From a virus, in the IMG/VR virus record IMGVR_UViG_3300020156_000025, positions 25,985 through 89,984 of that record: a DNA stretch of 64,000 nucleotides, one strand, 5' to 3'. The notes under the pieces are model-generated. The model was given only the letters and a program-made list of their open reading frames with translations. It was not told the origin of the DNA and searched no databases. A program made the position numbers and the translations under genes. This document shows, in pieces, positions 1 to 64,000 of the stretch; within the stretch, counting starts at the first letter, position 1, and every line of letters begins with the position of its first letter.

Positions 1-2
1 CC

Positions 3-2471
3 GCGGGTATGAGTGCCAAGGAGTCCACGACCGCCCTTGCCGACGTGGTGGATCTGAGCATTGCAGGGGAAATGGACATGGCGCGGGCGTCCGAGATCGT
101 GGTCGCCTCGCTTACCGCGTTCAAGCTGGAGGCGGAAAGCACGGCACGGGTCACGGACGTGCTCGCGCGAGCCGCCAACGCGTCGCCAGCATCCGTCAAC
201 GATCTCGGGGAGTCGCTGAAATTCGTGGCCCCCATCGCGCAGGCGCTCAAGGCCCCGATCGAAGACATCGGAGCCGCCCTTGCGATCCTCGCCAACAGTG
301 GGATCAAGGGAGGGAACGCGGGCCGCGGTCTGTCTTCCGTGATGGCGAAGCTGGTCGCACCGACCGCGGAGGCTAAGTCGATGCTGGACTCGCTGGGAAT
401 CTCTCTGGAGTCGATCAACCCGTCCATCGTCGGAATGGAGCGGGCGATGGCACAGCTTTCCAAAATGAACCAGCAGACGCTGGTGCGGATGTTCGGGGTA
501 GAAAACCTCGACATTGCCAACGTGCTCGCATCGAACGCGGACCGGATGGGCGAGTTCAGGCAGGCCATGTCGGACAGCACCATCACGGCGAGGGGGATGG
601 CGAAAGCCATGTCGGACACGCTGAAAGGGGACATGCAGGAGGCGAGCAGCGCGATCGAAGCGGTCCGCAAGGCAATCGGGAATCTGTTCAAGGGGGATCT
701 GCGTTCCCGGGTGCAGGGGTTCACGGAGTGGTTGCGGGAAAACCAGCAGGCCATCGTCGGGGTGGCGGACACGATGCGCGACCTTGCCCCTGTCGTGGTC
801 ACGGTGCTGGGGCACTACGTCGCGTTCAAGGGTTTGGCGATGGGGCTGACGCTCGGGAGGCAGGCCGTGGCGTGGGCTCTGGAAACCGCCGCGGTGGTGC
901 GGAACACGGCGTCGATCATGGCGAACGCCAATGCCCGCCGATACATGATGCAGGTCGGAATGTTCAACGCGGGTATTCCGATGGGGGTGGCCACGGCGCT
1001 CACGTCGAACGTGAGTTCGTTGTTCGCCGCCGCGTTCGGGGGAGGAGCCACCATTGCCGCGGTCAAGGCGGGATTGACGTTGGTGGGCAGTTCGGCCATC
1101 GCCGCCATCATCGGGTGGGGGCTGGGGAGTTACATCGAGTCTCAATTCAAGATCGGGGACCGGGTAGCCGCCGCGGTGTTCAAAACCTTCGATTCGCTGA
1201 ATGCCGCCGCGGACGATTCGATCAAGACGGTGCAAGGGATGATCGATGCGGCCAAGACGGAGGAACAGCTCGGTGAGGCCCGGGTGCGCGGGGAAAGGGA
1301 GCTTGCCAAATGGAAGGAGATTTCCAACCGGGCGGAGGACGAGTCGAAGACGCTGGCGGAGACCGTCGTGCAAACTTTGCAAAGACGGATGGAGCTGGCC
1401 GACCGGACGTTTGCGCGCAATCAGGCGAACCTCGCGCAGCAGCGGGAAGGTGCCGCCCTTGCCGAGGAGGAACTCAAGAGCAAGCAGGTCGCGCTCTACC
1501 ACGAGGAGAAGGCGATCGCGTTGCGCAAGTCTCAGCTCGACATGGAGAAGAGCACCCGGAGGAACGCCGTGGGCGTCAACCGGAATCTTCTGGAGCGGTC
1601 CGACGCCGGAACGAAGGAGGCGGCATACGATGCCGAGGAGCGTAGGATCACGTCGCTGGCCAATCACTACCGGACCCGATTCAACGCGGTGGCCGCGGCG
1701 GCGGGAGTGACAGTCATCAACGGGGACCGTGAGATCCGGACCGTGGACGGGGTGATCGCTTACTTCCGTGCCGCGATGCGCGCCGCGGGTGAGACGGGGA
1801 GCGCGGCGGTCCGCGGGGACGCCAGCCTGCATATCCTGACCAGATTCGCGCAGAGTGCGGACGCGATCATCCAAGCCCGGACGAAGCTGAACGAGACCGT
1901 CGCGAAGGACGAGAAGGCGGAGGAGAACGCGCTGCTCAAGAAGCGGGACCTGATGCTGGAGATCCAGATCGCGGAAGCGAAGGCAGCGGGGAACAACACC
2001 GGGGCGGAGAGGCTTGAGAGGGAGCTTCGCGTCTTGCAAGAGAAGCGCCGGATCATGGACGAGTTGAAGGTGTCGGAACGCGAAGCGACCGCCCTTGCGA
2101 CACGGAAGGTGGATGCGGAGATAGCGGCCAACCGACCGCCATCGGAGAGACCGGTGGACGTGGTGGCATCGTCGCTCCAGCAGGTAGGAGGCGGCGGGGG
2201 CTTCTTCATCGCGGGAACACAGAGCATCGGGGAGCGGCAGGTCCGGCTTGCGGAACAAGCCAACGCGCACCTTGCTGGAATCGCGGCCCGGTTGGGGGTG
2301 GGACTCTCTCCGGGAATCCTTCCGGGCGGGCCGCAGGTGACTGGATTGAACGGGCTCGGACGCACGCGGGAAACCGAATTGCTTGGACGGATCGCGGAGT
2401 TGCTGAACAGCATCGACGAACGCGGTAGGCGCAATCCCGGGAGCACGGCGCTCACGGTGGAAACACTCTAA
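3..2471 (+). CDS. Tail tape measure protein, 5' end cut by the window edge
   Basis: About 820 residues are visible and the reading frame is open to the left edge, so the true start lies outside the window. The first 250 residues match the conserved core of TP901-type tape measure proteins: helix-rich text with the run ANSGIKGGNAGRGLSS and the FGVENL region. Hydrophobic stretches follow around residues 260-380, then a long charged coiled-coil region, as expected for a protein that sets tail length and inserts into the host envelope. It heads the tail gene series that follows. A dyad repeat copy lies inside it at 1366. The family call is firm; the exact sub-family is not. Confidence 0.9.
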   Translation, partial: AGMSAKESTTALADVVDLSIAGEMDMARASEIVVASLTAFKLEAESTARVTDVLARAANASPASVNDLGESLKFVAPIAQALKAPIEDIGAALAILANSGIKGGNAGRGLSSVMAKLVAPTAEAKSMLDSLGISLESINPSIVGMERAMAQLSKMNQQTLVRMFGVENLDIANVLASNADRMGEFRQAMSDSTITARGMAKAMSDTLKGDMQEASSAIEAVRKAIGNLFKGDLRSRVQGFTEWLRENQQAIVGVADTMRDLAPVVVTVLGHYVAFKGLAMGLTLGRQAVAWALETAAVVRNTASIMANANARRYMMQVGMFNAGIPMGVATALTSNVSSLFAAAFGGGATIAAVKAGLTLVGSSAIAAIIGWGLGSYIESQFKIGDRVAAAVFKTFDSLNAAADDSIKTVQGMIDAAKTEEQLGEARVRGERELAKWKEISNRAEDESKTLAETVVQTLQRRMELADRTFARNQANLAQQREGAALAEEELKSKQVALYHEEKAIALRKSQLDMEKSTRRNAVGVNRNLLERSDAGTKEAAYDAEERRITSLANHYRTRFNAVAAAAGVTVINGDREIRTVDGVIAYFRAAMRAAGETGSAAVRGDASLHILTRFAQSADAIIQARTKLNETVAKDEKAEENALLKKRDLMLEIQIAEAKAAGNNTGAERLERELRVLQEKRRIMDELKVSEREATALATRKVDAEIAANRPPSERPVDVVASSLQQVGGGGGFFIAGTQSIGERQVRLAEQANAHLAGIAARLGVGLSPGILPGGPQVTGLNGLGRTRETELLGRIAELLNSIDERGRRNPGSTALTVETL
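1366..1384 (+). repeat. Dyad repeat copy inside the tape measure gene
   Basis: TCGTGCA-AACTT-TGCAAAG; the first copy in the window, within the coiled-coil part of the gene. Confidence 0.55.
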
Positions 2472-2482
2472 CCTAGACACTC

Positions 2483-3250
2483 ATGCCCATAGACTATGAT
2501 ACGACGCTCCCGGGGGTGGTATGGCGGAATGGCCAGAAGCTCGCGACCTTGCTTGAGACCACGGGGGGTGAGGTGGTGTTCGACGACGTTGGGGTCGCTT
2601 CGGGCACGCTGGTCTATCAATGCATGTATGCGAACTCGGTCGCCCTTGTGGCTAGCTTCACCCGGCATCCCAGCTTCGCGTTCCTGAAACGGAAGAATGC
2701 CCGGATCGTGCGCGAGGAGGCCGGGATGGCGAGGGTGACGATCAATTTCGAGGGTATTCCGACGGGGGAAGAAAACGAGAACCGCAAGACCTATACGCTC
2801 CACGGGGGGACGGGAACGGAGCCGATCGAATCGCACACCCAGTTCGGGACTTTTGCAGGGAAGTGGAACGATCCCGCGACGTGGGTAAACGGTGCCCGGT
2901 TCGCCACGCAAGGGGAGGACAGGGGCAAGTTCTTGGGCTTCGTGGCCGCGCAGGGGGACGATGACCCGAATCCGAAAGCGGGGGTGCAGTCCTACTATGC
3001 GCCCACGCTGGTGTATTCGGAGGTGGAGCTGCGGTCCAAGGCGAACTCGTCGAGCATCGCGGTGAACATGAACAACCTAGGCAAGATCGACACGCCCCCC
3101 AATTCCGACGTGCTGCCGCAGGTGTCGTCGGGGAGGGACTGGCTGCTGACGGATTGCACGGTGGAGGAGGTGGGGGACGGGGTTCGGATCACCCGCCGCT
3201 GGAGATTGTCGGGACGGAACGGGTGGGACCCGGACATTTACGGAGATTGA
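2483..3250 (+). CDS. Tail protein downstream of tape measure (distal-tail type by position)
   Basis: This 255-residue protein starts 12 bp after the tape measure stop. I recognise no motif. The composition is beta-rich with many Gly, Thr and Asn and no signal peptide or membrane segment, which fits a virion structural protein. In siphophage gene order the slot after the tape measure holds distal tail or hub proteins, so a tail role is inferred from position only. Confidence 0.6.
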   Translation: MPIDYDTTLPGVVWRNGQKLATLLETTGGEVVFDDVGVASGTLVYQCMYANSVALVASFTRHPSFAFLKRKNARIVREEAGMARVTINFEGIPTGEENENRKTYTLHGGTGTEPIESHTQFGTFAGKWNDPATWVNGARFATQGEDRGKFLGFVAAQGDDDPNPKAGVQSYYAPTLVYSEVELRSKANSSSIAVNMNNLGKIDTPPNSDVLPQVSSGRDWLLTDCTVEEVGDGVRITRRWRLSGRNGWDPDIYGD

Positions 3251-3253
3251 CCT

Positions 3254-4921
3254 ATGGCCGCATCTGCAAACGTGACGCTCGGGGGGAGGACCCGGTTGAA
3301 GGGATTCAAGGTGCCGGGACAACCCGCCCTTGAAGCCGCGTTGAACCGCTTGGCTACCGAGATCAATTCGATCCCGGACGTTCAGTTCGAGGGAGGACAG
3401 GGACTGGACGTGACGGAGCACAACGGTAAGATCGTTGTAGCATTGCGCAACGGTGCGCGGGGATGGCGTCCCCGTTACGAGCCGACGTTCGTGGACGGGA
3501 AGCTGCGCATCGGGCTAGGGACGGTGGGGTTGCACGCGGACGGGAACGGGGCGGGCGGGGTGGTCGAGCCGTATTTCCCTAGGTTCGAGGGGAAGGTGCT
3601 GAACCATGCGATCCCGCCCGAGCTGCCGGTGGAGCAGATAGACGACGGGGACAACAAGATCATCCTGCGCTGCTGTCTCTACGATTCTCGGATCGAGGTG
3701 GTGTCCGCGGAGGAGGACATGGACAAGGACGTGGGGGAGTGGATTATCACGCTCGCGACCTTTACCAAGGAGGGTGCGAAGATCTCGGACCTCCGGCACC
3801 TGTTCACTTCGGACGTGCTGATTCTGGACGCGTCGGAGTCGTGCGACATCGAAGGCTCGGACGATCCGGACCCGAGCGACGATTCCGACGGCGACGATAG
3901 CGACGATAGCGACGAGCCGCCGCCGTCCGATTCGGACGAGAGCGATGATTCCGACGATAGCTCGGGGAGCGGGGACGGGTGCTGCCCGGAAATCGCGCTC
4001 GACGCTACGGTGGTGAGTCCGGCGTCGCCGTTCTGTTTCTCCAGCGGGGATTCGCCGTATCCCTACTGGGTGGCGGGGTCGGTGAGTATTTCCAAGGCGT
4101 CCACCTGCGACGGATGCGAGGAAAAGCCCGTGTCGGTGCACGTGCAGGTGGGGGACGCGAGCACCAGTGCCAACCTGTTCCCGGGCGGTCCGCCCTTCAC
4201 GTTCCTGCTTCATCCGTCGTTCGGTTCGCCGTGCGCCACGGTCCCGGTGACGGCCACCATCGCTTCCCTTACCAGTGTGGCGGGGACCTGCCCGTGCTTC
4301 GCCACTAAGTCGGTGGACATCACCCTGCCCGGTCTGGAGCCGGACTGCGAATGCTCGGACGACTCCAGCGGAAGCTCCGACGATAGCGACGGAGGGGAGC
4401 TTCTGATGATGGCCCCGCCCGGGGAGATGATGCTGATGACGGAGGGTAGCGACGACTCCGCGCTCGATGACAAGGAGGCGGTGGTCGAGTCGTCCTTGTT
4501 CCCGACGGGGTATGCGGCGATGCGTTGCGTGGAGTCGCCGGAGACGTGGTTCACCGACACGTTCCGGGTGGAAATCACGGGGCGCGTCACGTTGCACCGG
4601 ATCGATGCAATGTTCGCCGACGTGTGCGATCCCGGGACGATCCGCGTTGTTTCCGCCGTGCCCGACTTGCCGCGACCTGTGGGATGTGTTGCACGCGAAT
4701 TCCCGCCGATGCACTGGAGTGTCTTGCTGAACCGCATGGTGCCGTCCTCGGAGGAGGGGGCGCATGTCGTGGTGCGCTGCGGATGGTTCTTGCGCCCGCG
4801 CAGCGTCATGGTCACGGTGGCCGGAATCCGCAAGGGCCGTTCGGGGCAGCGATTCGTGCCGAGGTCCAAGGAGGAATTCGACCGGAGCCAGGCGTTCTGG
4901 TCACAGCTCAAGGACCGATGA
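3254..4921 (+). CDS. Virion-associated protein with Ser-Asp repeats
   Basis: A 555-residue protein. The N-terminal ~190 residues look like a folded beta-rich domain. Residues ~195-240 are a low-complexity stretch of Ser-Asp and Asp-Asp-Ser units, followed by a cysteine-rich domain (motifs GCC, CDGCEE, CPC, CEC), a second shorter Ser-Asp stretch near residue 370, and a C-terminal domain of ~140 residues. The acidic linkers probably separate folded modules in a tail-tip or fibre-like protein. Its stop overlaps the start of the next gene. Family not recognised; virion role inferred from place and architecture. Confidence 0.55.
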   Translation: MAASANVTLGGRTRLKGFKVPGQPALEAALNRLATEINSIPDVQFEGGQGLDVTEHNGKIVVALRNGARGWRPRYEPTFVDGKLRIGLGTVGLHADGNGAGGVVEPYFPRFEGKVLNHAIPPELPVEQIDDGDNKIILRCCLYDSRIEVVSAEEDMDKDVGEWIITLATFTKEGAKISDLRHLFTSDVLILDASESCDIEGSDDPDPSDDSDGDDSDDSDEPPPSDSDESDDSDDSSGSGDGCCPEIALDATVVSPASPFCFSSGDSPYPYWVAGSVSISKASTCDGCEEKPVSVHVQVGDASTSANLFPGGPPFTFLLHPSFGSPCATVPVTATIASLTSVAGTCPCFATKSVDITLPGLEPDCECSDDSSGSSDDSDGGELLMMAPPGEMMLMTEGSDDSALDDKEAVVESSLFPTGYAAMRCVESPETWFTDTFRVEITGRVTLHRIDAMFADVCDPGTIRVVSAVPDLPRPVGCVAREFPPMHWSVLLNRMVPSSEEGAHVVVRCGWFLRPRSVMVTVAGIRKGRSGQRFVPRSKEEFDRSQAFWSQLKDR

Positions 4922-6648
4922 TCTTCGATGAATATTTCGACAAGGTGGTGCTGATCGCGATGGACCCTGCGGGGGAACGCGCGGCAAGGGCCGCGGGGGA
5001 GATGGTGCGGCTGGGTCTGTCGGACAAGACGGAGATCGTGCGCGGGATGCCCGGTAACGAGATGGGCAAGCCGGGATGGTGGCCGAACGGACGGGGTGCG
5101 TGGGGGTGCTACCTGTCGCACTTGGCGCTGCTGATGCGGATGAAGCAAGAGGGCTGGGAGACGTTGCTGCTGCTGGAGGAAGACGTGGTGTTCCAAGAGG
5201 ACACGGCAACGCTGCTGCCCGAGGTGATGGCGTCGCTGCCCTCGGACTGGACGCAGTTGTATCTCGGGGGCCAGCACAGGGTGCCGCCGCACCGGCTGCC
5301 CGGAACGCCCGCCCTTGTGAGGGGGAGTAGCATCCACCGCACTCATGCATACGCGGTGCACCGGAAGGGGTTGAACCATTTGATCGCGCACCTGATGGAA
5401 CTGCCCGCGTTCCAACAGGCGAAGAAAGGCGGGACGAAGCTGCACATAGACCACCATTACGAGATGGCTCACCGGGCCAACCGGTGGAAGGTCTATGCGC
5501 CGTCGTTCTGGCTGGCCGGGCAGGGTGCGGGGTGGTCGGAGATACGGGCCAAGCAAGTGACCGCCGCGTGGTGGCACCGGAAGGAGACGCACCGCGAATA
5601 CCGCGGCTTGCCGGTGCTGCTGGGGGAGGCTGCCGCGGCCAACTACGGGAACGACGAAACGGAGAAGACCTTGCAGGCGATGGCGGAGGAGGACCCGAGG
5701 GAATTCGAGCGCATCCTTGTGGTTCTCGCGCAACAGGCGTTCCTGCATCAAACCTTGCCCGCGATCCGAAAGGTTCGACCGTGGCAACGGGCATGGCTAG
5801 AGGCCAATTGGCCCGCCGGGGTGGCGCAGCCCGATGATTTCGACCGACTGAGGGATTACCCGAGGGCCAAGCTGTTCGAGCATTCTTGGCTGAATCCCGT
5901 GCGCCGGAAAACCAGAATCGCAACCGAGAACGATAACATGACACCTGATATTTCGACAGCCGGAGGGGGCAGCCCGTTGTTCGTGTTCAGCTCGCCGCGC
6001 AGCGGAAGCACGCTGCTGGTATCCATACTGGACGGGCACGGGGACATCACGATGAACGGGGAACGCCGGGATTTCCTGTGGAGTCTCCGCAATCTGTGGG
6101 ACCACCGGGGGGCTTTGCAGAAAAACTCCCCGCGGGCGTTCCTTCCGATCGACGAGCAGGTGCAACAGGGGAACTTCCCTTCGCACGTGAACCATTCGAC
6201 GGAAGAGTCGTGGGCGGAGGGGGTGCGGGCGCTGTTGCGCGGGTGGGTCAATCCGGGGGAAGGGGACCGTTGGTGGGGGATGAAGGACGTGCATGTCGCC
6301 AAGCTAGGGATGGGTATGGGGGTCGAGATGTGGAGCTGGCTCCAGACCGTGATGCCCGATGCCCGGATCGTGTTTCTGACGCGCGACACGGGAGCGGTGG
6401 AGAGGAGCATGGAGCGGACGCTGGCGTGGTGGGTGCCTAGTTACGGGAACTGCATCGGGAACTGTATGCGCAAGGTGAAGGTGCAGCAGAACGCCTTCCG
6501 GGAATATCACGCGCTCAACCCGTCCACCACGGCACTTGTGGATTACGAGGACCTGACGGATTTCGCCCGCTTGCAGGCGAGCCTAGGGACCATCGGGGTC
6601 AAGCTCGATCCGGAGGTGCACGCGGAAAGAATCGCGGTAAGATTGTGA
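4918..6648 (+). CDS. Fusion of a glycosyltransferase family 25-like domain and a sulfotransferase domain
   Basis: The chosen ATG overlaps the previous stop (ATGA). Residues 1-~330 resemble LPS-type glycosyltransferase family 25: an LSHLALL segment, LLLLEED with the acidic triad at 87-89, and a HTYA-like region. Residues ~350-576 look like a PAPS-dependent sulfotransferase: the 5'-phosphosulfate loop SSPRSGSTLL begins at 358 and a VFLTRD segment with a downstream Ser-Met-Glu-Arg run follows. Both parts are in one uninterrupted frame. An internal ATG at 5938 could also start the second domain alone, but no strong ribosome site precedes it. Position among tail genes suggests decoration of virion or host surface glycans; the substrate is unknown. 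Confidence 0.7.
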   Translation: MIFDEYFDKVVLIAMDPAGERAARAAGEMVRLGLSDKTEIVRGMPGNEMGKPGWWPNGRGAWGCYLSHLALLMRMKQEGWETLLLLEEDVVFQEDTATLLPEVMASLPSDWTQLYLGGQHRVPPHRLPGTPALVRGSSIHRTHAYAVHRKGLNHLIAHLMELPAFQQAKKGGTKLHIDHHYEMAHRANRWKVYAPSFWLAGQGAGWSEIRAKQVTAAWWHRKETHREYRGLPVLLGEAAAANYGNDETEKTLQAMAEEDPREFERILVVLAQQAFLHQTLPAIRKVRPWQRAWLEANWPAGVAQPDDFDRLRDYPRAKLFEHSWLNPVRRKTRIATENDNMTPDISTAGGGSPLFVFSSPRSGSTLLVSILDGHGDITMNGERRDFLWSLRNLWDHRGALQKNSPRAFLPIDEQVQQGNFPSHVNHSTEESWAEGVRALLRGWVNPGEGDRWWGMKDVHVAKLGMGMGVEMWSWLQTVMPDARIVFLTRDTGAVERSMERTLAWWVPSYGNCIGNCMRKVKVQQNAFREYHALNPSTTALVDYEDLTDFARLQASLGTIGVKLDPEVHAERIAVRL

Positions 6649-7208
6649 TGCAGGTGTTCCGGATCAGTGACGCGCCCCGCGAGGGGGAAACCCCGATAAA
6701 ACCCGTGTGGGGGTTGGGGAAGGTGCGGGGGAATTGCTCGGCGCAGGCGTCGGCGATGGCCGCGGTGCTGCGGACGGACGTGTATCCGGCGGTGGTGCTG
6801 GAGCACGACGCGGAGCGTCTGCGGGAGGGGTGGCCGGATTTTGCACAATGTGCAAACGCGGGCATGGACTGGTTGTGGTTGGGGGGTTCAACCATCTGGT
6901 GCGATGAGCGGGGGGAGGAAGTCCGGGACAGGCCGATGCCGTGGATGCCGTCTCCGGTGGCGGGGGTGGCGAAGGTGGACGGGCTCTACACGACGCACGC
7001 GGTGGCGATCCTGACGCCGGACGGGGCGATGCGGGCGCTGTGCGCCGCACTGCAAGGAATCCGCAAGGGGTGGCCGGTGGACGTGGCGATCATCATGGAG
7101 TGCAGGCATATGGGCTGGGAACGCTGGTGCGTGACCGAGCCGTGGTTCTGCCAGCGGGGGGTGAACCGCAGGTGGACGGACAAACCGCTGCCGCCGCCCT
7201 TGCCATGA
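6648..7208 (+). CDS. Small glycosyltransferase-like protein
   Basis: 186 residues. The start overlaps the previous stop. The segments VVLEHDAERL, DWLWLGG and YTTHAVAILT resemble parts of family 25 glycosyltransferases, and the gene sits between two other glycan-related genes, so I take it as a divergent or reduced relative. A complete acidic donor-binding motif is not clear. A perfect-looking dyad repeat at 6839 lies inside the gene. Confidence 0.4.
   Translation: MQVFRISDAPREGETPIKPVWGLGKVRGNCSAQASAMAAVLRTDVYPAVVLEHDAERLREGWPDFAQCANAGMDWLWLGGSTIWCDERGEEVRDRPMPWMPSPVAGVAKVDGLYTTHAVAILTPDGAMRALCAALQGIRKGWPVDVAIIMECRHMGWERWCVTEPWFCQRGVNRRWTDKPLPPPLP
6839..6857 (+). repeat. Dyad repeat copy inside a glycosyltransferase-like gene
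   Basis: TTTTGCA-CAATG-TGCAAAC, read in frame as FAQCANA. Confidence 0.65.
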
Positions 7209-7945
7209 GGACTCTGGTGCTGTCCTGCGACACGCTGGGAATGGAGGTGATTCCGACCGTGATCCGCTCGGTCGAACGGCACACGGAGGGGGCGCTGCGG
7301 GTGGTGGTGTATTCACGGGGAATGCATGCGGAGGGGTTCAGGAGGGGTAGGCTGGAGGTGGAGTTCCGCAGACCGAGGGAAGAATTCGGGCAAGCCAAGG
7401 GGCGGATCGCCGCGGAAATGTTCGACCGCTTGTGGTGCATTGCGGATTTGCAGGACACGGAACGGGTGATGATTCTGGACTGGGACCAACTGGCGGTCGG
7501 ATGTCTGGAGGAGCTGTGGGACGTGGAGATGACGGGGCAATTCGGGGCGTTCGTGCGCTCGCCCTTCGGCAAGACGTTCAAGTCGTCCCGGTGGATAGGG
7601 GAAGGTTACTGGGCGCAGGACATGCCGGGGGTGGAGCAACCGTTTTTCCGTTTCGGGGGGATGTTGAATCTGGAGGAGTGCCGGAAGGCGGGGATTTTGC
7701 AAACCGTGCAAGGGTTGGCGGGGAATGGATCGACCGAGCAGGCGTTGCTGGCCCACGCAATGGGAGGGAACTACGCGGGGTTGGACCGGAAATGGAACAA
7801 TCTTGTCAAATACGAGGGCTTGGTTCCGGATGCCCGCATCCTGCATTGGCACGGGGGGAAGAAGCCTTGGAGCCACGACGGGCTGGACCATGCGGAGTTG
7901 TGGCACGCGGCCCGGTGCTCGTGGAGGGAAATCCGGTTGACTTGA
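7205..7945 (+). CDS. Glycosyltransferase family 8-like protein
   Basis: 246 residues; ATGA overlap with the gene before. The motif LDWDQL places a D-x-D donor-binding pair at residues 92-94, preceded by a helix and followed by a loop typical of GT-A fold enzymes of family 8, and a late HWHGG segment matches the family's second metal ligand. It ends WREIRLT, close to the IRL-type tails seen elsewhere in this genome. A dyad repeat lies inside at 7695. Acceptor unknown; the triple glycan gene set suggests modification of tail or host surface sugars. Confidence 0.65.
   Translation: MRTLVLSCDTLGMEVIPTVIRSVERHTEGALRVVVYSRGMHAEGFRRGRLEVEFRRPREEFGQAKGRIAAEMFDRLWCIADLQDTERVMILDWDQLAVGCLEELWDVEMTGQFGAFVRSPFGKTFKSSRWIGEGYWAQDMPGVEQPFFRFGGMLNLEECRKAGILQTVQGLAGNGSTEQALLAHAMGGNYAGLDRKWNNLVKYEGLVPDARILHWHGGKKPWSHDGLDHAELWHAARCSWREIRLT
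7695..7713 (+). repeat. Dyad repeat copy inside the GT8-like gene
   Basis: TTTTGCA-AACCG-TGCAAGG, read in frame as ILQTVQG. Confidence 0.7.
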
Positions 7946-7966
7946 AGTGTCGGGGTGGGGCATGGT
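7937..7966 (+). promoter_or_regulatory. Candidate promoter, TTGACT / CATGGT
   Basis: A -35-like TTGACT at 7937-7942 and a -10-like CATGGT at 7961-7966 are 18 bp apart. The predicted start of transcription falls on the ATG at 7973, so the message for the fibre-like protein would have no leader. Confidence 0.4.
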
Positions 7967-7972
7967 CCGGGC

Positions 7973-10324
7973 ATGGAGCTGGTCCTCAACCTTAACACCG
8001 TCACCTTCGTTCAAAAGGTCGATGTGAGTCTGGAAGTCACGGGGTTTTCTTGCAAGGTGAGGGATACCTTGCAGCTCGACGTGAAATTCTCGAACGGTCT
8101 GGCGCTGGTCGCCCCGGGGGAGGAAGTATCGCTGGTGTTCGGTATCAAGGAGACGCTGGCCGACACGGAATTCCTGGCCTATATCGCGACGTGGACGGAG
8201 GTGGAGGCCGGACATTACCGGGGTCAGTTGTCGCTCAACACGGCGAATCTGGTGGGGGCCATCGGGAGTGCCGAATCGCTGGCCGCGCTCGGGGAGTTGA
8301 CGTGGAGCACGGACGGAGGGGAGCAATGGCAGTCCAGTCCGACGCTGAACGTGACGATCCGGGGGGACGTGGTGACGGGGCTGGAATCCGCGCCCTTGAA
8401 CATGCCCACGGCGAACGGGGTGCCGTCGCCCATCGACATTTCGGGGGAGCCGTTGAACGAGACGCTGGCAATGGCGTCGATCAACTCCACGCTGGTCGAT
8501 GCGGTGGACGGGGAGACCCTGACTTTGAACGGGGTGGTGTTCACGTTCCGGGATTACCCCGCGAGCGAGCCGCTCGACGTGCTGATCGCCATAGGGGACC
8601 CGGGTGCCACGCGGGCCAACCTTGCCGCGAAGCTGGTCACGTATGAGGCCAACACGCGCGTGATCGCGACGAACGGGTCCGGGATCTCGCTCACGTCCCG
8701 GGACCGCGGGGTGGACGGGAATGCCATGACTCTTTCGACGGACTCCGCGGGGTTTGAGGTCACGCCTTTCGCGGGCGGGGTGGACGGGACGCCGGGAGGA
8801 CGGGGGCAGTTGGCGTATTCGGACAACGGACTGACCTACGAATGCTCGGACGATTTTCCTTACACGTGGGTGGGGCATGCGACCGGGAACTCGTCGCAAG
8901 GGGCGCAGGGGGAGGCCGATGCCGGGAAGCTGGCGGAATTCGCGGCGGACGGGGCACTGGCCGCATCGGAGAAGTTCACGGTCCGGGACAACACGCCGCC
9001 CGCCGGAACGTGGGATGTCCGGTTGCGGTCATCGTCCGGGGTGCAGCGTGTCGAGTTCCAGCAGAACGCTCATGAGCTTCTGGTCGCCGCCCCGACGTTG
9101 ACGGGAGACCTGACGCAGACGCACCAGAACCGGAGTGGAACGATTCCGGCGGCGCGCTCCTACGCGACCGAGGCAGCCGCCCTTGCGGCCAATTCCTCGG
9201 GCAATACCAAATTGCTCAAGAACGGGGAGATCTACGAGGACGTGGCGAGCGGGGTGGTGCGGGCCGTGCCCGGATACCCCACGGTGACGACATCCAGTCC
9301 GGCAAGCGGAGGGTCCGTCACCTTGACCGATCTGGTGGATTCGCTGTATATCGTCAATTCTTCAGGGGTGTTGGCCGCGCTCACGGTGAACTTTCCGGGG
9401 GTGTCGGCGTGCCGGAACGGGCAGACCATCAGCATCCGGTTCGACTGCAACGTGACCGCACTGACGTGGGCGGCGGGATTAGCCACGATCCTTAACGCGC
9501 CGGTGTCGGCGGGGGCGAACCAGACATACACCTTCGTCTGCTACGGTGTGTCGGGACTGGGCAGCCCCGTGTGGCAGTGCGTTTCGCGCACCTTCCCCCA
9601 GTCGGAGGCGATCGAATCCTTGTGGGACATGCACCGCGTGGTGCAGTTGCCGTATTTCACTTCCGTGGTATCGGGGACGGCCTCAAGCTCGGCGGCTTTG
9701 CAGGTCCTCGGAATCGGGGTGCACTGCGGAACGTCGAACGGGAGTTACGCCCGCGGGATCGTGGGTGCATCGACGAATTTCGATCCGCAGACCACGGGAG
9801 GAAACATGCGCGCGGGGCAGCGCATGCGCTTCTGCGCCGTGGGGGAGTTCGTCGCTCTGGCGGTGGCCAACGGCGGGGTGCTCCGCATGCTGGTCGGGGC
9901 CACGGTCGCCGCTCCGCCCCTTGCCGACGCGAACGCGCTTTCCGCCGCGGGCTTCGGGGTCGAGTGGGCCTACGACGGTGCGAACTCCCGCATGCAGGTC
10001 AGGTTGGTGAGCCACAACGGCACGACCTACCAGACTTCCGCGTGGGCTCCGTTCCGTGCGGAACACAACCGCAGATGCGCGATCATTCTGGACCACGTGG
10101 GGGACGGGACGCTGAACCTTTACGCGGCGGAAAACGGACCGACGGACCGCGGGTGTCCGAGGCCCAATCCGGTCGCGGTGGCGACGTTGTTCGGGGTGCC
10201 CACGGGGACACTCGGCGGGGGCTATGTCGCGTTCGACGCCGTATCCGCATCCGCCGCATCCGCACCGTCCTTCGGATCGTCGCTGAGGTTCAAGCTCAGG
10301 GAGGTCAGGCTGGTGCTGGATTGA
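7973..10324 (+). CDS. Large tail fibre-like or receptor-binding protein
   Basis: 783 residues. The ATG at 7973 is chosen over an upstream GTG because a promoter -10 box overlaps that GTG region. The N-terminal ~180 residues look like a bacterial-Ig-type or base-plate anchor domain. The middle part contains NTPPAGTWDVRLR and a repetitive Gly, Ser, Asn, Thr-rich region; the C-terminal ~200 residues look like a carbohydrate-binding or jelly-roll type beta domain. The size, composition and place at the end of the tail series suggest a fibre or receptor-binding protein. It ends KLREVRLVLD, loosely like the IRLD tails of other gene products. No family assigned. Confidence 0.55.
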   Translation: MELVLNLNTVTFVQKVDVSLEVTGFSCKVRDTLQLDVKFSNGLALVAPGEEVSLVFGIKETLADTEFLAYIATWTEVEAGHYRGQLSLNTANLVGAIGSAESLAALGELTWSTDGGEQWQSSPTLNVTIRGDVVTGLESAPLNMPTANGVPSPIDISGEPLNETLAMASINSTLVDAVDGETLTLNGVVFTFRDYPASEPLDVLIAIGDPGATRANLAAKLVTYEANTRVIATNGSGISLTSRDRGVDGNAMTLSTDSAGFEVTPFAGGVDGTPGGRGQLAYSDNGLTYECSDDFPYTWVGHATGNSSQGAQGEADAGKLAEFAADGALAASEKFTVRDNTPPAGTWDVRLRSSSGVQRVEFQQNAHELLVAAPTLTGDLTQTHQNRSGTIPAARSYATEAAALAANSSGNTKLLKNGEIYEDVASGVVRAVPGYPTVTTSSPASGGSVTLTDLVDSLYIVNSSGVLAALTVNFPGVSACRNGQTISIRFDCNVTALTWAAGLATILNAPVSAGANQTYTFVCYGVSGLGSPVWQCVSRTFPQSEAIESLWDMHRVVQLPYFTSVVSGTASSSAALQVLGIGVHCGTSNGSYARGIVGASTNFDPQTTGGNMRAGQRMRFCAVGEFVALAVANGGVLRMLVGATVAAPPLADANALSAAGFGVEWAYDGANSRMQVRLVSHNGTTYQTSAWAPFRAEHNRRCAIILDHVGDGTLNLYAAENGPTDRGCPRPNPVAVATLFGVPTGTLGGGYVAFDAVSASAASAPSFGSSLRFKLREVRLVLD

Positions 10325-10361
10325 GGATTGACTCGGGCGGGCTGACAGGGGATGAAGGGGC

Positions 10362-10688
10362 ATGCCAAATCCCATTGTCTCCATCAGTCCGGTCGATGAT
10401 GCCAACGCTTGCTTGCTGCCGGTGCAGCCGGGACCGGAGAAGACATGTGCCGTGGCCGTGGCGTGCGAGGACGCATCCGATGCCGCGGTGGTGGATTTCA
10501 CGTGGGAACTCCAGTTCAAGCCCGCCGGGGCCGCGACGTGGCACGGTATCCCGGAGGAGGAGGGGGGCACGGCAACGCGGACGGGTCCGGGGCTGGTGGA
10601 GTTCAGTCCCACGCACCTGTGTGAATATCGGGTGGCGGTGACGGCGCTCGGAACCGGCGGTGCGGCGGTGTTCGTGACCACGAACTAG
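10362..10688 (+). CDS. Small Ig-like virion accessory protein
   Basis: 108 residues. The pattern of alternating hydrophobic strands with WELQFKP and LCEYRVAVTALGTG resembles a single fibronectin-III or Ig-like beta sandwich, as often attached to phage fibres or heads. It follows the fibre-like gene with a 37 bp gap and has no signal peptide. Function inferred only. Confidence 0.45.
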   Translation: MPNPIVSISPVDDANACLLPVQPGPEKTCAVAVACEDASDAAVVDFTWELQFKPAGAATWHGIPEEEGGTATRTGPGLVEFSPTHLCEYRVAVTALGTGGAAVFVTTN

Positions 10689-10707
10689 AGGGGGGTGGAA
10701 TCGGGGC

Positions 10708-10736
10708 TTGGCATGATGGTCGGGATAGTCTAGGTA
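10708..10736 (+). promoter_or_regulatory. Candidate promoter before the lysis genes, TTGGCA / TAGGTA
   Basis: TTGGCA at 10708-10713 and TAGGTA at 10731-10736 with a 17 bp spacer. It would drive the spanin, holin and lysin genes. Confidence 0.4.
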
Positions 10737-10753
10737 TCCTGACCATTCAAGCC

Positions 10754-11425
10754 ATGAGACCTAACCGATGGATCGCGCTGGCCGCGTGCATGCTCGCCCT
10801 TGCGGGATGCGCGGGAACACAGAAGGTAGCCCCGCGGGTAGTGCAGGCCGAGGTGCCCAAGGCACGGGCCGTCGCGCCGGTCGCCGGAAAGGTGCGGGAC
10901 AACGCTCATGCCGTGGAGGTGTCCGCGGCCAAGGTGGAGGTGACGGCGGCGAACGTGTCGCGGGAGGCGAAGGACTTGCGCCGCATCGTGGGCTCGCTGA
11001 CGACGGAAGCGGAACGCCTGCGGAAGGTGGAGGCGATGACGGCGCAGGAGAAGGCCGACCTGTGGGCCAAGCTCACGGAAGTGTCCCGGTCCTCGGCGCT
11101 GCTGGAGTCCTACGTGGAGGAACAGAACAAGGCACTGTCGGTCCATCACGAGCAACGCAGGCAACTGACGGTGGCGATCGCCGAGCTGGAGGGGGCGGTG
11201 CGGGAAAAGGACACGGAGGTGGCGGGTCTGAGGTTGCAGCTCAAGGACGAGGAGGAGAGCGCGAAGACGCAGGCCGAGTTCGCCCGCACGGAATCGCAGC
11301 GGGCCGACCGGGAAGCGGCGAAGGCGGCGACCTCGAAAGGGACCGCGAAAGCCTTGGGCTGGGGGCTGGTAGCGGTGTCGCTGCTGCTGGCAGGGGCATG
11401 CGTGGTGATCTATCTCCGCAGGTAA
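10754..11425 (+). CDS. Unimolecular spanin-like protein (lipoprotein signal plus C-terminal TM)
   Basis: 223 residues. The N-terminus has a basic start, a hydrophobic run and the lipobox LAGC with Cys19 as the lipidation site. A long charged helical segment with heptad character spans ~40-190. Residues ~198-220 form a hydrophobic membrane helix ending in YLRR. A lipid anchor at one end and a membrane helix at the other is the layout of u-spanins such as T1 gp11, which link outer and inner membranes and complete lysis. It is followed directly by a holin-like gene and a lysin, which supports the role. No sequence family was recognised. Confidence 0.7.
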   Translation: MRPNRWIALAACMLALAGCAGTQKVAPRVVQAEVPKARAVAPVAGKVRDNAHAVEVSAAKVEVTAANVSREAKDLRRIVGSLTTEAERLRKVEAMTAQEKADLWAKLTEVSRSSALLESYVEEQNKALSVHHEQRRQLTVAIAELEGAVREKDTEVAGLRLQLKDEEESAKTQAEFARTESQRADREAAKAATSKGTAKALGWGLVAVSLLLAGACVVIYLRR

Positions 11426-11456
11426 ACGGCTGGAGGAAACAAAACGAACCGACATT

Positions 11457-11855
11457 ATGAAATTCGACACGCTGAAATCGAACTGGCGGGAGTTGCTGGG
11501 AATCCTGCTGACGCTAGGGTTGCTGGTCGTGCTCGCCCTTGCGCTGGGATCGAGGGAGGTGGCGGGGGGTGCGCCCCCGGAACCGCTGCCGGAGGGATAC
11601 GGGGAAGGACGGCCTTACTTGGCTCTGATCCTGACGTTCCTCTTGGGGATGGTGGGGAACATGCTCCAGTTCTGCCTGTGCCTCGGGATGGCATGGTTCG
11701 GGTTGCGGGTGACGCTGCCGGAATCGGCCAAGGTGATTTTCTCCCGCACGTTCGACACGTGGTGGAAGGGGGGGACGACGCAGGAGCATATCCGGATCGG
11801 GCTGGTGGCCGCGGCGGTGCTCGCCCTTGTCGCCGGGTTGGTGTCGATCAACTGA
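11457..11855 (+). CDS. Holin-like small membrane protein
   Basis: 132 residues with three hydrophobic segments at about 13-31, 52-82 and 112-131. A good ribosome site (GGAGG) lies about 20 bases upstream with the A/C-rich run AACAAAACGAACCGAC before the ATG. Located between the spanin-like gene and the lysin, it is the best holin candidate here. Its family is not recognised. Confidence 0.55.
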   Translation: MKFDTLKSNWRELLGILLTLGLLVVLALALGSREVAGGAPPEPLPEGYGEGRPYLALILTFLLGMVGNMLQFCLCLGMAWFGLRVTLPESAKVIFSRTFDTWWKGGTTQEHIRIGLVAAAVLALVAGLVSIN

Positions 11856-11860
11856 CAACC

Positions 11861-11879
11861 TTTTGCAAACCGTGCAAAA
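11861..11879 (+). repeat. Dyad repeat copy, perfect arms
   Basis: TTTTGCA-AACCG-TGCAAAA, arms perfectly complementary, in the 3' junction of the holin-like gene and directly before the lysin. Confidence 0.85.
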
Positions 11880-11910
11880 ACGCCTGCGACCGAATGGACT
11901 GGAGTGGTCA

Positions 11911-12600
11911 TTGACGGTGCTCACCGCGTTGGCGTGGGGCACCTTGCTGTTGTTCCTGATGCAGACGTGCAAGGGGGCCACGGGGAACATTGCAGCGGGA
12001 CCGCTGGAAATCTCCCCGCAGGCGCATGCGCTGATCGTCAAGCATGAGACGGGAGGGGAAGCGTATTACCGGCGCTACCTGTCGAAGCCGTCTTGGCCGG
12101 GGGGTCAGAGCGGGGTCACGGTGGGCATCGGCTACGATGTGGGGTATAACACGAAGGCGCAGGTGCTGGCCGATTGGAAGCGGCTGCCGGAGGTGCAGCG
12201 GAACGCGCTCGCCACGGCTGCCGGGGTGAAGGGGGCGCTGGCCAAGCAACGTGCCCGGGGGTTGCGATGGTTCGGGGTGCCGTGGCCGCAGGCCAAGGAG
12301 GTGTTCGAGGCGCGGAGCATGCCCCGGTTCGGGGTGCTCGTGGCCAAGGCGTTCCCGGGAGTGACCACGATGCACCCGCACGTTCAGGGGGTGATGCTGT
12401 CGCTGGGGTTCAACCGGGGGACCGCGATGGCGGGGGCGTCCCGGCTGGAGATGCGGCAGTGCCGGGAGGCAATCCCGGAGAACCCGCGCGCCTTGCCGGG
12501 GTATATCCGCAGGATGAAAAGGCTGTGGGTCGGGAAGGGACTGGACGGATTGTTGCAACGGAGGGAAGAAGAAGCTTGCCTGATCGAGCGGGCCTTGTAG
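11911..12600 (+). CDS. Phage lysozyme-type endolysin with N-terminal membrane anchor
   Basis: 229 residues from the TTG at 11911, chosen because GGAG lies 6 bases before it; there is no ATG before the hydrophobic segment. Residues ~2-20 are hydrophobic with Ala, Gly, Thr and Leu, like a signal-anchor-release segment. The catalytic part contains ALIVKHETGG with a candidate catalytic Glu, then SGVTVGIGYDVG, the signature of phage lysozyme/pesticin-like muramidases in which a Thr and Asp/Tyr follow the Glu. The gene comes right after the holin-like gene. Start choice is uncertain; the family call is strong. Confidence 0.75.
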   Translation: MTVLTALAWGTLLLFLMQTCKGATGNIAAGPLEISPQAHALIVKHETGGEAYYRRYLSKPSWPGGQSGVTVGIGYDVGYNTKAQVLADWKRLPEVQRNALATAAGVKGALAKQRARGLRWFGVPWPQAKEVFEARSMPRFGVLVAKAFPGVTTMHPHVQGVMLSLGFNRGTAMAGASRLEMRQCREAIPENPRALPGYIRRMKRLWVGKGLDGLLQRREEEACLIERAL

Positions 12601-12664
12601 GGTGGGCGTCGGTTTCCCGCGCCGGGGGGTGCACAAGGGGAGCCGTCCATAAGAGACTAAAGTC

Positions 12665-12710
12665 ACACCCCGCGCGCATGATCCAAGGGGAGGCATGCCG
12701 CGGGGTGTTT
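12665..12710 (+). terminator. Terminator closing the late/lysis unit
   Basis: ACACCCCGCG at 12665-12674 pairs with CGCGGGGTGT at 12699-12708, a 10 bp GC-rich stem with a 24 nt loop, followed by a short T run. It lies 65 bp after the lysin stop, at the boundary between late and early genes. Confidence 0.65.
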
Positions 12711-12736
12711 CGTGCCCGCGTGTCACACTCTATAAT
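12708..12736 (+). promoter_or_regulatory. Candidate promoter with consensus TATAAT
   Basis: A perfect -10 TATAAT at 12731-12736; the hexamer 17 bp upstream (TTTCGT) is a poor -35. It sits in the 316 bp gene-free stretch 12601-12916, which otherwise holds the terminator, the dyad and the family promoter at 12862. Confidence 0.35.
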
Positions 12737-12807
12737 ACGGCGTGCCGTGTAACCGCTGCTAACCCCCCGGAACCGAAAATAATCGGATTTCGCCGTCAAG
12801 TAATACT

Positions 12808-12817
12808 CAATGAGTTA
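12808..12817 (+). promoter_or_regulatory. CAAYGAGTTA box, copy 1
   Basis: CAATGAGTTA, placed 54 bp before the -35 box at 12862. The same box recurs 54 and 53 bp before the -35 at 36395 and 40898. Confidence 0.55.
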
Positions 12818-12837
12818 CGACGATTTATACCCCTCGT

Positions 12838-12856
12838 TAATGCAAACTTTGCAAAA
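12838..12856 (+). repeat. Dyad repeat copy 5 bp upstream of a -35 box
   Basis: TAATGCA-AACTT-TGCAAAA; the right arm ends exactly 5 bp before TTGCTA. Confidence 0.8.
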
Positions 12857-12861
12857 TCGAC

Positions 12862-12889
12862 TTGCTAAACGAAACCCGGACTGTATCCT
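12862..12889 (+). promoter_or_regulatory. Family promoter 1 (conserved-spacer type)
   Basis: TTGCTA at 12862-12867, spacer starting AACGAAACCCGG, -10 TATCCT at 12884-12889 (16 bp spacer). It explains why the GTG at 12890 cannot be the start of the next gene. Confidence 0.75.
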
Positions 12890-12916
12890 GTGGACACATT
12901 CGATCTGCTTCCGCCC

Positions 12917-13252
12917 ATGACTCTCGCCACTAAAATCCGCCGCCGCTTGTCCGCCCTTGAACGGGTGCTGAATCGCCGCAACCCTTACAGCCATCCTAGC
13001 TATGGACGTGCGTATGATACGTCGCTGAAAATTGGAGGAAAATTCGTTTCCCTGACTCGGCTAGGTGTTACCACTGAACTGTTCGAGGTGGGGTTCGATT
13101 ACACGGAACTCTCCGTCTATTCGGTATACGTGAAGCCCTCCGATGAGCCTCTGGCCACCAGCCAATTCATGGTGTTCGGCGCAAACACGCCATCCGAGGT
13201 TCTTTCAATCCTGAACCAATACTGGCCTTCCGCGCTCTGCCGCCCCGCCTGA
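12917..13252 (+). CDS. Early small protein of unknown function
   Basis: 111 residues. The ATG at 12917 is chosen because an in-frame GTG at 12890 overlaps the promoter. The N-terminus is basic and helical (KIRRRLSALERVLNRR), the rest mixed. Codon choice is less GC-biased than in the virion genes. First gene behind the strongest control region of the window, so probably an early host-takeover protein; no family recognised. Confidence 0.6.
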   Translation: MTLATKIRRRLSALERVLNRRNPYSHPSYGRAYDTSLKIGGKFVSLTRLGVTTELFEVGFDYTELSVYSVYVKPSDEPLATSQFMVFGANTPSEVLSILNQYWPSALCRPA

Positions 13253-13254
13253 TT

Positions 13255-13273
13255 TTTGCACACTGTTCAAAAC
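13255..13273 (+). repeat. Dyad repeat copy
   Basis: TTTTGCA-CACTG-TTCAAAA, three bases after a stop codon; one mismatch in the right arm. Confidence 0.75.
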
Positions 13274-13302
13274 CGCCTGAAACCCTCCACCCTCACACGA
13301 CC

Positions 13303-13575
13303 ATGCAAACGATTTCCGGATACTACGAATTGAAAGGTTCCACGTGGAACATCGAGGCCGAGGTGGAGACCTCGGAGGTGGCATGCGGGGTGGAAGCCCG
13401 CCGGGGCCGCGAAGGTGCGGAAACCCGCGACCTGACCCGCACCGCACCGACCGCCCTTGCCGACGTGACCGTCCGCCGCGTGCTGCCCGACGGGCGCACC
13501 GGGGAGATTGTCCGGGGAGAGGAAAAACAGGAACTCGCCGCCGCGCTGCTGGAGCAGCTTGCGGAAATGTGGTGA
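13303..13575 (+). CDS. Hypothetical protein, 90 residues
   Basis: Small charged protein starting MQTISGYY; Arg-rich middle (residues 30-65) and an acidic C-terminal helix (LLEQLAEMW). No motif recognised. The start has no Shine-Dalgarno; the leader is C/A-rich. Confidence 0.55.
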   Translation: MQTISGYYELKGSTWNIEAEVETSEVACGVEARRGREGAETRDLTRTAPTALADVTVRRVLPDGRTGEIVRGEEKQELAAALLEQLAEMW

Positions 13576-13584
13576 CGCAAAATC

Positions 13585-13613
13585 TTGCTAAACGAAACCC
13601 GGTGCCGCATGCT
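13585..13613 (+). promoter_or_regulatory. Family promoter 2
   Basis: TTGCTA 13585-13590, spacer of 17 bp beginning AACGAAACCCGG, -10 CATGCT 13608-13613. Drives the AAA ATPase gene through a 40-45 nt A/C-rich leader. Confidence 0.75.
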
Positions 13614-13657
13614 GCGCACCGTTCGCAAATCGAAACCGACCGACCAAATACCGACCG

Positions 13658-15307
13658 ATGAGTGCAAAGAGTGATTATACCGATACGATGGACGTGCATA
13701 ACCTAGCCGGGGTGGGGGTGTTCCTGACCCGGACAAGGGAACCTAACCGCACGATCGACGCCTTGCGGGAACTGGCGCAGAAGGACGGGCAGCCGTTCGA
13801 GAAGTGGGACCTCGCGATGGGGTGGCAGAAGTGGGTGATGCGCAATAACGTCATCGTGCACGAGAAGGACGGGTTGACGGAGCCGCTGGCCGCGCTCAAG
13901 AGCGTCGGGGGGATGCCGACGGGGACGCCCAAGACCGGGTGGAGCGTGATGGAGTGCATGCACCCGTTCCTAGGGGGGTATTCGGGACCGCCGAATCCGA
14001 CGATGGTGCAGGTGCTTCGGCACTATGCGTTCACTTTCGCGGAAACGGGGCAGCGGCTGGTGATCGTGGCCCCGGAGGGTTTCACGCTGCCGCAGGAACT
14101 CCAGCACGATCTGGTGGTGGTGGATTATGACCTGCCCGACAAGGAGGAGCTTGACGGAATGCTGGACGCCGCCCTTGCGTTCGCGTTCAAGGACCCCCGG
14201 CAGAGGGCGAGCGTGTTCACCGCGGAGCAGCGTGAAACGCTGGTCGGGAACGCGTCGGGAATGACCCGTCTTGAGGCGGAGGGGGCGTTCGCGGAAGCCG
14301 TGGTGCGGAACCGGAAACATTTGTCCGACCCGATCCCGAACCTGCCCTTCGAGCAGATGAACCGGGTGGTGATGAGCGCCAAGACGCAGGTGGTGAAACG
14401 CTCGGAGGTGCTGGAACTGATGCCGGTCGGGAACATGGCCGAGGTGGCGGGACTGGAGAATCTCAAGAGCTGGGTGCGCCGCCGCAAAACCTGCTTCACG
14501 AAGGCGGCGGAGGCCGCGGGGGTTGACCGCCCGAGGGGGTGCGCGCTGATCGGACCGCCGGGAACGGGAAAGAGTCTCTCGGCCAAGGCGATCGCGCACG
14601 AGCTGGGAATCCAGTTGATCCGCTTCGACGTGGGGCGGGTGTTCGGTTCGCTGATCGGGCAATCGGAACAGCGGGTGCGCGCCGCGTTGAAACACTTGGA
14701 GGCGATGGCCCCGTGCGTGGCCTTCATCGACGAGGTGGACAAGGCGGGGTTCGATCCGCGCCAAGGAGGCGGGGATTCGGGGGTGGGGAAAAGGGTGATG
14801 GGGTCGATCCTGACGTTCATGCAGGAGACCACGCAGCCGGTGTTCTGGCTGTTCACCGCGAACCGGGTATCCGGGATGCCGCCGGAGATGCTCCGCAAGG
14901 GGCGTCTGGACGAGGTGTTCGCCGTGATGCCGCCCACGTCGGCGGAACGCATGCAGGTGCTGCGCTTGCACCTTGCCAAGCGGAAACAGGACCCCGACAA
15001 GATCAAAGGACTGGAACGGGTGGTGGCCATCAGCGAAGGCTACGTCCCGGCGGAAATCGAGGCCGCGGTGAAGGAGGCCGTGGTGCGCGTGTTCGCCGAC
15101 GGGATCGAACTGACGGCGGACATCCTGTGCGAGGAATTGCAGAACATGAAACCGATGAAGGATGCCTTCCCGGAGGATTTCGCGGAGATGAACGCGTGGG
15201 CGGAGAACAACGCCCGGCACGCGTCGGAGCCGGAAACGGAACTCGCCGTGGTGATGGTGAACCCGACGCAAGGGGGAGTCCGCCGCCGCAGGGGGGGCAA
15301 CCTGTAG
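13658..15307 (+). CDS. AAA+ ATPase, Ycf46/FtsH-like
   Basis: 549 residues. An N-terminal ~250-residue region precedes a classical AAA module: Walker A GPPGTGKS at 299-306, Walker B AFIDEVDK at 355-362, then sensor-1 FTANR and a second-region-of-homology arginine segment (RKGRLDE). The layout matches the Ycf46-type ATPases, often next to DUF1257 and DUF2997 genes, and both of those occur downstream here. It ends in an Arg-rich tail (RRRRGG). The process served is unknown in any organism I can name with certainty. Confidence 0.8.
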   Translation: MSAKSDYTDTMDVHNLAGVGVFLTRTREPNRTIDALRELAQKDGQPFEKWDLAMGWQKWVMRNNVIVHEKDGLTEPLAALKSVGGMPTGTPKTGWSVMECMHPFLGGYSGPPNPTMVQVLRHYAFTFAETGQRLVIVAPEGFTLPQELQHDLVVVDYDLPDKEELDGMLDAALAFAFKDPRQRASVFTAEQRETLVGNASGMTRLEAEGAFAEAVVRNRKHLSDPIPNLPFEQMNRVVMSAKTQVVKRSEVLELMPVGNMAEVAGLENLKSWVRRRKTCFTKAAEAAGVDRPRGCALIGPPGTGKSLSAKAIAHELGIQLIRFDVGRVFGSLIGQSEQRVRAALKHLEAMAPCVAFIDEVDKAGFDPRQGGGDSGVGKRVMGSILTFMQETTQPVFWLFTANRVSGMPPEMLRKGRLDEVFAVMPPTSAERMQVLRLHLAKRKQDPDKIKGLERVVAISEGYVPAEIEAAVKEAVVRVFADGIELTADILCEELQNMKPMKDAFPEDFAEMNAWAENNARHASEPETELAVVMVNPTQGGVRRRRGGNL

Positions 15308-15320
15308 GAGGATTTCAACC

Positions 15321-15397
15321 GGGGGACGCGGGGCGGCGGTTTTCTGTAAGGGAACGTCTTTGCAAACTTTGCAGAATCCGCCCCGTCTCCCCCGTAT
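15321..15397 (+). terminator. Hairpin enclosing a dyad copy, with T-rich tail
   Basis: The arm at 15321-15336 pairs with 15378-15393 (13 or more pairs in two blocks, GGGGGA/TCCCCC and GGGGCGG/CCGCCCC) and is followed by a T-rich run. The loop carries the dyad at 15358. Probable terminator or attenuator directly upstream of family promoter 3. Confidence 0.55.
15358..15376 (+). repeat. Dyad repeat copy inside a hairpin loop
   Basis: CTTTGCA-AACTT-TGCAGAA, located in the loop of the larger hairpin 15321-15393. Confidence 0.7.
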
Positions 15398-15401
15398 TTT
15401 A

Positions 15402-15430
15402 TTGCTAAACGAAACCCGATACCCTAACCT
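15402..15430 (+). promoter_or_regulatory. Family promoter 3
   Basis: TTGCTA 15402-15407, spacer AACGAAACCCGATACCC, -10 TAACCT 15425-15430, 17 bp apart. The leader to the ATG at 15483 is rich in CCAAACCGCC units. Confidence 0.75.
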
Positions 15431-15482
15431 GTCCTTGTCGCCCGCCAAACCGCGACTTTCCACTCCAAACCGCCAAACCGCC

Positions 15483-16112
15483 ATGCCTGCGATCCAGACC
15501 CTCACGGGGGATGTCAATCTCCGCGCCGCTTCCGCCAAATGCCACGTGTGGCATGCGTCCGCTCCGGGAACCGCCACGTTCGGATTCGCGGAAGCGTTGC
15601 TCTTCGTCAACGCCCGCAACGGGAGGGGGGCGAGCACGCTGTCGATGCCCGATCCGCAGGGTTCGGTGCTTGGATTCTCCCCGGACATCGGGGGGAAGAT
15701 GACCGCCGCCGCGTATGACGTTTGCGAAGGGGAAATCCTGAAACTCATATCATCCGTGCGTTCGGGGCCGATGGCGGTGCACCAGTGCGCGACCATGTTC
15801 CTGCGGGTGCGGGCCAACGCCGCGGTGCAGCGGGTGGACATGCCGCTCTTGAACGATCCGTCGTGCAGGTTTACCGGGGGCTTCATCCAAGGACCTTTCG
15901 ACGTGCTGACGCCCGAGCAGGTGGACGCGCTGGAAGTCAAGGTGCCCGAGGCGTTCCGCCGCCTGATGATGCCGGGGCCGATGACGGAGCGGCTGTTCCG
16001 TGTCACTGTCCTGCAAGAGGCGAAGGCGGAGGTGGTGGCCGTGACCATGCGCGACGGGAAACAGGTGCAGGTGGAGACCGCCGTGCGCCGCCGCAAGCTC
16101 CGTCTCGACTGA
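15483..16112 (+). CDS. Hypothetical protein with C-terminal KLRLD tail
   Basis: 209 residues. The ATG at 15483 follows the leader AAACCGCCAAACCGCC and lies downstream of the promoter. A beta-rich N-terminal half is followed by a region with PEQVDALEVKVPEAFRRL and a final RRRKLRLD, one of several proteins here ending in this type of tail. It sits between the AAA ATPase and the DUF1257 gene, so it may be part of that set. Function unknown. Confidence 0.65.
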   Translation: MPAIQTLTGDVNLRAASAKCHVWHASAPGTATFGFAEALLFVNARNGRGASTLSMPDPQGSVLGFSPDIGGKMTAAAYDVCEGEILKLISSVRSGPMAVHQCATMFLRVRANAAVQRVDMPLLNDPSCRFTGGFIQGPFDVLTPEQVDALEVKVPEAFRRLMMPGPMTERLFRVTVLQEAKAEVVAVTMRDGKQVQVETAVRRRKLRLD

Positions 16113-16158
16113 GGACCGATTTTCAACCGTAACCAAACAATAACCAGAGCCGACACTT

Positions 16159-16650
16159 ATGAGCCATACCACATCGATCAAAACCGTGGCGATCAAAAGC
16201 ATCACCGCCGTGCGCGCCGCGGTGGAGGAGCTGAACCGCAAGGGCATCCGCTGCGAATTGCGGGAAAACTCCGTGCCGCGCATGTATTACCCGAACCAGC
16301 TACAGATGCACAAGGGGCGCAAGAACGAGATCGCGGATGCCGTGATCCATCTTCCGGGTTCGCGGTATGACGTGGCGCTGCTCAAGCAGGAGGACGGCAG
16401 CTACGAATGCGTGTTCGACGATTGGCAGAAGGAGGTGGCGAAGGTGCTGGGGCAGCCGTTCAAGGGCACCACGGAGCACTGGAGCGGAAACCGCCCGGAC
16501 ACCGAGCAGACGTTGCATTCGGTGGGGAAATTCTTGCAGGAATACTCGGTGTGCGCCGCGGTGGAAGCGGCGACGATGGCCGGGTATTCGGTGCTCGGGC
16601 ATTCGACCGATGCCAACGGGTGCGTGCAACTGCAAATCTCCGTGGACTGA
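16159..16650 (+). CDS. DUF1257 (Ycf35-like) family protein
   Basis: 163 residues. The start MSHTTSIKTV followed by AVRAAVEELNRKG is the hallmark of DUF1257 proteins, and the middle has a DVALLKQEDGSYECVFD-type strand pair typical of the family. DUF1257 genes commonly neighbour a Ycf46-like AAA ATPase and a DUF2997 gene, exactly as here. Biochemical role unknown. The leader lacks a Shine-Dalgarno sequence. Confidence 0.75.
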   Translation: MSHTTSIKTVAIKSITAVRAAVEELNRKGIRCELRENSVPRMYYPNQLQMHKGRKNEIADAVIHLPGSRYDVALLKQEDGSYECVFDDWQKEVAKVLGQPFKGTTEHWSGNRPDTEQTLHSVGKFLQEYSVCAAVEAATMAGYSVLGHSTDANGCVQLQISVD

Positions 16651-16700
16651 AACCCGCCCGCCCTTGACTCCCGCCCTCTCATCTTCCGATCCGAATTCTC

Positions 16701-16898
16701 ATGAAGACCATAACCGTTACCATTGATCAGGTAGGCCGCCCGAAAATCGAAGCAAACGGCTTCGCGGGTTGCGGATGCACGGACGCTACCCGTCCGATTG
16801 AAAACGCATTCTCCACCAATCCCGCCGACAAGGTGGTGGACGTGAAGCCCGAGATGCACCAAGGCGGGGAGATGGAACACCATCTCTACCAGCAGTAA
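16701..16898 (+). CDS. DUF2997-like small protein
   Basis: 65 residues. The pattern MKTITVTID..G...IEANGFAGCGC followed by a helix and a short acidic/His tail (EMHQGGEMEHHLYQQ) matches DUF2997 proteins, which accompany DUF1257 genes. The two Cys in GCGC may bind a metal. Third member of the ATPase/DUF1257 set. Confidence 0.65.
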   Translation: MKTITVTIDQVGRPKIEANGFAGCGCTDATRPIENAFSTNPADKVVDVKPEMHQGGEMEHHLYQQ

Positions 16899-16932
16899 CC
16901 CTTTCTCGCCCGGCCCCCCGGAGACAACACAG

Positions 16933-16990
16933 TGAACGCGGGGAGGGGTAACACCCTCCAGAACCCCCCGGAATCCCCCTCCCCGCTTCA
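16933..16990 (+). terminator. Strong hairpin with pyrimidine tail
   Basis: GCGGGGAGGGG at 16938-16948 pairs with CCCCTCCCCGC at 16976-16986; TGAA at 16933-16936 extends the stem with TTCA at 16987-16990. A C/T-rich run follows. Likely terminator, attenuator or 3'-end stabiliser between two genes. Confidence 0.5.
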
Positions 16991-17035
16991 CCCTTCCCTT
17001 TCCCTTTTCCTTTCCACACCAACCGCCAAACCACC

Positions 17036-17407
17036 ATGAACACACAGCTTATCACGATCGCCCCGGACGGATCGATTTCCGGACTCGACTTCAAACGCAA
17101 GGGTCTCGACCTGCGACAATTCGGACACGCCGCGACGCGCCGCATCTCGGAGGTGGAGTGGGATGAGGAGCGCCAGAAATGGCGGGTGGTGTTCCTGATG
17201 GGGGGATGGGCCGGTGACGTGGCCACCGCGGAACATTGCGTGCGGGTGGGGTTGCCGCTGCCGGGGTCCGCAACGCTGGCGGACGGGGCGGTCAAGCCAA
17301 AGAACATGCTCATGTTCACCGATTATGAAGACGCGGTGGCATTTGAAATCACGATTGTGCAGGCCGCGCGCCTGTCCGGGAATGCCGCCCTTGTAGGGAA
17401 CGCCTGA
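17036..17407 (+). CDS. Hypothetical protein, 123 residues
   Basis: Preceded by the A/C-rich leader CAACCGCCAAACCACC rather than a Shine-Dalgarno. Starts MNTQLITIAPDGSISGL; a beta-strand-rich N-terminus and a WAGDVATAEHCVRVG segment are visible. No family recognised. Confidence 0.6.
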   Translation: MNTQLITIAPDGSISGLDFKRKGLDLRQFGHAATRRISEVEWDEERQKWRVVFLMGGWAGDVATAEHCVRVGLPLPGSATLADGAVKPKNMLMFTDYEDAVAFEITIVQAARLSGNAALVGNA

Positions 17408-17433
17408 ACTTCACCCTGAACCACATTAATCCG

Positions 17434-17622
17434 ATGAGTCCTGAACGATTTCTTACCTGCCTGAACCTGCTTATCTTCGCCGCTGCGGGGGCTACCTTGG
17501 TCTTTTTTATCCGTGATGCGAACGCGCTCGCGAGGGTGAGTCCGGAAGCGGGAAAAGCCGTGTGGTCCTTGTTCTGGTTCATGATTGCGGTTGCCAATCT
17601 TCCCTCCTACCCGCGCCGATGA
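17434..17622 (+). CDS. Small membrane protein
   Basis: 62 residues with two hydrophobic helices (about 8-27 and 42-56). The stop overlaps the next start. Unknown role; could act at the host membrane. Confidence 0.55.
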   Translation: MSPERFLTCLNLLIFAAAGATLVFFIRDANALARVSPEAGKAVWSLFWFMIAVANLPSYPRR

Positions 17623-17993
17623 AAACGCACCTGATTCATTTCGTTCCGGAAATCGACCTGTCCTTGACCCATGCCGAAATGGCCCTGCTGTGGGCGTCGG
17701 CAAACGTTCATCCCGCCGCAAGGGAACACGCCGGGTTCTTCGGGCACATGCTGATCCGGCAGAAGGACGGGGGTGAGGCGTGCGAGCACCGGCTGACACA
17801 GGCTCAGGTGACGCTGTTGATCGAGGTGCTGGAAGGGCCTAAACTGCATGCCGACGAGGAAACCCTGAATGATCTGCACCGGCTTAAAATCGACCTTTAC
17901 GGGGCGCTGGAGGCGATGGCCGCAATGGAGGGGACGATTCCCGCCGTGGAGGCTGCACCGCCTGCGACCGACTCCTCCACCCGGAAGGGGTAA
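17619..17993 (+). CDS. Hypothetical helical protein
   Basis: 124 residues from the ATG that overlaps the previous stop. Contains LTHAEMALLWASAN and a GALEAMAAMEG helix; no motif recognised. A short basic tail (SSTRKG) ends it. Confidence 0.55.
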   Translation: MKTHLIHFVPEIDLSLTHAEMALLWASANVHPAAREHAGFFGHMLIRQKDGGEACEHRLTQAQVTLLIEVLEGPKLHADEETLNDLHRLKIDLYGALEAMAAMEGTIPAVEAAPPATDSSTRKG

Positions 17994-18055
17994 GAACAAC
18001 CGTTCCGGGAAACATTGCACTGACAACCGACCGAATATCAACCGACCGAACCACC

Positions 18056-18547
18056 ATGAAAATTCAACTCGACTCATCCGCACTCACGACCCTGATGGAG
18101 GCCGCGGGGCCGGAATTCATCGTCGAAATCACGCAGGCCGTGGCCGATAACTTTTCCCGCCGCTACCTGCATTCGCTGGCGTCCGCGCCCGAAATCAAAC
18201 AATCTCTGGAGAGAGCCCGGACGGCGGTGAACGATGCCGTGAGGGAGGAATTCATGAAAATGTTCGGGAGTCTAGACACCCGGACCTACCTCGGGAACGT
18301 GCGGGTGAACCTGCGACCGGAGGTCAAGGAGGCGATCCGGGGACACGCGCTCGAATGCTACCAGACCGACCTGCGCGAGGCGGTGAAGGAGGAGGTGGGG
18401 AGACTTTCCCGGGAAGTGATCGAGGACCGGGTGAACAGGCGGCTGGAGCGGCTGATGGACGAGGAGATCAACGAACGCGCGCAGAAATTGTTCAACGCGA
18501 AGCTCGCGGAATTCCGCCGGGCTGCGGATGCCGCAACCGCGACGTGA
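18056..18547 (+). CDS. Hypothetical charged helical protein
   Basis: 163 residues, almost entirely predicted helix with alternating charged residues (REAVKEEVGRLSREVIEDR), coiled-coil-like from ~95 to 155. The leader repeats ACCGACCGAA before the ATG. No family recognised. Confidence 0.6.
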   Translation: MKIQLDSSALTTLMEAAGPEFIVEITQAVADNFSRRYLHSLASAPEIKQSLERARTAVNDAVREEFMKMFGSLDTRTYLGNVRVNLRPEVKEAIRGHALECYQTDLREAVKEEVGRLSREVIEDRVNRRLERLMDEEINERAQKLFNAKLAEFRRAADAATAT

Positions 18548-18605
18548 GGATTTCCCGCCGGGTGCTTGGCGGTGCCCGGAGGGGGTTGACAGTGGAAAGA
18601 CAAAA

Positions 18606-18636
18606 CGCCCGGTTCCCTTTGGCGGGGAACCGGGCG
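18606..18636 (-). terminator. Perfect 12-bp hairpin with T-run on the minus strand
   Basis: CGCCCGGTTCCC (18606-18617) pairs perfectly with GGGAACCGGGCG (18625-18636). No T-run follows on the + strand, but on the minus strand the hairpin is followed by TTTTGTCTTT, so it reads as an intrinsic terminator for leftward transcription. The rest of the gene-free stretch 18548-18809 holds only the weak promoter at 18763. Confidence 0.45.
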
Positions 18637-18762
18637 AATTGCTCTCTGACTAACACGACTCGTGAAGGTTTGCCGGGGCGGCTCGCTGCCTGCGACACCC
18701 CGGGACCTGCAAGCGCGGCCACTCTCGGACGGGAGGGGCGGGGGAGGCAAGGCAAAATTTCC

Positions 18763-18790
18763 TTGAGTCGTCCGGACGGGAACATACCGT
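18763..18790 (+). promoter_or_regulatory. Candidate promoter before the replication genes
   Basis: TTGAGT 18763-18768 and TACCGT 18785-18790, spacer 16 bp; the ATG of the next gene is 20 bp downstream. Confidence 0.35.
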
Positions 18791-18809
18791 AAGGATTCCT
18801 GAATAACCG

Positions 18810-19265
18810 ATGAGAAAAACCGATTCTCGGGGAAAGCTGCCCTCCCCGGCGCAATTGCGGGCACGCGCGTGGAGAAAGAAGGCGGAGGGGTGGGCGGAGT
18901 GGCTCGATCCGGACGAGCATGCCGTGGCGATGCACGTGCACAATTGCACGGCGGGGATGACGTGCGACGCGTCGGGAATCCTCTGTCCGCACCATTTCAC
19001 GGAGGGGTTGTTTTACCATGACACGCTGATCGTGCATCCGCCGCGGATCGCGGGGTTGTGCTGGGAACGGGTGAGGGGGTTGCTGGAGACGCTGGTGCGG
19101 AGGGGGGCGCTGCACATGGAGGAGGCGGGGGACAGGGACGGGACGCATTTCTGGTTCACGCTGCGATACGGATGGAAGCCGGGGAAACGGGAACAGAAGA
19201 GGATCGCCCTTGCACGTGCGCTGGAGCGCGAAGCTTACGGGGAGAAAGGAGAAGGGGAGCGATGA
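18810..19265 (+). CDS. Hypothetical protein upstream of the replication initiator
   Basis: 151 residues. Basic N-terminus (KLPSPAQLRARAWRKKAEG), then a middle with paired Cys and His (VHNCTAGMTC, ILCPHHF) that could bind a metal, and a winged-helix-like RGLLETLVRRGALHMEE segment with a wing-like FWFTLRYG. It overlaps the initiator gene by 4 bp, so it is probably a replication accessory or regulatory DNA-binding protein. Not recognised as a family. Confidence 0.55.
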   Translation: MRKTDSRGKLPSPAQLRARAWRKKAEGWAEWLDPDEHAVAMHVHNCTAGMTCDASGILCPHHFTEGLFYHDTLIVHPPRIAGLCWERVRGLLETLVRRGALHMEEAGDRDGTHFWFTLRYGWKPGKREQKRIALARALEREAYGEKGEGER

Positions 19266-20635
19266 TCGCGGAATTCGAGACCAAGGAGGAGGAGCAGGCG
19301 TATTTCGGATCGTTCTACAGATACAAGCTGTGGAGCATGCGGATGATCCGCGACTGGTGGCCGCTGCTGACGAACTCGCAGAGGATCGTGCTGACCTTCG
19401 TGTTCGACCGCACGATCGGGTGGCGGAAGAGATGGGAGCAGGTGACGTTGCACCACCTGACCCACGGGGTGGAGTCGGAGGACGGGAAGGAATGGATCGG
19501 GGGAACGGGGTTGTCGAAACCGACCCTGATCGAGGCGATGCGGGGGTTGCGGGACATGGGGTTGATACTGGACCGGTGGAACCCGCAGAGGCAGCGCAAC
19601 GAAATCTGCATCGAACTGGAATGGAACCTCGTGGAAGGGGAAACGATCGAAACGAGCCGACATATGGGAGGATTACCGGAACCGAAGAGAGGGCACCGCG
19701 GGGGGCGCGGGGCGGGGAATTTTGCAAACCGTGCAAAGCCCGGAAGGGGGGAAGGGGAGGTCCCGGAAGGGGGGGAGGGTGTAAAGAAACCTTACCCTGC
19801 GGGTGTAAAGAAACTTTACCCTAATAATAAGAAAGGGAAAAACCATAGGTTGAATGCTACGCATTCAACGGGTTCCCCGGGGGAAGGGGAGGCTCCGGGG
19901 ACGGAGGGGGAGACCCCTGCCGATGCCGATGCAGCACCCGCTGCCGCCCTTGCCGATGTCGCCGCATCCGCTCTTGCCCGCACGCGGGAACGCCGGGAGG
20001 CGAAAAAGGGGAAGGGAGGAGCCGCGGGGATCGCGGCGGTGTGGGACGACGCGGTGCGTGCCGCCTTGCCCGATGCGCCGCGGGTGGCGGTGACGAAGGC
20101 GGACGTGGCAATCCTCGGGAAATATGCCCGCCGTTTCGCTGCCGCGAATCCCGCGACGCCGTTCGCGGAATACGTGGGGTGGTGCGTAGGGTGGTGGGCG
20201 GTGATCCGCGCGCAGGAGTTCGGGTGGATGCGGGACGGGGGGCCGGAGTTGCCGTCGATCCGCTTTCTCGTGAAGTTCTCGGACCGGTTCGAGCAATGCC
20301 ACGCGCACCGCGCCGCCCTTGAGCAGAGGGCCGCGATGACGGCGAGGGAACTGGAGATCGACCGCAGGGTGCGGAGGGGGCAGACGCGGGACGCCGCGGA
20401 GCTGGAGGTGGACAAGGTGGACGCGCTGCGCCGGGAGCAGCGGAAGTTGGAGGATGCGCGGAGGGCGCTGGCGCAGGAGCGCAGGATGGGGGAGGCGGCG
20501 TCGGCCCGGAGAGCGGAGGCGGAACGGCGGAAGGCGGAACTGCGGGAACGCCGGGAACGCATCGACGTTGCCCGCCGCCGCGCCGCGGAATCGCCCGATC
20601 CGTCCGGGGCCGGGGGCTTCGGAACGTGGGATTAG
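19262..20635 (+). CDS. Phage replication initiator, lambda O-like
   Basis: 457 residues. The N-terminal domain (residues ~30-120) is a winged helix of the replication-protein-O type: LTNSQRIVLTFVFDRTIGW, then TGLSKPTLIEAMRGLRDMGLI. A low-complexity linker (~145-240) separates it from a charged helical C-terminal region of ~180 residues with long Arg/Glu/Ala helices. The DNA of the linker carries paired 22-bp palindromic repeats, an A+T-rich run and a perfect hairpin (19777-19869), the same arrangement as the lambda origin inside gene O. The C-terminal part presumably recruits the helicase loader encoded next. Confidence 0.75.
   Translation: MIAEFETKEEEQAYFGSFYRYKLWSMRMIRDWWPLLTNSQRIVLTFVFDRTIGWRKRWEQVTLHHLTHGVESEDGKEWIGGTGLSKPTLIEAMRGLRDMGLILDRWNPQRQRNEICIELEWNLVEGETIETSRHMGGLPEPKRGHRGGRGAGNFANRAKPGRGEGEVPEGGEGVKKPYPAGVKKLYPNNKKGKNHRLNATHSTGSPGEGEAPGTEGETPADADAAPAAALADVAASALARTRERREAKKGKGGAAGIAAVWDDAVRAALPDAPRVAVTKADVAILGKYARRFAAANPATPFAEYVGWCVGWWAVIRAQEFGWMRDGGPELPSIRFLVKFSDRFEQCHAHRAALEQRAAMTARELEIDRRVRRGQTRDAAELEVDKVDALRREQRKLEDARRALAQERRMGEAASARRAEAERRKAELRERRERIDVARRRAAESPDPSGAGGFGTWD
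19720..19738 (+). repeat. Dyad repeat copy inside the initiator gene
   Basis: TTTTGCA-AACCG-TGCAAAG, 38 bp upstream of the origin-like repeats and at the start of the interdomain linker. Confidence 0.75.
19777..19869 (+). other. Candidate replication origin inside the initiator gene
   Basis: Two near-identical 22-bp units, GGGTGTAAAG-AAAC(C/T)TTACCCT, at 19777-19798 and 19801-19822, 24 bp apart and each nearly palindromic. They are followed by an A+T-rich stretch (19820-19848) that is unusual for this GC-rich genome and by a perfect stem-loop, GTTGAATGC-TAC-GCATTCAAC, at 19849-19869. This copies the layout of the lambda origin (iterons, then A+T-rich region, within gene O). In-phase coding is kept (GVKKPYP / GVKKLYP). 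Confidence 0.65.
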
Positions 20636-20644
20636 ACGGAAACA

Positions 20645-20673
20645 TTGCAAGGCTGCCGGGGTGTGACCATGAT
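20645..20673 (+). promoter_or_regulatory. Candidate promoter, TTGCAA / CATGAT
   Basis: TTGCAA 20645-20650 and CATGAT 20668-20673 with a 17 bp spacer, in the 85 bp gap between initiator and loader genes. The spacer lacks the AACRAWACCCG motif. Confidence 0.45.
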
Positions 20674-20720
20674 TGGCACATGCCCGTTGAACGGAACACC
20701 CGACCGAACCCGACTCACCG

Positions 20721-21377
20721 ATGATCGAACCGACCGAACCGAACGAAACGACGAAGCCATTGGCCGGACCGCGCAACCTGCTGCCGGATTCGGACGTGGA
20801 GAAGATGCTGGAGAACGCGGGAATCCCGCGCCGCTGGAGGGGGAAGGAGTGCACGCTGGCGGGGCTCGGGACGGAGCCCGCGAAACTGCTGCGCCAGTGG
20901 CTGGAGGGAGGGGAGCACCGGGAGGTGACGGGGAGGGTGCTGGACGTGGGGCAGGACTCGCGCGAATCGCTGGACCTGTGCATGCGGCTGGCACGGGGGA
21001 TGGTGCTGACCGGGTGCGGGGTGCGGGTAATGTCCATCGTCGCCTTGCTCGACCTGATACAGGGAGGGGAGGACGAGAGGGGGAGGACGATGGCGGAGCT
21101 GCTGAACGTGTCGTGGTTGATGGTGCTGGGGGTGATCGACGCGTGGTCGCCGGAGAACGCGCCGTTCAAGGGGGAGGACAAGTTGCGGCTGGACTGGTTC
21201 ATGCGCCGCTGGCTGATCGACGGGAGGAACCTGATCTTGCAGGGGGACAGGGCGATGGCGGAGGACCGGTTCTGGTCGCAGGGGCTGCGCTCGCTGGCGA
21301 ACGGGGCGCTGGTGCTGCCGCCCGTCTTTCCCCCTCGGAACGACTCCCGCACCTTTCACGATACCGCACCTAGATGA
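20721..21377 (+). CDS. DnaC-like helicase loader without a P-loop (candidate)
   Basis: 218 residues between an O-type initiator and a DnaB-type helicase. The order of segments resembles DnaC-like loaders: IPRRWRGKECTL at the start, a strand-helix unit GRVLDVGQDSRESLDL where the Walker A loop should be, then GVRVMSIVALLDLIQ, and a late DRFWSQGLRSL helix like the sensor/arginine-finger end. The GxxGxGKT loop itself is absent. It may be a non-hydrolysing loader partner. The assignment rests on context plus weak pattern likeness. Confidence 0.45.
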   Translation: MIEPTEPNETTKPLAGPRNLLPDSDVEKMLENAGIPRRWRGKECTLAGLGTEPAKLLRQWLEGGEHREVTGRVLDVGQDSRESLDLCMRLARGMVLTGCGVRVMSIVALLDLIQGGEDERGRTMAELLNVSWLMVLGVIDAWSPENAPFKGEDKLRLDWFMRRWLIDGRNLILQGDRAMAEDRFWSQGLRSLANGALVLPPVFPPRNDSRTFHDTAPR

Positions 21378-22657
21378 GCACGCTCGGGAATCAATTCCTG
21401 CGCGCGGTGGTGGATGCGCAGGACACGGCGGCTTTCCGGCGGACGCAACGGCGTCTGTTCGTGGAGGCGGAGGTGCCGGTGTATGACGCGGTGATGGCGC
21501 ACGTGATGGCGCACGGAAGGGTGCCGTCGCTGTCGGCGCTGTCGGTGGCGGGGGTGACGCTGCCGGAGGCGAGGCACGACGAGCCGGTGTCGTGGTTCGC
21601 GGAACGTCTCAGGAACCGGGCGGCGTGGGGGGCGATGAACGAGAGGCACCCGGCGTTCGTGCAGGCGATGCGCGACAAGGACGTGGTGCAGGCGGAGGCC
21701 GTCGCCGCGGAGATGCTGGCGGAGGCGCGCGCGATGCTCGGGGCCGGGGGGTCGTATTCGTCGTTCGCGGCGGAGGCGGAGGCGATCGGGGCGCTCTACC
21801 ATTCGGCCAAGATGCACACGGGGTTGATGGGGGTGACGATGCGCTGGCCGACGCTGAACGCGCTGACCGACGGGGCGCAAGGGGGGGACGTGATCGCGCT
21901 GGTCGGGAGGCCGGGGGAGGGGAAGTCGTGGAACTTGCAGGAACTCGCCCTTGCCGCGCATGAGGACGGGTTGGAGACGGCGGTGGTTTCGATGGAGATG
22001 GGCGTGCGGCAGTTGTGCCGACGCATGATCGCGCGCAAGATCGGGGCGAATCCGCGGGACATCAAACGGGGAACGCTGCCGCACTGGGCGGAGGGGGATT
22101 TGTTCGGGGCCATCGCGGAGTTGACCGATGCCGCCCCGATGCACGTGCTGGCGGGGGACATGCAGAAGGAGGTGGGGGGAATCGAGAGCATGCTGGACGA
22201 CCGCAACGTGTCCGCCCTCTACGTGGACGCGGCTTACCTGCTGTCGCCGTCGGCGAGGATGTCGAACGGGGTGTCGAAGTGGGAGACCATCGGGCAGGTG
22301 ATCAAGGAATTGAAGCAGCTTGCGGTGAGGAGGGACATCCCGGTGTTCATCACGGTGCAGTTCAACCGGAACCAGAAACGCAAGGCGTCCCGGGAAATGG
22401 ACCTCGGGGACATCGCGGGTTCGGACTCGATCCCGCAGGACTGCTCGATAGTGGTGGGTATCAGGCGGGGACCGGCACCGTTCGACGAGGTGATCCGGGA
22501 GCATCACGTGCTCAAGAACCGGGAGGGGGATGCGGGGAAATACAACGTCAATTTCCGCTTCCAGCCGGTGAATTTCGACGAGGTGGAACTGGAGGTGACG
22601 GAGAACGGGAACGCTTCGGCGGGAGCGCCGTCGGCATCGACCGACTGGATGGTGTAG
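21374..22657 (+). CDS. DnaB-like replicative helicase
   Basis: 427 residues. The C-terminal RecA-fold has Walker A GRPGEGKS at 178-185, a conserved SMEM segment after it, Walker B-like hydrophobic strand (VSALYVDAAYLL), and the DnaB motif region DIAGSDSIPQDCSIVVGI. The N-terminal ~140 residues are helical, as in DnaB primase-binding domains. Located between loader and polymerase. The start overlaps the preceding stop by 4 bp. Confidence 0.85.
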   Translation: MSTLGNQFLRAVVDAQDTAAFRRTQRRLFVEAEVPVYDAVMAHVMAHGRVPSLSALSVAGVTLPEARHDEPVSWFAERLRNRAAWGAMNERHPAFVQAMRDKDVVQAEAVAAEMLAEARAMLGAGGSYSSFAAEAEAIGALYHSAKMHTGLMGVTMRWPTLNALTDGAQGGDVIALVGRPGEGKSWNLQELALAAHEDGLETAVVSMEMGVRQLCRRMIARKIGANPRDIKRGTLPHWAEGDLFGAIAELTDAAPMHVLAGDMQKEVGGIESMLDDRNVSALYVDAAYLLSPSARMSNGVSKWETIGQVIKELKQLAVRRDIPVFITVQFNRNQKRKASREMDLGDIAGSDSIPQDCSIVVGIRRGPAPFDEVIREHHVLKNREGDAGKYNVNFRFQPVNFDEVELEVTENGNASAGAPSASTDWMV

Positions 22658-22663
22658 GCAGGA

Positions 22664-22682
22664 ATATGCACACTTTGCAAAA
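22664..22682 (+). repeat. Dyad repeat copy
   Basis: ATATGCA-CACTT-TGCAAAA, in the 47 bp gap between helicase and polymerase genes. Confidence 0.7.
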
Positions 22683-22704
22683 AGGCACGAAACGGAACGA
22701 CACG

Positions 22705-25596
22705 ATGAAAAGAAGAGCAAGCAAGCACATCAATAGCGTGGGTAATCTGGACGATCCGGACGTGGTGTTCGTGTGCGATTCGCCGTGGCAACAGGTGTGG
22801 GACGAAGGGGGGGTGATGACCGGACCGCAAATGGACATCGTGCGGGAGGCGTGCGCGGGGGCCGGGTTGAAGGGGAACCGCTGCGCGTTCATCACCTGTT
22901 CCCCGCCGATTCCGCCGGAGGCGGCGGCGACGGACGCGAGGACGAGGGATTTCCTCGCCTTGCACGCGGAGGAGTTCGCGGAGGAGTTGGGGCGCTTGCT
23001 GCCGACGGCGAAGCTGGTGGTGCCGTTCGGGAAAACCGCGCTGCGGATGGTGGCGGGGAAGTCGGTGGAGATTTCCAAGTGCCGGGGCACCGTGGGGAGG
23101 TTCGCGAACGCGGGGGAGGTGCCGGTGCTGCCGTTGTTCTCGCCCGCGCACGTGTTGCGCAAGCCCGAGGTGAGGGGGGTGTTCGAGTCGGACTTCGGGC
23201 AGATACGGGCGTTGCGGGAATCGGGCTGGGACGGGACGATCTTCGAGCGTTCGATCGCGGGGGCGCACTACGAGTGGGTGACGGACCTGTCGCCCTTGCT
23301 CGCGGAGAGGCCGAAGCGGCTGGCCTTGGACACCGAGACGCTGGGTTACGAGTGGCGGCACGGGAGGCGCATCCTGACGGTGCAATTGACGTGGAAGAAA
23401 GGGCACGCGTGGGTGGTGCCGTTGCAGCGGGGTTACTTCAACAATCCGGAGTTGCGGGGGGAATCGACCCGGCACCTGCCCTTGTTGTCGAAGGTGGACG
23501 TGCGGAGACTGGAAGGGCAGTTGCGGGAGCTGCTGGGGGACCCCCGGACCAAGGTGGTGGGGCACAACCTGAAATACGACCTCCACCACCTGCGCAACCA
23601 CGGGATCGAGGTGGCGAACTGGTATGCGGACACGATGCAGTTGGCGTTCCTCGCGGACGAGAACATGCTGTCGAAGTCGTTGGACGATTGCGCCCGGCGC
23701 TGGGTGCCGGAGCTGGGGGGGTATGCGGACGCGTTCAACACCGATCCGGTGCATCAAGGGAAGAGCAGGATGGATCTGGTGCCGCACGACAAGATGATCC
23801 GTTACGGGGGCGGGGACACGGATGCGTGCTTCCGCCTGTGCGAACGGTTGGTGGAGCTGGGGATGCAGGACGAGCGGCAATGGACCACGTTCCGGCGGGT
23901 TCAGATGCCGGGGTTGAGGACTTTTTTCGAGATGGAACGGAAGGGCATCCGGATCGACCGCGACGCGCTGCGCGAACTCGGGACGGTGCTGGCGAGGCAG
24001 GAGCAGGAGATGTATCAGTCGCTGATGCGGCAGGCCGCGGCCAAGGCTCCCGCCGTGCTGCGCAGGCACGAGGCGGCGGGGTTGTCGTTCACTCGGTCGG
24101 CGTTCACGGCGGACCTGTTGTTCTCGACCGACGGGTTCAAGTTGAAGCCGATCGTGTTCACGGACGGGACCAAGAACCTGCCGGACGAGGAGAAGATACC
24201 GAGCACGAGCACGAAAACGCACCTGCCCTTTTTCGACCATATCCCGTTCGTGGCGGAGTTGATCGAATACCAGCAGGTGCAGAAGATGCGCAGCACCTAC
24301 GTGGGATTGCCGGGAGGGGAGGAATCCGTGCTGCTCAAGCGGACGGCGAAAGGGAAGGTCAACGCGGCGGTGGTGCGGTTGTTCCGGGAGGCGGGAAGGG
24401 AGGATGAACTGCCCCCGGCCAAGACCGTGCCGGTGCGGTCGCGCAACCGGATGATGAAGATAGAGCCGGTGAAGGCGGAGGTGGTGGCCTCGGTGACATC
24501 GCCGAAGGGGGGGTTCCGGATCGACGTGGACACGGCGGGGGATTGCTGGAAGGTCGGGCAACGCGAACCGACCGGGTTCTGGCAGTATCTCGGGGAGGGT
24601 CTGGAGGGGGACATCATCCATCCTTCGTTCCGTCTGGACAATACGGTGACGGGCCGCTCGTCGTCGCAGAATCCGAACGCGCAGAATTTCCCGAAGCGGG
24701 GGAAGCTGGCGAAGGCATACCGGAAAATCTTCAAGCCCCGGCCCGGGTTCGTGTTCATCGAGTGCGACCTTTCGCAGGCTGAACTCCGGATCGCGGCGTG
24801 GATGGCGAACGATCCGGTGATGCTCCGCATTTACCGCGAGGGCGGGGACATCCATACGATGATCGCGGCCCGGTCGATGGGACTCACGGACGGGGCGTTC
24901 GCGGAACTTCCCGCGGAGGAACGCAAGGCGGCGCGGCAGAAGGCGAAGGCGGTGAACTTCGGGTTCCTCTACGGGATGTGGTGGAAGAAATTCAAGAATT
25001 ACGCCAAGACGCAATACGGGGTGTCGCTGACGGACCGGGAGTCGGAGAAGATGCGGGAAATGTTCTTCCGCACGTTCCCGGCGCTGGAGGGGTGGCACAC
25101 GGACATGAAGGCGTTCGTGAACCGGCACGGGTTCGTGCGTTCGTTGCACGGGGCGTTGCGGCGGTTGCCGGACATCAACTCCAACGACAAGGGGGTGCAG
25201 CAGGAGGCGGAGCGGCAGTCGGTGAACTCGCCCGTGCAACGCTTCGCGTCGGACGTGGGGATCATGGCGATGGCCAGGTTCGGGAGGGATTGCCCGTGGG
25301 ACGACATGTTCCCGGTGGCGTTCATCCATGACGCGCTCGTGGTGGAGGCGAGGGAGGAACGCGCGGAGGAGTGCGCGGCGGCAATGAAATATTGCATGGA
25401 GACGGTGCCGTTGGAGGCGTGGTTCGGAATCGTGCCGCCCTTGCCTATCGTGGCGGACGTGAGTATCGGAACCTCGCTGGGGGAGATGGAGGAGAGGCCG
25501 GACATCGTGGCCGCGATGCCCGCGTGGTTCCGTCCGGAACTCGACCTTGCGCCCCCGGCGGGGAGTGTTTTGCAAACCGTGCAAAATCGCGGGTGA
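22705..25596 (+). CDS. DNA polymerase I family with N-terminal uracil-DNA-glycosylase-like domain
   Basis: 963 residues. Residues ~14-190 resemble a family-4-type uracil-DNA glycosylase fold (FVCDSPW, CAFITCSPP, LVVPFGKTAL, PLFSPAHVLR). A 3'-5' exonuclease follows with DxE at D209/E211 and HNLKYDL. The polymerase has motif A DLSQAELR from D688, motif B KAKAVNFGFLYG and motif C with HDA at H875-D876. An insertion near 570-590 between exonuclease and polymerase parts carries PVRSRN at 576-581. The ATG at 22705 is preceded by GGAACGACACG without a clear Shine-Dalgarno. Role: main replicative polymerase. Confidence 0.9.
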   Translation: MKRRASKHINSVGNLDDPDVVFVCDSPWQQVWDEGGVMTGPQMDIVREACAGAGLKGNRCAFITCSPPIPPEAAATDARTRDFLALHAEEFAEELGRLLPTAKLVVPFGKTALRMVAGKSVEISKCRGTVGRFANAGEVPVLPLFSPAHVLRKPEVRGVFESDFGQIRALRESGWDGTIFERSIAGAHYEWVTDLSPLLAERPKRLALDTETLGYEWRHGRRILTVQLTWKKGHAWVVPLQRGYFNNPELRGESTRHLPLLSKVDVRRLEGQLRELLGDPRTKVVGHNLKYDLHHLRNHGIEVANWYADTMQLAFLADENMLSKSLDDCARRWVPELGGYADAFNTDPVHQGKSRMDLVPHDKMIRYGGGDTDACFRLCERLVELGMQDERQWTTFRRVQMPGLRTFFEMERKGIRIDRDALRELGTVLARQEQEMYQSLMRQAAAKAPAVLRRHEAAGLSFTRSAFTADLLFSTDGFKLKPIVFTDGTKNLPDEEKIPSTSTKTHLPFFDHIPFVAELIEYQQVQKMRSTYVGLPGGEESVLLKRTAKGKVNAAVVRLFREAGREDELPPAKTVPVRSRNRMMKIEPVKAEVVASVTSPKGGFRIDVDTAGDCWKVGQREPTGFWQYLGEGLEGDIIHPSFRLDNTVTGRSSSQNPNAQNFPKRGKLAKAYRKIFKPRPGFVFIECDLSQAELRIAAWMANDPVMLRIYREGGDIHTMIAARSMGLTDGAFAELPAEERKAARQKAKAVNFGFLYGMWWKKFKNYAKTQYGVSLTDRESEKMREMFFRTFPALEGWHTDMKAFVNRHGFVRSLHGALRRLPDINSNDKGVQQEAERQSVNSPVQRFASDVGIMAMARFGRDCPWDDMFPVAFIHDALVVEAREERAEECAAAMKYCMETVPLEAWFGIVPPLPIVADVSIGTSLGEMEERPDIVAAMPAWFRPELDLAPPAGSVLQTVQNRG
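25568..25586 (+). repeat. Dyad repeat copy, perfect arms
   Basis: TTTTGCA-AACCG-TGCAAAA; it encodes the last residues of the polymerase (VLQTVQNRG) and ends 19 bp before family promoter 4. Confidence 0.85.
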
Positions 25597-25605
25597 CGCA
25601 AAATC

Positions 25606-25634
25606 TTGCTAAACGAAATCCGGTATGCTACGCT
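25606..25634 (+). promoter_or_regulatory. Family promoter 4
   Basis: TTGCTA 25606-25611, spacer AACGAAATCCGGTATGC (17 bp), -10 TACGCT 25629-25634. Confidence 0.75.
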
Positions 25635-25669
25635 GCCCTCGTCCTTTGCAGGAAACCAAATAACCGATC

Positions 25670-26095
25670 ATGAGTGCTCAACCTGTCCGCAAACGCCGTG
25701 TCCAAGTCGAAGCTCCCGCCGTGCCGCAGGAAATCCGGGACAAGGCGGTGAAATTCTACACGGAAAACCTCGCCGCGAACGCCGCCCTTGCCTTGGCCGC
25801 GAAGAGTCGCAAGGAGCTGCTGGCCGCGATGAACGCCGCCGGGCTTTCGAGCGCGCAGATCGAGGGACTGGTGAACAACAAGCTCCAGACCCTCGACGTG
25901 ACGGTCGCCCCGTCCGTGCGTCAGGTCGTGTCGGTGCCGGTGCTGTCCAAATTGACCAGCGTGGACGTGCTGGTGGAGGTCTGTTCCGCGTCGCAGGAGT
26001 CGGTCCGGAACGCGCTGGGGGAGGCGGTGTTGCAACAATGCCTCGTCACCGTGGAGGGGGAGGTGAATGTCTCCGTGAAGGTGCCGAAGGCGTGA
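25670..26095 (+). CDS. Hypothetical protein with N-terminal PVRKRR
   Basis: 141 residues beginning MSAQPVRKRR, a variant of the PVRSRR peptide found in other proteins here. The rest is two helical halves and a beta-rich end (VTVEGEVNVSVKVPKA). Expressed from its own family promoter. No family recognised. Confidence 0.65.
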   Translation: MSAQPVRKRRVQVEAPAVPQEIRDKAVKFYTENLAANAALALAAKSRKELLAAMNAAGLSSAQIEGLVNNKLQTLDVTVAPSVRQVVSVPVLSKLTSVDVLVEVCSASQESVRNALGEAVLQQCLVTVEGEVNVSVKVPKA

Positions 26096-26149
26096 GCCTT
26101 GCCTGTTCCGACGAAACATTGCACCCCTTCCGTAGCCATCTATCCGCCC

Positions 26150-26842
26150 ATGCCCGTGAAACCATCGACCAAACCCTCCCGTCCCGATCCCGTTGCATCG
26201 TTCGTGTCGGACGTGACCCGTCTGCTGCTGCCGGTGACCCCGGGGGAGGTGAGGGACCCGGCGCGGCTGGTCCGCTTCGTGCAGGACGTGATCGCGGACG
26301 CTCCCCTTGCCGGACATCACGACCACGGAACCGGGCACTGGCACTCGGTGCTGCGGAACGGGTGCAGGCTGTGCCCGGAGACGGGAGAAGGAGAGGGGAT
26401 GGACGGGGACCGTGCCAAAATCCGCGCTACGGTGGGGTTGTTCGCGCTGTTCCATGACTGCCGCCGCACGCACCCTTACGCCGATGTGTCGCACGGGGCC
26501 TTGGCGCAGGGCTACCTGCTGTCTCTCCGCAACGTGCTCCGTTCACTCGGGGTTCCGGACCGGGTGGTGCTCGCCGCGGGGTGGGCGTGCGCGTGGCATA
26601 CCGTGATCGACAAGCCGCGGGAGAGTGTGTTGTTCGGGGCCGTGGACCTGCGCATCGCGGGACGGAAGATGCTGCCGGGTTGGAAGCCGTGGTGGTTCGA
26701 TGCCATCGGAACCTGCCTCGACGCGGACCGGCTGGATTTGCCCCGGGTGGGGATCGCGCCGTCGCCGGAATACCTGTGGACGGACAGGGCGAAAGAAGAG
26801 GCAAGGAACAACACCGCCCTTCGCGGGGCGAAAGCGGAATGA
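26150..26842 (+). CDS. HD-domain phosphohydrolase-like protein
   Basis: 230 residues from ATG 26150. The order HHDHGTGHW, then VGLFALFHDCRR and DVSHGALAQGY matches small HD-superfamily hydrolases in which His and the His-Asp pair bind metal. Such phage enzymes usually act on nucleotides; the substrate cannot be read here. A TTGCAC box 30 bp upstream might be part of a promoter. It overlaps the next gene by 4 bp. Confidence 0.6.
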   Translation: MPVKPSTKPSRPDPVASFVSDVTRLLLPVTPGEVRDPARLVRFVQDVIADAPLAGHHDHGTGHWHSVLRNGCRLCPETGEGEGMDGDRAKIRATVGLFALFHDCRRTHPYADVSHGALAQGYLLSLRNVLRSLGVPDRVVLAAGWACAWHTVIDKPRESVLFGAVDLRIAGRKMLPGWKPWWFDAIGTCLDADRLDLPRVGIAPSPEYLWTDRAKEEARNNTALRGAKAE

Positions 26843-27177
26843 GCTTGCAGGTCTACATGGTCAGGCCGGTGATGGCGTTCCGCTCGGAATTTCCCGTTGT
26901 CGCGCACGTGCGGAGGTGGGTGGACCCGGGGGCCGCGCTGGCGTTCGAGGCGGAATCCTTGGAGGATGCGGAGCGGATCGCGTGGAACCGGTTGCGGGGA
27001 AAATTCATACCCAAGACCCCGGCGTTGCGGGTAGCGGGGCTGTGCGTGGTCGAAATGGAGGGGGAGGAAGCGGAGATCGCGCGCGCCGCCGTGCGCGGGG
27101 CTGCTCCGGCCCCGCCGGGGCCGGTGGAAGAGGGGAATTCAGGAACGGAGGAAACCGGAACCGGGGACGCGGAATGA
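26839..27177 (+). CDS. Hypothetical protein, 112 residues
   Basis: Starts at an ATGA overlap. The LEDAERIAWNRLRGKF segment looks like a small alpha/beta domain; the last 35 residues are Ala/Pro/Gly/Glu-rich and probably unstructured. Translationally coupled to the primase gene that follows. Confidence 0.55.
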   Translation: MSLQVYMVRPVMAFRSEFPVVAHVRRWVDPGAALAFEAESLEDAERIAWNRLRGKFIPKTPALRVAGLCVVEMEGEEAEIARAAVRGAAPAPPGPVEEGNSGTEETGTGDAE

Positions 27178-28181
27178 ACGAAGGAAAACTGCGCTTCATC
27201 ATGGGGCAGCTCGGGGTCGAGATCTTGCACGTGAACGACAAGGGGTGGATGGTGGCGAGGTGTCCGCTGGCCCCCTATACGCATGACCGTGCGATTGACC
27301 GCACCCCGTCCTTCAATGTCCGCGCGTCGGAAAACAAGCTCTCCGGATTCCATTGTTTCCAGTGCGGTGAGTCGGGCCGGATTTCTAAGCTAATCAACAA
27401 GCTGGGGCATTACCGGGAGGAGGATTATGCGCATTTGGCGTTGTTGGCGGAGATGGCGGAGACGCCGGAACATTTCGGGGAGTTCGAGGAGGACGAGCGG
27501 GTGGTGGAGGAGCCGGAATTGGACAAGCTGGTGTATCTGACCATGTATCCCCTGCCTTATGAGGAGAGGGAGGCGAGGGAGTATCTGGAGCGGCGCGGGA
27601 TCGGGAGAGATACCGCCCGCTTGCTGGAGTTGCGGTATGACCCGGAGAAACGACGCATCCTGTTCCCGGTGTTCGATTGGCAGCACGGATTGAAGGGGTT
27701 TTCGGGGCGGACGATCATCCCGGACGAGCGCAGGCCGAAGCATGTGCCGAAGGTGAAGGACTATGTGGGGATGAAAAAGGAGCGCGTCGTGCTGGGGGAG
27801 CACCTGATCCAGACGGAGCATCCGTTGCTGGTAGTGGAGGGGTTGTTTGCCTATGCGCACGTCGTGGAGGTGGGGGCGAGGGAGTTTTGCAACCCGGTGG
27901 CGACGCTGGGGTCGGCAATGTCTCGGACGCAACGGAATTTGATCGTAGCGTGGGACAGGCCGGTCATCATGTTATACGACGATGACGCGGCGGGGGACAA
28001 GGGGTTGTTCGGGAATCTGGATCGCGCGGCGGGGAAGCATGAGGGGGGAGGAGCGATTGACTTGTTGAAGATGCATGTGCCGGTGGGGGTGGGAATGTTC
28101 CCGAAGCGGACCGGGGACCCGGACGATCTCACGACCGGGGAATTGCGACGCATCGTGACGCGGGGGACCGAATGGAAATAG
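27174..28181 (+). CDS. DnaG-like primase
   Basis: 335 residues. An N-terminal CHC2-like zinc finger is visible (C30, then PSFNVR, then C61 and C64 in FHCFQCGESG). A TOPRIM catalytic core follows: LLVVEGLFA with Glu222 and VIMLYDDDAAG with D269-D271. A separate primase-helicase fusion is not present, in agreement with the free-standing DnaB-like gene. It belongs to the replication block and overlaps the gene before it by 4 bp. Confidence 0.85.
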   Translation: MNEGKLRFIMGQLGVEILHVNDKGWMVARCPLAPYTHDRAIDRTPSFNVRASENKLSGFHCFQCGESGRISKLINKLGHYREEDYAHLALLAEMAETPEHFGEFEEDERVVEEPELDKLVYLTMYPLPYEEREAREYLERRGIGRDTARLLELRYDPEKRRILFPVFDWQHGLKGFSGRTIIPDERRPKHVPKVKDYVGMKKERVVLGEHLIQTEHPLLVVEGLFAYAHVVEVGAREFCNPVATLGSAMSRTQRNLIVAWDRPVIMLYDDDAAGDKGLFGNLDRAAGKHEGGGAIDLLKMHVPVGVGMFPKRTGDPDDLTTGELRRIVTRGTEWK

Positions 28182-28200
28182 ACGGGGAAGCAAGGAAAAC

Positions 28201-28229
28201 TTGCGTAACAAAACCCGATCTACTACGTT
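28201..28229 (+). promoter_or_regulatory. Family promoter 5
   Basis: TTGCGT 28201-28206, spacer AACAAAACCCGATCTAC, -10 TACGTT 28224-28229. The predicted RNA start is about 2 nt before the ATG at 28238, so the message would be nearly leaderless. Confidence 0.7.
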
Positions 28230-28237
28230 CGCCCTAC

Positions 28238-28621
28238 ATGTCCGACGAACACCCAACCGAAGCCGTCCGCGCCATGATCCGGGGCGTTTTCGGAAGCTGC
28301 GAAGACTTCGAAGACCGTCCTTGCGCGGTGGCGGTGGTGGAGTTGCCCGGGGGTGCGGTGATGGTGGCGATGGAGGACAACGGGTGCGTGGTGGTGCCCG
28401 ATTTGCGGGAGTTGTCGGTGCTGCGGCTGGTCGCGGCTGGATTCGACTACTTCACCGCGGAGAGACTTTCGGTGTGGCTGGCCGGGACAACTTTGCAAAC
28501 CGTGCAAAGCTCCGGACCGGAGACACCGTTGATGGAAAGCAGCGAGGCTGCATCGAACCGCCCCGGAGGGGCATTGAAAGAAGAAACAAACCAAACGACA
28601 CAGGACAATGGCCAAGAATAA
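28238..28621 (+). CDS. Hypothetical protein, 127 residues
   Basis: The ATG at 28238 lies just behind the promoter. The protein has a small alpha/beta domain (VAVVELPGGAVMVAMEDNGCVVVPDL) and a long unstructured tail that encodes the dyad sequence as TLQTVQSS. It overlaps the SSB-like gene by 14 bp. Confidence 0.55.
   Translation: MSDEHPTEAVRAMIRGVFGSCEDFEDRPCAVAVVELPGGAVMVAMEDNGCVVVPDLRELSVLRLVAAGFDYFTAERLSVWLAGTTLQTVQSSGPETPLMESSEAASNRPGGALKEETNQTTQDNGQE
28491..28509 (+). repeat. Dyad repeat copy with compensatory ends
   Basis: CTTTGCA-AACCG-TGCAAAG: the outermost T-A pair is replaced by C-G on both arms, so the dyad is kept. Confidence 0.8.
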
Positions 28622-29780
28622 CAGGGACGACGAAGAGTGGGGGCAGACCGGACAAGCCGCCCTTGAACGCATGAACCGTGCCGACGAGGAACATGCCAAG
28701 CGGAAGGCCCGCGGTTTCATGCCGCTGCGCTTCTGGTTGAGCAACACGCCGGAGGCGATCAAGAAGGGGGACAACGAGTGCGAGCTGGTGATCCTCGACG
28801 ATTGCGTGGTCTCGGACAAGCCGGGGAAGGGAGCCATCCTGATCCGGGAGCACAACCTGCAAGGGCCGGACGGGAAGTGGGGGAATCACGAATCGTGCGC
28901 CGCCGATTTCGACGATTGCCCGATTTGCGCCAAGACGGGCAAGGAGGGATATCACATCCTGTTCCTGACCGTGCTGGTGTTGAAGCCGTGGGAATCGAAG
29001 GACAAGAAGAGATCGTCGGAGTATTCCAAGATGCTGCTGCCGATTTTCCTCAGCCAACGGGACACGTTCCTCGACCTCCAGAAACATGCGCTCAAGAGCA
29101 GGGGCACGATGCGGGGCATGAAAATCCGCTTGCGCCGCGGGAAGGACTCCAAGCGGTCGATCGGGGAACCGGTGCTTATGGAGGACGGGAACATGTTCAA
29201 GGTCATGTCGGAGAAGTGGCTGGAGAAATGGTTCGGCCACGAGGCGGTGATTTCCCGCGACGGCAAGACCGTGCTCAAGGAGGCGAACGAGGACATCCAG
29301 CCGTTCGACTACAAGAAATTGTTCCCGAAGCCCGACGTGGAGGAGTTGCGCGAGCGATTCGGGGGCAAGACCCGGGCAGGCTCGAAGCGTGAGTTCGAGG
29401 AGGAGTTCCCGGACCAGCAGACGAACCGCGTGGGTGGTCGCCGCCGTTTCGACGATGACGACGATGACCCGGAGGACGACATTCCGGGGAACGCCGGGGC
29501 TGCGGCCAAGAAGCAGGGCGCGAAGGGGCGCTTTGCGGACGACGAGGACGAGCCCGAGGAAACGCCTGCCGCCGGGAGGGCCGGTAAGGCGGACGCGGAC
29601 GAGGGGGACGATGATCCGCCCGTGCGCTCGCGCCGCCCGTCAACGGCGAGGGAGGAAACCGGGGATGCGCCGGTCCGTTCCCGCCGGACGGGGGGCACAG
29701 CCGCTGCATCCGCTGCGAAAGAACCGATCGGGGACGATGATCCGGACGACCCGGACGCCGACGATGGCTGGAACGACTGA
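28608..29780 (+). CDS. Single-stranded-DNA-binding protein, gp32-like
   Basis: 390 residues. The N-terminal ~240 residues resemble phage gp32-type SSBs with an OB-like core and a zinc-ribbon-like insert (SCAADFDDCPICAKTGK). The C-terminal ~130 residues are Asp/Glu-rich and low-complexity, ending DDPDADDGWND, the acidic tail typical of SSBs that dock partner proteins. Two PVRSRR peptides at 338-343 and 355-360 lie in that tail. It is the first of a recombination set (SSB, helicase, RecA, nucleases, RuvC). Confidence 0.7.
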   Translation: MAKNNRDDEEWGQTGQAALERMNRADEEHAKRKARGFMPLRFWLSNTPEAIKKGDNECELVILDDCVVSDKPGKGAILIREHNLQGPDGKWGNHESCAADFDDCPICAKTGKEGYHILFLTVLVLKPWESKDKKRSSEYSKMLLPIFLSQRDTFLDLQKHALKSRGTMRGMKIRLRRGKDSKRSIGEPVLMEDGNMFKVMSEKWLEKWFGHEAVISRDGKTVLKEANEDIQPFDYKKLFPKPDVEELRERFGGKTRAGSKREFEEEFPDQQTNRVGGRRRFDDDDDDPEDDIPGNAGAAAKKQGAKGRFADDEDEPEETPAAGRAGKADADEGDDDPPVRSRRPSTAREETGDAPVRSRRTGGTAAASAAKEPIGDDDPDDPDADDGWND

Positions 29781-29821
29781 TCCGCCCTTGACCGCTTGAA
29801 CCGACCACGGGGGAACGCACG

Positions 29822-31315
29822 ATGAAACGAGTGAACTGCAAGGCAACGAACGCCACGTCCGGAACCACGCCCGGAACCGCACGGGTGGGGGCGATGGTGG
29901 GGTTGCCGCTGGAATGGTTTTCCCGCGAGGAAGCCATCCGGCTGAGGAAGTCGTTGACGTGCACCCCCGTGGTTTCGTCGGTGGCGCTGTCGTATGGACC
30001 GCCGCCTGAACCGATCGAACAATACCGGGTGGACCGGGATGCCGGGGTGGTTCACGTGCCGCTGTGCACGGGGTTGAGGTGGCTGCGGGAGAACCGGAAG
30101 CCGTGGGTGGACGAGCGGGTAAAGGGGGAGGACCTGACCTATCCGCGCGGACCCCGGGCGAGGGACGAGGGGCAACAGGAATTCTTCAATGCGCTGCTTG
30201 CGGGAATGCTGTTGCAGTGGACGCCGGAGGGGGAGGGAGGGGTGTTCGCGCAGGCTCCGACGGGGAGCGGCAAGACCGTGGCGCTGCTGTGGTGCATTGC
30301 ACGGGTGGGGAAACCCGCGCTGGTAATCGTGCCGTCCGTCGAACTCGCCCTTCAATGGAAGCAGGAGGCGATGGACAAGCTCGGGTTGGAGGACGCGCAG
30401 GTGGGGATCGTGGGAGGTGGGTCGAAGACGGGATGGAAGGGGAAGCATCTCGTGGTGGCGGTGATCAACTCGGCGGTGAAACAGGGGGAGGAGTTTTGCA
30501 AATCGTTCGGGATCGTGGGATGGGACGAGGGGCACAGGGTCCCCGCCAACACGTTCTCGCGCTCCTTGACCATGTTCCCGGCGGCAATCCGGGTGGTGTT
30601 GTCCGCGACGCCGGAGCGCAAGGACGGGATGCACGTGATGATCCATAACGCGGTGGGGGAGGTGTCGGTGGCTTCCAAGGTGAGGGTGATGCCGCTGGTT
30701 TACATGGAGACGAATTACCGGGATACCCGTGCGGTGAAGTGGGGGGATCTCCAACTGTCCCGGATTCTCACGCTGATTTCCAAGGACGAGGTGCGGAACG
30801 GATGGATCGGGAGGAAAGCCGCGGAGCTGGTGCTGCGCGAGGGGCGTTGCGTGCTGGTGCTGTCGGACCGGATCGAACAACTCTACCGGATCGAACAACA
30901 CGCCTTGCGCGCGGGGGTGCCCGCGGAGGCGATCGGGACTTTCGCCGGGCAGCAGGTGACGGGCATTTCCAAGCAACGCGGGCGCAAGGTGGTGGAAGGG
31001 GGGGAGGTATCGCGGGAGGCCCGGAAGAGGATCAAAACCGACGAAGGGGTGCGGTTGATATTGGCGACGTTCGGGAGCATGAAGGAGGGGGTGGATATTC
31101 CGCGCATAGATGCCGGGATCGAGGCGATGCCGAAATCCACCGCGGTGCAGGCTTGCGGACGCGCCCGCCGATACATGGAAGGGAAGAGGACTCCCGTGTG
31201 GTATTCGATTGTGGATACGGGGGTGCCGATGCTAAAAGGATTCGCTTCGGCCCGGAGGAAAGAACTGACCCGGGCGAAGAATGTCACTTTCAAACTCATA
31301 CCGGACATCGAATGA
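29822..31315 (+). CDS. SF2 DNA helicase, UvsW/XPB-like
   Basis: 497 residues. Walker A APTGSGKT at 145-152, DEGH box at 235-238 (motif II), LSATPERKDG (motif III region) and QACGRARR (motif VI) are in order, with both RecA-like domains complete. The DEGH-type box and domain spacing fit UvsW/XPB-like branch-processing helicases. It overlaps the next gene by 4 bp and is followed by recombination genes. Confidence 0.85.
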   Translation: MKRVNCKATNATSGTTPGTARVGAMVGLPLEWFSREEAIRLRKSLTCTPVVSSVALSYGPPPEPIEQYRVDRDAGVVHVPLCTGLRWLRENRKPWVDERVKGEDLTYPRGPRARDEGQQEFFNALLAGMLLQWTPEGEGGVFAQAPTGSGKTVALLWCIARVGKPALVIVPSVELALQWKQEAMDKLGLEDAQVGIVGGGSKTGWKGKHLVVAVINSAVKQGEEFCKSFGIVGWDEGHRVPANTFSRSLTMFPAAIRVVLSATPERKDGMHVMIHNAVGEVSVASKVRVMPLVYMETNYRDTRAVKWGDLQLSRILTLISKDEVRNGWIGRKAAELVLREGRCVLVLSDRIEQLYRIEQHALRAGVPAEAIGTFAGQQVTGISKQRGRKVVEGGEVSREARKRIKTDEGVRLILATFGSMKEGVDIPRIDAGIEAMPKSTAVQACGRARRYMEGKRTPVWYSIVDTGVPMLKGFASARRKELTRAKNVTFKLIPDIE

Positions 31316-31872
31316 GATCTAAACTGGAGCAAGCCGCGAGTCGGATCAAAACGGAACAAGCCAAGGTGCCGTATCATCTCGGTCCGGCGTATAAGTCGGC
31401 GCGCCGCGCGCGCTATCAGGAGGACGAGGAATATCGCCAGAGGTGCATCGAGACCGCGACGGAACACCGCCGGAAGGTGATGCGGGAGTCGCCGTCGGCG
31501 AGGGAATACCGCGATACCGTGACCGGGAACCTGTCCCGCATGGAAGACTTCGGGACGTGGCACGCGATCCGCGTTCAGGTGGGCCGGAAGCCGTCGCATA
31601 CCAGCGGGGTGACGTTCAGCACGAACCAGATCGCGCGCCTGATCGCAAGACGACCGGAGGCGGTGGCCGGGTGGCAGGACAGGGGGCTGTTCCCCGAGCC
31701 CAGGCACGCCGTGCTGGACGAGAACGGGAAGGAGACCGGGCGACGGGTCTATACCGCGGAGGAGGCAAGGAAACTCGCCCTTGCCGCCAAGAAGTGGTTC
31801 TACGGGAAGAGCACGCACCTTGCGTCGCAGGGGCCGAAGGCGGTGGCGGAATTCCACGCCGCTTGCTGCTGA
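31312..31872 (+). CDS. MerR-type helix-turn-helix protein
   Basis: 186 residues. A charged helical N-terminus is followed by FSTNQIARLIARRPEAVAGWQDRGLFPEPR and a wing-like VYTAEEARKLA at residues ~105-165, the pattern of a MerR-like winged helix-turn-helix. There is no downstream effector domain. May be a transcription factor for some of the many promoters here or a DNA-binding accessory to recombination. Confidence 0.6.
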   Translation: MRSKLEQAASRIKTEQAKVPYHLGPAYKSARRARYQEDEEYRQRCIETATEHRRKVMRESPSAREYRDTVTGNLSRMEDFGTWHAIRVQVGRKPSHTSGVTFSTNQIARLIARRPEAVAGWQDRGLFPEPRHAVLDENGKETGRRVYTAEEARKLALAAKKWFYGKSTHLASQGPKAVAEFHAACC

Positions 31873-31887
31873 TCCCGACGGGAACCG

Positions 31888-31906
31888 CTTTGCATGCTTT
31901 GCAAAA
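31888..31906 (+). repeat. Dyad repeat copy
   Basis: CTTTGCA-TGCTT-TGCAAAA, in the gap before the next small gene. Confidence 0.7.
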
Positions 31907-31930
31907 ATCAACCGACCAAACAGACAACCG

Positions 31931-32302
31931 ATGAACGAGGATGAACCGAACCAAACCCCGGTGCGCTCGCGCCGTGCGCGTGCCGCGGGGGCAGTGAACC
32001 GGCACGAGGGTGCCGCGACCGTGGAGACGGAATTGAAAACCCCGGACGTGGAGCGCCCGTCCAAGACCCGCGCGCTCGCCCTTCCGGTCGAGGGTCTGCC
32101 GCCCGATCCGGCCTACGTGACGATAGGCGCGGGGTTCATGGAGAATCTCGGTAACTATGAATCGCTGCGGATTTATGCCTCCGTGACCTTGCCGTGCGAC
32201 AACACGCGGAGCGCCATCGTGAAGGCGAAGGACCGGGCACTCGCCTTGGTCGAGGAGTTCGTGGAAGACGAACGCCGCGCGATGCTCCAGACGAGGAGTT
32301 GA
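31931..32302 (+). CDS. Hypothetical protein with N-terminal PVRSRR
   Basis: 123 residues starting MNEDEPNQTPVRSRRARA (peptide at 10-15). A compact alpha/beta domain covers residues 55-120 (YVTIGAGFMENLGNYESL, then SAIVKAKDRALALVEEF). The leader is AACCGACCAAACAGACAACCG with no Shine-Dalgarno. Gene lies directly before the RecA-like gene. Function unknown. Confidence 0.65.
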   Translation: MNEDEPNQTPVRSRRARAAGAVNRHEGAATVETELKTPDVERPSKTRALALPVEGLPPDPAYVTIGAGFMENLGNYESLRIYASVTLPCDNTRSAIVKAKDRALALVEEFVEDERRAMLQTRS

Positions 32303-32377
32303 TGCTCCCCGTTTCTACCTGCTGCCCCCCGCCCTGCCCTGTAACCCCCCGAACCACCCTATACCAGCCCAACTAAA

Positions 32378-33673
32378 ATGCCTGCGAAGAAAGCCGCCAA
32401 GAAGACCGCGACGAAACAAGCCAAGGGGAACGACGCGCCCGTCCGTTCCCGCACCGGAGGGGGAGGGGAGCTAGCCCGACTGAGGACGGAGATCAATGCC
32501 AAGAAAGGACCGGACACGGTGATGACGGGGAACACCCTGCCGCCCGCGCGACATATCCCGACCGGATCGTTCCTGTTGGACCTTGCCACGATGGGGGGAA
32601 TTCCGGAGCGGCAGGCGACGATGCTTTATGGTTACGAATCGTCGGGGAAGACCGCGGTGCTGATGCGGAACATTGCCGAGTTCCAGCGAAAATATCCGAA
32701 GCAGGTCGCGGTGCTGATCGATGCGGAGCACATGTATGATCCGCTGTGGGCGGCGCAGTTGGGGGTGGACACGTCCCGATTGGAGGTAGCTAGGCCGGAG
32801 ACCGGGGAGGAGGCGGTGGACGTGTTCATCGCCATGATGGAGTGTCTGGAGGTGGGGTATATTGCGCTGGATTCCGTGCCTACGTGCGTGCCGCAGGTGG
32901 TGGTGGAGAGGTCGGCGGAAGACGACACGATGGCTTCCCTTGCCCGGTTGATGGGTAAGTTCTGCTCCAAGGTGTTGACGACGTGGGGTAAGGAGCGCAA
33001 GCGGGGGCACTATGTCACGGTGGCGTATATCAACCAGTTCCGGTCCAAGGTGGGGCTGGTGTTCGGGGACCCGCGAACGCTGCCCGGTGGCAGGCAGATC
33101 AATCACTTGCCGACGACCAAGATCGAACTCAAGGGGGACGAGGTGATGGGGGAGGACTCGGTGGGAAACAACGTCTCGCTCCACAACAAAATGACATTCA
33201 AGGTGACGAAGGCCAAGAACGGCTGTTCGATCCGCTCCGGGGAGGTGATGATGGTCATGTCGCCCGACAACGAGCACGGGATGCCGACGGGGGCTTACGA
33301 CGATTACAAGACCGTGTTGGTGTATGCGCAACGCTTCGGGCTGTTGACGGGGGCGGGGGCGAACTACCGGTTGGACCTGCTGGGATATGCCAAGATGAAG
33401 CTGGGGGACATCGAGCGCGCGCTGCGGCGCGACCAAGGGAAATTCGACCGGCTCAAGGCGTGCATGATCGTCATGCAACGCGTGTCCAAAAACCTGCCGC
33501 CCTTGCCGCCCGACAATTTTCTCGTGGGACCGGGAGTGACGGTGCCTGCCGAATTCATTGCCGTCGTGGTGAGGGACCACGAGCGTAAGAAAAACGCCGA
33601 ATCGCCTCCCGCGCCCGCGGTGGAGGAAGATGACGGCTTCGACGATAGCGACGAAGAGGACGAAGCGGCTTGA
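32378..33673 (+). CDS. RecA/UvsX-like recombinase
   Basis: 431 residues. RecA-type Walker A GYESSGKT at 85-92 (RecA has GPESSGKT), a strand with LIDAEHM (Walker-like acidic cluster), a long RecA core and an acidic C-terminal tail (EEDDGFDDSDEEDEAA). The first ~35 residues are an extension outside the RecA fold: a Lys/Ala-rich start (MPAKKAAKKTATKQ) and PVRSRT at 21-26. Role: homologous strand exchange in phage recombination and replication. Confidence 0.85.
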   Translation: MPAKKAAKKTATKQAKGNDAPVRSRTGGGGELARLRTEINAKKGPDTVMTGNTLPPARHIPTGSFLLDLATMGGIPERQATMLYGYESSGKTAVLMRNIAEFQRKYPKQVAVLIDAEHMYDPLWAAQLGVDTSRLEVARPETGEEAVDVFIAMMECLEVGYIALDSVPTCVPQVVVERSAEDDTMASLARLMGKFCSKVLTTWGKERKRGHYVTVAYINQFRSKVGLVFGDPRTLPGGRQINHLPTTKIELKGDEVMGEDSVGNNVSLHNKMTFKVTKAKNGCSIRSGEVMMVMSPDNEHGMPTGAYDDYKTVLVYAQRFGLLTGAGANYRLDLLGYAKMKLGDIERALRRDQGKFDRLKACMIVMQRVSKNLPPLPPDNFLVGPGVTVPAEFIAVVVRDHERKKNAESPPAPAVEEDDGFDDSDEEDEAA

Positions 33674-33696
33674 ACCCCTGACGGGAGGATACTGCC

Positions 33697-34296
33697 GTGC
33701 CTGAGAGAGACATTCCCTTGTCGCAGCTATTCGAGCTGGTGGAGAAGCCCAAGAAGGGTATTTGCGTGGTCAAATACTGCCGGAAGAAGCGTGCGGTCAC
33801 GAGCACACTGTGCGCGATGCACAAGATGCATGCGTTCCGGATGCGCAACCCGTTGCTGGCGACCTACCTCCGGTTGCGGGACGGGGCCAAGCGCCGGGGG
33901 CTGGAGTTCGGATTGACGCGCGAACAGTTCCGCGAGCTGTGCGAGATCACCGGGTATCTGGAGGGGAAAGGAACGAGCCCGTTGTCCATGACGCTCGACC
34001 GGATCGATGCGCGGAGGGGATATGTGCCGGGAAACTTGCAGGTGATGACGTTGCGGGACAACGTGGCGAAGGGGAACCGGGAGAGGGAAATCACGTTCCG
34101 GGACGGGATACGGATTCCGTGGACGGAGATTTCGGTGCAGGCCGAACTGTTCAATGCCCGGGAAGTCGAACGGAGGAAAAGCTACGTGGTGTATTTCCGG
34201 GGGGAGGAGCGAACCGCCCCGCCCTTGCCTGACATGCAGGGGAGACATTGGCTGGACGATGATGCCGGTGATGATACAGGGAACGAACCGTTTTGA
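33697..34296 (+). CDS. HNH-like endonuclease or zinc-binding protein
   Basis: 199 residues. GTG start at 33697 is supported by a good Shine-Dalgarno (GGGAGG, 8 bp away), which is rare in this genome. An N-terminal Cys/His cluster (CVVKYC, TLCAMHKMH) is followed by LSMTLDRIDARRGYVPGNLQVMTL, the nucleic-acid-binding/HNH-like region with ARRGY..GN. Likely an HNH-type nuclease; catalytic residues cannot be assigned with certainty. Confidence 0.6.
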   Translation: MPERDIPLSQLFELVEKPKKGICVVKYCRKKRAVTSTLCAMHKMHAFRMRNPLLATYLRLRDGAKRRGLEFGLTREQFRELCEITGYLEGKGTSPLSMTLDRIDARRGYVPGNLQVMTLRDNVAKGNREREITFRDGIRIPWTEISVQAELFNAREVERRKSYVVYFRGEERTAPPLPDMQGRHWLDDDAGDDTGNEPF

Positions 34297-34300
34297 AGCT

Positions 34301-34693
34301 ATGAACGAGGATTACCGATCGAGACGTGGACTGGCCGTGCCGAAAAGGGAGCGCGGGGTGAAAACGGTGTCGCATGTGCGGGCACCGAAGCAGGAGAGGG
34401 CAATGGCCGAGAGGCTGGGGGGCAGGTGCACGCCCGCCAGCGGATCGCGGGACGTGAAGGGGGACGTGAGGGTGGAGGGGGTGCTGCGTCTGGAATGCAA
34501 GAACACGACCAAGCAATCGTTCTCGGTGACGCGGGAGATGATCGAGAAGATCGAGCAAGCCGCGATCAACGCCGGGGAATTGCCCGCGGTGCAGATAGAC
34601 TTCATCGACGCGCGCGGAAACGTGGAGGCCAGTGTGGCGGTGGTGCCGTGCTGGGTGCTGGACTCGCTGGCACAGGGAAGGGGGGAGGGATGA
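34301..34693 (+). CDS. PD-(D/E)XK nuclease, Holliday-junction-resolvase-like
   Basis: 130 residues. ERLGGRCTPASGSRDVKGDV followed by LRLECKNTTKQSFSV gives the D...ExK-type core of small phage nucleases (Asp in GDV, then ECK). A VTREMIEKIEQAA helix completes the fold. The N-terminus carries RSRR (MNEDYRSRRG). It overlaps the next nuclease gene by 4 bp, so the two are co-translated. Confidence 0.7.
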   Translation: MNEDYRSRRGLAVPKRERGVKTVSHVRAPKQERAMAERLGGRCTPASGSRDVKGDVRVEGVLRLECKNTTKQSFSVTREMIEKIEQAAINAGELPAVQIDFIDARGNVEASVAVVPCWVLDSLAQGRGEG

Positions 34694-35712
34694 GTCTTGC
34701 CCGCCGCGTGTTGCAGACGATGCGGGAACCCCGGAATCCCGGGCCGCAGAGCGTTCCGGTGCGCTCGCGCCGTCCTGTTTTGCAAACCGTGCAAACCGAG
34801 AGTCCCGCCGCCGGAACGGAAGAGGAGGAGGAGGACGAGCCGTGCGTGACGGCGGGATGGGACGTGGAGCAGGCGTTCGTGACCCGCGCCGCCCTTGTGA
34901 TGGACCGACAGGGGGAGGAGTCCCGGACGGGTAGCGAGCTAATCCACCTGTCTTCCATGCTGGCGAAAGACTGGTGCCCGAGGAGACACGTGTTGGCGGC
35001 GCGACACGGGGAACGCCAACTCAAGAGGGTGATGGCTCAGGACCGGATCGTGTGGGAGATGGGACGGGCGGCGGAAAGGCACCTGCGGAACCAGTTCATC
35101 GCGTCGCACGGGAGGACTCGGGTGGTGGGCAGATGGCAATGTGCGTGCGAGGCGCTCAAGGTGGACGGAAGGGGGCTGTCTGCCGCCGCCTTGCGTTCGG
35201 GCAGGCATCGCTGCGCACGTTGCAACGGGAACCCGATACACTACGGGGAGCTTCCGGTGACGGGGGACAACCTGACGGGTTCCCCGGACTTGCAATTCAT
35301 TGAGGGTGCCTCGGTGGGGCGGCACGTCACCGAGATCAAATCGATCAACAAGCGGGAATACGACCTGCTGACGGGTCCGCTGCCGGTGCACGTGCTCCAG
35401 TTGTCGGGCTATGTGCTGATGCTGCGGGCGGCGGGGGTGGTGGTCGATACAGCCCGGGTGGCGTATGTCTGCAAGGACTACGTGCCGCCGGGAACCAGTC
35501 CCTACAAGGAGTATGTGGTGATGCGACCGGGGCTGGAGTTGCCCGCCGCGCAACGGGCCGGGATCGGGCTGATCCAAGAGCAGGCGTCCGCGCTGGGAGC
35601 CACGCTCAGGAACTCGGGGCCTTTGCCGCCCCGGCTGACCAAGTGCACGGCTCCGACCGCGACGGCGGCGAAGGGGTGCAGCCAGTGCGCGCTGTGCTTT
35701 TCCTTGGACTGA
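34690..35712 (+). CDS. PD-(D/E)XK exonuclease with Cas4-type Fe-S cysteines
   Basis: 340 residues. A ~90-residue extension holds PVRSRR at 23-28 and an acidic run. The nuclease core has GSPDLQF with Asp200 and TEIKS with Glu215, plus a Cys pair (CAC) and (CARC) in between. One Cys at 96 (DWCPRR) and three near the end (C330, C333, C336, with C319 nearby) match the four-Cys Fe-S set of Cas4/AddB-like nucleases. Role: DNA end processing next to RecA-like and RuvC-like proteins. Confidence 0.75.
   Translation: MSLARRVLQTMREPRNPGPQSVPVRSRRPVLQTVQTESPAAGTEEEEEDEPCVTAGWDVEQAFVTRAALVMDRQGEESRTGSELIHLSSMLAKDWCPRRHVLAARHGERQLKRVMAQDRIVWEMGRAAERHLRNQFIASHGRTRVVGRWQCACEALKVDGRGLSAAALRSGRHRCARCNGNPIHYGELPVTGDNLTGSPDLQFIEGASVGRHVTEIKSINKREYDLLTGPLPVHVLQLSGYVLMLRAAGVVVDTARVAYVCKDYVPPGTSPYKEYVVMRPGLELPAAQRAGIGLIQEQASALGATLRNSGPLPPRLTKCTAPTATAAKGCSQCALCFSLD
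34778..34796 (+). repeat. Dyad repeat copy inside the Cas4-like gene
   Basis: TTTTGCA-AACCG-TGCAAAC; encodes VLQTVQT, directly behind the PVRSRRP peptide and at the junction of tail and nuclease domain. Confidence 0.75.
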
Positions 35713-35746
35713 GGCCGGGGACATGCTAGGGCTACCGGAGCAACCG

Positions 35747-36340
35747 ATGAACAGCCAACCAGTGAGGAGCAGGAGATCGCCGCGGGGGATAAAAACGATG
35801 GGCATAGACCCGTCCTTGAACGGCACCGCGGTGGTGGCGTGGCAGAAGGAGCTTGACCCGGAACTCTACGGACCCGCGGGGGCGGTGCTGGAGATGCATC
35901 TGACTCCCAAGCTCACGGGCATGGAGAGACTGGTGTGGCTGAGGGAGCAAATGCTCGCCATTATCGAGGGGGCGAGACCGGACGTGATCGTGCTTGAGGA
36001 CTATGCGCTGGGGATAAGGGGGAAGGGACTGATCGGGTCGCTGGAGTTCGGCGGGGTGCTCAGGTTGCTGTTGCACGAATGGTCCCGGATGAGGAACGTT
36101 CCGGTGTGGAAGATACCCCCGGCCAACCTTAAACAATTCACGACGGGGAAAGGGAATGCGGATAAGCCGCAGATGGTGATGGCGTGCTATAAGCGATGGA
36201 GCTACGATCCGTTGGGGTCGAGTCACGATTTGGCCGACGCCTATGCGCTGGCGCGGGTGGGACACGCGCTGGTCGATCCCTCCGTGAAAACAACACAGGT
36301 GGAACGCTCCGCGCTGTCAAAGGCGGTGCGTCTCGTGTAA
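35747..36340 (+). CDS. RuvC-like Holliday junction resolvase
   Basis: 197 residues. The ATG at 35747 is chosen over one at 35723 because the resulting start MNSQPVRSRR matches that of another gene here (MNNQPVRSRRR). RuvC/RNase-H fold: GIDPS with Asp21, VLEDYA with Glu84, and HDLADAYAL with Asp164, the expected catalytic acidic triad, plus a PPANLKQFTTGKGNADK segment typical of RuvC loop regions. The PVRSRR peptide is an N-terminal add-on before the fold. Role: resolving recombination or replication junctions. Confidence 0.8.
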   Translation: MNSQPVRSRRSPRGIKTMGIDPSLNGTAVVAWQKELDPELYGPAGAVLEMHLTPKLTGMERLVWLREQMLAIIEGARPDVIVLEDYALGIRGKGLIGSLEFGGVLRLLLHEWSRMRNVPVWKIPPANLKQFTTGKGNADKPQMVMACYKRWSYDPLGSSHDLADAYALARVGHALVDPSVKTTQVERSALSKAVRLV

Positions 36341-36343
36341 CTG

Positions 36344-36380
36344 CCCGTATCCCTGAAATTAGGCGATAGGGGGGAATTTT
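36344..36380 (+). terminator. Candidate terminator after the recombination genes
   Basis: CCCGTATCCCT pairs with AGGCGATAGGG around a GAAATT loop (about 10 bp with two bulges), followed by GGAATTTT. It lies just after the RuvC-like gene stop. The whole stretch 36341-36501 holds no gene, only this hairpin, a CAAYGAGTTA box, a dyad and family promoter 6. Confidence 0.5.
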
Positions 36381-36394
36381 CCTCGGTTAAGAAT

Positions 36395-36404
36395 CAACGA
36401 GTTA
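36395..36404 (+). promoter_or_regulatory. CAAYGAGTTA box, copy 2
   Basis: CAACGAGTTA, 54 bp before the -35 box of family promoter 6. Confidence 0.55.
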
Positions 36405-36424
36405 TACCGGTTTCTGCAAAGATT

Positions 36425-36443
36425 TGCTGCAAACTTTGCAAAA
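36425..36443 (+). repeat. Dyad repeat copy 5 bp upstream of a -35 box
   Basis: TGCTGCA-AACTT-TGCAAAA; the left arm is degenerate, the right arm intact and 5 bp from TTGCTA. Confidence 0.75.
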
Positions 36444-36448
36444 TCGAC

Positions 36449-36477
36449 TTGCTAAACGATACCCGGTGCCGCATGCT
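36449..36477 (+). promoter_or_regulatory. Family promoter 6
   Basis: TTGCTA 36449-36454, spacer AACGATACCCGGTGCCG, -10 CATGCT 36472-36477. From TTGCTA to CCCCCGTCAACCG it is nearly identical to family promoter 8 at 40951. Confidence 0.8.
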
Positions 36478-36501
36478 GTCCCCCGTCAACCGAAACCGCC
36501 A

Positions 36502-36798
36502 ATGAAAACCGATCCTGATACTTCCACGTTGTCTATCGCTGCCGACAAGTTCCGTTTGTTCGATTTCACCGATCCGGACAACAAAACCCTCCGCACCTAC
36601 GCAACCCGCGAGCGACTGAATACCGCAATCGATCGTCTTGCGTCCGGTTTGTTGCAATCCTTTCGCTCCAGCGTGACGCTGGTGCCGCTGTGCACGCCTG
36701 CCGGTCGCCATACCGCGCTGTTTATCCTTCGTTCTGACACCGCCCACTTGACTACGTTTTTCGTGAATCGCGGATTCGCGGTCTATGTGGGAGGCTGA
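36502..36798 (+). CDS. Early small protein of unknown function
   Basis: 98 residues, ATG 36502 after the leader TCAACCGAAACCGCCA. Mixed alpha/beta composition (NTAIDRLASGLLQSF, TALFILRSDTAHLTTFFVNRGFAVYVGG). Its codon choice is visibly less GC-biased than in neighbours. First gene behind a strong control region, so a candidate early host-takeover protein. Confidence 0.6.
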   Translation: MKTDPDTSTLSIAADKFRLFDFTDPDNKTLRTYATRERLNTAIDRLASGLLQSFRSSVTLVPLCTPAGRHTALFILRSDTAHLTTFFVNRGFAVYVGG

Positions 36799-36812
36799 TC
36801 CTTGTCCCCCGT

Positions 36813-36857
36813 CCGCCCCGGAACTTTTTGCAAACTGTGCATTGCGTTCCGGGGCGG
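36813..36857 (+). terminator. 12-bp hairpin with a dyad copy in its loop
   Basis: CCGCCCCGGAAC (36813-36824) pairs perfectly with GTTCCGGGGCGG (36846-36857); the 21 nt loop contains a dyad copy. No T-run follows, so it may be an attenuator or processing element rather than a simple terminator. Confidence 0.5.
36826..36844 (+). repeat. Dyad repeat copy in a hairpin loop
   Basis: TTTTGCA-AACTG-TGCATTG, enclosed by the 12-bp stem at 36813-36857. Confidence 0.7.
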
Positions 36858-36909
36858 GAGGGAGCCAAGCTCCGCTCCGCAACAAAAACAACCGACCAAA
36901 AACAGAGAA

Positions 36910-38007
36910 ATGAAAGCAACTGCCAAGCCTAGCCAACAGATCGAAAATGGCACCGAGGTGGAATTCAAGGGGTATTCGGAACCGGTGGACAAGCCGGTGC
37001 TGACCGCCGGAGAACGCGTGTTCATCGTGGGCTTCAACGAGGACGAGGCCACCTATAACGTCGCCAAGACCGCCCGCGGGGCGGGGGTGGAATCCCTGCT
37101 CCCGAGCGAATTCGTGGTGATGGGGGCCAAACCCTCCGTGGTGGCCAAGAAAGCCGCGAAGAAAGCGGCGAAGAAAGCCGCCAAGGTCGCGACCCCGGAA
37201 ACCGAGACGGAGGAGACCGAGGAACATGAACCGCCCGTGGTCGTGGACGGAACCAAGGAATCCGCCGCCCCTTCCGCGAAGCCCGCGGCCAAGAAAGTCG
37301 CTGCCAAGAAGGCGGCGAAGAAAGCCGCGAAAAAGGCGGAAACGGTCCCGGTCGTGTTCCAGCCCGTGAAACTGTCCGCCGCCATGAAGGCGGAGGTGGA
37401 AGCGGCCAAGGGGAATCTGGTTCAGGCGGCGAAACGCTGCTGCGCCAAGAGCGATGTCATGGACTTCACCCTAGGGGGTTTGCTTGCCAAGATCTATGAT
37501 GACAAGCTCCACGAGGAGGTGAAGGATGAGGCAGGGAACCAGATGTATGAGGGTTCCAGCGGCTTCGGGGCGTTCTGCGAGGTGTTCATCGGGTGCGGGG
37601 GCCGCAAGGCGTTCTACCTGATCGATACGTTCCGCACCTGCCAGCGCCTGAAGATCACGGAGAAAATGGTGGAGGGAATCGGCTGGTCGAAGCTGAAAGA
37701 GGCCCTCCGCGCCTTGACCGAGGAAAACGTCAACGAAATCCTGACGCTCGCCCGGTCCACCCCGTATGACCAGTTCCGCACGGCCATGCGCCAGCGGATC
37801 GTGGACGCGGGGGACAATGCACACGGGAACCGCAATACCGTGGTGCTCACGTCGATGCGCTTCGCCTTCCACGCCGACAAGGCCGAGGTCGTGAAGGCCG
37901 CACTTGACAAGGCCAAGGCGTCGCTCGGCCTCAAGGGGGACGACGTGAAGACGAACTCCGATGCATTCGCGCACATTGTCAGCGAATGGTATCAGATCGC
38001 AGAGTAA
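36910..38007 (+). CDS. Protein with histone-H1-like Lys/Ala tails
   Basis: 365 residues. An N-terminal ~70-residue beta domain (TEVEFKGYSEPVDKPVLTAGERVF) is followed by two AKKAAKKAAKK-type blocks (about 78-96 and 130-150) separated by an acidic linker, then a ~215-residue helical domain with TFRTCQRLKITEKMV. The Lys/Ala repeats resemble bacterial histone-H1-like proteins and would bind DNA or RNA. The C-terminal domain is not recognised. Confidence 0.6.
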   Translation: MKATAKPSQQIENGTEVEFKGYSEPVDKPVLTAGERVFIVGFNEDEATYNVAKTARGAGVESLLPSEFVVMGAKPSVVAKKAAKKAAKKAAKVATPETETEETEEHEPPVVVDGTKESAAPSAKPAAKKVAAKKAAKKAAKKAETVPVVFQPVKLSAAMKAEVEAAKGNLVQAAKRCCAKSDVMDFTLGGLLAKIYDDKLHEEVKDEAGNQMYEGSSGFGAFCEVFIGCGGRKAFYLIDTFRTCQRLKITEKMVEGIGWSKLKEALRALTEENVNEILTLARSTPYDQFRTAMRQRIVDAGDNAHGNRNTVVLTSMRFAFHADKAEVVKAALDKAKASLGLKGDDVKTNSDAFAHIVSEWYQIAE

Positions 38008-38017
38008 ACCTCGACTC

Positions 38018-38064
38018 GGGGCGGAGCAGCCGCCATCCTTTAACCGGGATGTCGGCCTCCGCCC
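38018..38064 (+). terminator. Long hairpin with pyrimidine-rich tail
   Basis: GGGCGGAG (ending 38026) pairs with CTCCGCCC (38057-38064), and an inner GCCGCCATCC/GGATGTCGGC stem extends it; GCCCTTTCTTTCC follows. Probable terminator or attenuator between two genes. Confidence 0.5.
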
Positions 38065-38091
38065 GCCCTTTCTTTCCAACCGCTGCCAACC

Positions 38092-38532
38092 ATGCCTGCC
38101 AAACGCATCGCCAAGAAAACCGCCGCACGGGAGGTCCAGCCCGATGCACCGACGGACGCTCCTTTGCAGGAGCGCAAGCTGGGGGACACCTACCGTCACG
38201 CGGGGTATACCTACCACAAGATGGACCGGGAGGGGGACGTTGCAATGTATGCCGCTGTCCGCCCCGGGGAATCCGCCCCGTTCGCATATGAGGTGTTCAT
38301 CGTCCAGCACAACCCCGGGGGCTCTATTGCACGGAAAAACCCCAAGCCCGACGAGTCTCCGTATTCCGTGATCGCTCCCGGGGAGAATCCACCCGCCGGG
38401 TCGAAATGGGGAATCCTAGGGTGGACGTTCATGGCGTGCGAACTCGATCGTGCCCGGGCACGCTATCAGGCCCTGCTGATCGAAAAGGGCGTGCGCAAAT
38501 CGGTCCCCGTGCGCTCGCGCCGTCCGGCGTGA
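38092..38532 (+). CDS. Hypothetical protein, Lys/Ala start and PVRSRR end
   Basis: 146 residues. Starts MPAKRIAKKTAAREV, similar to the start of the RecA-like protein, and ends SVPVRSRRPA with the peptide at 139-144. The middle is a beta-rich domain (AYEVFIVQHNPGGSI, SKWGILGWTF). It combines two of the shared peptide types of this genome. No family recognised. Confidence 0.6.
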   Translation: MPAKRIAKKTAAREVQPDAPTDAPLQERKLGDTYRHAGYTYHKMDREGDVAMYAAVRPGESAPFAYEVFIVQHNPGGSIARKNPKPDESPYSVIAPGENPPAGSKWGILGWTFMACELDRARARYQALLIEKGVRKSVPVRSRRPA

Positions 38533-38567
38533 ACGGGAGGGAATAAAACCGCACGCCCTCCCTTGCT

Positions 38568-39062
38568 ATGGACAGGATCGTGGTGCATACCGACGGCGCA
38601 TGCTGGCCGAACAACGGGAGAGGAACGGGAGGCTGGGCCTTCGTGGCGGAGTGGGGTGTCCGCCGGGTGACGCGGCACGGGTTTGAACGTCCCTCGACTA
38701 ACAACCGCATGGAGCTGATGGCGGTGGTGCGCGCGCTCCAATACGTCAGGCTCACGGCGCACCCGCTGGTGGTCCGCACGGACAGCATGTATGTGTTCAA
38801 CGCGTTGACGGCATGGGGTGCCCGCTGGAGACGTTTCGGCTGGAGAACCTCCGCCGGGGAGCCTGTCAAGAATCGTGAATTGATTGAACCCGCCCTTGCG
38901 CTGATCGAACGCCACCGCACTGTCCGACAAATCGATTTGGAGTGGGTCAAGGGGCATGCGGGGGACAAGGGAAACGAACATGCCGACCGTCTTTCGGTGA
39001 TTGCCCGGCAGCAGTGCACCACCACGTGGACGGAGAATTGCGCGAGGGTGGACGTGGGCTGA
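38568..39062 (+). CDS. Ribonuclease HI
   Basis: 164 residues. The catalytic set D9 (HTDGAC), E49 (NRMELMA), D72 (RTDSMYV) and D140 (GNEHAD), with H130 in the VKGHAGDKGN loop, is complete and in the correct order. Length matches the bacterial enzyme. It removes RNA primers and R-loops, in keeping with the replication genes upstream. The gene follows a GGGAGGG...CCTCCC inverted repeat. Confidence 0.85.
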   Translation: MDRIVVHTDGACWPNNGRGTGGWAFVAEWGVRRVTRHGFERPSTNNRMELMAVVRALQYVRLTAHPLVVRTDSMYVFNALTAWGARWRRFGWRTSAGEPVKNRELIEPALALIERHRTVRQIDLEWVKGHAGDKGNEHADRLSVIARQQCTTTWTENCARVDVG

Positions 39063-39066
39063 TTTC

Positions 39067-39095
39067 TTGCATAACGAAACCCGATGCTCTAACCT
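39067..39095 (+). promoter_or_regulatory. Family promoter 7
   Basis: TTGCAT 39067-39072, spacer AACGAAACCCGATGCTC, -10 TAACCT 39090-39095. Confidence 0.75.
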
Positions 39096-39119
39096 GTCAC
39101 GCACATCACCTGAACCGAT

Positions 39120-39323
39120 ATGAAGCGAACCGAATACAAGGCATTGGTCGAACGCATGATGAGGGAGAACCCCCGGATCACGTTGGACGAGGCGGAACAC
39201 TTGGCCCGCACGCCGTTCCAGCGCGTGGTGACGGGGGTGTTTGAATACCTGCTCATGATCGTCGTATTTGCGGCGCTGGCGTGGGGGTATGCGCTCTTGT
39301 TCATTGCAACCTCCGCGCCTTGA
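39120..39323 (+). CDS. Small membrane protein
   Basis: 67 residues. A charged helical N-terminus (MKRTEYKALVERMMRENP) and one hydrophobic helix at ~41-63. The leader ACCTGAACCGAT lacks a Shine-Dalgarno. Unknown; a candidate early membrane-acting factor. Confidence 0.6.
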   Translation: MKRTEYKALVERMMRENPRITLDEAEHLARTPFQRVVTGVFEYLLMIVVFAALAWGYALLFIATSAP

Positions 39324-39330
39324 CACTCCG

Positions 39331-40128
39331 ATGCTATTGGAAAAGGGAAAGACGGAACTTGCTTCCGACGGATCGCTGATCGCGAGTGAGGAGGACCGGG
39401 ACGAATTGATGAGGCTGGCCGACAGGCTGAAACAGATGCTGGATACCTCGAACAGCACGCCCCTTGCCGCGGAACTGGCCTCGACGTTGACACAGGGGCC
39501 GGTGGGAACGTGGGTCCGGCATCCGCTGTGCGTGACGCTCTACATTCCCGGGATGGAACCGATGCTGAACGCCCGGCTTGAGAACGTGCGGGAACTGGTG
39601 GACGGTTATTGGGCGAAGGGCAGATGGTCCAATTACGTGTATGCCCATGAACGTCCGTTCCGATTGACCGCCCTGTTGCGGGTGATCCATGACGGATCGC
39701 CGAAGGACAGGGAATTGTGGGAGCTGCTGTCGTGGACGTGGAGGGATTCGGAGCATCCGTGGGTCAACCGCCGGATGTGGGAAACGCTTTGGACGATGGA
39801 TCGTCCGGGAATCCAGTTCGCGACCGCTTACCGTGACCGCAAGGAACTGGCCCGTTTGCACGCTTTGCAAAAGGTGACGGTTTACCGGGGAACCCCGGGG
39901 TCGAAGGGCCGGAAGGGGATTTCATGGACGCTGGACAAGGAGCGCGCGAGGTGGTTTTCCCTGCGCTTCGCCACGGCCAAGGAACGTCCGAGGGTGTGGA
40001 CTCTGGAGGTGCCCGGGGAGATGATCCTTGCCTATCTGACCGACCGGAACGAGGACGAGGTGGTGATCGATCCCCGGTATCTGAACGGGATTCATTCCCG
40101 GAAATTCAAGGAGGCGGGAGATGAATAG
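39331..40128 (+). CDS. Candidate mono-ADP-ribosyltransferase (R-S-ExE type)
   Basis: 265 residues. The last ~85 residues carry the order typical of Arg-type ADP-ribosyltransferases: VTVYRG with Arg186, GISWT with Ser198, and NEDEVV giving E241-x-E243. FATAKER and ILAYLTDR segments fit the same fold. The N-terminal ~180 residues are a separate helical domain with Trp-rich text. A dyad repeat lies exactly at the junction of the two parts. Phage ART enzymes often modify host RNA polymerase or other proteins; the target is not readable. Confidence 0.55.
   Translation: MLLEKGKTELASDGSLIASEEDRDELMRLADRLKQMLDTSNSTPLAAELASTLTQGPVGTWVRHPLCVTLYIPGMEPMLNARLENVRELVDGYWAKGRWSNYVYAHERPFRLTALLRVIHDGSPKDRELWELLSWTWRDSEHPWVNRRMWETLWTMDRPGIQFATAYRDRKELARLHALQKVTVYRGTPGSKGRKGISWTLDKERARWFSLRFATAKERPRVWTLEVPGEMILAYLTDRNEDEVVIDPRYLNGIHSRKFKEAGDE
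39854..39872 (+). repeat. Dyad repeat copy at a domain junction
   Basis: GTTTGCA-CGCTT-TGCAAAA, encoding LHALQK directly before the ART-like domain. Confidence 0.65.
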
Positions 40129-40834
40129 CAACGTGTATATCGATACCCGCTATGCGGTCCGCAGGGGGGCATGGTGGATGCTGGTAAGGGTGCGCGGAAC
40201 CTGCGTGCTTCGCGCGATACACCGCACGGAGGCCGACGCATGGGAGGTGTGGGACTTGGAGATTCCGCTGAATGATAGAGACCGGGAATATTCGAGCGCA
40301 CGCCTGTCCGTGCTGGACGACGTGCATGCGGGGGATGTCACGGTGGCATTCGAGGCAACCCTTTCGTGCCGGTTTGAAATCATAACGGGGGTCAACTTGC
40401 GGATGCGCCTGACCCCCCGTGAAACGATACGGGTGCACGTGCTTATGCCTGTGATCGAGACTGTCCGGCAGGAGGGTAGGAGAAAGGAATTTGCTAAGGC
40501 AATGCTCTCGCCCCGGGAATCTCCGCGCGCGCTCGTGGAGGAGCATTGGACGGTCAAGCTGAACTTTCTGGCGTCTTACCCCCACGAACGCAGGCTTTCG
40601 ACTCATGACAGCGGGGTTGCGAGGGAGACACTCGGAGAGCTGACGGAAGCCGATGCCCGGTTGAGCTGGGTGTGCCATGCGCTGCCCAGCATTGATCCGG
40701 ACAAGCTGCTCGTGGATCTGGACGGGAGCGCGGAGAGGGAACGACTCAGGGTTCAGGCCGAACATGATCGTCAGGTCGAGGAGGCGTTCCGGGCCTCCCT
40801 GTCCGAATCCCGCCGGAGGGAAATCCGTCTCTGA
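40121..40834 (+). CDS. Hypothetical protein ending REIRL
   Basis: 237 residues, overlapping the ART-like gene by 8 bp. Beta-rich N-terminal half and helical C-terminal half, ending SRRREIRL, a shorter form of the IRLD tail. No family recognised. Confidence 0.6.
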   Translation: MNSNVYIDTRYAVRRGAWWMLVRVRGTCVLRAIHRTEADAWEVWDLEIPLNDRDREYSSARLSVLDDVHAGDVTVAFEATLSCRFEIITGVNLRMRLTPRETIRVHVLMPVIETVRQEGRRKEFAKAMLSPRESPRALVEEHWTVKLNFLASYPHERRLSTHDSGVARETLGELTEADARLSWVCHALPSIDPDKLLVDLDGSAERERLRVQAEHDRQVEEAFRASLSESRRREIRL

Positions 40835-40858
40835 CTCGTGTAACCGCCGCTAGGGGAG

Positions 40859-40890
40859 AATTCTGGGTAATCCCCGGAATTTTTTGTTTT
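40859..40890 (+). terminator. Rho-independent terminator
   Basis: AATTCTGGG (40859-40867) and CCCCGGAATT (40872-40881) form a stem with a TAAT loop, followed by TTTTTTGTTTTT. This is the clearest intrinsic terminator of the window and closes the unit before the control region 40891-41005. Confidence 0.85.
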
Positions 40891-40897
40891 TGCGTAT

Positions 40898-40907
40898 CAA
40901 CGAGTTA
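40898..40907 (+). promoter_or_regulatory. CAAYGAGTTA box, copy 3
   Basis: CAACGAGTTA, 53 bp before the -35 box of family promoter 8. Confidence 0.55.
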
Positions 40908-40926
40908 CGACGGAAATCCGGTAAAT

Positions 40927-40945
40927 TCGTGCAAACTTTGCAAAA
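40927..40945 (+). repeat. Dyad repeat copy 5 bp upstream of a -35 box
   Basis: TCGTGCA-AACTT-TGCAAAA, right arm intact. Confidence 0.75.
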
Positions 40946-40950
40946 TCGAC

Positions 40951-40979
40951 TTGCTAAACAATACCCGGTGCCGCATGCT
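40951..40979 (+). promoter_or_regulatory. Family promoter 8
   Basis: TTGCTA 40951-40956, spacer AACAATACCCGGTGCCG, -10 CATGCT 40974-40979. Confidence 0.8.
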
Positions 40980-41005
40980 GTCCCCCGTCAACCGACAACG
41001 CCACA

Positions 41006-41437
41006 ATGACCGTCGCCCTTTCCACTGCCGATATGATCGACGCGCTGATTGCCGCCGCCCGTGATCGCGTCGCCGCCGCCCCGGAACACTTCACTGCTCA
41101 CTACGTGGAGAATTACACCGCCGTGCTCCGCCAGAGGACGGAGCGGGAGGTGCAGGGCGAATACGCATGGGTGTTTTGCGCCAGCTACGATGCCCCGGCT
41201 AGAATCCGTTTCGCGGTGTCGGGGGAGCACACGTTCGGTTACGTGCTTCCGCACCAGCCCGATACGCTGCATATTCTCGCATCCAAGCCGCAGAAGGGTG
41301 CGACGTTCGGACCGTTTGACGGGAGCTGTCCGCTAGGGGACTCCCGCCATGCCACGCTCGCCGACTTCGAGGACTATCGCGTGGTGTCCACCGGTTACGC
41401 GGCTGATTCTGCCCGCTACGAGTTTCCGACCGCCTGA
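41006..41437 (+). CDS. Early small protein of unknown function
   Basis: 143 residues. Helical start (STADMIDALIAAARDRVAAA) then a beta-rich domain (YAWVFCASYDAPARIRFAVSG). ATG preceded by CAACCGACAACGCCACA. First gene behind the third copy of the shared control region. Confidence 0.6.
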   Translation: MTVALSTADMIDALIAAARDRVAAAPEHFTAHYVENYTAVLRQRTEREVQGEYAWVFCASYDAPARIRFAVSGEHTFGYVLPHQPDTLHILASKPQKGATFGPFDGSCPLGDSRHATLADFEDYRVVSTGYAADSARYEFPTA

Positions 41438-41438
41438 T

Positions 41439-41457
41439 TTTTGCACACTGTTCAAAA
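41439..41457 (+). repeat. Dyad repeat copy
   Basis: TTTTGCA-CACTG-TTCAAAA, identical to the copy at 13255 and likewise just after a stop codon. Confidence 0.75.
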
Positions 41458-41470
41458 CCGCCAAACCGCC

Positions 41471-42163
41471 ATGACCGCCAACGTCGAAACCTACACTATC
41501 CGCAACCCGAAAAACGGGGAATCCATCGAGTCCGCGTTCCAGACCGATCCGCAGGCCGCTCGTGCGCTGATCGCCCGTCTCGACCGTCTGAATCCCCGCA
41601 ACCGCGCTTTCGCGGAGGACCTGATCCGTGCGGAGGAACGCTCCACGGGATCGCGCCCGCTGTCCCCGTCGCAATCGTTCTGGTTGCACAAGCTCGCGAT
41701 GCCGGAGGCTGCCCGCCCCGCGCCGGAGCCTGCGGCGATCATCCCGCTCGCCCCGCTGAACGCGCTGTTTTCCCGCGTGGGGCAGAAGCTCAAGCGTCCC
41801 GCCGTCGTGCTCGCCCTTCCATCCGGGGGAGAGATGAAGGTGTCGCTCGCGGGCAGCAGCTCCCGCTACCCGGGCCAGCTCATGGTGGCATCGCCCGAAT
41901 TCGGGGGTGCCTACTACGGCAGGGTGGACGGGGAAGGCAGATTCTTCCCGGGGCGCTCCGCCGATGCGGAATCGCTCGGGCTGTTGGAACGCTTCGCTGC
42001 TGATCCGCTCAAGGTGGCCGCGGAGCACGGGCACCTGACGGGCCGCTGCTGTTTTTGCAACCGTGCCTTGTCCGATGACAAATCGACCGCCCTTGGCTAC
42101 GGGCCGGTGTGCGCGAAAAAATGGAACCTCGAACACTCCGCCGCTGCCGCTCGCCGCGCCTGA
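41471..42163 (+). CDS. Zinc-ribbon protein, DUF6011-like
   Basis: 230 residues. The C-terminal GRCCFCNRALSDDKSTALGYGPVCAKKW is the C-x2-C...GxGPxC zinc ribbon known from DUF6011-type phage and bacterial proteins. The N-terminal part has NRAFAEDLIRAEER and a middle beta domain. The start is taken at 41471 behind the CCAAACCGCC leader. Role unknown. Confidence 0.6.
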   Translation: MTANVETYTIRNPKNGESIESAFQTDPQAARALIARLDRLNPRNRAFAEDLIRAEERSTGSRPLSPSQSFWLHKLAMPEAARPAPEPAAIIPLAPLNALFSRVGQKLKRPAVVLALPSGGEMKVSLAGSSSRYPGQLMVASPEFGGAYYGRVDGEGRFFPGRSADAESLGLLERFAADPLKVAAEHGHLTGRCCFCNRALSDDKSTALGYGPVCAKKWNLEHSAAAARRA

Positions 42164-42184
42164 TCTTCCAGCCCCTCTGAAACC

Positions 42185-42601
42185 ATGAGCTATCTGCAAA
42201 CCATTCTGGACCTGATCCGTTCGGGTGCCGTTGACGAATTTCTGGACCTGATCGGAAGGGACGTGCTGGACCGGAAGAAATACACCGCGCGCCAACGCAC
42301 CTTGCCTCAGACGCTGGAGGAATTCCCTGTGGGGTGCACCGTCCGGTTCAAGCCCTCGGTCCGTCCGCGCTACCTTGCCGGGCATACGGCTACGGTGACG
42401 GGTCACGATGGTGCCCGCAAGGTCCGCCTTGCCCCGATCGCAATGGGTCGGTTCGAGGGAAGGGGGGAGGTGCGTTGTCCGGTGAACCTGATCGAACGGC
42501 TGACACCGCTTGAGCCCGCGCCGCAACCGCAGGCGCAGAACGCCCCGGTCCGCTCGCGCAAACCCGCCCCGGGCGCACGGAGGAAAATCCGTCTCGACTG
42601 A
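42185..42601 (+). CDS. Hypothetical protein with both PVRSRK and ARRKIRLD peptides
   Basis: 138 residues. Helical N-terminus, then a beta-barrel-like middle (VGCTVRFKPS, HTATVTGHDGARKVRLAP) that resembles a small KOW/SH3-type domain. The last 18 residues carry PVRSRK (121-126) and the terminal RRKIRLD, so both shared peptides are on one tail. Confidence 0.6.
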   Translation: MSYLQTILDLIRSGAVDEFLDLIGRDVLDRKKYTARQRTLPQTLEEFPVGCTVRFKPSVRPRYLAGHTATVTGHDGARKVRLAPIAMGRFEGRGEVRCPVNLIERLTPLEPAPQPQAQNAPVRSRKPAPGARRKIRLD

Positions 42602-42609
42602 TTCCCGCC

Positions 42610-42681
42610 ATGCCCGCCCTTCTAGCCACCGCCGTGTCGTGCGGTTACACCCTGACGTTGATCGCCCTTTTCTGGAACTGA
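42610..42681 (+). CDS. Possible 23-residue membrane peptide
   Basis: A short frame with an ATG after a C-rich leader, encoding a mostly hydrophobic peptide (TAVSCGYTLTLIALFWN end). It fills the gap between two genes exactly. No other evidence that it is translated. Confidence 0.25.
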   Translation: MPALLATAVSCGYTLTLIALFWN

Positions 42682-42685
42682 CGCC

Positions 42686-42883
42686 ATGCATTACCGCCCC
42701 ACTCAACTAGACCTTGCGGAATCCGGACGACGCCGCGCCGCGCGTGCTGCACATGCGCTCGCGTTCATGATCGATTCACCGCAACGTCCGACACGTGCCG
42801 AACTCGCCCGCCTGCGGGAGAAACGCCCCGCCGTGTGGAATCGCTTCCCTGAATCCCGCTGCATTGACGCGGAAGGAGACTAA
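42686..42883 (+). CDS. Hypothetical basic protein, 65 residues
   Basis: Arg/Ala-rich helical protein (SGRRRAARAAHALAF, RAELARLREKRPAVWNRF). No motif recognised. Confidence 0.5.
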   Translation: MHYRPTQLDLAESGRRRAARAAHALAFMIDSPQRPTRAELARLREKRPAVWNRFPESRCIDAEGD

Positions 42884-42890
42884 ACCAATC

Positions 42891-43121
42891 ATGAATATCG
42901 AGATCATAGACCATGCCAGCCTCGCCATCATTGCCACGGTAACAGGATACGACCGTCCGTGTGCGGGGGAGCGAATCATCCTGCACCGTGACGCGCCGCA
43001 AGAGGGGCAGCTAACCTGCGAACAGTTTCGCGTGGTCGAGGTGCGACACCGCTACCGGGACCTGTCTTTGAGCAACTTCCCGGTGGAGGTGGTGGTGGAA
43101 CCCATCCAACCCGAACAGTAA
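42891..43121 (+). CDS. Hypothetical protein, 76 residues
   Basis: Compact beta-rich protein (VTGYDRPCAGERIILHRD, EQFRVVEVRHRYRD). The length and strand pattern suggest a small barrel; unknown function. Confidence 0.55.
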   Translation: MNIEIIDHASLAIIATVTGYDRPCAGERIILHRDAPQEGQLTCEQFRVVEVRHRYRDLSLSNFPVEVVVEPIQPEQ

Positions 43122-43142
43122 CCTTTACCCCCGGACAACAGG

Positions 43143-43202
43143 GTCCCCGCCTGCCGCGCCATCCCCCCGGAGCGCGATGCCGGGCGGGGACTTGCATTTT
43201 TC
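43143..43202 (+). terminator. Intrinsic terminator
   Basis: GTCCCCGCC (43143-43151) pairs with GGCGGGGAC (43183-43191), followed by TTGCATTTTT. Confidence 0.65.
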
Positions 43203-43228
43203 AGGCCCTGCTCCAATTTCATACCGCT

Positions 43229-43717
43229 ATGAACAATCAGCCAGTTAGAAGCCGCCGCCGTCCCGCGGAACACCCTCCGGAAACGCACCAGACCGGGCCT
43301 GTGCGCTCGCGTCGCGCGACTGCCGTTGCCACATCCCCGCCGATTCCCGATCCGCCGGAGCGGCTCGTGGAGGCTCCCGTGCGCTCCCGCCGATCGCCCT
43401 TGCCCGACGATGATCGTTGTTTGGGCACGGGGAGACATTCCTACGCCGCCGAGAATATGGAAACGGGGGTGATGGTCATGTCCTATGTCGATTCCACCCG
43501 CGCGGATTACACGCTGGGGGATTTGCGGCGCGAGCGTTCGGCGAGGGGTTGCAGGATCAGGACGGTCGCCACCTATTCGTTTGCCGGGGACGGGAAGCGG
43601 ACGCTGTGGCACGACATCAAACCGGAGGATTCGGTCAAATGGCAGGAGCACCTGACTTGGTGCCTGAGCCGTTTTCCGTCGCCGCCGCAGACTTCGGAAC
43701 GCTCAAAACTTGCGTAA
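43229..43717 (+). CDS. Protein with three PVRSRR peptides
   Basis: 162 residues. The unstructured N-terminal 60 residues (Pro-rich) contain PVRSRR at 5-10, 24-29 and 50-55, spaced about 20 residues apart. The remaining ~100 residues look like a small alpha/beta domain (YAAENMETGVMVMSYVDS, KWQEHLTWCLSRF). A protein built mainly of the shared peptide suggests a scaffold or multivalent partner. No family recognised. Confidence 0.65.
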   Translation: MNNQPVRSRRRPAEHPPETHQTGPVRSRRATAVATSPPIPDPPERLVEAPVRSRRSPLPDDDRCLGTGRHSYAAENMETGVMVMSYVDSTRADYTLGDLRRERSARGCRIRTVATYSFAGDGKRTLWHDIKPEDSVKWQEHLTWCLSRFPSPPQTSERSKLA

Positions 43718-43738
43718 CAAAACCCGGCATGACATGCT
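43710..43738 (+). promoter_or_regulatory. Family promoter 9
   Basis: TTGCGT 43710-43715, spacer AACAAAACCCGGCATGA, -10 CATGCT 43733-43738. The -35 overlaps the stop of the preceding gene. Confidence 0.75.
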
Positions 43739-43768
43739 TCCATCCTAGCGACAAACCACCGCGACAAG

Positions 43769-45070
43769 ATGGAAGCACTCGATTTGGCACAATGCAATGC
43801 ACGATACGGAGCCCCCGCCGGAATGGAGGACAGGGTCAGGACCCTGCCGCTTTACCGTTCCGACGTGGGGACCACTTCTTTTTTCCAGCCGACGCCGGAG
43901 GAACTGGAGAGGTTGAACGCGGGGGGTATCATCTCGCTGACGCAGATGAGCACGGTGGTGTTCCCGTTCCACCTGTCGGTGGCGGGGATGTGCTCCGCGG
44001 AGGAGGCCCGTGCCCATTATGACGTGCCGGGAGGGCCGGAGTGGCCGTTCGGTGACGACGGGCGACCGGTGGCGGTGAACGCGGGAATCAATGCATCGAA
44101 CCGGGATCAGGTGTTCGTGGACCCGGCATCGATCGCGCAACGGCTGCCGAGGACGACGCACCCGGATAGCGACGGATTCTGGTGGGTGCGGGAGCACGGG
44201 GGTAGCTGGAGCCTCGCGCGCCTAGGCCAATCGGAAGGGGTGGTCGGGGTGGACCTTTACGTCCCGGTCATCGCCCGGGAACTGGATGACGTGACGGGGG
44301 AGGGGTGGGAGTGGATGCCCGCACTCATGCCTAGTCCCGGAGAGGCCACAGATAAACGAATCTGCCCTTGCCCGCGGTGTGTTAGTAAGAGGGATGCGAA
44401 CACTCCCGGGGAAATGCAGGTGGAGCAGTTCGATCCGGCTCCGGTGCAACCGCCGGAAGAATCACCGGCCATCCCCCTGCAACTGTCTTCGATTGTGCCG
44501 CTGGGGCTGTTCGAGGACCTGCTGAACACGGGGAATATTTCCCGGTGGCACCGGTTCGGTTCCCTGTTGCGCCATGCGCCGTTCAGGACAGCGGGTGCGC
44601 TGGACGACGACGTGTCGGACGTGTTGGCCAGTTCGACCTTGGCTCGGTCGATTGCATTCCGGCTGGAGAATGTCAATGATCCCCGGACCAAGGAGCTGAT
44701 GGAGATCCCGCACGGGGAACTTATCCGCGACCTGATGCTGGCGTTCATCCGGGACGTGAACGCCGCCCGCGATCCCGGGCATCCGGAGAGAGCACCACGT
44801 AGCCAGCGTCACGCGACGTGGAACGACTACGTGAGTGTGACGCTCGTGGTCTGCGGATTGCTTCTGGTGGGTATTTCGTTTTTTGCCGATTCCCCGGTGG
44901 GTGCCGTGCTGCGCGTGACGTGTGGATTGGCGGCAATGGCCCTCGGGGTGATGCAGATCCGCGATAGCGCGATGCGCGGCTTGGCCGGTGACGTGAACCG
45001 GATGCTGAACCGGATGGAAGAGAGCAACAAACTAAACGCCCGCAGCGGCCCGGAGCAGGACCCGGACTGA
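43769..45070 (+). CDS. Membrane-anchored protein of unknown function
   Basis: 433 residues. An N-terminal domain of ~200 residues, a Cys motif (ICPCPRC), then a helical region and two hydrophobic helices (about 354-373 and 378-397) near the C-terminus, followed by a short cytoplasmic tail. The soluble part therefore probably faces the cytoplasm. Expressed from its own family promoter; function unknown. Confidence 0.55.
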   Translation: MEALDLAQCNARYGAPAGMEDRVRTLPLYRSDVGTTSFFQPTPEELERLNAGGIISLTQMSTVVFPFHLSVAGMCSAEEARAHYDVPGGPEWPFGDDGRPVAVNAGINASNRDQVFVDPASIAQRLPRTTHPDSDGFWWVREHGGSWSLARLGQSEGVVGVDLYVPVIARELDDVTGEGWEWMPALMPSPGEATDKRICPCPRCVSKRDANTPGEMQVEQFDPAPVQPPEESPAIPLQLSSIVPLGLFEDLLNTGNISRWHRFGSLLRHAPFRTAGALDDDVSDVLASSTLARSIAFRLENVNDPRTKELMEIPHGELIRDLMLAFIRDVNAARDPGHPERAPRSQRHATWNDYVSVTLVVCGLLLVGISFFADSPVGAVLRVTCGLAAMALGVMQIRDSAMRGLAGDVNRMLNRMEESNKLNARSGPEQDPD

Positions 45071-45100
45071 CTGCGTGCACCCTCCCGCAACCGATCCACC

Positions 45101-45119
45101 TTTTGCACACTTTGCATAA
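45101..45119 (+). repeat. Dyad repeat copy
   Basis: TTTTGCA-CACTT-TGCATAA, four bases before the next start codon. Confidence 0.7.
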
Positions 45120-45123
45120 TCCT

Positions 45124-45426
45124 ATGGTTGACGAACCGTATAAAATCATGTTCAAGCGGATGCCCGAACAAGCGCACGGGAAGACGTGGCTGGTGCAATA
45201 TGGGGAGGCCGGGAAGGGGCAGGCCATTGTTGCGTTCCAAGGCCCTAGGGCCACGTGCGCCGAGGCGCTACTCATTGCCGCGTTGCTCATGCATGACACG
45301 CTGCCGGAACCGGGAATCGACCTGCATTTCTACGGGGAGCCCCCGGAGATTCTCCATCATCCCAAGGCGAAGAAGATCTTCGCCCGAATGGAGAAGGAAT
45401 GGAAGGAAACGCAAAAAGACCGATGA
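45124..45426 (+). CDS. Hypothetical protein, 100 residues
   Basis: Small alpha/beta protein (TWLVQYGEAGKGQAIVAF, ATCAEALLIAALLMHD). The C-terminus is a basic/acidic helix (KIFARMEKEWKETQKDR). It overlaps the following gene by 4 bp. Confidence 0.55.
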   Translation: MVDEPYKIMFKRMPEQAHGKTWLVQYGEAGKGQAIVAFQGPRATCAEALLIAALLMHDTLPEPGIDLHFYGEPPEILHHPKAKKIFARMEKEWKETQKDR

Positions 45427-46097
45427 ACGGGGAGCAATGGCTGTTCGAGGTGCACCAGGACCTGCCCTTGACTGGGACTGGTAGGGTCCGGGCCTACACG
45501 GGGAACGTGATCGAGGAGGTCGCGTGCGCGTGCCTGCGCTGGGAACGGCAGCGGATCGACGGGAACCGCAAGGTGTGCGTGGACGCCGTGGACCGTGACA
45601 AGCAACCGGTGGAGATCAAAGCGGTGTCCATGTCGAAAGGTGTCCCGGCTTCGGTGATCTACGATTTCCGCATCCGCAAGGAGCTGGAGGCATATCCGGA
45701 CATGGACTATGCGTTCGTGCTGCACCGGGCGAAGCAGGCCGGGTCGTTGCGCAAGCTGCGGGAAATGATCGCGTCGCAACCGCTGGAGGTGATCCGGGTG
45801 AGGGCGTGGATCGTGTGGCAGATGCTGGAACACCTGCCCTTGCGGAAAATAGTCCGGGAAGCCCCGGTAAAGGGGGAGAGAACCGGATACAAGAGGACGG
45901 GTTACCGGGAGGGATACCGGTGTCTGGACGTGCGCGAATTTCTCAAGAACCTGTCACCGTGGGAATATACCGGAGGGGTGACGCTACAGGGATTGGAATA
46001 TACGGCCAGAATCGCCCGGCACGGGACAGCCTTGTCGGAACCGCTCCGCAGCCGTGTCCGCCGGGAGGCACAAAACATTGCACGAATTACACGCTAA
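45423..46097 (+). CDS. PD-(D/E)XK-like endonuclease (candidate)
   Basis: 224 residues. NVIEEVACACLRWERQ followed by VCVDAVDRDKQPVEIKAVSMSKG gives a helix with Glu and a D...ExK core, as in restriction-type nucleases. The C-terminal half is basic and helical. Could be a DNA-specific defence or processing nuclease; no family is recognised. Confidence 0.5.
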   Translation: MNGEQWLFEVHQDLPLTGTGRVRAYTGNVIEEVACACLRWERQRIDGNRKVCVDAVDRDKQPVEIKAVSMSKGVPASVIYDFRIRKELEAYPDMDYAFVLHRAKQAGSLRKLREMIASQPLEVIRVRAWIVWQMLEHLPLRKIVREAPVKGERTGYKRTGYREGYRCLDVREFLKNLSPWEYTGGVTLQGLEYTARIARHGTALSEPLRSRVRREAQNIARITR

Positions 46098-46098
46098 C

Positions 46099-46671
46099 AT
46101 GAATCCGGTAATACCTTCGTTCAACCTTGCGCCCGGTGCCCGGATGATGATTAACGGCCAGATGTGCGTGTTACAGGAATACACGATCCAGAGGGACGGG
46201 GGGAGGGCCAGTGACTTTGACACGCTGGAGCTTAGATTCGTGATGCTGAGTGAGCCTGTCGCCGCGCCGTCCCGTGTGACCGAGACCGGTAGGATAAGTG
46301 TCGAATGTGACCTTTCTGCTTGGGAACAGGCAATGGCCGAGAGGCTGGCCGGAGCATCAAGGGTCCCGTCCGCCGCTGAACCCGCAAGATACGTGCCGGG
46401 GTTCCGTTATTTCCGGGACGAGATCGACGGGGAAGAATTCAAGATGCCTCCGGACGGCGGCTTGGGGTATCGGAGCGAGCCGGGCGGGTGGTGGATTGCT
46501 TCTGCCGTGATGCGTATAGACAATTTCAGGGACGGAAAAAGATACTGGAGCAATGGAGGGATGCAGCAGGTGACGAGCTGCCCTGAATTTTTTCCCTTGG
46601 AATCGCCCGGACCGGACAAGCCCAAAGACCCGTTGCCCGTGTCGCCGAAGAGGGTCATCCGCTTGGATTGA
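46099..46671 (+). CDS. Hypothetical protein with KRVIRLD tail
   Basis: 190 residues. An N-terminal beta-rich part (GQMCVLQEYTIQRDGG), a central AMAERLAGA helix and a YRYFRDEIDGEEF-type segment. It ends SPKRVIRLD, the C-terminal peptide shared with several other proteins. No family recognised. Confidence 0.6.
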   Translation: MNPVIPSFNLAPGARMMINGQMCVLQEYTIQRDGGRASDFDTLELRFVMLSEPVAAPSRVTETGRISVECDLSAWEQAMAERLAGASRVPSAAEPARYVPGFRYFRDEIDGEEFKMPPDGGLGYRSEPGGWWIASAVMRIDNFRDGKRYWSNGGMQQVTSCPEFFPLESPGPDKPKDPLPVSPKRVIRLD

Positions 46672-46682
46672 CACCGGAAGGA

Positions 46683-46701
46683 TTTTGCAAACCTTGCAAA
46701 A
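46683..46701 (+). repeat. Dyad repeat copy, perfect arms
   Basis: TTTTGCA-AACCT-TGCAAAA, in the gap after the IRLD-tail gene and 24 bp before a -35 box. Confidence 0.8.
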
Positions 46702-46724
46702 CCGGTTTTTGTTTTGCTCAAAAC

Positions 46725-46753
46725 TTGAGCATGCCCTGCGGGTATGCCATGCT
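46725..46753 (+). promoter_or_regulatory. Candidate promoter, TTGAGC / CATGCT
   Basis: TTGAGC 46725-46730, 17 bp spacer, CATGCT 46748-46753. Not of the conserved-spacer type. The predicted RNA start coincides with the ATG at 46760, so the message would be leaderless. Confidence 0.5.
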
Positions 46754-46759
46754 GACGAC

Positions 46760-47404
46760 ATGCCGCCGCTGCCATCCCCCGCCGAATTCCCCTATCTGTG
46801 CTCCGATTTGGTCGCATGGGAGAAGCTCGGTTCCAGCTATGAAGTAATCCGCGTCTTCGCGGTTGTTACGAGGCTGTGCAGGGATATGACGGATGACATG
46901 CAAACACCGGCGGGATGGACCGGTTGGCACCAAATGGTCACGGCCCTATGGACAGGAGGACGAACACCCTTGTTGTCCAAGTTGGCCGATATAGGCCGAG
47001 CATCCGGTCCGTGGGAGATGAACGTCAGGCTGCTACGCGAATTGGGGACTCCTCGAATGGTGGCAGTAGCCGGGTCTTCCCCCGAGATGGGTCTAGGGCG
47101 GGCGTATTCGCGTCGAATCGATCTTGAAAGCGGCTGGCGCAGACTCGGATATTCTCCGGTTGATGAGGTCACGGGGCCGGTGATGGAAGTGATCCGGGAG
47201 TTGCAGGAGTTGGAATGGGATCTGATCAAAGACTCGACCTATACCGCGCTGCACGACATGTCGTGGAATGCCATCGATACTCTCTGGCATCGGTATTCGG
47301 ACCAATACGCCGGAGCGTGGATTCAGGTATCCCGGACGACGAAGCGCCAGCCCGTGCCCGCCGTCGATCCGTTGCAGCGCCGCCGCATCATCCGTCTCGA
47401 CTGA
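46760..47404 (+). CDS. Hypothetical protein with RRIIRLD tail
   Basis: 214 residues. Helical N-terminus with conserved Trp, a middle of ~110 residues without recognised motif, and the end DPLQRRRIIRLD. Start fits leaderless transcription from the promoter directly upstream. Confidence 0.6.
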   Translation: MPPLPSPAEFPYLCSDLVAWEKLGSSYEVIRVFAVVTRLCRDMTDDMQTPAGWTGWHQMVTALWTGGRTPLLSKLADIGRASGPWEMNVRLLRELGTPRMVAVAGSSPEMGLGRAYSRRIDLESGWRRLGYSPVDEVTGPVMEVIRELQELEWDLIKDSTYTALHDMSWNAIDTLWHRYSDQYAGAWIQVSRTTKRQPVPAVDPLQRRRIIRLD

Positions 47405-47412
47405 CCCGACCC

Positions 47413-48132
47413 ATGAACTACTCCGTTGCACCTACCCCCGGAATGGAACGCTTGCGCGAATTCATCTTTCGCGCGTTGACGCTGATGCACGCCGCCGCCC
47501 TTGAGCATCCGGAGATGGCACCGGAAGACATGGACGACCTGCTGGTAGGTCGCCTGATCGTGCGCGAATGCGGGGAATGTGTCGCGTGCTGCGTCTATCC
47601 GTCGATTTCCGGGGAATCGGTCGATGCCACCCCGGAGGTCCCGGCGAAGGCCGCGGGGGTGAAGTGCGTGCATTGCACGAACACGGGGTGCGGGATATAC
47701 GCCCGCCGCCCGAAGGTGTGCAAGGGGTATGCCTGCCTTTACTCGATGGGGGTGGTGGACGAGCGACCCGACAAGGCACTGGTGGCATGGACCTTGCAAC
47801 CGGACATGAACCGCCCGATCGATGCCGACGGGGTGCCGCAAATGCTCCTTGTGGGACATTGCGATGACATCGACGAGGTGCTGGACGATGCGCGCAACCG
47901 GCAGGTGGTGCGGGACGCGCTGGTGCAGCCTTCCGTCGCTGCGGTGACGCTCAGGAGTGCACGCGTGGCCGTGGCGTTCATGCCCGACGGGAAGGTGATG
48001 CAGGTGGAGGTAAACCAAGCGGACGCGCTGAAATCCGCCCTCGTGCTCGAAACGGCCAAGGAAAGCAAGGACTGGCGGCATCCGTTCGATTGCCCCGCTT
48101 TTTTGAACACTTTGCAAAAACATACCGACTGA
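47413..48132 (+). CDS. YkgJ-like cysteine-cluster protein
   Basis: 239 residues. The cysteine pattern CGECVACC, then CVHC, GCGIY, and KVCKGYAC fits the YkgJ-type metal or Fe-S-binding cluster family. Such proteins have unclear biochemical roles. The dyad repeat at 48101 encodes its last residues (FLNTLQKHTD). It overlaps the next gene by 1 bp. Confidence 0.65.
   Translation: MNYSVAPTPGMERLREFIFRALTLMHAAALEHPEMAPEDMDDLLVGRLIVRECGECVACCVYPSISGESVDATPEVPAKAAGVKCVHCTNTGCGIYARRPKVCKGYACLYSMGVVDERPDKALVAWTLQPDMNRPIDADGVPQMLLVGHCDDIDEVLDDARNRQVVRDALVQPSVAAVTLRSARVAVAFMPDGKVMQVEVNQADALKSALVLETAKESKDWRHPFDCPAFLNTLQKHTD
48101..48119 (+). repeat. Dyad repeat copy at a C-terminal end
   Basis: TTTTGAA-CACTT-TGCAAAA; left arm has one change. 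Confidence 0.7.
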
Positions 48133-48668
48133 TGAATCCCCTGACTTACGAAATGCTGCGACGATTGGTGCCGACACACTTCGCGGCCAAGGTGTTTTTC
48201 GAGACCGGAACCTACCGGGGCCAAACGATCCGCAACCTAGGGGCGGTGTTCAGCCGGTTCTATTCGGTGGACTTGGACACGTCCCTGCGGAGGGGACACT
48301 TCCCGGGAAACGTGACGTTTTTCGAGGGGGATTCGGTGGAGGTCTTGCGCGCGCAATTGCCCGTGCTCGCCCGGTCATACAAGAACATAGTGTTCTATCT
48401 GGACGCGCACTGGTCCTGCGGAGACACGGCGAAGGGCGAGGTGGAGGTGCCGTTGCTGGGGGAACTTGCCGCGATCCGGGACACTTGGCCGTGGCATGCC
48501 GCGATCGTCGTGGACGACCTGCGCTTGTTCGGGAAGGGGCCGCATGACAAGAGCGAACGGGTGGATTGGTCGCAAATCTCGCTGGCCGCGGTGACGGGAC
48601 TGATGGAACCCCGATTGCGCTCCTTGCACGTGCACCGGGAGGATGACAAGGTGGTGGTCTCGATCTGA
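48132..48668 (+). CDS. Class I SAM-dependent methyltransferase-like protein
   Basis: 178 residues. The order VFFETGTYRGQTIRNLG (motif I type), RFYSVDLD, TFFEGDSVEVL and VFYLDAHWSCGD, VVDDLRLFG resembles small class I methyltransferases of the kind found in sugar or natural-product clusters. The glycine loop is ETGTYRG rather than a longer GxGxG. Substrate unknown; could belong with the glycan genes. Confidence 0.55.
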   Translation: MNPLTYEMLRRLVPTHFAAKVFFETGTYRGQTIRNLGAVFSRFYSVDLDTSLRRGHFPGNVTFFEGDSVEVLRAQLPVLARSYKNIVFYLDAHWSCGDTAKGEVEVPLLGELAAIRDTWPWHAAIVVDDLRLFGKGPHDKSERVDWSQISLAAVTGLMEPRLRSLHVHREDDKVVVSI

Positions 48669-48674
48669 ACGGTC

Positions 48675-49010
48675 ATGGGATACATACCTCCAGCACCGCC
48701 CCTGCGGGTCCGTCTCTGGTCGGAAGACTACGGCGAGGGTATTTGCGGCTGGTGCCGCGATCTGGACTTCATGGTCCTGATTGAACCCGACTGCGCGGTG
48801 TGCCTGAAATGCTACTGCAAGGCGGTGCATATGCCGCGGAGGAGGAAGCGGGGCTGGTGGCGGAAGCCGAGGCTGGAGGACATCGTGAATGAATACGTGG
48901 AACTTTGCGAATTCGCGCTGCGCTATGATCCGCTGGAGGCGATGGTTCGGATCAATCACCCTCCCGATGACGAATTGCGCATACCGCAACCCATGCCGGG
49001 AACCCGTTGA
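48675..49010 (+). CDS. Small zinc-finger protein
   Basis: 111 residues. Two Cys pairs (GICGWC and CAVCLKCYC) form a likely zinc-binding unit in the first half, followed by a basic run (PRRRKRGWWRKPR) and a helical end. Probably nucleic-acid binding; family not recognised. Confidence 0.55.
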   Translation: MGYIPPAPPLRVRLWSEDYGEGICGWCRDLDFMVLIEPDCAVCLKCYCKAVHMPRRRKRGWWRKPRLEDIVNEYVELCEFALRYDPLEAMVRINHPPDDELRIPQPMPGTR

Positions 49011-49027
49011 AACAAGAAACTCACGCC

Positions 49028-49546
49028 ATGAACGAAAACAACACACCGCCCTTGCAGGGCGTAGGTATCATCCTGATGGACATGGGGAGGACGGGCTTGT
49101 GGCTATCGCTGCGCCGCAACCGTGCCAAGGAATGGTTCGGGTATCTCCAGACACCGGGCGGACGGGTAGAGCCCGGGGAGAGCCATTGGGAAGCCGCTTA
49201 TCGCGAGCTGAAGGAGGAAACGGGCTTGGTCGTGCGGGAAGCCCGCGCCATCACCGGGTGCGTGGAATGGGTCCAGCCTAGGAGCCGGGAACACTATCGG
49301 TCCACGCACTACGTGGGGTTCACCGCACGTGTGCCTAACCGGGAAGACGCGGGGCATGGTCCGTGGCGTTTTCAGCCGTTCTCGACCGTATGGGAAATGG
49401 ACTATCCGTTGCTTCCGGCCATCGAGCACGCGCTGCACCGGTATGCGCGGGGTCACGACGCACCGCGAACGCTCGCACCCTGCCCTTGGGCCGCACCTTG
49501 GTGGGAGGACAACGCGCTCTTGACGCCGGAACAAACCGCACTGTGA
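49028..49546 (+). CDS. Nudix hydrolase
   Basis: 172 residues. The Nudix box GRVEPGESHWEAAYRELKEETGL at 45-67 has all the invariant Gly and Glu positions (GX5EX7REUXEEXGU). Such enzymes clean up nucleoside diphosphate derivatives; here it may serve nucleotide or cofactor metabolism linked to DNA modification. Confidence 0.8.
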   Translation: MNENNTPPLQGVGIILMDMGRTGLWLSLRRNRAKEWFGYLQTPGGRVEPGESHWEAAYRELKEETGLVVREARAITGCVEWVQPRSREHYRSTHYVGFTARVPNREDAGHGPWRFQPFSTVWEMDYPLLPAIEHALHRYARGHDAPRTLAPCPWAAPWWEDNALLTPEQTAL

Positions 49547-49553
49547 ACCGACG

Positions 49554-50702
49554 ATGACAAGACCGAAATTGGCACTGCGGGTGGGTGCGACATATGAGTG
49601 CCGCGACGGCGGGACCGCCCGGGTGATATGCGTGGACATGGCGGGTGCCTCTCCGCGATACTGCATCGCGTTGAAGGCGGTCCGCGACAAGAACGGGGAC
49701 GTGACGGAGCATGTGTTTCACTATGCGCCCGATGGCACTACCGGGGATATCGAACAGGCGCGCGATCTGATCCGGGAGATAGAGCCGGTATCGCCGTTCC
49801 CGGGATCGAACCGGAGGGTGCGGCTGGGATTGGACGAAGGGCTCATGCAACCGCCCCCGCAGGAAGGTAGCAGGGAGGCGATGGTGGTGCATTTCCGCGG
49901 GCTCGGGTGGCAGGAAATCCGCTTGCCTTCCGAAAGGGTCGTGTGGGTGAGCACGGAGGAGCAGGTTTTCACGGAATCCAAAATGTGGGAGGTTTACCGG
50001 GAATTTCTGGCTCGGCAGAGACCGGAGCCGCAGGTCCGGGACAAGACACCCCCGGCTCATCGGGTGGAAAGGTTCAGTGCGGCGCAGACACTTCCGACGG
50101 ACTGGACAATGGTTTTAATTGATATGCATTTGGGCAGGCGTATCCGTGTCATTAACCGTTCTCGTAATGGGTGGGGCACCGTATGGGTGTTTGATGCGAT
50201 GATTTCGCGCCCGGACGGGGACTGGGACCATCATCTGATCGAGGAAAGGAGCAGCGAAGAGGCAATGGCGTTCGCCCGGGCGCTGATTAAAACCCAGGTG
50301 CTTAAGGAATTGATAGGGGTGGCGGACGCTTTGGACGCGGAGGCAGAGCCGGATTCCGTCGCTTTGCCGCAGGCGACGACAACGTTGGGACGGAACGAGG
50401 CGCTCCCCTTTAACGGAGTGTCGGTTCACGGGCAAACTTACCGGGGCATTCGCTTCGTGGTGTCCCTGCGTGATTCGGTGAGTTGCCCAGCCGGAGGACA
50501 TGATGTGCTTATCCGCCGCCGGGAGGCGGATGATTGGCATTATTACGCTTTGGAGTATGCGTCCCGACATTACGCGATCGGTCAGGCTCTGCGGATAATC
50601 CGGGAATCGCCGCTGTGGCGCTTCGAGTGTGACGTGGAATGGCCGACCGGGGAGGACTATGGTGATGGGGACGGGGATGATGACGGCTACAATCCTTTTT
50701 GA
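49554..50702 (+). CDS. Hypothetical two-part protein
   Basis: 382 residues. The N-terminal half has GATYECRDGGTARV and a PDGTTGD segment like small phage beta domains. The second half has a pair of similar beta-rich units (VWVFDAMISRPDGDWDHHLIEE and VLIRRREADDWHYYALEY), which may be an internal duplication. The C-terminus is acidic. Unknown function. Confidence 0.5.
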   Translation: MTRPKLALRVGATYECRDGGTARVICVDMAGASPRYCIALKAVRDKNGDVTEHVFHYAPDGTTGDIEQARDLIREIEPVSPFPGSNRRVRLGLDEGLMQPPPQEGSREAMVVHFRGLGWQEIRLPSERVVWVSTEEQVFTESKMWEVYREFLARQRPEPQVRDKTPPAHRVERFSAAQTLPTDWTMVLIDMHLGRRIRVINRSRNGWGTVWVFDAMISRPDGDWDHHLIEERSSEEAMAFARALIKTQVLKELIGVADALDAEAEPDSVALPQATTTLGRNEALPFNGVSVHGQTYRGIRFVVSLRDSVSCPAGGHDVLIRRREADDWHYYALEYASRHYAIGQALRIIRESPLWRFECDVEWPTGEDYGDGDGDDDGYNPF

Positions 50703-50716
50703 TCCGGCGACAGTGC

Positions 50717-50745
50717 TTGCGTGCGCCGCAATGCCCGGGTAGAAG
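50717..50745 (+). promoter_or_regulatory. Candidate promoter, TTGCGT / TAGAAG
   Basis: TTGCGT 50717-50722 and TAGAAG 50740-50745, 17 bp apart, in the gap before the ParB-like gene. The spacer does not follow the family motif. Confidence 0.35.
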
Positions 50746-50757
50746 CAGCGGAGACTC

Positions 50758-51606
50758 ATGCCACGCGTCCGAAATACCCCGCCTGCCGCTGATCCCGCGG
50801 TGCAGAACATTGCCGCGATCCGCCTTGAGCGGAAGGCACTGGAGGACCTGATCCCGCATCCACGCAACCCGCGGGTGCACCCGGAACCGGGAACGCCGCA
50901 ATGGAATGCGTTGCAGGCGTCGCTGGCGCACGATTATTTCGACCCGATGGTATGGAACGAGCGGAACGGGAAACTGGTCTCGGGACATTTCCGCAAGAAG
51001 GTGATGCGGCACAACGGGGTGACGCACGCGGACGTGGTAGTGGTGAGCTATGACGAACCGACACACCTTGCCCGGATGATCGCGGCGAACAAGGCGGCGG
51101 GGGAGGATGACGAGGACGCGCTGCGGGTGCTGTTCTCGGAACTGCGCGAGGAGGACGGGGGAATGCTCGCCCTTACCGCGTATGACGAGACCGAGCTGGC
51201 CAACCTGTTCCCCGATCTGGAGGACGAGCAGGACGAGGAGGACACGGGGGATTCGCAGGAAGCACAGATTTCGCCCGTGGGGACGAACGAGTTCAGGCAG
51301 AATATCGAGGCGATCCATGCGCCCGCGATTCCGGTGGCGAGGGGGGAGTTGTGGCAGTGCGGGGAGCACCTGATCGCGTGCATCGACCCGGTGCGGGAGG
51401 GCTACCGCATCGCGCCCTTGCTCGATGAAACGCGCTGGCTGTTCATTGCGCCCGACCCGTTCTGTCTGGTGGGATGGGTATACGAGGACTCGTATGCGCT
51501 GATTCTCCAGCCGAACGCGGTGGTGGCGTCTTACACGGTGAGTGCGTGGGCCTCGGCCCATCCCGATCAACCGCCCGTGCCGGTGGAGTGGCCGGAGACC
51601 GAATGA
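50758..51606 (+). CDS. ParB/sulfiredoxin-like protein with decayed methylase tail
   Basis: 282 residues. The N-terminal part has the ParB-like nuclease signature: PHPRNPRVHP, ALQASLAHDYFDPMVWN, LVSGHFRKKVMRHNG and ARMIAANKAAGE. In many phage relatives this domain is joined to an N6-adenine methylase. Here the remainder is a short remnant: ELWQCGEHLIACIDP and FIAPDPF stand where GDxWxLGEHRLxxGDS and TDPPY would be. The methylase catalytic motif is lost, so only the ParB-like part is likely functional. Confidence 0.65.
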   Translation: MPRVRNTPPAADPAVQNIAAIRLERKALEDLIPHPRNPRVHPEPGTPQWNALQASLAHDYFDPMVWNERNGKLVSGHFRKKVMRHNGVTHADVVVVSYDEPTHLARMIAANKAAGEDDEDALRVLFSELREEDGGMLALTAYDETELANLFPDLEDEQDEEDTGDSQEAQISPVGTNEFRQNIEAIHAPAIPVARGELWQCGEHLIACIDPVREGYRIAPLLDETRWLFIAPDPFCLVGWVYEDSYALILQPNAVVASYTVSAWASAHPDQPPVPVEWPETE

Positions 51607-51830
51607 AGACCACGCCTGCCGATTTCGACAAGGAACCGTCCCGGCAAAGGTTCGGGAAGGTGCCCCGGTTCACGTATTCCGTGAGGTGGGGGAACTGGTG
51701 GTTGCAGCCCGGGGGTTTGTTCCGGTGGACGCGATATGATTTCGTGGCAGGGGGTAAGCCCACGGTCAGGTATGACTGGCGGCGAATCCGGGGACCCGTG
51801 GACTTTTTGCAAACCGTGCAAAACCGATGA
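51603..51830 (+). CDS. Hypothetical protein, 75 residues
   Basis: Aromatic- and Arg-rich short protein (FRWTRYDFVAGG), ending FLQTVQNR, which is the encoded dyad. Overlaps both neighbours by 4 bp. Confidence 0.5.
   Translation: MKTTPADFDKEPSRQRFGKVPRFTYSVRWGNWWLQPGGLFRWTRYDFVAGGKPTVRYDWRRIRGPVDFLQTVQNR
51805..51823 (+). repeat. Dyad repeat copy, perfect arms, at a C-terminal end
   Basis: TTTTGCA-AACCG-TGCAAAA, 3 bp before the next start codon. Confidence 0.8.
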
Positions 51831-52507
51831 CGACGGAGGAGCAATTGAAGGAGGCGCTGGAGGAGAACCGCAGGCTCAAGGAGGGGCTGCTGCGGAACCG
51901 CAACCATGACGAGCGGCTGTCGGCGTTCATGGCAAAATACCGCGCCTACCGGCAGGCGCTTGCCTCGGTGGGCGGGCCGCTGGACGAGGACGTGCTGCGC
52001 GCCGCGGTCATGGAGCTGTGCTTGCCCTACGAGCTGGAGCTGGAGACCTTGACCGCACGCTTGAACCGCTGGAGGGAGGCGATGCGGGAGGTCAACGTGG
52101 ACGCATACCGGGAACGGAAATCCGTCTTGGACGGGGAATACAGGGAACTTCCGATGCCGCTTGAGCAACGATCGCGCTACCGGGGGATCATGCCTAGGTT
52201 GCGGGGGGTGGCGAGGCAGCTCGGGTATGCGCTGGCGGTGCACGGATCGGAGTCCCGGGATTTCGACATCGTGGCCGCTCCTTGGACCGCGGAAGCGGTG
52301 ACGCCGGAGGAACTGGCGGAGGGGTTGCGGAAGGCTATCGGGCCACGGGCCACGTTCCTTGCGGACGCGCAGGGGGTCGCGTGGGCGGACAAGCCGCACG
52401 GGAGACGCGCGGTGCTGATCATGCTGGATCATCTGGATTTTGTGCACGGGATACTGGACCTGTCGGTGATGCCCTGCTTGACTGTGGCCCATGAGGACGC
52501 TGGCTGA
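51827..52507 (+). CDS. Nucleotidyltransferase-like protein
   Basis: 226 residues. An N-terminal helical/coiled-coil part (~1-90) and a C-terminal domain with YALAVHGSESRDFDIVAAPW, TPEELAEGLRKAIG and DKPHGRRAVLIML. The GS...RDFD pattern is that of pol-beta-type nucleotidyltransferase domains found in many phages. It overlaps the DpdA-like gene by 17 bp, so the two are co-expressed. Function unknown. Confidence 0.55.
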   Translation: MTTEEQLKEALEENRRLKEGLLRNRNHDERLSAFMAKYRAYRQALASVGGPLDEDVLRAAVMELCLPYELELETLTARLNRWREAMREVNVDAYRERKSVLDGEYRELPMPLEQRSRYRGIMPRLRGVARQLGYALAVHGSESRDFDIVAAPWTAEAVTPEELAEGLRKAIGPRATFLADAQGVAWADKPHGRRAVLIMLDHLDFVHGILDLSVMPCLTVAHEDAG

Positions 52508-53441
52508 AAATCCGCCCGAGGGGGTGAAGGTGACGGGGGGCGGGATGAGCGATCGTTTGCTCGGACGGTGGTTCTGCGTATCGTCGCTGGAACCCGCGAT
52601 TTACACCGCGATCGATGCGGGGGTGGTGGACTCGGTGCTGGTGTCGCTGTCCTACTGCAAGGCCCGGATGAAGGACGGGGTGCTGGGGAACACGCAGAAG
52701 TTCGACGATTTTCTGGCCCTTTGCGAGGACCGCGGGGTGAAGGTGTTCATGGACTGCGGGGCGTTCACGATGTGCATGGCGCTGGCGAAGGAGCACAACC
52801 TGCCCTTGTCAACGGTGTTCGCGTGGGAGGAGGACCAGTTCGGGGACCATCTCACCCGGTTGATGGAATTCTACATGGCCGCAATGTCGCGGTGGGAGGA
52901 CCAGTTGTGGGGCTACGTGGAGGTGGACGTGGGGCCGTGGGAACAGCGCGTCGCGCGCCGTTTGTGGATGGAGGCGCAGGGGATCGCGCCGATTCCGGTA
53001 TTCCGCGCCGCTACCGATCCGTGGGTGAGTCTGGACGTGCTGGGGCAACAATACGACCGCATCTGCATGGGGGGAGGGGTGAAGGCCCGGCCCGCGGTGC
53101 GGACGATGCTGTTCCACGAGCTGTCGCTGCGCTTGAGGCAATACCCGTGGCTATACGTGCACGCGCTGGGGATGACGTGGACGGGGAGCCTCACGTCGTT
53201 TCCCATCGGTTCGTGCGACTCGACTACGTGGTTGAATATCGCGAAATTCGGGAATGAGAAGACCGTGAGTCTGGCGGGATATACCTCGACCCGGACCAAC
53301 CGGGACGCGATGGAAGAACCGATGACCGGGGAATTCCGGAACGTGCTGCGCGTCGCCGGAATGGCGCAATATGGGCTGACCTCCCGGGTGCGGAGGGAAC
53401 AGAACGAATCGACGCGCTCCGCCCTTGCCGGGGAGGGGTGA
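52491..53441 (+). CDS. DpdA-like 7-deazaguanine DNA transglycosylase
   Basis: 316 residues. The TIM-barrel pattern of tRNA-guanine-transglycosylase relatives is visible: FMDCGAFT with D88, GYVEVDVGP with D146 (position of the catalytic Asp), YVHALGMTW, and SCDSTTW with D243. Phage DpdA proteins insert 7-deazaguanine bases into DNA and carry the same DSxxW motif. It sits with a ParB-like gene, a nucleotidyltransferase-like gene and, 8 kb further on, a QueC-type fusion. The exact DpdA subfamily cannot be fixed without alignment. Confidence 0.65.
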   Translation: MRTLAENPPEGVKVTGGGMSDRLLGRWFCVSSLEPAIYTAIDAGVVDSVLVSLSYCKARMKDGVLGNTQKFDDFLALCEDRGVKVFMDCGAFTMCMALAKEHNLPLSTVFAWEEDQFGDHLTRLMEFYMAAMSRWEDQLWGYVEVDVGPWEQRVARRLWMEAQGIAPIPVFRAATDPWVSLDVLGQQYDRICMGGGVKARPAVRTMLFHELSLRLRQYPWLYVHALGMTWTGSLTSFPIGSCDSTTWLNIAKFGNEKTVSLAGYTSTRTNRDAMEEPMTGEFRNVLRVAGMAQYGLTSRVRREQNESTRSALAGEG

Positions 53442-53460
53442 ATTTGCACACTGTGCAAAA
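53442..53460 (+). repeat. Dyad repeat copy
   Basis: ATTTGCA-CACTG-TGCAAAA, directly after the DpdA-like stop codon. Confidence 0.75.
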
Positions 53461-53480
53461 CAGAAACCGGAAGACAAAAC

Positions 53481-53509
53481 TTCCGTCCGCGGGGGAGCTG
53501 TGCCATGAT
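53481..53509 (+). promoter_or_regulatory. Weak candidate promoter, TTCCGT / CATGAT
   Basis: CATGAT 53504-53509 with TTCCGT 17 bp upstream (-35 poor). The start codon at 53520 lies about 4 bases behind the predicted RNA start. Confidence 0.3.
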
Positions 53510-53519
53510 GCTCCCCGCA

Positions 53520-53876
53520 ATGAACATGCTTGGTTGGTTAGAACAGAGGAACTTTGTTAAGTCTGCTCATCCCGTGGCCGAATTCGAGGGACAGACCGAA
53601 GACCTGTGCACGCTCTTGGAGATGGTGGCAGAGGATCGGGGCTGGGGGTGTTTTTCCAACGGCGGCGAGGTGATGGACGACGTGGAGAATGCGGTGGTTC
53701 CGGAGGAAGACGGTATCCGCTTCGTTTACGTGCTGTCTGCCGATTACGACTTGAGGAAGAGTCTTGCGCTGACGGTGACGGGGCACGTGTCACAGACTTC
53801 CGAAGGACATCCGGACATGTTCGTGGTATCCGACGTGCAAAAGACCAAGCTGCCGTCCTATTACAGCGAAGCGTGA
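53520..53876 (+). CDS. Hypothetical acidic protein, 118 residues
   Basis: Starts MNMLGWLEQRN if the ATG at 53520 is used; an ATG at 53505 lies in the -10 box and is less likely. Alpha/beta text with WGCFSNGGEVMDDVENAVV and a HPDMFVVSD strand. No family recognised. Confidence 0.55.
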   Translation: MNMLGWLEQRNFVKSAHPVAEFEGQTEDLCTLLEMVAEDRGWGCFSNGGEVMDDVENAVVPEEDGIRFVYVLSADYDLRKSLALTVTGHVSQTSEGHPDMFVVSDVQKTKLPSYYSEA

Positions 53877-53906
53877 TAATCAGGAACCTGAACCGACACC
53901 TAATCC

Positions 53907-54749
53907 ATGAGCTGGAGAATCTACAATGCATGGCGTGTGAAGGCCGAGGTGCTGCCTGCCTTCGTTGCTGCCGCCCGGGAGCACGCACTTGCCGCCGCGG
54001 TGAAACGGGTGTGCGAGATGGTGGAGCCCGTGACGGACGAGACGCTCCGGGAAATCTATGATTCGGGGGGCTTTGCCGCGGAAAAAAACCCTCAACCGTT
54101 CGAGGAGTTCGTGAAGGAGCGACGCGGTCCGATGGTGTTCCGGACCGGAATGAAGAGAGCGTTCCTTGCCAGCCACACGGAGCTTCGGGACTGGGACTGT
54201 GTGGACGCGTCGCTCAATATCTGGTTCGACCCGGAGGACCCCAAACGTTTCTACGTGATGCCTTACGGCGATGCGCCGCGCTGGGCGGACTGGATGCCTT
54301 ACGGGCTATCGGCTAGCGTGAAGGAATTCGGGTGGTGGAACGGCAGCGACCGACCGGACTCGATCACCGCAAGGGAATGGAGTCGCCGGGAGAAGGTGTG
54401 GCGTCGATTGGTCACGGACCACGACCGTTACCGCATGTCGCATGTGCTGATCGAATTGAAGGGGCCTATGTCGCCGGGGGCCTATGAGATCGAGAAGGCG
54501 ATCTTGGGCGAACGGAAGGGTGAGCACATGCCGTGGTATCTCGGGGCCAAGATCGATGCCGAGCGACAACTGCGTAAGACGGAGGACGCGAGGCGGATGG
54601 AACGGACCCGCAACGGAACCCATCCCGCGGGACTGCTGTGCGAGGACCTGAAACCGCTCCTTGACGCGGTGAAGGACGACGCGATGTATCGAACCGTCTA
54701 TGAGGGGCTTGCCGCTAAATACCCGAGAGCTGAAATTTTTTCACGTTGA
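53907..54749 (+). CDS. Hypothetical protein, 280 residues
   Basis: An alpha-rich N-terminal part (AEVLPAFVAAAREHAL) and a middle with WFDPEDPKRFYVMPYGDAPRW. The last third is helical and charged (IEKAILGERKGEHMP). No domain recognised. Confidence 0.5.
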   Translation: MSWRIYNAWRVKAEVLPAFVAAAREHALAAAVKRVCEMVEPVTDETLREIYDSGGFAAEKNPQPFEEFVKERRGPMVFRTGMKRAFLASHTELRDWDCVDASLNIWFDPEDPKRFYVMPYGDAPRWADWMPYGLSASVKEFGWWNGSDRPDSITAREWSRREKVWRRLVTDHDRYRMSHVLIELKGPMSPGAYEIEKAILGERKGEHMPWYLGAKIDAERQLRKTEDARRMERTRNGTHPAGLLCEDLKPLLDAVKDDAMYRTVYEGLAAKYPRAEIFSR

Positions 54750-54949
54750 TGCCTGCGCTCAAAAACGCCGACGCGGAGGAGATTGCCGCACGCTGTGCCT
54801 GTGTTTTGCCCAGCCGGGATAGGGCTTCCGTAATTCTGAGCGAGTGGATGCAGGGTAAGGCGCTCAAGCAATGGGAGGTGGCGGTCATAATTAGCCGTGC
54901 GTGGGAAATCCACGAAGTTGAAGCAACCGCAAGGAGGGCCGAACAGTGA
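54749..54949 (+). CDS. Hypothetical small helical protein
   Basis: 66 residues from ATG 54749, overlapping the previous stop. Helical with IIARC and WEIHEVEATARRAEQ. No motif recognised. Confidence 0.5.
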   Translation: MPALKNADAEEIAARCACVLPSRDRASVILSEWMQGKALKQWEVAVIISRAWEIHEVEATARRAEQ

Positions 54950-55173
54950 TCTTCTGGTGGCAGACCCTGTCGTTCGTGCTCGTGGTGCTGATCGTGTGCA
55001 AGGAGTGGCACTTCAACCGTTATGCCCGGGTATGTCAGGTGCTGCCGTCCATCACGTTCGCCGTGCGCCGTTACCGCGGGGAACCGGAACGGGAATGCGT
55101 CACGATCATATTCGGGTGGCTGTGGTGGTATGCGGAGACATGGATGTGGGACATCAAACGAATAAACCGATGA
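54946..55173 (+). CDS. Small membrane protein with GTG start
   Basis: 75 residues. The GTG at 54946 has a strong Shine-Dalgarno (AAGGAGG, 8 bp away), unusual here. One or two hydrophobic segments (WWQTLSFVLVVLIVC and IIFGWLWWYA) and a basic middle. Overlaps both neighbours by 4 bp. Confidence 0.55.
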   Translation: MIFWWQTLSFVLVVLIVCKEWHFNRYARVCQVLPSITFAVRRYRGEPERECVTIIFGWLWWYAETWMWDIKRINR

Positions 55174-55625
55174 AACAATGGACCCGTCCTTGCAACGAGT
55201 GCCCGTTCTCCCGGAAATGTCCGCCGGGAGAATTGGGAGGGGGAGATCCCATGACCTACCTCGGGCAGGCGGCATTGCCGTTTTTCCTGCCCTGCCATTG
55301 CTCGCCCGGCTACCGGGGGAACGCTACCACCCCGATCGATGCGGACGTGATGGACTGTGCGGGAGCCGCAATCTTCCGCGCGAACATCGGGGTGTATGGC
55401 TGGAGCCCGTTCGCGCCTAGCTGGTCGCCGCACCTGCTGCGCTTGCCCGCGCAATCCGACCTGACCGTGTTCGCGACCGCCGCGGAATTCTACGCCTACC
55501 ACGTGCAATGCACGCCGGAGGAGGCCAAGGAACGCACGACCATGCGGAGAGTCGGGGAGGCTGCCGCGCGCGAACTGCGCCTTGCCATTGAACTCAACCG
55601 AATGACCCTGACACCGAAGCCATGA
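55170..55625 (+). CDS. Cysteine-rich hypothetical protein
   Basis: 151 residues. N-terminal CNECPFSRKC and a later FLPCHC suggest a bound metal. The middle (DADVMDCAGAAIFRAN) and C-terminal helix (TTMRRVGEAAARELRLAIE) are unassigned. The start overlaps the previous stop. Confidence 0.5.
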   Translation: MKQWTRPCNECPFSRKCPPGELGGGDPMTYLGQAALPFFLPCHCSPGYRGNATTPIDADVMDCAGAAIFRANIGVYGWSPFAPSWSPHLLRLPAQSDLTVFATAAEFYAYHVQCTPEEAKERTTMRRVGEAAARELRLAIELNRMTLTPKP

Positions 55626-55801
55626 CGGACCGTCAACAACGCATCATATCCATATGGTTCGAGCATGAGGATGCCGAGCCGGACATTTCCACCGAACGGC
55701 TTTTCGCGATGACGCTAGATAGCGTGCGCGTCGAGTTCGCGGATGAAAGCATCGACGAAGACGACATAAGCGAGGCGCTCCAACAAGTGGACGGCAAATG
55801 A
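55622..55801 (+). CDS. Small acidic protein, 59 residues
   Basis: Short gene, ATG at 55622 overlapping the preceding stop, starting MTDRQQRIISIW and strongly acidic, ending ISEALQQVDGK. It fills the 200 bp between two larger genes in frame-coupled manner, so I accept it as real. Confidence 0.55.
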   Translation: MTDRQQRIISIWFEHEDAEPDISTERLFAMTLDSVRVEFADESIDEDDISEALQQVDGK

Positions 55802-55831
55802 AGGACACTCCGAATACCTGATACCGAGATC

Positions 55832-56647
55832 ATGACGATGACCAATACCTACCCCCGCGTGCTGGAGTGGCTGGAGCAGACCTACGCCCAACGCTCGGAT
55901 GAGCGGCAGAAATCGATGGGCCTCGCCTACATGGAGGCGGAGACGCATGATCTTGCCCGGGAAATATCCCGCCTGCTACTGCGTGAGACCATCGTGCCGG
56001 GGGTGTGGCATTGCCGCACCTGCGGACTCGTGCAATACCGGAGCGTGCTGAATCCCGAGACCGGGGCTTGCGGGGCGAACCGGGAAACATTGCAGGAGCC
56101 GTGCCCGAACGACGGGGATGTCATGTTCCCGATGACGTGGAGGGAGGAACTGGAACGCACGGAACGACTGCTGACGCGCGTGATGCCCGTCCTTCCCGTG
56201 CTGCGCGCTGCTAGGGACTATCTGGAGAACGTGACGCATCACGAATTCAAGACCCGGCACGGATTTGAATGGGGAGAGGTGCTGCCGAGAATTAACCGGG
56301 TCTTGCAGGGAGTCGAGTCCCCGGCGGAACACCCCATCGACCGTGCCATCCGGCACGAGGGGGCGGAAGAGTGGCGACCCGAACCCGGCCTTGCCCGGGT
56401 GGTCTGTGCCGCGATGCGTTTCCGGGAAACGGGGAGGATCATTTGCGGGGCGCGGCACTGGGACCCGATCATGCGCCAGCAGAAGCGGGAGGACGAGCCG
56501 TGGGATGGATGGGAGGACGGATTCATCGACCAATTCAACCAGTTCCTGACCCGTGCGGAGGCGTGGGACATTGCCGTCAGGCAGGGGCAGATCCACCGCA
56601 AGCTCGATACCCCGGAGGGAACCCTCTATAGCGAGCACCTTTACTGA
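55832..56647 (+). CDS. Phage protein with zinc finger and conserved VCAA...EHLY domain
   Basis: 271 residues. The middle has a zinc-finger-like set (HCRTCG, GACGANRE, PCPNDGD). The C-terminal ~85 residues carry RVVCAAMRFRETGRIICGARHWDPIM, GFIDQFNQFLTRAEAWDIAV and TLYSEHLY, a domain common in phage proteins of unknown role (DUF7222-like as I recall). No enzymatic motif. Confidence 0.6.
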   Translation: MTMTNTYPRVLEWLEQTYAQRSDERQKSMGLAYMEAETHDLAREISRLLLRETIVPGVWHCRTCGLVQYRSVLNPETGACGANRETLQEPCPNDGDVMFPMTWREELERTERLLTRVMPVLPVLRAARDYLENVTHHEFKTRHGFEWGEVLPRINRVLQGVESPAEHPIDRAIRHEGAEEWRPEPGLARVVCAAMRFRETGRIICGARHWDPIMRQQKREDEPWDGWEDGFIDQFNQFLTRAEAWDIAVRQGQIHRKLDTPEGTLYSEHLY

Positions 56648-56654
56648 GCACCCC

Positions 56655-57176
56655 ATGAAAGCAAGAGACATGCTATTGACCGATCTGGACGGGATTTTCA
56701 CGGCGAACGTGATGAACCCCGCTCCGGGGGAGGAGTTCGAGCGATGGGTCCGCAGGACCCGGGTTGCACGCTCCGCGATGGTCCCGCTTTACTTGCCGAG
56801 GGTCAAACCGCGACCGCCCGCACGGGCACCGGGGTGGGGGATCGTGTCGGGACGGGTGAAAGAGGACGAGGCGTTGACGCTCCGCTGGATCAAAACGAGA
56901 TTCTGGCACAACCCGCCGTGTGTCGTTCATGCGGCGCGGGAGGCACACTTGCATTCGTCCCCGCAATACAAGGTGGGCCGGTTGGTGTTTCATGCCCATG
57001 ATCCGGAAACGGAACGGGTCACCTACGTGGAATCGTCGCCGCGGGAGGCGAAGGAAATCCGCGCCCTGTTGAAGCGATGCAAGGAGCCGGAAGCGGCCAA
57101 GCTCTCGGTGGTGACATTCCGGGAGGCTCTGGAGAGCGGACTGTGGTGGAAATACTTCACGTTTACCGAAGAATGA
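56655..57176 (+). CDS. Hypothetical protein, 173 residues
   Basis: ATG 56655, seven bases after the previous stop. No recognised motif; the text VVHAAREAHLHSSPQYKVGRLVFHAHDP suggests a compact His-rich alpha/beta fold. C-terminus FTFTEE. Overlaps the next small gene by 4 bp. Confidence 0.5.
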   Translation: MKARDMLLTDLDGIFTANVMNPAPGEEFERWVRRTRVARSAMVPLYLPRVKPRPPARAPGWGIVSGRVKEDEALTLRWIKTRFWHNPPCVVHAAREAHLHSSPQYKVGRLVFHAHDPETERVTYVESSPREAKEIRALLKRCKEPEAAKLSVVTFREALESGLWWKYFTFTEE

Positions 57177-57337
57177 GTGAACACGCCAGATGGGTCCATT
57201 TGCTGAGCGCGGGGGAGTGGCTGGGGAAGCCTTTGCTTGCGGAATGGTTGGAAACGAAACACCCTGCCGTCCGCCCTTCCCTGCGCGCCATCGTGGAAGC
57301 CGCGTGGAGGAACGGTGCCCGCCGGAAACCCCGCTGA
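57173..57337 (+). CDS. Hypothetical protein, 54 residues
   Basis: Short basic protein (MSEHARWVHLLSAGEWLG start, ARRKPR end) whose ATG overlaps the stop of the gene before. Too short to classify. Confidence 0.45.
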   Translation: MSEHARWVHLLSAGEWLGKPLLAEWLETKHPAVRPSLRAIVEAAWRNGARRKPR

Positions 57338-57356
57338 TTTTGCAAACTGTTCAAAA
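57338..57356 (+). repeat. Dyad repeat copy
   Basis: TTTTGCA-AACTG-TTCAAAA, directly after a stop codon. Confidence 0.75.
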
Positions 57357-57367
57357 CCGATACCGAT

Positions 57368-57694
57368 ATGAGAGTTACCGAGGATGAACTTGCTGCCATA
57401 CTGCGTGCCCATGCATCGCAGGAAAATGCCGACGGGGAACCGTTCGACACCATGATGGCGCTGGCCGACGTGCTGACGGGAAAGAGGGAAGAACTGCCGC
57501 CGCGGGGGGTGTTCGATTTTACCCGCCTGTCGCCCATGCTGCGCTTGCGCCTGTGCGACCTGCTGACCCGGGAACAGAACGAGATCGGGCGGAACCTGCT
57601 GGACTATCCGGAAACCGATACCAAGCGGGAAATGCAGGGATGGCTAGATGCCGCGACCGAGCTGCGCCGGGCGCTGGACTTGAAACCGGATTGA
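57368..57694 (+). CDS. Hypothetical helical protein, 108 residues
   Basis: Entirely helical pattern (RVTEDELAAILRAHAS, RLRLCDLLTREQNEIGRNLL, ATELRRALDLKPD). No motif recognised. Confidence 0.5.
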   Translation: MRVTEDELAAILRAHASQENADGEPFDTMMALADVLTGKREELPPRGVFDFTRLSPMLRLRLCDLLTREQNEIGRNLLDYPETDTKREMQGWLDAATELRRALDLKPD

Positions 57695-57695
57695 C

Positions 57696-57977
57696 ATGAC
57701 CCCGACGCTGCGAGCTTACGCGCTGGAACGCTACCCGGGGGAGCTGCACCCGGACGCACTGAGCGCCGAGATCGTGCTCTACTTGAAAGGGCAAGGGGAG
57801 GAAGCGCTGAACACCGCCCTTGCCGCCACGAATGATTGCACGGAGCTGAACCCGGAGGACCCCCGCCCTTGCGGGAAATGCAACGGGTGTATCTCGCGTT
57901 GGAACGCGCTGTTGACCGTTGCGGAGGTGGAGGAATTCCCGGAACATTGGTATCGAATTGCACCCCCTTGGAGATGA
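57696..57977 (+). CDS. Small protein with a QueC-like zinc motif
   Basis: 93 residues. CTELNPEDPRPCGKCNGC followed by ISR gives Cys-x10-Cys-x2-Cys-x2-Cys-x2-Arg, close to the Cys-x9-Cys-x2-Cys-x2-Cys-x2-Arg zinc site of QueC and of the QueC-type fusion at 60.9 kb. The rest of a QueC fold is absent. It might be an isolated zinc module or an unrelated zinc-binding protein. Confidence 0.5.
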   Translation: MTPTLRAYALERYPGELHPDALSAEIVLYLKGQGEEALNTALAATNDCTELNPEDPRPCGKCNGCISRWNALLTVAEVEEFPEHWYRIAPPWR

Positions 57978-58333
57978 ACGAAGGAGACACCTTGATCGTG
58001 AGCCGGAACTCGCCGCATTATGCCGAGGTCCGAAGTGCGGCGCTTGTCGCGTTGAACGAAAACGAAGACCGCGAGGATAGGAAAAGGGCGGTCCGGGCTT
58101 TGATGGACCGCTATCCTGAAATTTTCGTCCGGCAGGACGACCTGATGGCCATGATAGACACCGAGCATCCGGAGGGGCTTTCGATCCTGCTCGAAAGTAA
58201 GGAGGGGAGGGAACGGAGAGAGAAACAGGAGCGGGACGCGCAGGTCTACAAGACCATGTTTTTCGAGCCTCCGCCGGTTGCCCCGGGCACCCGCAAAATC
58301 CGCTTGGATCGGACGCCGGACAAAACTTGCTAA
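57974..58333 (+). CDS. Hypothetical protein with an overrun RKIRLD tail
   Basis: 119 residues. Helical and charged. RKIRLD appears at residues 106-111 but is followed by eight more residues (RTPDKTC plus stop) because the stop codon lies inside the -35 box of family promoter 10. In the other genes the peptide is the true end. No family recognised. Confidence 0.55.
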   Translation: MNEGDTLIVSRNSPHYAEVRSAALVALNENEDREDRKRAVRALMDRYPEIFVRQDDLMAMIDTEHPEGLSILLESKEGRERREKQERDAQVYKTMFFEPPPVAPGTRKIRLDRTPDKTC

Positions 58334-58355
58334 ACGATACCCGATGTGCGAACAT
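58327..58355 (+). promoter_or_regulatory. Family promoter 10
   Basis: TTGCTA 58327-58332, spacer AACGATACCCGATGTGC, then GAACAT at 58350-58355 as a poor -10 (CATGCG further on is an alternative). The -35 overlaps the stop codon of the gene before. Confidence 0.6.
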
Positions 58356-58363
58356 GCGTTCCG

Positions 58364-59098
58364 ATGATCGCAACCGATGAACTCAAAAAGGTAGGCTTCA
58401 AGGAACGCGCGGGGAGTCTTTATCTCGGCTATTGGCCGTGGATGTGGTGCAATGATGAGCAGACGTTCCCTCACGTGACGCGGAGGCACATGATCCACCG
58501 CGAGTGCGAGATGCTGGAGTGGCTGACGAAGCGGACCGCGAGGCACGAATACTTCATGAGCCTGACGCCCCGGACTTACTCCTACGGGAACCGCGGAACC
58601 GGGGATGAAACCTACGCGTCGAAACCGTTCGAGCCGTGGACGCTGACCCTCATGGGGAAGTTGAACGATTTGCTGGGGACCCGGTTCAACGTCTGTTTCC
58701 TGAACAAATACGACGACGAGCACCAGCACCTCGGGTGGCATGCGGACGACTTTCCGGGAATGATCTCGGAGGAGCCCATCGCTGTCGTGTCGTTCGGGGC
58801 GGAGCGGGAGATTTGGGTAAAACTCCAGAAAGAACCCTGCGATGCATGTGCCGGAACCGGATGCACTTTTCGGGAGGGAAGTTCGCCGGAAGACAAGATC
58901 GACTGCCCGCAATGCAAGGGCACCGGAAGCTGTCCCTCGAAAGGCATCGTGCCGCCTGAGCAACGCATCCTGCTGGAACAGGGTTCGGTGTTCCTGATGC
59001 CGCCCGGCTATCAGGACACGCATTTCCACCGCATCCCGAAACACTCCCGCCCTTGTGGTCCCCGGATCAGCCTCACGTTCCGATCTTTCGCCGATTAA
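58364..59098 (+). CDS. AlkB-like 2-oxoglutarate/Fe(II) dioxygenase with a DnaJ-type zinc-finger insert
   Basis: 244 residues from the ATG 9 bp behind the promoter. AlkB features: NKYDDEHQHLGWHADD with the Fe ligands H126 and D128, VSFGAEREIWVK, and a late HFHRIPKH...RISLTFR with the third His and the 2-oxoglutarate Arg. Between the strands, residues ~159-192 hold CDACAGTGC and CPQCKGTGSC, two C-x2-C-x-G-x-G repeats as in DnaJ zinc fingers, which ordinary AlkB proteins lack. Such enzymes repair or modify alkylated bases. Confidence 0.7.
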   Translation: MIATDELKKVGFKERAGSLYLGYWPWMWCNDEQTFPHVTRRHMIHRECEMLEWLTKRTARHEYFMSLTPRTYSYGNRGTGDETYASKPFEPWTLTLMGKLNDLLGTRFNVCFLNKYDDEHQHLGWHADDFPGMISEEPIAVVSFGAEREIWVKLQKEPCDACAGTGCTFREGSSPEDKIDCPQCKGTGSCPSKGIVPPEQRILLEQGSVFLMPPGYQDTHFHRIPKHSRPCGPRISLTFRSFAD

Positions 59099-59145
59099 CC
59101 ATTGACCGAAGCCCCGAATAAACGACCTCGCACAGGCACCCGTCC

Positions 59146-59355
59146 ATGAACAGACAAAGGAGGTGGCAGCACCGCATGACCGGAGAAAACCGATGCAACC
59201 AATGCGGACAACCGAAACCGGGGAGGGAAGGATTGAAACGCTGCCGCCCTTGCCAAGAGAAGGCCACCGAACGCTCCAGAAACGACTATCGCAAAAAACA
59301 TGGAATACCGCTCGATAGCCCCTTGTTCCACTCCTTGACCAGAAAACGCAAATAA
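59146..59355 (+). CDS. Small zinc-ribbon protein
   Basis: 69 residues. Two Cys pairs (CNQCGQPK and CRPCQEK) make a likely zinc ribbon, followed by a basic helix (ERSRNDYRKKHG). Probably nucleic-acid binding. Confidence 0.5.
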   Translation: MNRQRRWQHRMTGENRCNQCGQPKPGREGLKRCRPCQEKATERSRNDYRKKHGIPLDSPLFHSLTRKRK

Positions 59356-59405
59356 ACCTGCCAAGCTCGAACATTGCACCGATCCACCCCACGCCTGACA
59401 CTCCG

Positions 59406-59717
59406 ATGAACGCCGATTTTGAACAATCCCCCGATGAGGTAACTTCGCCGCCCGTGATCCGCTTTTCCATCCCGGAGAATTGGACCAAGGAGGAGCACTT
59501 GAAGCATCCGCTCGTGCAGCGATACCGGGAGCAGGTGATCGACGTGGTGAATGATCCGGACCTCGTGGACGGGGAAGACGTGACCGCTGAGGAGCTTCTG
59601 TATGAGCAGGACTTCTATTCGATCGCGGTAGGCTTCGCGCTGGCCTACGGACTGAACGCTGGCCAAGCGATGGCATTTGCCACGTTCACCCGTTACAATC
59701 TCCCCGACGGGGTATGA
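59406..59717 (+). CDS. Hypothetical acidic protein, 103 residues
   Basis: No motif. Acidic middle (DLVDGEDVTAEELLYEQDF) and a helical end. A TTGCAC box about 35 bp upstream may be a weak promoter. Confidence 0.5.
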   Translation: MNADFEQSPDEVTSPPVIRFSIPENWTKEEHLKHPLVQRYREQVIDVVNDPDLVDGEDVTAEELLYEQDFYSIAVGFALAYGLNAGQAMAFATFTRYNLPDGV

Positions 59718-59941
59718 AAATGCAAACCGTGCAAAACCGGGGAGACTCCGATGACGAGGTGGACGTGGAACGCGTGCATGAAACCGCGGGAGCGTATGCG
59801 CTGCGGCGCTGGGGGACAGAGGAGAAACCGGAGTGGTTCCCCCGCTCGCAGGTGCACTTCGCGTCTTACAATCTCAAAACCCGCCGGGGGAAGGCCGTGA
59901 TCCCGGGGTGGCTGCTCAAGGACCGTGGCTGGAACACCTGA
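59714..59941 (+). CDS. Hypothetical protein whose start is built on a dyad copy
   Basis: 75 residues. The first residues MKMQTVQNRG are encoded by the dyad repeat at 59718. The rest (YALRRWGTEEKPEWFPRS) is unassigned. Start overlaps the previous stop. Confidence 0.5.
   Translation: MKMQTVQNRGDSDDEVDVERVHETAGAYALRRWGTEEKPEWFPRSQVHFASYNLKTRRGKAVIPGWLLKDRGWNT
59718..59736 (+). repeat. Dyad repeat copy at a 5' end
   Basis: AAATGCA-AACCG-TGCAAAA; the ATG of the gene lies just before it. Confidence 0.7.
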
Positions 59942-59954
59942 CCTTCTCACGAAC

Positions 59955-60416
59955 ATGAAACCGAAAATCACCAAGCAGCATCGCTCCAATATCGCCACGC
60001 TCGCCAAGGGCCTGATGACCCGCAGACTCAAGACGGGGTTCAGGATGTATCGCTTCTCGACGCATGCTAACCCCTCGCTGGTGAAGAACCGGTGCGGCAC
60101 TACCTGTTGCGCTGCGGGACACGGGCCTATACTCGTGACGCCAGCGGAAAGCTGGGAGAGCTGGCACAACTATACCGCCCGGGTCTTCGGGATGTATGCC
60201 GGGGACGACACGGGCCGGTTCGGCTGGCTATTCGGAAATAGGTGGCCCGCGGATAAGAAGCAATTCGCCGCCCGTGCCTACCATTACCTCAAGACCGGGC
60301 GCTTCCCGATAAACCACGCCTTCAAGCTCGTCCTGCCGGTCCCGGACCCGTCCGAGTTCGACCGCTGGATCATTCCCGCTGCGGAAAAAACCTCGCCTTG
60401 CTCCGGTAAGGCATGA
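59955..60416 (+). CDS. Hypothetical protein, 153 residues
   Basis: ATG 59955 following TTCTCACGAAC. Contains CGTTCCAAGH and a AARAYHYLKTGRFP helix. No motif known. It is the last gene before the structured leader. Confidence 0.5.
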   Translation: MKPKITKQHRSNIATLAKGLMTRRLKTGFRMYRFSTHANPSLVKNRCGTTCCAAGHGPILVTPAESWESWHNYTARVFGMYAGDDTGRFGWLFGNRWPADKKQFAARAYHYLKTGRFPINHAFKLVLPVPDPSEFDRWIIPAAEKTSPCSGKA

Positions 60417-60420
60417 CTGA

Positions 60421-60449
60421 TTGGCCAATGCAGAGGCTTGCTGTATCCC
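60421..60449 (+). promoter_or_regulatory. Candidate promoter for a leader RNA, TTGGCC / TATCCC
   Basis: TTGGCC 60421-60426, 17 bp spacer, TATCCC 60444-60449. Transcription would start near 60456, giving a ~155 nt untranslated leader before the ATG at 60611. Confidence 0.45.
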
Positions 60450-60491
60450 CGTCCCGGCGGGGTCTGCACACCGGGAAACTCTCCAACCAAC

Positions 60492-60613
60492 GACAGGGCG
60501 GCGCACGAGAAGTGCTAGGCCAGCGGTGCCGAATGAGCGGGGACGCATCTGGTATAGCTCCGCTCAACAAGCCGGTGAAAATCCGGCCCCTGTCTCCAAC
60601 TACTGCCACGATG
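60492..60613 (+). ncRNA. Candidate structured leader, cobalamin-riboswitch-like
   Basis: The segment contains GGTGCC (60525-60530), then AACAA, the hairpin GCCGG-TGAAAAT-CCGGC (60571-60587), CTGTC and CCAACTACTGCC, in the order seen in cobalamin-riboswitch cores (GGTGCC ... AAxxxGGTGxxAATCC ... CTGTCCC ... CAACTG). GACAGGG (60492-60498) pairs with CCCTGTC (60588-60594), closing the region. It lies behind its own promoter and before a small conserved phage gene and the QueC-type fusion. The T-arm-like hairpin plus CCA also resembles a tRNA 3' half, but no anticodon arm fits. Needs a covariance-model search. Confidence 0.45.
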
Positions 60614-60898
60614 ACACCTGAGCGCGCCAAAGATCTATTACCGTGCATTATCGCCCATTCCGAGCGGAAGACGATTCAGTCCCGGCGCGGGCCGGAAGAC
60701 CCTTGGCGAGACAACCCTGATCCCACGTTTTACGGCCCCGATGAATACCGCATCAAGCCCGGGCCGCGCGAGGTGTGGATGAACCTTTATCCGGGTGGAC
60801 CCGCGAGGATTTACTACGCCTCCCGAGAGGAGGCCGACAAGGCAGCCGAAAACGACCGCATCCACTGCGCCCGGATCGAGTTGCCGCCGCAGGAATGA
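60611..60898 (+). CDS. Small phage protein of the MTPERAKDLL type
   Basis: 95 residues. An upstream in-frame ATG at 60413 would add 66 residues of non-protein-like text that is the leader RNA, so the ATG at 60611 is taken. MTPERAKDLLPCIIAHSERKTIQ, a Trp-Arg-Asp segment and YRIKPGPREVWMNLYP match a small domain common in phages. No function known. Confidence 0.6.
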   Translation: MTPERAKDLLPCIIAHSERKTIQSRRGPEDPWRDNPDPTFYGPDEYRIKPGPREVWMNLYPGGPARIYYASREEADKAAENDRIHCARIELPPQE

Positions 60899-60938
60899 AC
60901 ACCTCGCGATCCATCGAACAATTACAATCGACACCGAA

Positions 60939-63371
60939 ATGAACCGACCGAACGAACAGACCGAGCCCTCCGCCGCCCTGAAACCCGACGATGCCGGTAG
61001 CGTGCCGCGGGTGATGACCGATGCACGGACGATGGAGGCATTGCCGGAACCCTACCACAGCCGGGCCAAGACGAGGCTCAGGGAGTATCTTGTGGCGAAA
61101 TACAATCTCGGGGAGGGAGAACCCGTGACCGCGGAAGCGGTGAATTCCCTCGTGTCCGGGGGGCTCTATTACGCGTTCGTATGGGACGAGACGCCGGAAG
61201 GACTGAATTTCTGGCGTCAGGTGGATGACGCGCTCCACAAGGGGAAGGGAACGCCGCTGCCGCCCTTCCCGTCATCGGAAGGAACATCGCGGGTGATGAG
61301 GGTGGAGCAATCGACAGGCATCGCGCAGGCGCTGCCGGAGCAATACAGGGAGCGGGTCGAACTCCGGGTGCGGGAATACGTCCGCACGCTGCACACGGAT
61401 ACGGAAAAGATCGAGGCCGAAGTCCGCGAAAGGTTGAATTCGTCGTTATGGCAGGCGTTTCCGTGGGGCAGCACACCTGAAGGGTTTCGATTCTGGCGGA
61501 AGGTGGATGCTGCCGTGAAACTCAGAGCCGGGGCGGAGCTGCCGCCCCTGCCTCCGTTGATGATCCATGCGAGGAACCAAGCCGGGGAGGTGGTAGCCAC
61601 GGCAGTGTATGACGACCCGGTGCGGAAGGACGAACCCGAACCCCCGCCCTTCGCGGTGGGGGACTTGGTGACGTTCCGGCTCAAGACCCGTGCGGGAACG
61701 GCCCGGGTAACCGCGGTGGATGGTAACGGGGTGACGCTGGACAGGATGCTCGGGGGGTGGAACCGATGGGAGACCCACCTGCTGCGCAAGGCCGGGGAGG
61801 CGGAGAGTCCGGAGAAAAAACAGGAAGCGGCATTGAAGGACAAGATCACCGCCGAGGTGCGGGGAGCGTTGAAAGAGGACAGGAAAACGATCGGGCCGTC
61901 CTTGGGGCAGGAGAAGGTGAAGCTACCGAGACTCAACAAAGGGGATCTGGTGATGGTGGAACGGTTCACTCCCGAATCCGGGGAGGGGATTCCGTTCATC
62001 ATGGAGATGGAGAAGATGGTGGGGCAGATCGAGACCGTTACCGCGGTGTATGCCAACGGGGCCTGCCGGGTCAATAATTGCATATGGCCGCGGAGGGCGT
62101 TGAAGAAGGTGATCGCGGAGGTCATACCGAACGAAGAACCGCGGGGGGAGGAGAAAGAAACTCCGTCCTTGGAGGAGAAGTTACAATGGTCGGTCAACAC
62201 CATACCCGCACCGCGCGCACGTCTGAAGACCGTAGGGAAGAAAGAAGAAAAAGCCCAGCCGTGGGGAATCGTGAAGAGATACCGTGCGGGAGACAAGACG
62301 GTGAGGATTGCCACCCGGAACGGACAACTGGACTACCCGCTGGATGGAATCGAGCTGCACCCGGAGGATGACAGGGAGGCCACCGAAAGGATCAGGGCAC
62401 GTAAGCAGAGGGGGCAGGAGATCGAGGAGAAACGGAAAGAAAAGGAACCGGTCTTGCAAACTTTGCAAAAAGAGGAGCCGCCTCATGACCCCTCCGCCAA
62501 GGACAAGCCCCGGCTGGTGATCCTGTATTCGGGGGGCTTCGACTCGCTGGCCATGCTGAGAGTAGCGAAGGGCAAGCAGGAGGAGCACGGAACGTGGTCG
62601 GAGATCGTGTGCCTGACGGTGGGAATGGAGCACGGGTATGCCGCCGCCGAGTCCGCCGCGATCCGACGGCAACACGCCGCGGGGGAGTTCAAGGGGGTGA
62701 GGCATGTGAACCTCGGGCTGCCCTTGCACGTGTTGCACGGGAAGGAACTGCCGCAGGGAGGACAGGGGAGCCAGATCATCCCGATGCGCAACCTGATGCT
62801 CGCTTCCGTCGCGTCGATGCTCGGAGGGGAAATCTGGTTGGGGGCGTTGAAGGGGGAACAGCTCGGGAAGGAGAGGGACAAGTCGGAGGAGTTCCGCCGC
62901 AGGTTGAACCACGTGCTGGGATACACGGGGGAGGGAATCGGGCACAAGGCGGAGCTGATGTTCCCGTTCCAGAACTACACCAAGACGATGCTGATGGAGC
63001 GGGTGGTGACCCGGCTAGGGTGCGGGGCGCTCGCGGACATGCTGGAACGCACATCGTCGTGCTACCTGCCGGACGAGGAGGGGATGGCGTGCGGAACCTG
63101 CCTCGCTTGCGTGAAGCGGACGATGGCCGTGGTGGGGGCGACGGGATTCTCGGTCCCGAACCTGTCTTGGCAGGCCGTAAGGACGACGATGCACGCCCCT
63201 TATGCGCAGGAGCTGCGGAAGGCGATCGGACTCGCGACCGGGGACAACTACGACAAGGAGCGGTTCACGGAGGACCGCGTGCTGGAGTTCCGCAGGGTGG
63301 AGGCCCTGATCGTGGCGGCGGGTATCTGGAACGCCGTGCAGGGAATGCCCCGTAGCAAAGACAATCCGTGA
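60939..63371 (+). CDS. QueC-type 7-cyano-7-deazaguanine synthase domain fused to duplicated phage domains
   Basis: 810 residues. Two similar ~80-residue units at ~32-110 and ~128-212 (ALPEPYHSRAKTRLREY / ALPEQYRERVELRVREY, then TPEGLNFWRQVDDAL / TPEGFRFWRKVDAAV) form an internal duplication. Three small SH3- or KOW-like segments with GDLV/GDKT follow to ~500. The C-terminal ~280 residues are QueC-like: ATP-pyrophosphatase loop SGGFDS at 531-536, then zinc-site Cys 708, 718, 721 and 724. QueC makes preQ0. A dyad repeat at 62452 lies at the junction to the QueC part. Confidence 0.7.
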   Translation: MNRPNEQTEPSAALKPDDAGSVPRVMTDARTMEALPEPYHSRAKTRLREYLVAKYNLGEGEPVTAEAVNSLVSGGLYYAFVWDETPEGLNFWRQVDDALHKGKGTPLPPFPSSEGTSRVMRVEQSTGIAQALPEQYRERVELRVREYVRTLHTDTEKIEAEVRERLNSSLWQAFPWGSTPEGFRFWRKVDAAVKLRAGAELPPLPPLMIHARNQAGEVVATAVYDDPVRKDEPEPPPFAVGDLVTFRLKTRAGTARVTAVDGNGVTLDRMLGGWNRWETHLLRKAGEAESPEKKQEAALKDKITAEVRGALKEDRKTIGPSLGQEKVKLPRLNKGDLVMVERFTPESGEGIPFIMEMEKMVGQIETVTAVYANGACRVNNCIWPRRALKKVIAEVIPNEEPRGEEKETPSLEEKLQWSVNTIPAPRARLKTVGKKEEKAQPWGIVKRYRAGDKTVRIATRNGQLDYPLDGIELHPEDDREATERIRARKQRGQEIEEKRKEKEPVLQTLQKEEPPHDPSAKDKPRLVILYSGGFDSLAMLRVAKGKQEEHGTWSEIVCLTVGMEHGYAAAESAAIRRQHAAGEFKGVRHVNLGLPLHVLHGKELPQGGQGSQIIPMRNLMLASVASMLGGEIWLGALKGEQLGKERDKSEEFRRRLNHVLGYTGEGIGHKAELMFPFQNYTKTMLMERVVTRLGCGALADMLERTSSCYLPDEEGMACGTCLACVKRTMAVVGATGFSVPNLSWQAVRTTMHAPYAQELRKAIGLATGDNYDKERFTEDRVLEFRRVEALIVAAGIWNAVQGMPRSKDNP
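62452..62470 (+). repeat. Dyad repeat copy at a domain junction
   Basis: TCTTGCA-AACTT-TGCAAAA, encoding VLQTLQK about 55 bp before the QueC-type domain. Confidence 0.7.
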
Positions 63372-63405
63372 CCTGTCCTTGCCCATGTGCCATACTGCCG
63401 GGAAC

Positions 63406-63711
63406 ATGACCGATAGATCCGGGCTGACGCTGGACAAGCTGCGGAAGGCCCGGGCGCTCCTTGAACGATCACATGCACCAAGCACCTATACCATGAGTGG
63501 AAACGGTAAATTCGAGGACCTGCCGCGCGAGCAACAGGAGTTGCTCAAGAAGGCCATGCGCGACATCGACGAACGGAAGAGAACCGTGGAGGCGTTCATG
63601 GCCGCTCAGGCGCTGGCGGAACTCCGGGGACCTGCGGGGGACGTGCCGCGGAAAAACAACCGCCCTTCTACCAAGGGGGCGTTCGGGAAGGGCAAGAGAC
63701 CACGCCGATGA
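63406..63711 (+). CDS. Hypothetical basic protein, 101 residues
   Basis: ATG 63406, about 10 bp behind a possible CATACT -10 box. Helical, charged (LRKARALLERSHAPS, EQQELLKKAMRDIDERKR) with a strongly basic C-terminal tail (GAFGKGKRPRR). Possibly nucleic-acid binding. Confidence 0.5.
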   Translation: MTDRSGLTLDKLRKARALLERSHAPSTYTMSGNGKFEDLPREQQELLKKAMRDIDERKRTVEAFMAAQALAELRGPAGDVPRKNNRPSTKGAFGKGKRPRR

Positions 63712-64000
63712 GCACTGAATATCACGATCCTACCCCCTCCGCCCTGCGCGTGTTCCTCGCCGAGAGCATGGGGTGGCGCTTCTCGCCGCCTTGCGCGACA
63801 TCGGACAAACTCACTTCGACCCATTGCTGGGTTCATCCCGGCTACGAACGGTGGCAGACCGAGGAGCTTCCCGCCCTGACCCTCGACTGGCTGCACGAGT
63901 GCATCCGGGAGCTGCTGACCGATGATGTGCAGTGGTGCGCTTTCGATTATGAGCTGGATCGACTCACGCACCCTTGGATCGCCAAGACATACGGGGAGAA
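63708..64000 (+). CDS. Hypothetical protein, 3' end cut by the window edge
   Basis: Starts MSTEYHDPTPSALRVFLAE at an ATG overlapping the preceding stop; 97 codons are visible and the frame is open at the right edge. Aromatic-rich (WRFSPPC, THCWVHPGYERW). Not recognised. Confidence 0.5.
   Translation, partial: MSTEYHDPTPSALRVFLAESMGWRFSPPCATSDKLTSTHCWVHPGYERWQTEELPALTLDWLHECIRELLTDDVQWCAFDYELDRLTHPWIAKTYGE

Follow-up and report, generated by a model that had tools for sequence, protein, structure and literature searches.

The question raised by this locus is whether two short repeats, an A+T-rich stretch and a stem-loop that lie inside the coding sequence of a single gene mark the place where an uncultivated phage starts to replicate its DNA, or whether some or all of them have another explanation. 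We analysed the window, that is, the whole stretch of 64,000 nucleotides, and scanned in addition the 89,984-bp virus record of which it is part. Judging from the sequence of this phage and of its relatives, positions 19777-19869 are very probably an initiator-encoded, lambda-type theta replication origin.

The DNA elements at 19777-19869

The locus is composed of the following elements:

19777-19798, plus strand: iteron 1, predicted initiator-binding site, GGGTGTAAAGAAACCTTACCCT, a direct repeat with an internal inverted repeat around AAA
19801-19822, plus strand: iteron 2, predicted initiator-binding site on the same basis, GGGTGTAAAGAAACTTTACCCT, resembling the iterons of the relative L047
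19823-19848, no strand: A+T-rich tract of 26 bp with 27% G+C, predicted unwinding element
19849-19869, no strand: stem-loop GTTGAATGC-TAC-GCATTCAAC, with a perfect stem of 9 bp and TAC as the loop, predicted origin element of single-strand or cruciform form

The initial annotation had described two 22-bp near-palindromic units 24 bp apart, an A+T-rich stretch and a perfect 9-bp stem-loop, and all of this was borne out. The two iterons, of 22 bp each and 24 bp apart from start to start, are identical at 21 of 22 positions; iteron 2 contains the perfect 6-bp inverted repeat GTAAAG-AAA-CTTTAC, iteron 1 has 5/6 of it, and the term near-palindromic is fair because the GGG and CCC ends can pair when slipped by one base. 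The A+T-rich tract stands out sharply from the gene that contains it, which has 66% G+C.

The observation of repeat, tract and stem-loop is correct and goes beyond chance. When the codon order of the initiator gene was shuffled 20,000 times, no shuffle matched the observed repeat score (18-30 bp spacing), and synonymous-codon shuffles gave a p value of only 0.017 because the iteron repeat is partly a peptide repeat in the window. Across the whole contig, scanned in pieces, no direct repeat spaced at 18-36 bp scores better than the iteron pair, only 0.027% of 26-bp stretches reach the A+T content of the tract, and perfect hairpins of at least 9 bp number three, the stem-loop among them; three rare features share 93 bp of a 90-kb contig. 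The stem-loop, which begins at +26 after the iterons, has a codon-shuffle p of 0.002, and the 78-nt stretch 19823-19900 folds with a z of about -3.9 on both strands. No further copy of the iteron pattern was found in the contig at up to 3 mismatches. We also considered the stem-loop as a mobile REP-like palindrome and rejected this, the 19-mer core being absent from IMG/VR and present in 8 unrelated genomes with a single copy each.

Two properties of the locus count against reading it as an origin. Cumulative GC skew climbs along the whole contig and makes no turn at 19777-19869, although skew is uninformative here, nearly all genes being on one strand. The iterons, moreover, are only two, a number that would be enough in principle because the minimal unwinding unit of lambda consists of two iterons and the A+T tract (Dodson 1986; Wickner and McKenney 1987, as cited in PMC7466680).

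The initiator protein and the replication module

The gene containing these elements opens a replication module:

19262-20635, plus strand: replication initiator gene, 457 aa, so assigned from its AlphaFold profile, the lambda O N-domain profile match, PHROG matches in relatives and synteny
20721-21377, plus strand: DnaC-fold AAA+ helicase loader, 218 aa, without Walker A, from a model with pLDDT 80 and its fold matches
21374-22657, plus strand: DnaB replicative helicase, 427 aa (DnaB_C E 9e-27; PHROG DnaB-like helicase E 4e-48)
22675 (putative start)-25596, plus strand: family-A DNA polymerase with 3'-5' exonuclease domain (DNA_pol_A E 8e-61; DNA_pol_A_exo1 E 1e-12)

According to the AlphaFold confidence, the initiator has a winged-helix N-domain (aa 4-124), a disordered linker (aa 125-223) and a helical C-domain (aa 225-443). 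The iterons correspond to aa 172-187 of the protein and the stem-loop to aa 196-203, which puts the elements in the middle of the predicted linker, the linker being also where the initial annotation had placed them. Its further description of the gene as O-like also stands: a 14-member initiator family profile aligns with residues 29-118 of lambda O, in the N-domain (hhalign E 1.7e-5, probability 79%), the initiators of several relatives match PHROG "replication initiation O-like" families, and the gene precedes those for the loader, DnaB and the polymerase. Counting against the origin, the window initiator alone matched no Pfam or PHROG family. It had no match to Phage_rep_O (PF04492), for which the curated cut-off is 28.7 bits and the relatives HJ05 and Shewanella Y11 score 24.0 and 29.1, and RepA_N (PF06970) matched neither the window protein nor the 14 aligned proteins; since the window initiator lies below the curated cut-offs of both, we call it O-like and file it in neither family. 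The fold search with the whole initiator gave generic winged-helix matches only. For the N-domain, the nearest solved folds include the regulators CodY, MarR and SarX, and the matches also include RepA_N initiators (4pql, 5kbj) and DnaD, with Z 7-8; by themselves, these matches indicate fold class only.

The 218-aa loader gene has no sequence match to a known family, and it was its model that pointed to DnaC: the best solved matches are two DnaC proteins, that of E. coli, as seen in the DnaBC complex (Z 14.7), and that of Aquifex (Z 14.6), which align over 157-180 residues; IstB and DnaA come next. In contrast to the E. coli and Aquifex proteins, which it resembles in fold, the window loader lacks Walker A (GxxxxGK[ST]; GKT/GKS), as do 10 of the 11 other aligned loaders, the sole exception being that of L056 (GPAGVGKT), from a more distant module. 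Because of this absence, we file the protein as DnaC-fold and not as an intact DnaC-type loader, and it is probably ATP-independent, to judge from its sequence.

Further along the window there are RecA, RNase H and a weak RuvC match, and a primase-like frame was read by eye near 27.2-28.2 kb. The polymerase has at its N-terminus (residues 23-165) a weak UDG-like match of 21.5 bits, against a Pfam cut-off of 24.3, and the annotation of Pseudomonas phage SM1 has one too. Ahead of the initiator operon, the gap contains a perfect 12-bp stem at 18606-18636, followed by TTTTGTCTTT on the minus strand; by its sequence, this is a good predicted terminator for leftward transcription, and it may hint at an antisense RNA, reminiscent of lambda oop, that is transcribed from the initiator region.

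The order initiator, loader, DnaB is common to Rhizobium, Pseudomonas, Rhodobacter, Vibrio and Stenotrophomonas phages, interrupted in some relatives by one or more small genes, and the module of Aeromonas HJ05 has a similar layout.

Iterons in related phages

As lone protein queries, the window initiator and DnaB returned no IMG/VR relatives and no plasmid relatives. Relatives were recovered only with alignments as queries, in sequence searches that started from the initiator or DnaB, and they are not an unbiased sample. Their initiators are 15-31% identical to that of the window, and most of them have iterons of their own at the same linker position: three copies of GGGGGGAAAGAAATTTACCCC 22/23 bp apart in L047, three copies of GGGGCGAAAACGCCCC 23/24 bp apart in L022, TCCAAAATTTGGCACAC at 22 bp in SM1, TGGGACACTGGTGTCC at 23 bp in HJ05, GGTGCAGATATGCACC at 23 bp in RcZahn, CCTGACAAAATGTCAGG at 22 bp in VH2, and repeats with 23-bp spacing in L051. 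The spacing is mostly 22-24 bp and often out of reading frame; the palindromes GGGACAnnnTGTCCC of L338C/I4, about 33 bp apart, are an exception and count against the origin.

Codon-shuffle p values were 0.003-0.02 in most initiators of the first tested set, some of which are close kin of each other, and lambda O was detected as a positive control in the same test; most of the genes examined later agreed, and the iterons of the TM16 initiator gave 0.11. In a second, later set analysed by the same method, iterons were found in all 5 recognisable initiators, four with a spacing of 21-23 bp and one of 33 bp, with p = 0.0125 for one and values at the test floor for the other four. A search of the RcTiptonus and RcMenchie initiators found no iterons, and for RcTiptonus this also weighs against the origin, as does the want of an intact initiator in L046. 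In the latter, a close DnaB relative, the N-terminal part of the initiator at 2900-4619 is broken by stops and no iterons are present, either through an assembly fault or because the gene has decayed.

A motif common to the window iterons and all relatives was rejected, since it is recognisable in L047 only, whose iterons match iteron 2 of the window at 16 of 22 positions (p = 0.007). Repeats lost while the protein is kept was the pattern that the initial annotation had named as contrary to its proposal, and the relatives display a different one, their iterons recurring at the same linker position in most cases. Iteron sequence thus turns over and the layout stays, as far as these alignments indicate.

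Linker iterons 35 bp and 33 bp apart, or three DNA turns, are found in L050 (3999-5435) and L073 (4044-4982), as in L338C/I4, and the spacing seems to switch by whole DNA turns. In L058 (3422-4873), a different initiator gene carries 32-bp exact repeats 23 bp apart and then a 15-bp perfect hairpin, GTCGCAAAATAGGAC.

A+T-rich tracts and stem-loops in related phages

In 17 of 19 cases the 40 nt that follow the last iteron exceed the gene itself in A+T content (Wilcoxon p = 5e-5). Perfect hairpins are enriched in the 120 nt after the iterons (Fisher p = 3e-5 in 18 genes, and 4e-4 without the window), and in the second set stems of at least 7 bp were present in 2 of 5 initiators, with a chance probability of 0.009, the hairpin statistics as a whole covering a few dozen genes. 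Hairpins topped by GC/GC downstream of the iterons number 11 against 1.5 expected, in a class that was defined after seeing the data. The inverted repeat is at +42 to +58 in several relatives, compared with +26 in the window. We rejected conservation of the stem-loop across all relatives: a strong downstream hairpin is missing in about half of them, the closest ones, L047 and L048, included, and this is a further point against the origin. Among the three SM1-type phages, three double changes leave the hairpin intact, in a comparison in which slid controls fail, which is suggestive of conservation and falls short of proof; the TAC loop is common to the window and two of these three phages.

Comparison with lambda and with RepA_N plasmids

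The initial annotation had proposed that the locus copies the arrangement of the lambda origin with different sequences, and in the annotated lambda genome (J02459) the parts do follow one another in the same way: O contains four palindromic iterons, then 40 nt with 78% A+T, and, from +43, an interrupted palindrome of 28 bp. In both phages the origin, a predicted one in the window, lies inside the initiator linker, the palindromic iterons converge on an A-tract, have G/C-rich ends and are 20-24 bp apart, the A+T tract comes next with an inverted repeat beyond it, and the N-terminal domains of the initiators are related. They differ in that lambda has four 18-bp iterons and the window two of 22 bp with unrelated sequence, and in that the window phage is G+C-rich, of at least 90 kb, and has its own DnaB and polymerase, with a DnaC-fold protein without P-loop in place of lambda P as loader. 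By sequence, the element has every testable architectural feature of a lambda-type origin, namely the linker location, palindromic repeats 20-24 bp apart, the adjoining A+T tract and the inverted repeat beyond.

Much the same is found in RepA_N plasmids (pSK41 and others), where the origin is central in rep and encodes a dispensable linker, and where semi-palindromic iterons have inverted repeats converging on poly-A (PMC5703833, PMC7145576). These plasmids are like the window in the origin within rep, the winged-helix N-domain and the semi-palindromic iterons, and solved RepA folds are among the matches of the window protein, whereas the latter has no PF06970 match and is followed by its own loader and DnaB.

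Further parallels are Rhizobium L338C/I4, Pseudomonas SM1, Aeromonas HJ05, Vibrio VH2 and Rhodobacter RcZahn, which share with the window the gene order, the linker iterons, the A+T tract and, in some, the stem-loop, and which differ from it in their unrelated iteron sequences and, for L338C/I4, in the wider spacing. The records of these phages have no origin annotated, our literature search returned no paper describing origins in the relative phages, and the relevant passages in the texts on RcTiptonus and DLP3 mention none.

Other explanations for the elements

The alternative that survives best concerns only the stem-loop, which would lie outside the origin and terminate minus-strand antisense transcription. 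In the minus-strand scan it does come up as terminator-like, a T-run following some 6 bases past the stem, and the region is one in which a far better minus-strand terminator is present, at 18636-18606. Only four of its nine stem pairs, however, are G-C, its tail is displaced, the counterpart in SM1 is even weaker, the A-rich tracts ahead of the stem, which are needed for melting, yield T-runs on the opposite strand by themselves, and in lambda an inverted repeat occupies the corresponding position. We therefore consider a terminator unlikely.

It is less likely still, and indeed very improbable, that the repeats are operator sites through which the initiator only represses its own operon, with replication starting elsewhere. 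Winged-helix proteins commonly bind palindromes, regulators are among the nearest solved folds, and iteron systems often also autoregulate. The sites, on the other hand, are 515 bp inside the gene rather than at a promoter, the A+T tract and the inverted repeat recur beside the iterons, the gene is fixed ahead of the loader and DnaB across relatives, and the proven lambda origin is at the same place.

The least credible idea is that of a duplicated disordered protein motif, the peptide feature GVKKPYPAGVKKLYP, with the DNA repeat as a by-product: the 24-bp period is in frame in the window and the excess over synonymous shuffles is the weaker one, but the repeats of SM1 (22 bp), HJ05, RcZahn and L051 (23 bp) and L022 and L047 (22-24 bp) span different frames and unrelated peptides, a peptide motif would have no use for the palindromic form of the units, and, since many spacings are not multiples of three, the iteron copies encode different peptides and the repeat is therefore kept as DNA, not as peptide.

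Proposed mechanism

For the initiator-encoded origin, we infer initiator binding, melting, loading, direction and the role of the stem-loop as follows. Dimers of the winged-helix N-domain of the initiator would bind the two 22-bp palindromic iterons, which the 24-bp repeat would set about two DNA turns apart, and the resulting complex would melt the adjoining A+T tract at 19823-19848. The C-domain of the initiator, together with the DnaC-fold loader, would then load the DnaB that the phage itself encodes onto the opened strand, and the phage primase and the family-A polymerase would carry synthesis on from there in theta mode. The stem-loop, which borders the A+T tract on its far side, may fold when the strands part, and may mark the start for the helicase or the primase.

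A wider and more tentative reading, which we regard as possible and on balance doubtful, is that large tailed phages share an in-gene origin cassette of palindromic iterons, about 40 bp of A+T-rich DNA and a stem-loop near +26 to +58, the letters of which would turn over with the DNA-recognition domain of the initiator. In such a cassette the stem-loop would be a real single-strand start signal, for helicase loading or priming, overlooked in lambda too, and the P-loop-less DnaC-fold protein would load DnaB without ATP.

Biological meaning

In summary, the arrangement itself is known from lambda-type origins and from RepA_N plasmids, and what is new is this member, the persistence of the layout beyond that of the sequence in a wide group of phages, and a DnaC-fold loader that has no P-loop. 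For the uncultivated phage, the result is a predicted replication start point, obtained from sequence alone. For the many unannotated siphophages of 80-110 kb, it provides a rule for finding origins: the linker of the gene two before DnaB, and in it palindromes 22-24 bp apart. The inverted repeat beyond the A+T tract, in lambda too, and the P-loop-less loader now become testable questions, and, given that the origin sites change fully while their spacing and order stay, these phages offer a natural data set on the co-evolution of an initiator and its site, with one written inside the other.

Follow-up and report, generated by a model that had tools for sequence, protein, structure and literature searches.

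A phage QueC-family domain fused to a duplicated TPEG domain in a virus with 7-deazaguanine pathway genes

Why does a virus carry a QueC-family enzyme at the end of a protein of 810 residues, and could that enzyme still serve the virus's own DNA modification pathway? The gene lies in a window of 64,000 nucleotides, bases 25985-89984 of an 89,984-base IMG/VR virus record; positions below are those of the window unless the record is named. An arm built into QueC bears on how a free base reaches DNA and not host tRNA, and its role can be tested by truncation.

The fusion gene is one continuous frame

The gene runs uninterrupted from ATG to stop (Table 1). It is strongly favoured by the gene model (score 222), and its GC3 is high throughout (0.68-0.90) and even across the QueC junction. 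Because of this continuity and the preference of the gene model, no frameshift or joining of two genes is visible, which was one of the flaws that the initial annotation had named as fatal to its reading. Its claim that QueC is fused to a duplicated phage domain is borne out by the open frame, the PF06508 match and the two TPEG copies, and we regard the fused frame and the TPEG repeat as firm. No clear Shine-Dalgarno sequence precedes the ATG, which leaves the precise start of the gene uncertain. An AAGGA-like site precedes TTG codon 506, so that internal initiation at this codon, possibly giving a shorter QueC product, may also occur.

Table 1. Features of the fusion protein and of the associated pathway genes
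Feature	Position	Strand	Remarks
TPEG-TPEG-SH3-like segments-QueC fusion gene	60939..63371	+	single open frame, 810 aa
TPEG domain copy 1	61023..61271	+	residues 29-111; phrog_16354/25460/10949; repeat HMM 29-108
TPEG domain copy 2	61314..61562	+	residues 126-208; repeat HMM 128-202
Two SH3-like (Mind-bomb SH3_15-like) segments	61623..62147	+	residues ~229-290, ~321-403; weak
Third barrel-like segment	62259..62361	+	residues ~441-474; AlphaFold strands
QueC-family domain, phage 'DK' clade	62505..63368	+	residues 523-810; PF06508, alignments, tree, 3bl5 fold match
DpdA-like DNA guanine transglycosylase	52491..53441	+	phrog_887, 52.5 bits
QueD	record 5000-5530		115 bits; Pfam also
QueE	record 5587-6291		126 bits; Pfam also
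FolE	record 6293-6955		198 bits; Pfam also

The QueC domain keeps most of the active site and lacks two defining motifs

The C-terminal ~290 residues belong to PF06508, the Pfam QueC family (49.8 bits against a cut-off of 22, residues 526-731), and the fusion protein matches phrog_1550 with 83 bits. The domain is marked by SGGFDS (531-536), E571, IPMRN (614-618), D647-K648, K682 and cysteines 708, 718, 721 and 724. Aligned with E. coli QueC, whose numbering is used for single positions below, it retains the phosphate loop, E42, P97, R99, N100, D133, F138, K165, Y189 and the zinc cysteines, and none of the residues shared without exception by canonical, Gat-QueC and phage QueC is missing. SGGFDS stands for the canonical SGGxDS phosphate loop and IPMRN for the VPxRN motif with its essential Arg, while the zinc motif reads C708-x9-C718-xx-C721-xx-C724, with a first spacing of 9 versus 8 in the canonical C(x)8CxxCxxC. 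Two motifs are missing. In place of YxQxHxxE, with the essential Y35, the domain has M, H and Y at positions 35, 37 and 39, E42 being retained, and in place of YPDC, with the essential Y131, it has E-R-D-K at 131-134, D133 being retained. As these two motifs are defining ones, we do not class the domain as canonical QueC by its sequence.

In E. coli QueC, Y35, R99, Y131 and Y189 are essential (PMC13329287); in Cap9, the residue corresponding to Y131 stacks on the deazaguanine and the one corresponding to D133 reads it (PMC13279940). Given these Cap9 roles, the fusion QueC would have kept the base-reading Asp and lost the stacking Tyr; as a guess, the Tyr at position 39 could take the place of the latter. 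With Met at 35 and Glu at 131, preQ0 synthesis is uncertain for the fusion and for its clade as a whole. The domain had been described as complete-looking, with the loss of essential residues on alignment as a test of that view. The PP-loop and the four-Cys zinc site are indeed complete and R99 and Y189 are kept, but Y35 and Y131 are replaced, here and in nearly all of the phage clade. In an AlphaFold model of residues 215-810 the QueC part is confident; the solved fold that fits it best belongs to B. subtilis QueC (3bl5; E 2.4e-07, TM by target 0.71), followed by QatC.

The change of active site is shared by a phage clade, the N-terminal extension is not

A profile scan of IMG/VR with the QueC domain gave 126 relatives, of which 80 were kept, nearly all of them short genes in which SGGxDS lies close to the N-terminus, at most tens of residues in. 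Rescanning with the nearest subclade added 19 loci, and the arm was absent from all of them. Across the ~100 related phage loci no other QueC has the ~520-residue N-terminal extension; in bacterial and archaeal genomes a scan matched the QueC part alone, and querying IMG/VR with the single full-length fusion protein returned no relative. The TPEG-SH3-like-QueC fusion is new to the collections searched. A shared extension, considered because the phrog_1550 match starts at residue 443, was dropped, since residues 400-524 alone match nothing. An ancestral architecture among the terminase relatives L193 and L194 was also rejected, the QueC-like match in the L194 record looking PAPS-reductase-like.

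In a maximum-likelihood tree, 57 rows including the fusion QueC stand apart from canonical QueC, Gat-QueC and the Campylobacter phage QueC (support 100/99), forming a clade that is almost wholly phage. The fusion sits on a long branch, so its position inside the clade (support 97/93) is less sure. The clade keeps the ATP loop, R99, D133 and the zinc site without Y35 and Y131: in 59 non-redundant relatives, three of which group with canonical QueC, Y35 is retained in 4 and Y131 in 3, whereas Lys replaces the Cys of YPDC at position 134 in 51 and Tyr occupies position 39 in 41. The passages of the literature covered here hold no account of this clade-wide change. That a clade without two residues needed by the E. 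coli enzyme still occurs in complete pathways implies either that the signature in the literature is drawn too narrowly or that another base is made.

Two further architectures were seen on other contigs. A 650-residue protein (L243:5004-6956) has SGGxDS and a Cys-rich region after ~150 residues, with weak kinship to QueC and no pathway genes nearby, and one phage contig carries both a short QueC of the clade kind and a protein the size of Gat-QueC (L090:6004-6651 and 8064-9509).

The same record encodes FolE, QueD, QueE and a DpdA-like protein

Upstream of the window the record reads QueD, QueE, FolE, one further gene and then the large terminase. The initial annotation had looked to the host, or to elsewhere in the phage, for the precursor; the second of these is where the genes lie, just outside the window, so that supply by the host need not be assumed. 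DpdA, which it had proposed as a possible partner, is also present in the phage. The DpdA-like protein has no Pfam match, and it shares D88, D146 and D243 with DpdA of phage CAjan, in which dpdA is needed for DNA modification (PMC6884629). In that paper, Hutinet et al. tie the set of FolE, QueD, QueE, QueC and DpdA to dPreQ0 in phages. That set is present in our record, its QueC member being non-canonical. QueF was not found in the record, where the sole match was the homologous FolE. In the linear record QueC lies ~80 kb from QueD-QueE-FolE, and no terminal repeats that would join the record ends and bring QueC near QueD were found.

The same surroundings recur among the relatives: at least one of FolE, QueD, QueE and DpdA lies within 6 kb of QueC at 75 of the 80 IMG/VR loci, and DpdA itself at 56/80, counts that are not independent because some loci are near-copies.

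Other genes of the window are recorded here as observations. A ParB-like gene (phrog_620; 50800-51606) lies shortly upstream of dpdA, an ordering also found in Arthrobacter phage Sonali, where a ParB-like gene directly precedes dpdA. An AlkB-like 2OG-Fe(II) oxygenase (58364-59098; PF13532, 57 bits) has an inserted CxxCxGxG zinc-finger-like stretch at residues ~157-191. The family A DNA polymerase (22675-25596) is uracil-DNA glycosylase-like at residues 23-165, with PF03167 at 21.5 bits, below the cut-off of 24.3, and a 576-residue protein (4918-6648) weakly matches a glucosyltransferase family (phrog_2835, 17.7 bits).

The N-terminal arm contains two TPEG domains and weaker barrel-like segments

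Within residues 1-214, two stretches each match phrog_16354, phrog_25460 and phrog_10949. The two copies of the TPEG(L/F)xFW domain that had been noticed by eye are therefore real. They are ~40% identical, and both keep the invariant W/TPEG/FW residues despite differing at ~60% of positions; a profile built on them found no further match among the phage's predicted genes. The homologue search and modelling that had been proposed for this half gave relatives in phage families and none among solved structures. Copy 1 is modelled by AlphaFold as three helices (pLDDT 89.5), and the domain model had no PDB match and weak structural matches to uncharacterised phage proteins.

A search of IMG/VR with the DNA pattern W..TPEG..FW returned 98 contigs. 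The encoding frames mostly specify phage proteins of 65-170 residues, usually stand-alone and often in tandem clusters, some of which end in KGTPLPPLP, much like copy 1; phrog_16354 matches 54 of the 67 members scanned. In some longer phage proteins TPEG is N-terminal to DUF3310 (60.9 bits against a cut-off of 24). This is the only firm partner, since the matches to the dATP/dGTP diphosphohydrolase N-terminal domain (PF18909) and DUF1599 fall below cut-off and were rejected as such. With the same queries as for the QueC loci, FolE, QueD, QueE or DpdA was found near none of 102 TPEG loci. By its family matches and models, TPEG is a widespread phage module to which neither family nor fold assigns a function. 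TPEG genes are also clustered within single contigs (L105, with six frames inside 3.7 kb, L139 and L152), which suggests local duplication of a small phage gene.

The region between TPEG and QueC is less well defined. SH3_15 matches residues 238-379 with 20.4 bits, below the cut-off of 24, and AlphaFold predicts strands at low pLDDT in the first two SH3-like segments. The third barrel-like segment has no family match of its own; it is modelled at moderate confidence (pLDDT about 66-88) and runs into a long helix before QueC. The linkers of the arm are long and of low confidence, and residues 215-525 match nothing in phage records or in any fetched locus except their own. Of the three small barrels proposed for the arm, the third is thus the better modelled and the first two are poor, and on sequence and model 'three barrels' seems plausible but weak.

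Proposed function of the fusion and alternative readings

Most likely, judging from sequence and gene content, the C-terminal domain works as the QueC of the phage 7-deazaguanine DNA modification pathway. By homology, the phage's own FolE, QueD and QueE would make 7-carboxy-7-deazaguanine (CDG), and the QueC domain would convert its carboxylate to the amide (7-amido-7-deazaguanine, ADG) with ATP and ammonia, probably carrying ADG on by dehydration to the nitrile, preQ0. DpdA would then swap the modified base into the phage DNA, which would thereby be protected against host restriction. The TPEG pair and SH3-like segments would have been added onto an ordinary phage QueC as an arm that most likely binds, bringing QueC close to DpdA, the replication machinery or another partner. 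To the whole of this reading, a QueC-step enzyme with an added arm that places it beside a partner, we give a probability of about 0.5. Docking of the arm and channelling to DpdA are what we infer, and a link of QueC to DpdA has precedent: Gat-QueC of phage 9g did not complement an E. coli queC mutant for tRNA-Q and yet supplied DpdA, which its authors read as channelling (PMC6884629). TPEG domains that precede DUF3310, and perhaps other nucleotide-metabolism domains, in other phages also favour this reading. Against the reading as a whole count the loss of Y35 and Y131 and the ~80 kb between QueC and QueD-QueE-FolE in the linear record. Against a role for the arm stand TPEG loci without a link to the pathway and a TPEG model without a structural relative that suggests binding. 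As no other QueC has the arm, conservation does not show it to be functional.

It is possible, if doubtful, that QueC works in the pathway with its N-terminal half as a passenger: small phage genes would have been joined to queC through loss of stop codons, leaving the enzyme's action unchanged. TPEG proteins of 65-120 aa that mostly stand alone, often in tandem clusters, would have supplied the material, and the uniqueness of the fusion among ~100 relatives, the linkers and the possible internal start fit such an origin. However, the retention of W/TPEG/FW in both diverged copies and a frame intact over 520 arm codons suggest selection on the arm.

The loss of Y35 and Y131 in the clade also raises the unlikely case that its enzymes stop at the amide, QueC making ADG and the phage DNA carrying dADG. 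In Campylobacter phages CP220 and CPt10 all dG is replaced by dADG (cited in PMC8306585), and the QueC of the related CP21 has Phe at 131. But CP21 QueC falls outside the clade of the fusion in our tree, and we found no phage of that clade whose DNA chemistry is known.

Quite unlikely is a broader scheme in which TPEG serves phages generally as a docking tag, gathering at the replication or modification machinery enzymes that make nucleotides or modify bases (DUF3310, a dNTP-diphosphohydrolase-like protein, QueC), with the fusion as a physical link that channels the modified base to DpdA.

We consider it very improbable that the domain conjugates CDG to protein, as in Cap9 and as proposed for QatC, and makes no free base. 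QueC folds have been repurposed in this way (PMC13279940 and PMC13329287), the active site is altered and QatC ranks high among the fold matches. Against this, the record genes scanned include no recognisable CD-NTase or QatABD, the clade's neighbourhood is that of a base pathway, the deazaguanine-reading Asp is kept, unlike in QatC, and the fusion's own start, MNRP, has no Gly of the kind used in the Cap9 system. An artefact of assembly or frameshift joining two genes is close to negligible: the architecture is unique and its source is an IMG/VR contig known from sequence alone, but the 810 codons are open with even composition and the junction lies more than 1 kb from the contig end.

Comparison with known systems

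The defence proteins QatC and Cap9 share the QueC fold with the fusion, and QatC is also extended at its N-terminus; they belong, however, to defence operons and have a protein substrate, whereas the context of the fusion is a base pathway, and in QatC two Thr replace the YxD pair. Closer in architecture are the phage and archaeal Gat-QueC proteins (phage 9g, PaMx25), which likewise carry an N-terminal domain on QueC in a DpdA phage. In them the added domain is a glutamine amidotransferase, and Y35 and YPD are kept, whereas the fusion, of another clade, has no GATase Pfam match and an N-terminus that matches TPEG families.

The QueC enzymes of E. coli, B. subtilis (3BL5) and phage CAjan have in common with the fusion SGGxDS, E42, PxRN, D133, K165, Y189 and the four-Cys zinc site, as well as the pathway partners FolE, QueD and QueE. 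Unlike the fusion, they are free enzymes of ~220 residues with no N-terminal arm, and they have both YxQxHxxE and YPDC. Stenotrophomonas phage Moby gp041 (249 aa) belongs to the fusion's clade, with Y35 and Y131 lost and D-K for D-C, and is a stand-alone QueC without extension beside FolE, DpdA and QueE; stand-alone phage QueC of this type is about 27-33% identical to the QueC domain of the fusion.
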